Shown here: piece by piece, positions 1 to 9,654 of the stretch
Layout: each line of letters begins with the position of its first letter
How positions within the stretch are numbered: position 1 is the stretch's first letter
DNA from: Chitinophagales bacterium
GTDB taxonomy: Bacteria; Bacteroidota; Bacteroidia; Chitinophagales; UBA2359
Reading direction: 5' to 3'
Assembly: GCA_020629335.1 (NCBI GenBank)
Contig: JAHDDN010000193.1
Coordinates: 1-9,654, forward strand
DNA: 9,654 nt
Notes under the pieces: model-generated
What the model was told of the DNA's origin: nothing
Databases searched by the model: none
The model's input: the letters and a program-made list of their open reading frames with translations, nothing else
Position numbers and translations under genes: made by a program

Positions 1-257
1 CTTATTTTCTGGGAAGTTGTTTGTCCAGTTCCGAATGTGAGTTATATGAAAAAGATTTGTTGGATTTCTATTTTTCCGCCCTTCAAAAAGCATTTAAGGC
101 TGATTTCGACTTCAAAGAATTGGAGCAAGAATGGAGAAAGATGTACCCATTTGCCTGTACCGATTTCACCCGATTCTTATTAGGCTGGATGCCTTCCCAT
201 CAAAAAATAAATAATTACAATCTTAAGTTAATGAATTCCGTTTTATCGAGTTTGTAA
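1..257 (+). CDS. C-terminal end of a probable phosphotransferase (choline/ecdysteroid-kinase-like), 5' end outside window
   Basis: The reading frame is open from base 3 to the TAA at 255-257 with no convincing start inside the window (only a TTG at 21), so this is the last 84 codons of a longer gene. The visible tail is rich in charged helices and carries a segment of the form DFxRFLLGWMPxHxKINxY (about 168-222). From memory, this resembles the C-terminal helix of bacterial phosphotransferases of the aminoglycoside-phosphotransferase/choline-kinase fold. The catalytic loop that would prove it lies outside the window. If correct, it is a cytoplasmic ATP-dependent small-molecule kinase of unknown substrate. 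It ends 10 bp before repeat A copy 1, and transcription faces the operon beyond. The coding call is firm; the family is tentative. Confidence 0.55.
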   Translation, partial: YFLGSCLSSSECELYEKDLLDFYFSALQKAFKADFDFKELEQEWRKMYPFACTDFTRFLLGWMPSHQKINNYNLKLMNSVLSSL

Positions 258-267
258 AACTTAATTA

Positions 268-508
268 TTAGGCGCATCCCACTGCGCTTTTAGGGGCAAG
301 GTACGCAGCTCAAAATCAAAATTACACATCAATCATTATGCATTAAGCATAACAAGCGAAGCGCAGTCGTCGGGCTATCCGTTCTTATGTGGCTATGCCA
401 CTCCTACTCCACTAAGCGCTGCTTGTCTGCCTTTCAGGCCAGCCATCGCATCACTAAGTTCCGTAAGTCGCTGCATGGACGCCACATACCACTTCTATCC
501 CTATGCGG
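268..508 (+). repeat. Structured intergenic repeat family A, copy 1 (long form)
   Basis: Bases 369-508 match 9129-9268 at 139 of 140 positions (A400 versus G9160), and the 5' end (267-280) matches 9034-9047 exactly. Between lies a stem (281-289 with 359-367, 9 bp) enclosing a loop of 69 nt that is not conserved. Further pairings are the closing stem 273-277 with 503-507, an 8-bp stem of TATGTGGC with GCCACATA, and an apical hairpin at 427-442 (six pairs, one bulged C, TTC loop). Copy 2 preserves the closing and apical stems with different bases, so pairing is selected. No protein-coding frame is shared with copy 2. It sits 11 bp after the left-hand gene and 73 bp beyond the end of the HNH gene. 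It could be a REP/MITE-like element or a structured RNA; I cannot tell which. Confidence 0.85.
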
Positions 509-522
509 TTTTTAATAGCAAG

Positions 523-537
523 TATTAGGTAATGAGT
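523..537 (+). repeat. 15-bp direct repeat, left copy, flanking the LRR-ATPase/HNH operon
   Basis: TATTAGGTAATGAGT occurs here and again, in the same orientation, at 4024-4038. In both places it lies 14 bp after the end of a repeat-A segment and is preceded by TTTTTA at the same distance. The two copies enclose the whole defence-like operon and little else, so they may be a target-site duplication, an att-like pair or a dispersed short repeat. AT-rich genomes of this group often carry related TATTAGGTA-type words, so copy number must be known before reading much into it. Confidence 0.6.
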
Positions 538-581
538 TAGATTTTAATCAATATAAAAACCTGTCTTGATCACTTTTGATT

Positions 582-1400
582 TCATTGATCAGACAAAGTT
601 GTAACAGGAGGTAGAACCGTATAACATCCTTTAATGACAAACTCTAATAAAAAAAGGCCATTTTTAGCCTTAAATTCTTTTATCCTTTCAAGTTTTTGTG
701 CTTTTACTGCTTGATCATGTTCTTTGCTCCACTGATCCAATCTTTCTTTAAAATCCCAAAGTGTAGTAGCAAATTCTTGTGCAGTATCCAATCGAGCAGC
801 ATCATGGTAGTCATTTTTAGGATTTTCACCATTTAGATTAAATAGTTCTATTGTTTTTACAGCTTTGGCATATTCATAGCTAGTTTCATCTAAGTTAGCA
901 TTCGCTGTAATTCTCAACATAGGATAACAACCTGTTGCTGAAGTGAAGACAAACTCCAATTGAAATAAATCTAAAGGATTATCCTTTAATGGATTAAAAA
1001 TTAATGGCTGCTCATTTGAGATATTAGTCCTATTTAAAAAATCAACCTTTTTAGTTTCATCAAATAATGGAAAAGCTGTAAGCTTATAAAATCTATTGCA
1101 TAAATCACAGCAGTTATAGTAATTATAAAAATCATAAGCAAGCCACCAATAATACTCTTTTGGGCGATAATGCTCTATATCATCATATTTACCCACGTGT
1201 CTTTCACAAACTGGACACCTATTTTTAGTATAATAATTAAAGGCAGATTTAAACTGAGTCCAATGATTACTAGCACTCTTATTCCTCATTGCCACATAAT
1301 CACTTTCTATTGTTCTTTCTTTCACATATTTGGCATTATATGCTATGCCGTCAGTTAATAAATCATGTAAGTCAGTATAAATACTTCTCAAGTCTCTCAT
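582..1400 (-). CDS. ptuB: HNH endonuclease of the retron/Septu PtuB type
   Basis: A 272-residue protein with a treble-clef HNH core: C62-x2-C65, then D74-I-E-H77-Y-R-P-K81, then C98-x2-C101-N102 with K106. This CxxCE...IEHxRPK...CxxCN pattern is that of the retron-associated/PtuB nuclease family. The next motif, FPLFDE (110-115), and EQPLIFNPLKDNP (130-142) also fit that family. H77 is the expected catalytic histidine and the four cysteines bind structural zinc. The remainder is mostly helical, with a hydrophobic tail. The start ATG overlaps the stop of the upstream LRR-ATPase gene by one base (TAATG), which implies translational coupling and a stable partnership. By analogy with PtuB it would cut nucleic acid when its ATPase partner is activated. 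A run of seven T in the coding strand near codon 250 could hide a frameshift at the extreme C-terminus. The symbol is by family resemblance. Confidence 0.85.
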   Translation of the reverse strand: MRDLRSIYTDLHDLLTDGIAYNAKYVKERTIESDYVAMRNKSASNHWTQFKSAFNYYTKNRCPVCERHVGKYDDIEHYRPKEYYWWLAYDFYNYYNCCDLCNRFYKLTAFPLFDETKKVDFLNRTNISNEQPLIFNPLKDNPLDLFQLEFVFTSATGCYPMLRITANANLDETSYEYAKAVKTIELFNLNGENPKNDYHDAARLDTAQEFATTLWDFKERLDQWSKEHDQAVKAQKLERIKEFKAKNGLFLLEFVIKGCYTVLPPVTTLSDQ

Positions 1401-3742
1401 TATCTTAATAATTGCTCTAGTTCCTCAATTTCTGCTTGCGTTAATTTACTCTCAAATTTGGCAAATTCTTTGTTTTCAATGCCTTTGTTTCTTAAGAAGT
1501 TAATAAATGCCAAATACTGTTTGCTATTTATATTTTGCCCTAAATAAGAATCTGAAATTTCCAATTTTAAATCTTTATATTCTTTACTATTGGTATTGCC
1601 AGTTCTTTCAAATTCATTGTACCTCTCCACCTTTTCTTGCATTTCAGGACTTAGAATAGACTCCAAACCGTAATAAATCAAGAGTGCAAGTCCTGCACTC
1701 ATTGTTTCTGTTCCTCTTTGGTGATAAGGATAAACAGAAACCTTATGATTATTGTCCCAGTATAGTTGGTGAATCTGTTCTTTTTTTCTGCCCAATATAG
1801 AGACTGCATTATGAGTTGTTAAAATAAATTGAATGTTTTTAAATACTTTTTTTAATGCGTTCACCAATTTTCTTTGCCAAGTTGGATGTAGGTGGCGGTC
1901 AAATTCGTCTATTAAAATAACTCCTTTGATTTTTTCATAAACCTCATCTATCGGAAAAGAGGAGGTGTCCTTACTAATGTATTCTACAGCATTACGAACA
2001 CTCATAATGCTTATCAGAATATTGGAGATAATTAAAACATTATTTCTGTATCCCTCGCTCAAATGCTTTAACTTTAAATTCTCCTGTCCAAATCCTTTAA
2101 AATAATATCCTCCTCTTGAACTATGATAAACCTGAATACTTTCTGCCTCATTATTCAATGATAAAAAGTAATTGAGTTTATCGGTTAATTCGCTAATTAT
2201 TTGTTGAGCGATAATCTTTGTACTTTCGCCTTCTTCTGCCTTATTGGCTTCTAAATTAAGTTTATTAAGCACTTGTAGAGGATCATAAAATTTGTCATAA
2301 TTATTGCTAAAAATGGATCTTGTATCATATAATCTATTATGCCCTTGTATTAATTTATTAACAATAGAATTAGTGTCTCTATGACTATCCACATAAATAT
2401 TAGCACCATAAGCCAATAAAACAGGCTGAGGATTATATGTTGTTTCTTTTTCATGTAAATTATCAAAATAGAACCAAAGATTTCTTTCATACTCTCCCCA
2501 CTTCGTTACAATGTCTGATTTTTTAAACCCGAATTTAATATAATCCTCAAAATCGCTATACTTATCCCTATTATCTGATGGGAGCAGTCCAATAGTGATG
2601 GCTTGTAAAATGGATGTTTTGCCTAATCCATTATTAGCTAGTATGATATTAACATCCTTGTCTAATTCTAAAGAAATAGAGCTGAAAATCTTAAAATTCC
2701 GAATTTCTACATTACTTAAATATTCTTTCGCATTTGGTGATTTATTAAATTCTTGTCTTTTCTTGTGTAGTATTGAATCATTTTCTTCTATCCATGCCCC
2801 ATCCTCTACAATGCTTAATAATTCTTCGATGTCATATTTATCACCTTCACTCGAATCTACATAGGTTTTTTCACCGACAGATCTCAATGTTAACAGATAA
2901 TCGTAGTTGATCTTTATACTATTTTTAGGATGATAAAAATACCTCTCTTCTAATGATAAATATTTTTTACTTTCATCAAAAAGCTCATCTACTTTTTTTA
3001 TTATTGCCTGTAAAGCCGTTTTGTAATTATCCCCATCAATATATACAACGAATTCCTTTGCTTTAGCATAATCAATAAGAATTTTGCAATCTTGAAATAT
3101 TATAAAATCTGGCGAAACAAGTTCCTGCTTATTATTACCTAAGAGGAAACTTTTCAATTCCTCAATAAGCGGAACAATCTTATTAGCATTTTTAGACTTA
3201 CTTTCTTTATCCAGCTCCCTTTTTTCATATAAAAAACCAAATGCAAAGGTTGACTCCCAACTAAAACGCTTACGATTTAAGTCGTAATAATTATTCAAAT
3301 AATAACTTGGAATATTGACAATATTGTTGTCTGACAAACGTAAATCTAAGTCTCTTTTTTGTTTAAAAACTTCAGGGAGTTCATATATATTATTATTGAA
3401 GACGACAAACTGATTGAGTTTTTTCAATTCTACAAGTCTTTCAGGAATTTCTGTAAGATTATTTGCGCCTACACAAAGATGGGATAAGTTTTGTAATGCA
3501 TATATCTCATCTGGTAAATTTGACAAATTGTTGAAGTTTAAATGCAGTTCTTCAAGCTTAGTTAAGCTTCTTATCTCACTTGGAATTGACGATATCTGAT
3601 TATGTCTTAAGTCAAGGGATTGGAGCCAATGCAAGTCAAAAACACCCATTGGGATTTCTTTTAACTCCATATACTTAAGATCTAATTTAACACTCCTTTC
3701 TGCCTTTGCTTTTTCTATCCTATTTAATGCCTCTTCTAGCAT
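1400..3742 (-). CDS. Leucine-rich-repeat/ABC-type ATPase fusion, PtuA-like partner of an HNH nuclease
   Basis: A 780-residue cytoplasmic protein. Residues 19-39 are an LRR cap, followed by five LRRs in exact 23-residue register (starting at 40, 63, 86, 109 and 132) of the LxxLxLxxNxLxxIP type. Residues about 155-340 are an unassigned alpha/beta region. From about 343 there is an ATPase of the AAA_21/SMC-ABC class: Walker A ANNGLGKTS (369-377), ABC signature LSEGYR (561-566), Walker B VILIDE (608-613) followed by a HLHPTWQ segment, and switch histidine H644 in LTTHN. All key residues are present. The C-terminal 140 residues resemble those of COG3950/PtuA-like ATPases. No signal peptide or membrane segment is seen. 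It is first in the operon and overlaps the HNH gene by one base. Classical PtuA has no LRR, so the N-terminus may act as a sensor or partner-binding surface; that is inference. Confidence 0.9.
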   Translation of the reverse strand: MLEEALNRIEKAKAERSVKLDLKYMELKEIPMGVFDLHWLQSLDLRHNQISSIPSEIRSLTKLEELHLNFNNLSNLPDEIYALQNLSHLCVGANNLTEIPERLVELKKLNQFVVFNNNIYELPEVFKQKRDLDLRLSDNNIVNIPSYYLNNYYDLNRKRFSWESTFAFGFLYEKRELDKESKSKNANKIVPLIEELKSFLLGNNKQELVSPDFIIFQDCKILIDYAKAKEFVVYIDGDNYKTALQAIIKKVDELFDESKKYLSLEERYFYHPKNSIKINYDYLLTLRSVGEKTYVDSSEGDKYDIEELLSIVEDGAWIEENDSILHKKRQEFNKSPNAKEYLSNVEIRNFKIFSSISLELDKDVNIILANNGLGKTSILQAITIGLLPSDNRDKYSDFEDYIKFGFKKSDIVTKWGEYERNLWFYFDNLHEKETTYNPQPVLLAYGANIYVDSHRDTNSIVNKLIQGHNRLYDTRSIFSNNYDKFYDPLQVLNKLNLEANKAEEGESTKIIAQQIISELTDKLNYFLSLNNEAESIQVYHSSRGGYYFKGFGQENLKLKHLSEGYRNNVLIISNILISIMSVRNAVEYISKDTSSFPIDEVYEKIKGVILIDEFDRHLHPTWQRKLVNALKKVFKNIQFILTTHNAVSILGRKKEQIHQLYWDNNHKVSVYPYHQRGTETMSAGLALLIYYGLESILSPEMQEKVERYNEFERTGNTNSKEYKDLKLEISDSYLGQNINSKQYLAFINFLRNKGIENKEFAKFESKLTQAEIEELEQLLR

Positions 3743-3770
3743 AAATTTATTGTTTTAAGCTATTATTTTA

Positions 3771-3803
3771 CAAATATAGCATATAGATTCCCATTAAACA
3801 AAA
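3771..3803 (-). promoter_or_regulatory. Bacteroidota-type promoter of the LRR-ATPase/HNH operon
   Basis: Read on the minus strand, TTTTG (3803-3799) is followed after exactly 20 nt by TATATTTG (3778-3771), a full match to the Bacteroidota -33/-7 form TTTG-N19-21-TAnnTTTG. The -7 box lies 28 bp before the ATG at 3742, giving a short AT-rich leader with no Shine-Dalgarno sequence. This is the only full match I see upstream of the operon and it argues for autonomous expression. Confidence 0.7.
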
Positions 3804-3979
3804 GTCCCACATTTTAATATTTATATCATCAAAGAGATTTTTAAGGGCTTAAAAACACTTTGAAATGAACAATAAATGATGAATATTATCATTATTATTC
3901 AGCAAGATAATGGCTTAATTAGCGCATAATTATAAGCCGTTAGCCTTTCCTTACTTATAACTACACACTACTCGCTAAG
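3804..3979. other. AT-rich intergenic stretch, no gene seen
   Basis: No coding frame is convincing here. A hairpin at 3912-3938 (GGCTTA with TAAGCC, plus ATT with AAT and a bulged TA) lacks a following T-run on either strand, so it is not an obvious terminator. Because it lies upstream of a Septu-like pair, I looked for a retron-type noncoding RNA, but no reverse transcriptase gene is adjacent. Confidence 0.4.
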
Positions 3980-4009
3980 AATGCAGCCCCGATAGAAGTG
4001 GTATGTGGC
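3980..4009 (-). repeat. Truncated copy of repeat A (3'-terminal 30 bp)
   Basis: The segment corresponds, in reverse orientation, to the 3' end of repeat A and stops inside the GCCACATA arm. Its outer half (GCCCCGAT) resembles copy 2 and its inner half (AGAAGTGGTATGTGG) resembles copies 1 and 3, so it is a mosaic rather than a recent partial duplicate of either. It lies 57 bp from full copy 2 in the same orientation. Confidence 0.7.
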
Positions 4010-4023
4010 TTTTTAGTATTGGA

Positions 4024-4038
4024 TATTAGGTAATGAGT
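4024..4038 (+). repeat. 15-bp direct repeat, right copy, flanking the LRR-ATPase/HNH operon
   Basis: Identical to 523-537 and preceded, as there, by a TTTTTA word that begins directly after a repeat-A segment. Across the 29 bp from TTTTTA to the end of the direct repeat, 23 positions agree. It lies outside the operon promoter, between the truncated and the full reverse copies of repeat A. Confidence 0.6.
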
Positions 4039-4066
4039 ATAGAGACTATTCAATTCTAATACTATG

Positions 4067-4218
4067 AATGCGGCCCCGATGGTAGCGGTATGTGGCGTAT
4101 ATGGGGCTGCCTACGGAACTTAGTGATGCGATGGCTTGCCCGAAGGGAAGACAAGCAGCACTTAGTGGAGTGGCAGCCCCATAGCCACATAAGAGCGGAC
4201 AGCGGGATTAAGCCGCCC
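4067..4218 (-). repeat. Structured intergenic repeat family A, copy 2 (short form, reverse orientation)
   Basis: The reverse complement aligns with copies 1 and 3 over the core (shared blocks include CTTATGTGGCTATG and CCATCGCATCACTAAGTTCC). It lacks the variable loop arm and begins instead with a GGGCGGCTTAATCCCGC end. Its stem is strong: TATGTGGC (4089-4096) and TATGGGGCTGCC (4100-4111) pair with 4184-4191 and 4172-4183, giving 20 bp with a 3-nt bulge. The apical hairpin is 4135-4150 and the ends pair (4070-4074 with 4212-4216). Several of these stems have different bases from copies 1 and 3 yet still pair. It is 10 bp downstream, in element orientation, of repeat B copy 1. Confidence 0.85.
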
Positions 4219-4372
4219 AAATAATAAATCCTTGATACCCCAAGTTTTGTCTTTTTACGATTCTACTGCGTTATTTACTCCTTAGATAGCGATGCTATCT
4301 GCGTCATAAATGCCTTGTATAATCCCAAAAACACTGTAACTTAGCTATCAGATATTTATCATTTGGACGGCT
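4211..4372. mobile_element. MITE-like 162-bp unit with 12-bp inverted ends, enclosing repeat B copy 1
   Basis: AGCCGCCCAAAT (4211-4222) and ATTTGGACGGCT (4361-4372) are inverted copies matching at 11 of 12 positions. The unit holds repeat B copy 1 and no coding frame. The left end is shared with the 5' end of repeat A copy 2, so either the two elements are fused or one inserted at the edge of the other. No transposase is nearby, so any movement would need one in trans. Confidence 0.5.
4229..4331 (-). repeat. Structured repeat family B, copy 1
   Basis: The reverse complement aligns with the last 111 bases of the window. Shared blocks include GATTATACAAGGCATTT, GTAGAATCGTAAAAA and TCAAGGA. The outer arms (4252-4262 with 4321-4331) pair with one mismatch and one G-T. 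The centre is a perfect hairpin of AGATAGC with GCTATCT and a 3-nt loop (4284-4300). In element orientation it is followed 10 bp later by repeat A copy 2. It does not encode a protein. Confidence 0.8.
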
Positions 4373-4452
4373 GCCGCCCTTATAGTTAATTTGTTTAATA
4401 GTCAATTGGTAGAACTTTATCAGTAATGCAAAAATCTGCAGGCATAAGTGAA

Positions 4453-4474
4453 AATACTTAGGCTATAAAGTATT
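4453..4474 (-). terminator. Weak hairpin downstream of the M60 peptidase gene
   Basis: On the minus strand AATACTT and AAGTATT form a 7-bp stem with an 8-nt loop, starting 24 bp after the stop of the peptidase gene and followed only by TTC. The stem is AT-rich and the T-tract is short, so termination here is possible but weakly supported. Confidence 0.3.
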
Positions 4475-4497
4475 GAGTTCGGATATTTATCCAATTG

Positions 4498-7400
4498 TTA
4501 AGGATATTGAAGCACACTAATTGACAATCTGCTATTGTTCATTCTGTACAAATTATAATCGGCTACGGTATTCAGTCCGTCCAAGTTGGCGTCGTTTGCA
4601 TGGTATTCAAAGATCTCAGAAGAATTGCTCACCCAATTGTTGAAATCAAGCACTGTAAATACATTATTCCCGTTAAAATCTCCAGCGAATAGACCACAAT
4701 TACCGTCACCCAGATTCACACAGCTATTACTAGCTGCACTAATATTATTTACATCCGAGAGATCAATGGCTAATTCGGGATTTTCAGCATTTAAGGTCAT
4801 GATAGCCATATGATTTCTGTGTTTCACTGCAAAGAAATAGTTAGTACCACTAATTAGATTACTGAATTTAGGTCCGCTACCACTTCCGTCCACATCTAAT
4901 ATATCTCCGTTAGTTGTGAGGACTCCTGCAACAGTTTCTATTAGTGTATCCCCGTTGTTACCGCTTCTTGCTTCCACCAAAATCCAATCCACCATATTGT
5001 TATAGTTTGGCAAGGTTTCACTCCCATTATAATTCCAAGGAGTGGTGTCATAGGGTTGAGCATTAGGCAAGAAGTTGAGTATTTGAAGATTATTGCTCAT
5101 ACTTCCTCCTATATATGGCCCCTCCAAAAATACTTTGATTGCGACGGCTTGCTTATCACTATTCACCGATTCACAATTTACATCAAAATACGTGCATAGT
5201 ATGTCATCTATTCTTTCATAAATAGCCGCTGCTGTAGTTTCATCATAAAAGTTGAGCATATCGTCATATCGTTCTTTATGATGATCTTCGATATTTGGAG
5301 TAATGTCATTGTAGACAGTCTGAAATTCTGTAGCATTAGCTGGCACTAAAGATCGGTAATATAGAATGCGATCTCTGATTCGATTTTCATCTGGGTAGGA
5401 ATCCAATTGGTCAATTAAAGACTGTGAAGGAAGCTTTCCCCACATTTCCCAAAGTGGGGCAAAATTAAATCCTAATTGATTGGAAGCTACTTCAATATAC
5501 TCTCCAGGTGAAACCACTTCCATTCCATCTTGTACAACTCCAGCATTGATGGCTTCTGTGTACCAATGGTTGTGAATCAAGCCTAAGGTATCCCAAGAAA
5601 ACAATCTTGCTACATCTACATATTTTGCCATTCCTCTTGCTTGATAAGATACATCATCAAATTCCGTAAGCTCCCCATCTCTAAACTTTGAGTCGAGCAT
5701 CCAATCTAAAGCTGCTTGGTCTCCATCCAGATTTTGGAAGTAAGTAGCATAGTACAAAGCAGTATCAATATTAACACCAAAGACGGTATTGAAGGCGATA
5801 ACATTTGGTAGGTCTACATTCGTTTCTCCTTCATCCCACATGGTCGGGAAATTATGTAAATGACCCAATTCATGCAAGACTGTTGTCCCATCATAAGAGC
5901 TCATATATATTTGCGGATCAAGAACAGAGACAGGAAAAGCATCAGCAAGTGCTTCATCCAAATTTCCATTCGGAACGGACATTGGATAGGATGCAGGATA
6001 GGTTACTTCATTGTAGGATTGAGGCTCAATAATGATATATTCAGATCGTATCTTATCTAGCGGCCTACCAGCTAAAATATTAAATTTCCCAATCATATCA
6101 TTCAAGGGCGTCAAAATGGCTGATGCGTCTGGATATGCACTTGCTAAGACTTGGGGAAAGGTACAAAGGAAGTTGTCAGACTCTATATCAACCCAATTTA
6201 CGTAGCCATTATTGACATCTGTTTGATAATCAGAAAGGGAATTAGAATAGCCTGTTTTTGTACTAAAGTAGGGTGCTTTAACTGCATTATTGATCTCTAC
6301 TGTCGTACTTCCGAAGTTCGAGCCGTCTGGAAAAACAAAGAAAATAGCTCCACCAAAAGGGTTAGCAACAGATATATTTGCAGCATCAAGGTTAAATTTT
6401 GTAGCAATATTTGGCATACGCCTGTATCCCTTATTGTCTTCTCGATAATCCGCATAGTGGGCGCCAACATGTACTTTCACACCTTGATTCACAATCGAAC
6501 TAGGAACGGTAATATCCACGATTTCACCTGGCGCGGCATAGTAGCCTGTTGGACGAACCACAAGGGAAGGAGTGTTCAGATAAAAGCCTGGATCGGTATT
6601 ATAATCTCCATCTATGGCTACACTTCCTGAAAGGCGCGGCGCATTGGTAGCTACTGGACCAGGCATAATCTCGTGGTCTAAGAAACTGACGCCAGACATA
6701 TTCGTAACATTGGAGCTGGTATAAACATTGTCTATCAAGTACGTCATTAGCATAAACTGAAGGGCACGTGGAATAGCTACCAATCTATGATTAAAATATT
6801 CTCCGTAAAACTCATAGACTGTTCCCTCTTCTTCTTCATAAGTACTAATGTAATTTAAGATATCCGCACTAATAGCCGAATAAGTATTATCATCCCAATT
6901 ATTAACTATACTTGTTAGCTCTGTTCTTTGCTCAGCGACTGTCAATGGATTGGTCCCATTTACATGATTTGTCATCAGGGCTAAGGCTGAAGCTACTTGA
7001 GCTGAATTGCCCACGGCAACTGGATTGTATATTTTTAGATAATCAATGGAAGTTTCAGCAAAAGCGAAGTCTTCTATATCTTGGAAATTTCCTGCATCAG
7101 TTCCTATCCAAATTTGTTGCGTATTCAAAGACTCCTTGAATATACTGATATCTAAATAGTTCAAAGGATAATAATTGTAGTAGCCATTCAGCTTAAACAC
7201 AATGCTTGGATTTTCTTGATTTAGTCGAAAAATCAACTTTAAGTCAACCCAAGTATTCTCCTCAATGACTTCTGTATAAATAAAGGTCGAACCTTCAAAG
7301 GTATCATCACCAAAAGAGAAAAGAACTCGATACTCTTCATCCATTTCCTCCACAAAAACTTCAAATCCTAAATTGTAGGTAGAAAAACTTTTATTAGTGA

Positions 7401-7746
7401 TTAAAATTCTTCTAGCATTTAGACCGAATTCTCCAGTAGCATCGTAGGGCGAATCGGCATAGGTGTCTGTGATTTTAAATCTTATTTGAATTTCGAGATC
7501 TTCATCAGGATTGATACTTTCATGTACCGCATCTGGCATGATCAAAACTTCATCTCCCTCTAATTGAAGGACTTGATTCCCATCGTCATTGATGATACTT
7601 GGATTGCCCAAAGTGCTTGGTGTATAACCATTAACAGTATCATCCAAATTTGAATCAAAAGGGAAGTTAATAATTTGTCCAGATACACTTGAAGTGCAGT
7701 TCAAACTTAATAAGAGTATTAAATACTTAATTGATAGATTTTTCAT
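4498..7746 (-). CDS. Secreted M60-type (enhancin-like) zinc metallopeptidase with dockerin-like C-terminus
   Basis: A 1082-residue exported protein. Residues 1-23 are a signal peptide (cleavage likely at VSG/Q24; C17 does not fit a lipobox). About 25-240 is a LamG/concanavalin-like jelly-roll with a WIGTDAG segment, and 245-340 is helical. About 375-780 is the Peptidase_M60 region, with the GYYAAPGE and VHVGAHY lead-in, a NPFGGAIF strand, and catalytic HELGH (625-629). E641 in a GETNV segment is the likely third ligand or adjacent conserved glutamate. About 865-1010 is a Bacteroidota surface-protein module (LEGPY, VDWILVEAR, AVKHRNH). Two DxNxDG-like calcium loops follow near 1023 and 1052, in dockerin style. 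M60 peptidases cleave O-glycosylated proteins such as mucins, so the role is probably extracellular glycoprotein degradation. It appears to be monocistronic and functionally unrelated to the neighbouring operon. Confidence 0.9.
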   Translation of the reverse strand: MKNLSIKYLILLLSLNCTSSVSGQIINFPFDSNLDDTVNGYTPSTLGNPSIINDDGNQVLQLEGDEVLIMPDAVHESINPDEDLEIQIRFKITDTYADSPYDATGEFGLNARRILITNKSFSTYNLGFEVFVEEMDEEYRVLFSFGDDTFEGSTFIYTEVIEENTWVDLKLIFRLNQENPSIVFKLNGYYNYYPLNYLDISIFKESLNTQQIWIGTDAGNFQDIEDFAFAETSIDYLKIYNPVAVGNSAQVASALALMTNHVNGTNPLTVAEQRTELTSIVNNWDDNTYSAISADILNYISTYEEEEGTVYEFYGEYFNHRLVAIPRALQFMLMTYLIDNVYTSSNVTNMSGVSFLDHEIMPGPVATNAPRLSGSVAIDGDYNTDPGFYLNTPSLVVRPTGYYAAPGEIVDITVPSSIVNQGVKVHVGAHYADYREDNKGYRRMPNIATKFNLDAANISVANPFGGAIFFVFPDGSNFGSTTVEINNAVKAPYFSTKTGYSNSLSDYQTDVNNGYVNWVDIESDNFLCTFPQVLASAYPDASAILTPLNDMIGKFNILAGRPLDKIRSEYIIIEPQSYNEVTYPASYPMSVPNGNLDEALADAFPVSVLDPQIYMSSYDGTTVLHELGHLHNFPTMWDEGETNVDLPNVIAFNTVFGVNIDTALYYATYFQNLDGDQAALDWMLDSKFRDGELTEFDDVSYQARGMAKYVDVARLFSWDTLGLIHNHWYTEAINAGVVQDGMEVVSPGEYIEVASNQLGFNFAPLWEMWGKLPSQSLIDQLDSYPDENRIRDRILYYRSLVPANATEFQTVYNDITPNIEDHHKERYDDMLNFYDETTAAAIYERIDDILCTYFDVNCESVNSDKQAVAIKVFLEGPYIGGSMSNNLQILNFLPNAQPYDTTPWNYNGSETLPNYNNMVDWILVEARSGNNGDTLIETVAGVLTTNGDILDVDGSGSGPKFSNLISGTNYFFAVKHRNHMAIMTLNAENPELAIDLSDVNNISAASNSCVNLGDGNCGLFAGDFNGNNVFTVLDFNNWVSNSSEIFEYHANDANLDGLNTVADYNLYRMNNSRLSISVLQYP

Positions 7747-7798
7747 TTCTTTGCTGATTTCATGTTAAATATTTACAGTTCATACATTAGATGTAAGA

Positions 7799-7830
7799 CA
7801 ATATTAACAATTCAAGCTATCTATCACAAG
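7799..7830 (-). promoter_or_regulatory. Candidate promoter of the M60 peptidase gene
   Basis: On the minus strand CTTG (7830-7827) is followed after 20 nt by TAATATTG (7806-7799), which differs at one base from TAnnTTTG. The leader to the ATG at 7746 would be about 45 nt. The spacing is right but both boxes are imperfect, so this is tentative. Confidence 0.35.
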
Positions 7831-7943
7831 TAGAAATTCAGCTTATAATTAGGTTTCAATAATTAGACAATTGGACTTTAAATACATTATAAATAAAACA
7901 AAAATAACTGATTAATAAGGTTTCTATTTTTATAAAAATTTCA

Positions 7944-8135
7944 TCACACAGCTATCTGTTGAAGCTTGGAATAGGGACTACTATTTTTGAAATAACCAAC
8001 GGCCTCTACTTGCTCCATTAGTTGTAAGATAATTTCATCAGCCTCTTCTAGTTGATCACAACAAGTAATGACTAATTTGCGAGGGTTAGGATTATCCATC
8101 CAATCATAATGTGCTGCCTGACGAATGAGATTCAA
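7944..8135 (-). CDS. Small ORF of unknown function, possible gene remnant
   Basis: A frame of 63 codons from a TTG (8135-8133), or 51 codons from the first ATG (8099-8097), ending at TGA. It begins 6 bp after the stop of the secreted-protein gene and is in the same frame, so the two are separated only by TAA. The peptide has a PRKLVITCCDQLEEADE segment and a predicted acidic amphipathic helix ending in EQVEAVGYF, which looks like real protein rather than noise. It has no export signal and I do not recognise it. It may be a true small cotranscribed gene or the 3' remnant of a gene whose front was lost. No start codon is supported by a ribosome-binding site. Confidence 0.4.
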   Translation of the reverse strand: MNLIRQAAHYDWMDNPNPRKLVITCCDQLEEADEIILQLMEQVEAVGYFKNSSPYSKLQQIAV

Positions 8136-8141
8136 ATTATC

Positions 8142-8927
8142 TTAGTTTTTTTTAACTGGTCTTTCGTAGGGTTCTTCTATAAGACCATCATATTCTTCTT
8201 CTTTCTTTTTTATTGCTGGTTCTACTAAAGGAGTAAATGTAAATAGCATAATGTGATAATGATCTTCTTTTAGAACATACCCAATGATAATATCTAATTC
8301 GGCCTTGTATTCATCGCTATAATACGTGCCACGAGCTGAAGAAACATTATTATTCAACTTATTAGATTTCAAGAATAATACTTTGCTATCATAAATCACT
8401 TTAAATTTGTTGAAATTTATAAGTGCTAAGGAATCAAAGGTGAACTGCTTATCCAGATTTCCTTTTTTCAGAGCCTGATCAAAATCGGCCAGAATATCAT
8501 GTTCTTTTATGATTGGTTTTCTATTCACAGTAATGGAAGTATTACCCATATGATCTTGGACAGTAACATACGGTATTTCTAAATGTCGAATAGTAGCAAT
8601 AGGGCCAAAAATTAGCGTATTGTAATGATCTTTTTGATCAAAGCGGCATGAAAGTAAGATGGTTTCATCTTTTAATAAGTGAATGGATTTGTCTCCTTTT
8701 ATTTTTCTATAAGTCAACTCTTCCTCCTTGCTAAATTGCATCAACTCTTTTAAATGCTGAGTCACCAATTCTTTTTCTGTCTCATGCCATGCACCCATAT
8801 TTATAGAGTCTAATAAAACGCTTGGGTCGTTCATTTCAAAAGCACTTATAATGAGATCTGCATAGGTTTGAGTAACAGCTATCATGCTTTTAAATAAAAG
8901 GAATACGATTATAAAAAAATGTTTCAT
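8142..8927 (-). CDS. Exported protein of unknown function
   Basis: A 261-residue protein whose first 20 or so residues are a clear signal peptide (MKHFFIIVFLLF core, cleavage likely after AVTQ). I recognise no family. The mature part mixes helices (about 25-75) with regular hydrophobic strands (about 82-140 and 180-240), including HYNTLIFGPIATIRHLEIPYV and DHYHIMLFTFTPLVEP. The tail (241-261) is highly charged and proline-containing, without a sorting domain, so a periplasmic or outer-membrane-associated soluble protein is likely. The coding end reads AAA-AAA-AAC-TAA; a -1 slip there would add only two codons. The ATG was chosen because it begins the signal peptide and lies just after a good -7 box. 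It is probably cotranscribed with the small ORF behind it. Confidence 0.75.
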   Translation of the reverse strand: MKHFFIIVFLLFKSMIAVTQTYADLIISAFEMNDPSVLLDSINMGAWHETEKELVTQHLKELMQFSKEEELTYRKIKGDKSIHLLKDETILLSCRFDQKDHYNTLIFGPIATIRHLEIPYVTVQDHMGNTSITVNRKPIIKEHDILADFDQALKKGNLDKQFTFDSLALINFNKFKVIYDSKVLFLKSNKLNNNVSSARGTYYSDEYKAELDIIIGYVLKEDHYHIMLFTFTPLVEPAIKKKEEEYDGLIEEPYERPVKKN

Positions 8928-8941
8928 CTCCGTCTTTTAAG

Positions 8942-8949
8942 CAAAGATA
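8942..8949 (-). promoter_or_regulatory. Bacteroidota -7 box for the exported-protein gene
   Basis: On the minus strand TATCTTTG is a full match to TAnnTTTG, 14 nt before the ATG at 8927, which would give a leader of only about 8-10 nt. No good TTTG lies 19-21 nt further upstream, so only the -7 element is supported. Confidence 0.45.
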
Positions 8950-9034
8950 AGACTTATCAATGATTTTGCTATAAGAAAAAAGAGCTAAAACAATTCTTTC
9001 GCATATCCCCTTTTCATAAATAAGTTATTAATGA

Positions 9035-9268
9035 TTAGGCGCATCCCTTGCGTTCGTATAATCACTTACATAGCTCAACCCGATTGCGCATTCATTACTA
9101 CCTATTTATCATTTACCGAAGACGCAAGGTCGGGCTATCCGTTCTTATGTGGCTATGCCGCTCCTACTCCACTAAGCGCTGCTTGTCTGCCTTTCAGGCC
9201 AGCCATCGCATCACTAAGTTCCGTAAGTCGCTGCATGGACGCCACATACCACTTCTATCCCTATGCGG
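9035..9268 (+). repeat. Structured intergenic repeat family A, copy 3 (long form)
   Basis: The last 140 bp are identical to copy 1 except at 9160, at an exact offset of 8760 bp. The 5' word ATTAGGCGCATCCC is also shared. The loop-closing stem (9047-9053 with 9122-9128) has different bases from copy 1 but still pairs, and it encloses a loop of 68 nt unrelated to that of copy 1. The closing stem is 9040-9044 with 9263-9267. Two open frames over this stretch are by-products of the repeat. Bases 9269-9374, between this copy and palindrome C, hold nothing I can identify. Confidence 0.85.
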
Positions 9269-9374
9269 AATTAGTTAACAATGGTATAAGCAGCCCATCA
9301 TCATCTCGATTATTACTAAATCAGTCATTTTTTTGATACACATTACTGTTAGTGGCTCAGTTTATTAGTTTCTG

Positions 9375-9547
9375 ACAGTTATAGTCCTCCACGTCAGGAT
9401 TTGTGAAAAGTTGATGAAGCTATTTTTTTGACTCGCAAGGCGAAAAACGAAGGCAACGCATCGCGTTGGTGAGGCTTTTCAACGCAGCGAGGCGGGAAAA
9501 TAGCCCATCAAAACTCACAAATTTAGATGTGGTGGACTATAAGTTGT
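9375..9547. repeat. Long imperfect palindrome C (173 nt)
   Basis: The arms 9375-9426 and 9497-9547 are reverse complements with scattered mismatches and small bulges. The best blocks are TTATAGTCCNCCAC, ATTTGTGA and GCTATTTT against their complements. The centre holds a perfect small hairpin, CAACGC-ATC-GCGTTG (9454-9468), with weaker pairing between. It does not encode a protein and its 3' end overlaps the start of repeat B copy 2 by a few bases. It may be a large MITE-like foldback element or part of a longer composite with B. Confidence 0.7.
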
Positions 9548-9654
9548 AGGATTTTTGCGATTATACAAGGCATTTTTGAGGCTCATAGCAGGGCTACGAA
9601 ACGAAAAAATAACGAAGTAGAATCGTAAAAATACAAAAATTGGGCTGTCAAGGA
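9544..9654 (+). repeat. Structured repeat family B, copy 2, continuing past the window end
   Basis: It aligns with the reverse complement of 4229-4331. The outer arms TTGTA-gg-ATTTTTGCGATT (9544-9562) and 9621-9636 pair over 16 bp with one G-T and a 2-nt bulge. The apical stem is TAGC/GCTA with an AGG loop (9586-9596), where copy 1 has a longer stem with an ATC loop in element orientation. The window ends at AGGA, exactly where copy 1 leads, 10 bp later, into a repeat A copy. Confidence 0.8.

Follow-up and report, generated by a model that had tools for sequence, protein, structure and literature searches.

A Septu-type gene pair whose PtuA-like ATPase carries leucine-rich repeats and a probable COR-B-like domain

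Why would a PtuA-like ATPase carry leucine-rich repeats (LRRs) at its front? The question is raised by a 9,654-nucleotide stretch of a Chitinophagales contig, hereafter the window, in which an ATPase gene is followed by an HNH nuclease gene (Table 1). We consider it probable that the pair is a Septu-type (PtuAB) immune module whose PtuA gained a cis-acting front end related to LRRK2 and other Roco proteins. An earlier note on the locus had described a one-base-overlapping gene pair, five 23-residue LRRs, an ABC-type ATPase and a CxxC/IEHxRPK/CxxCN HNH protein, all of which we find again. Base 1400 is common to the ATPase stop codon (TAA) and the HNH start codon (ATG). LRR units are recognised by regular expression at residues 40, 63, 86 and 109, spaced by exactly 23, and by eye at about 17 and 132; residues 110–128 have low confidence in the predicted model. 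Pfam LRR_14, LRR_8 and LRR_4 score above cut-off in the ATPase, as do four AAA/SMC models. The motifs of both proteins are intact. Walker A begins with A in the window ATPase and with G in most relatives; in the nuclease, C62xxC, IEHYRPK (75–81) and C98xxCN are all present, and C62, C65, H77, R79, P80, K81, C98, C101 and N102 are invariant among 21 sequences (query included). The proposed identity as PtuA-like ATPase and PtuB-like HNH protein is supported by sequence comparison and by predicted models, which adopt the PtuA and PtuB folds.

A promoter of its own had also been claimed for the pair, which is plausible though unproven. A promoter-like site, TTTG-N20-TATATTTG, which we take to be the Bacteroidota consensus, ends 28 bases ahead of the ATPase ATG; the sigma-70 scan gave no minus-strand site upstream of the ATPase gene. 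The window holds two matches to this consensus against a shuffle mean of 0.34, and two or more occur in 10 of 200 shuffles. A dispersed repeat of 126–153 bp has three copies in the window (369–521, 4078–4203 and 9129–9281), two of which flank the gene pair in inverted orientation; among 199 genomes from the family to which the closest relative belongs, one has matches to it at 79–82%. The minus-strand frame at 4498–7746 codes for 1082 aa; its N-terminal domain is M60-like, and its match to the M60 peptidase is borderline.

Table 1. Features of the gene pair, in window coordinates.
Feature	Residues	Position	Strand	Basis or remark
LRR / COR-B-like / PtuA-type ABC ATPase, 780 aa		1400..3742	-	ORF, Pfam, sequence and fold comparison
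PtuB-type HNH nuclease, 272 aa		582..1400	-	ORF; start overlaps ATPase stop by one base
Leucine-rich repeats	~17-156	3275..3694	-	Pfam, regular expression, by eye, model
Probable COR-B-like middle domain	~212-311	2810..3109	-	Profile comparison
ABC ATPase core	340-650	1793..2725	-	Pfam, alignment, fold
Walker A, ANNGLGKT	369-376	2615..2638	-	Motif
ABC signature, LSEG	561-564	2051..2062	-	Motif; invariant in family alignments
Walker B and D-loop, VILIDEFDRHLHP	608-620	1883..1921	-	Motif
H-switch, TTHN	642-645	1808..1819	-	Motif; invariant in family alignment
C-terminal tail, type A	651-780	1403..1792	-	Type that accompanies long PtuB
HNH core, CxxC / IEHYRPK / CxxCN	62-102	1095..1217	-	Motif, alignment
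Bacteroidota-type promoter-like site, TTTG-N20-TATATTTG		3771..3802	-	Consensus scan

The fusion recurs, and with it the HNH partner. A protein search with residues 140–780 listed 61 proteins from 7998 scored candidates; leaving out the nine weakest (P0054–P0062, at most 79 bits) gives 52 homologues, query included, whose fronts are of LRR type by Pfam in 24, of TPR type in 18 and of neither type in 10, some of the last being short or truncated. A genome scan retained 51 loci out of 170 candidate stretches, seven of which (L045–L051, with E no better than 1e-4) match as generic ATPases; by record title, the scan's loci lie in MAGs of Bacteroidales, Saprospiraceae, Cytophagales, Campylobacterota and Leptospiraceae. 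Genome-scan loci, stretches of bin G200 and the window together supplied 47 distinct family ATPases that score at least 200 bits with our own profile. An HNH gene begins within 250 bases downstream in 44 of these 47 loci (two of the gaps measure 167 and 197 bases). Outside the 44, L031 has an HNH gene too, with an overlap that exceeds the set limit, L004 ends at its contig end, and L037 has no HNH gene downstream. Some partners reach only 15–30 bits with our HNH profile, and PADLOC assigns nine of nine weak ones to PtuB at E 1e-23 or better. The two genes overlap by 4 bases for 26 of 45 ATPases outside the G200 stretches.

If an ATPase is labelled LRR type when it has at least two regular-expression repeats or a Pfam match above cut-off, 18 of the 47 loci carry the label and 17 of those have an HNH gene, the exception being L004 at its contig end. 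By regular expression, the number of LRRs varies from none to about 11 across the family, and in P0010 the LRR is absent while the first helix and the middle domain remain. The earlier note had named three findings that would speak against it: a fusion unique to this locus, homologues without an HNH partner, and a constant housekeeping setting with no defence enrichment. With 24 of 52 homologues of LRR type, the fusion is not unique, and with 17 of 18 LRR-type loci paired, its homologues do not lack the nuclease. The evidence supports the earlier account in its observations and main interpretation, and describes a system wider and more modular than was supposed, in which the 185 residues after the LRR gain a likely relative, COR-B, that the note did not recognise.

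The domain between LRR and ATPase is likely COR-B-like in this family, as judged from profile comparison. A protein search with residues 150–340 alone returned only the query, Pfam run on this domain by itself listed nothing above threshold (one of the weaker rows being COR-B for L005, E 0.089), and the output of whole-model fold searches was filled with ATPase and LRR rows. When PF25497 (COR-B) was run on the genomes of six relatives, it matched the LRR-PtuA at G202 C461, apparently L015, with E 5.4e-5 and 25.1 bits (cut-off 27). A profile of 34 middle domains matched 20 COR-B domains from the same bins with probability 94.7, E 6e-8 and score 52.7 over 104 columns; as controls, COR-A and Roc gave probabilities of 0.10 and 0.08, 30 column shuffles scored at most 16.3, and three further comparisons scored at most 19.2. 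A second alignment pair gave probability 90.3, and the match stood at 93.7 (28 rows) without the window's clade and L015. For that clade of three, support for COR-B is modest (probability 55.2, E 1.2e-4, score 33.3), and the clade matches the remaining middle domains with probability 98. A PDB profile search (E up to 10) placed AbaSI first (E 0.004), above the Roco chains; four of its six rows, titled 'Rab family protein', are chains that we take to be bacterial Roco proteins, aligned in the COR-B register (E 0.07–0.51).

A protein with the complete Roco arrangement on a PtuA-type ATPase lies in the same MAG (G200) as many family members. L120:3624-7880 encodes 1418 aa in the order LRR, Roc, COR-A, COR-B and ATPase. 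PADLOC assigns the ATPase to PtuA (E 2.4e-84), but with only 104 bits against the family profile it counts as a cousin rather than as a close member. The next ORF matches the second half of PtuB (E 1.7e-22), the first half being masked by a run of N. The simplest history is that a Roco front end was joined to PtuA, after which Roc and COR-A were lost or bypassed; a possible alternative is the independent recruitment of a COR-B-like front. Each of the bins G200–G204 contains 4 to 10 COR-B matches at E 0.1 or better, the majority of them in open frames 630–1085 aa long, which constitute a Roco expansion in bins sharing the family. The Roco family has been studied mostly for LRRK2 and Parkinson's disease; that LRR-Roc-COR-PtuA can be linked to LRR-COR-B-PtuA suggests that Roco-type modules play a part in bacterial immunity. 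Roco proteins use COR-B to dimerise, so a COR-B-like domain may set the oligomer of PtuA.

Both ends of the ATPase are exchanged among relatives. Past the core, each protein has one of two tails, A or B, and tail type predicts HNH type: among the 47 loci, tail A goes with a long PtuB in 17 and tail B with a short PtuB in 26, with no crossed case. One tail-A locus is scored as short only because the contig cuts its HNH gene at 59 aa, three loci have no scored HNH partner for this comparison, and the tail-B assignment of L033 is weak. PADLOC identified all 13 short and 4 long partners submitted as PtuB. Among the short partners PDLC00351 ranked first in 12 of 13, the exception being L033, and no long partner had it as its best model. 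The coupling of tail and nuclease predicts a docking element between PtuA and PtuB.

In several pairs of relatives, sequence identity steps at domain boundaries. For example, the cores of P0025 and P0029 share 93% identity and their 348 N-terminal residues 29%, the step falling at the ATPase start. Between L006 and P0006, identity is 78% for the core and 24% for the tail, yet the L006 tail is 95% identical to that of P0032, while P0019 and P0034 have identical tails on cores that are 69% identical. Front modules diverge much faster than the ATPase core. A core tree of 79 rows (88 entered, 4 skipped for want of a motif match and 5 identical cores dropped) was built by a quick method with no bootstrap. 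On it, tail type changes at least 8 times (shuffle mean 26.1), and the LRR label changes at least 13 times (shuffle mean 25.4), 10 of these being forced by strongly supported branches, although the latter count is inflated by 'other' rows that are short or truncated proteins. Both characters are clustered relative to the shuffles, so exchange has been repeated but not free.

Could such swapping be an assembly artefact of metagenome bins? The relatives come nearly all from MAGs or short metagenome contigs, and repeats promote chimeras. Nonetheless, random chimeras would break a tail–HNH rule that has no exception in crossed form, and they sit poorly with steps that fall at domain boundaries in several pairs. 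Ribosomal L14 is present once per bin in ten of ten bins, which argues against gross mixing, though not against strain mixing. We think an artefact very improbable.

The copy number of the family is uneven. At 1e-20, 42 rows match in bin G200, and 34 stretches chosen from these contain 36 ATPase ORFs, 26 of them with an HNH-profile ORF (E 0.1 or better) directly downstream; these 26 PtuA–PtuB-type pairs include all front types, LRR among others. Outside G200 the family is rare and patchy across phyla, being found in at least 1 of 395 genomes in the phylum to which the Saprospiraceae MAG G001 belongs and at least 3 of 298 in that of G207 (an Arcobacter MAG), search centres included; with 2–3 candidates scored per genome, these counts are lower bounds. 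A phage-borne family was considered and rejected, as two viral scans gave no relative, nor did any plasmid match cover 80% of the protein. Some relatives have unusual architectures. L030:7898-11248 encodes a single protein of 1116 aa that combines NB-ARC, TPR and a PtuA-type ATPase; the PtuB after it is divided between two frames. L036:9172-11850 and P0011 are PtuA-type ATPases with a UDG-superfamily-like N-terminus, in both cases below the Pfam cut-off. At G138 C65, G121 C2 and G089 C203, a frame of 730–744 aa with an HNH match adjoins a second HNH gene, perhaps a PtuB–PtuA fusion beside a further PtuB.

The expectation that the neighbourhoods would be rich in defence genes was not borne out. 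No enrichment appeared when 138 neighbour ORFs from 22 loci were set against 42 control ORFs, taken from 20 stretches in the same three bins, a limited test with a small control set, and the family-level counts cover the best 25 of 91 and the best 25 of 54 families. L001, the nearest relative among the genomic loci (72% identity across ATPase residues 544–772, 57% in the HNH protein), is partial, its contig beginning inside the ATPase gene with the front end missing; judged from translations, its neighbours read as housekeeping genes of ordinary metabolism. These surroundings, the many copies in one MAG and the position of the window pair between inverted repeat copies would suit something other than strict phage defence: a stress module that acts like a toxin or against plasmids, or a selfish gene pair that is addictive and moves in cassette form. 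Defence genes, however, are also rare and patchy across phyla, and we regard a role outside strict phage defence as quite unlikely. PtuAB relatives are themselves proven defence effectors, according to the available parts of PMC13096335 and PMC11555353.

How might a Septu-type module with this architecture work? The PtuA core would oligomerise, and its C-terminal tail would hold PtuB. The LRR and COR-B-like front may keep the complex off, or position it, until an infection cue reaches the LRR face; the ATPase would then switch state, and PtuB would cut tRNA or DNA, which would halt either the phage or the cell. Among relatives, retron Eco7 PtuAB depletes tRNA-Tyr, and Septu EcB88 cleaves the variable loop of tRNA-Tyr and needs both its ATPase and HNH motifs (PMC13096335, available part), which leads us to expect a nuclease output gated by the ATPase in the window pair. 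PtuAB of type I-A retrons is kept in check by the retron part (partly after PMC11555353), and by analogy the fused LRR-COR-B front is a natural candidate for its counterpart.

We infer that the front is a sensor, a view strengthened by module swapping and by the COR-B relationship; that near-identical cores have exchanged their fronts is what hints most strongly at recognition of something variable by the front. Alternatively, this is ordinary Septu, its front only a scaffold for stability, dimerisation or localisation, and it is activated within the ATPase core in the manner of canonical PtuAB. The predicted folds of core and HNH protein, close to canonical PtuAB, would agree with a scaffold, as would the 10 of 52 homologues without LRR and TPR models, a group that includes short or truncated proteins. 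Yet fronts that differ between near-identical cores, and diverge faster than those cores, fit recognition better, and we hold the scaffold explanation to be unlikely. We read the pair as an NLR-like form of Septu that is modular and recombines. We would give even chances to a broader proposal, namely a combinatorial innate-immune repertoire built on Septu. It would combine one PtuA core with exchangeable front modules (LRR plus COR-B, TPR, NB-ARC-TPR, full LRR-Roc-COR and possibly UDG-like) and tail–nuclease cassettes, in dozens of copies per genome that diversify by recombination and by LRR gain and loss, a counterpart of plant NLR families with Roco-type modules as the sensor platform. To our knowledge, how canonical Septu senses infection is not settled; a fused, recognisable and swappable front makes Septu sensing testable by domain swap.

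The pair can be compared with several known systems. Like Septu type I (PtuAB; E. coli 8ee4, 8eea, 8sux), it sets an ATPase of predicted PtuA fold beside an HNH protein of predicted PtuB fold with motifs intact; unlike Septu type I, its PtuA has ~340 extra N-terminal residues comprising the LRR and the probable COR-B-like domain, and its family has exchangeable N-termini and tails. With NCBIfam NF041760, NF041761 and TIGR02646 the pair scores 123.8, 30.9 and 27.9 bits, below the cut-offs of 500, 150 and 52.15; since these were set for retron Ec78, the scores exclude the Ec78 subgroup, not Septu at large. Nor is the locus a retron: as in Septu type I, Pfam finds no reverse transcriptase in the five window ORFs, and no Rfam family reaches its gathering score in the window. 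Unlike the effector of type I-A retrons (Ec78/Eco7, Ec83), its control part, if any, would be fused to PtuA and not supplied as RT-msDNA. The ptuXYZ system also has a PtuA-like ATPase, with different partners (a DUF262 protein and a PIN-YoeB toxin) and no LRR mentioned in the available part of PMC11980606. Searching for Septu and PtuA together with leucine-rich repeat gave no literature match, and no LRR- or Roco-PtuA is described in the titles and abstract openings of the matches listed; an earlier mention is possible in the NAR 2020 ABC ATPase classification or in PtuAB structure papers.

Bacterial NLR-like proteins (bNACHT, Avs/STAND) combine a repeat sensor, an ATPase switch and an effector, and the logic proposed here is alike. 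In contrast to them, the window ATPase is of the ABC/PtuA type, Pfam detecting no NACHT or NB-ARC in it (NB-ARC occurs in one relative, L030), and the effector is a separate gene. Like Roco proteins (LRR-Roc-COR; C. tepidum Roco, human LRRK2), the window protein has an LRR followed by a probable COR-B-like domain; unlike them, it has neither Roc GTPase nor COR-A by Pfam, and its output is an ABC ATPase coupled with a nuclease.
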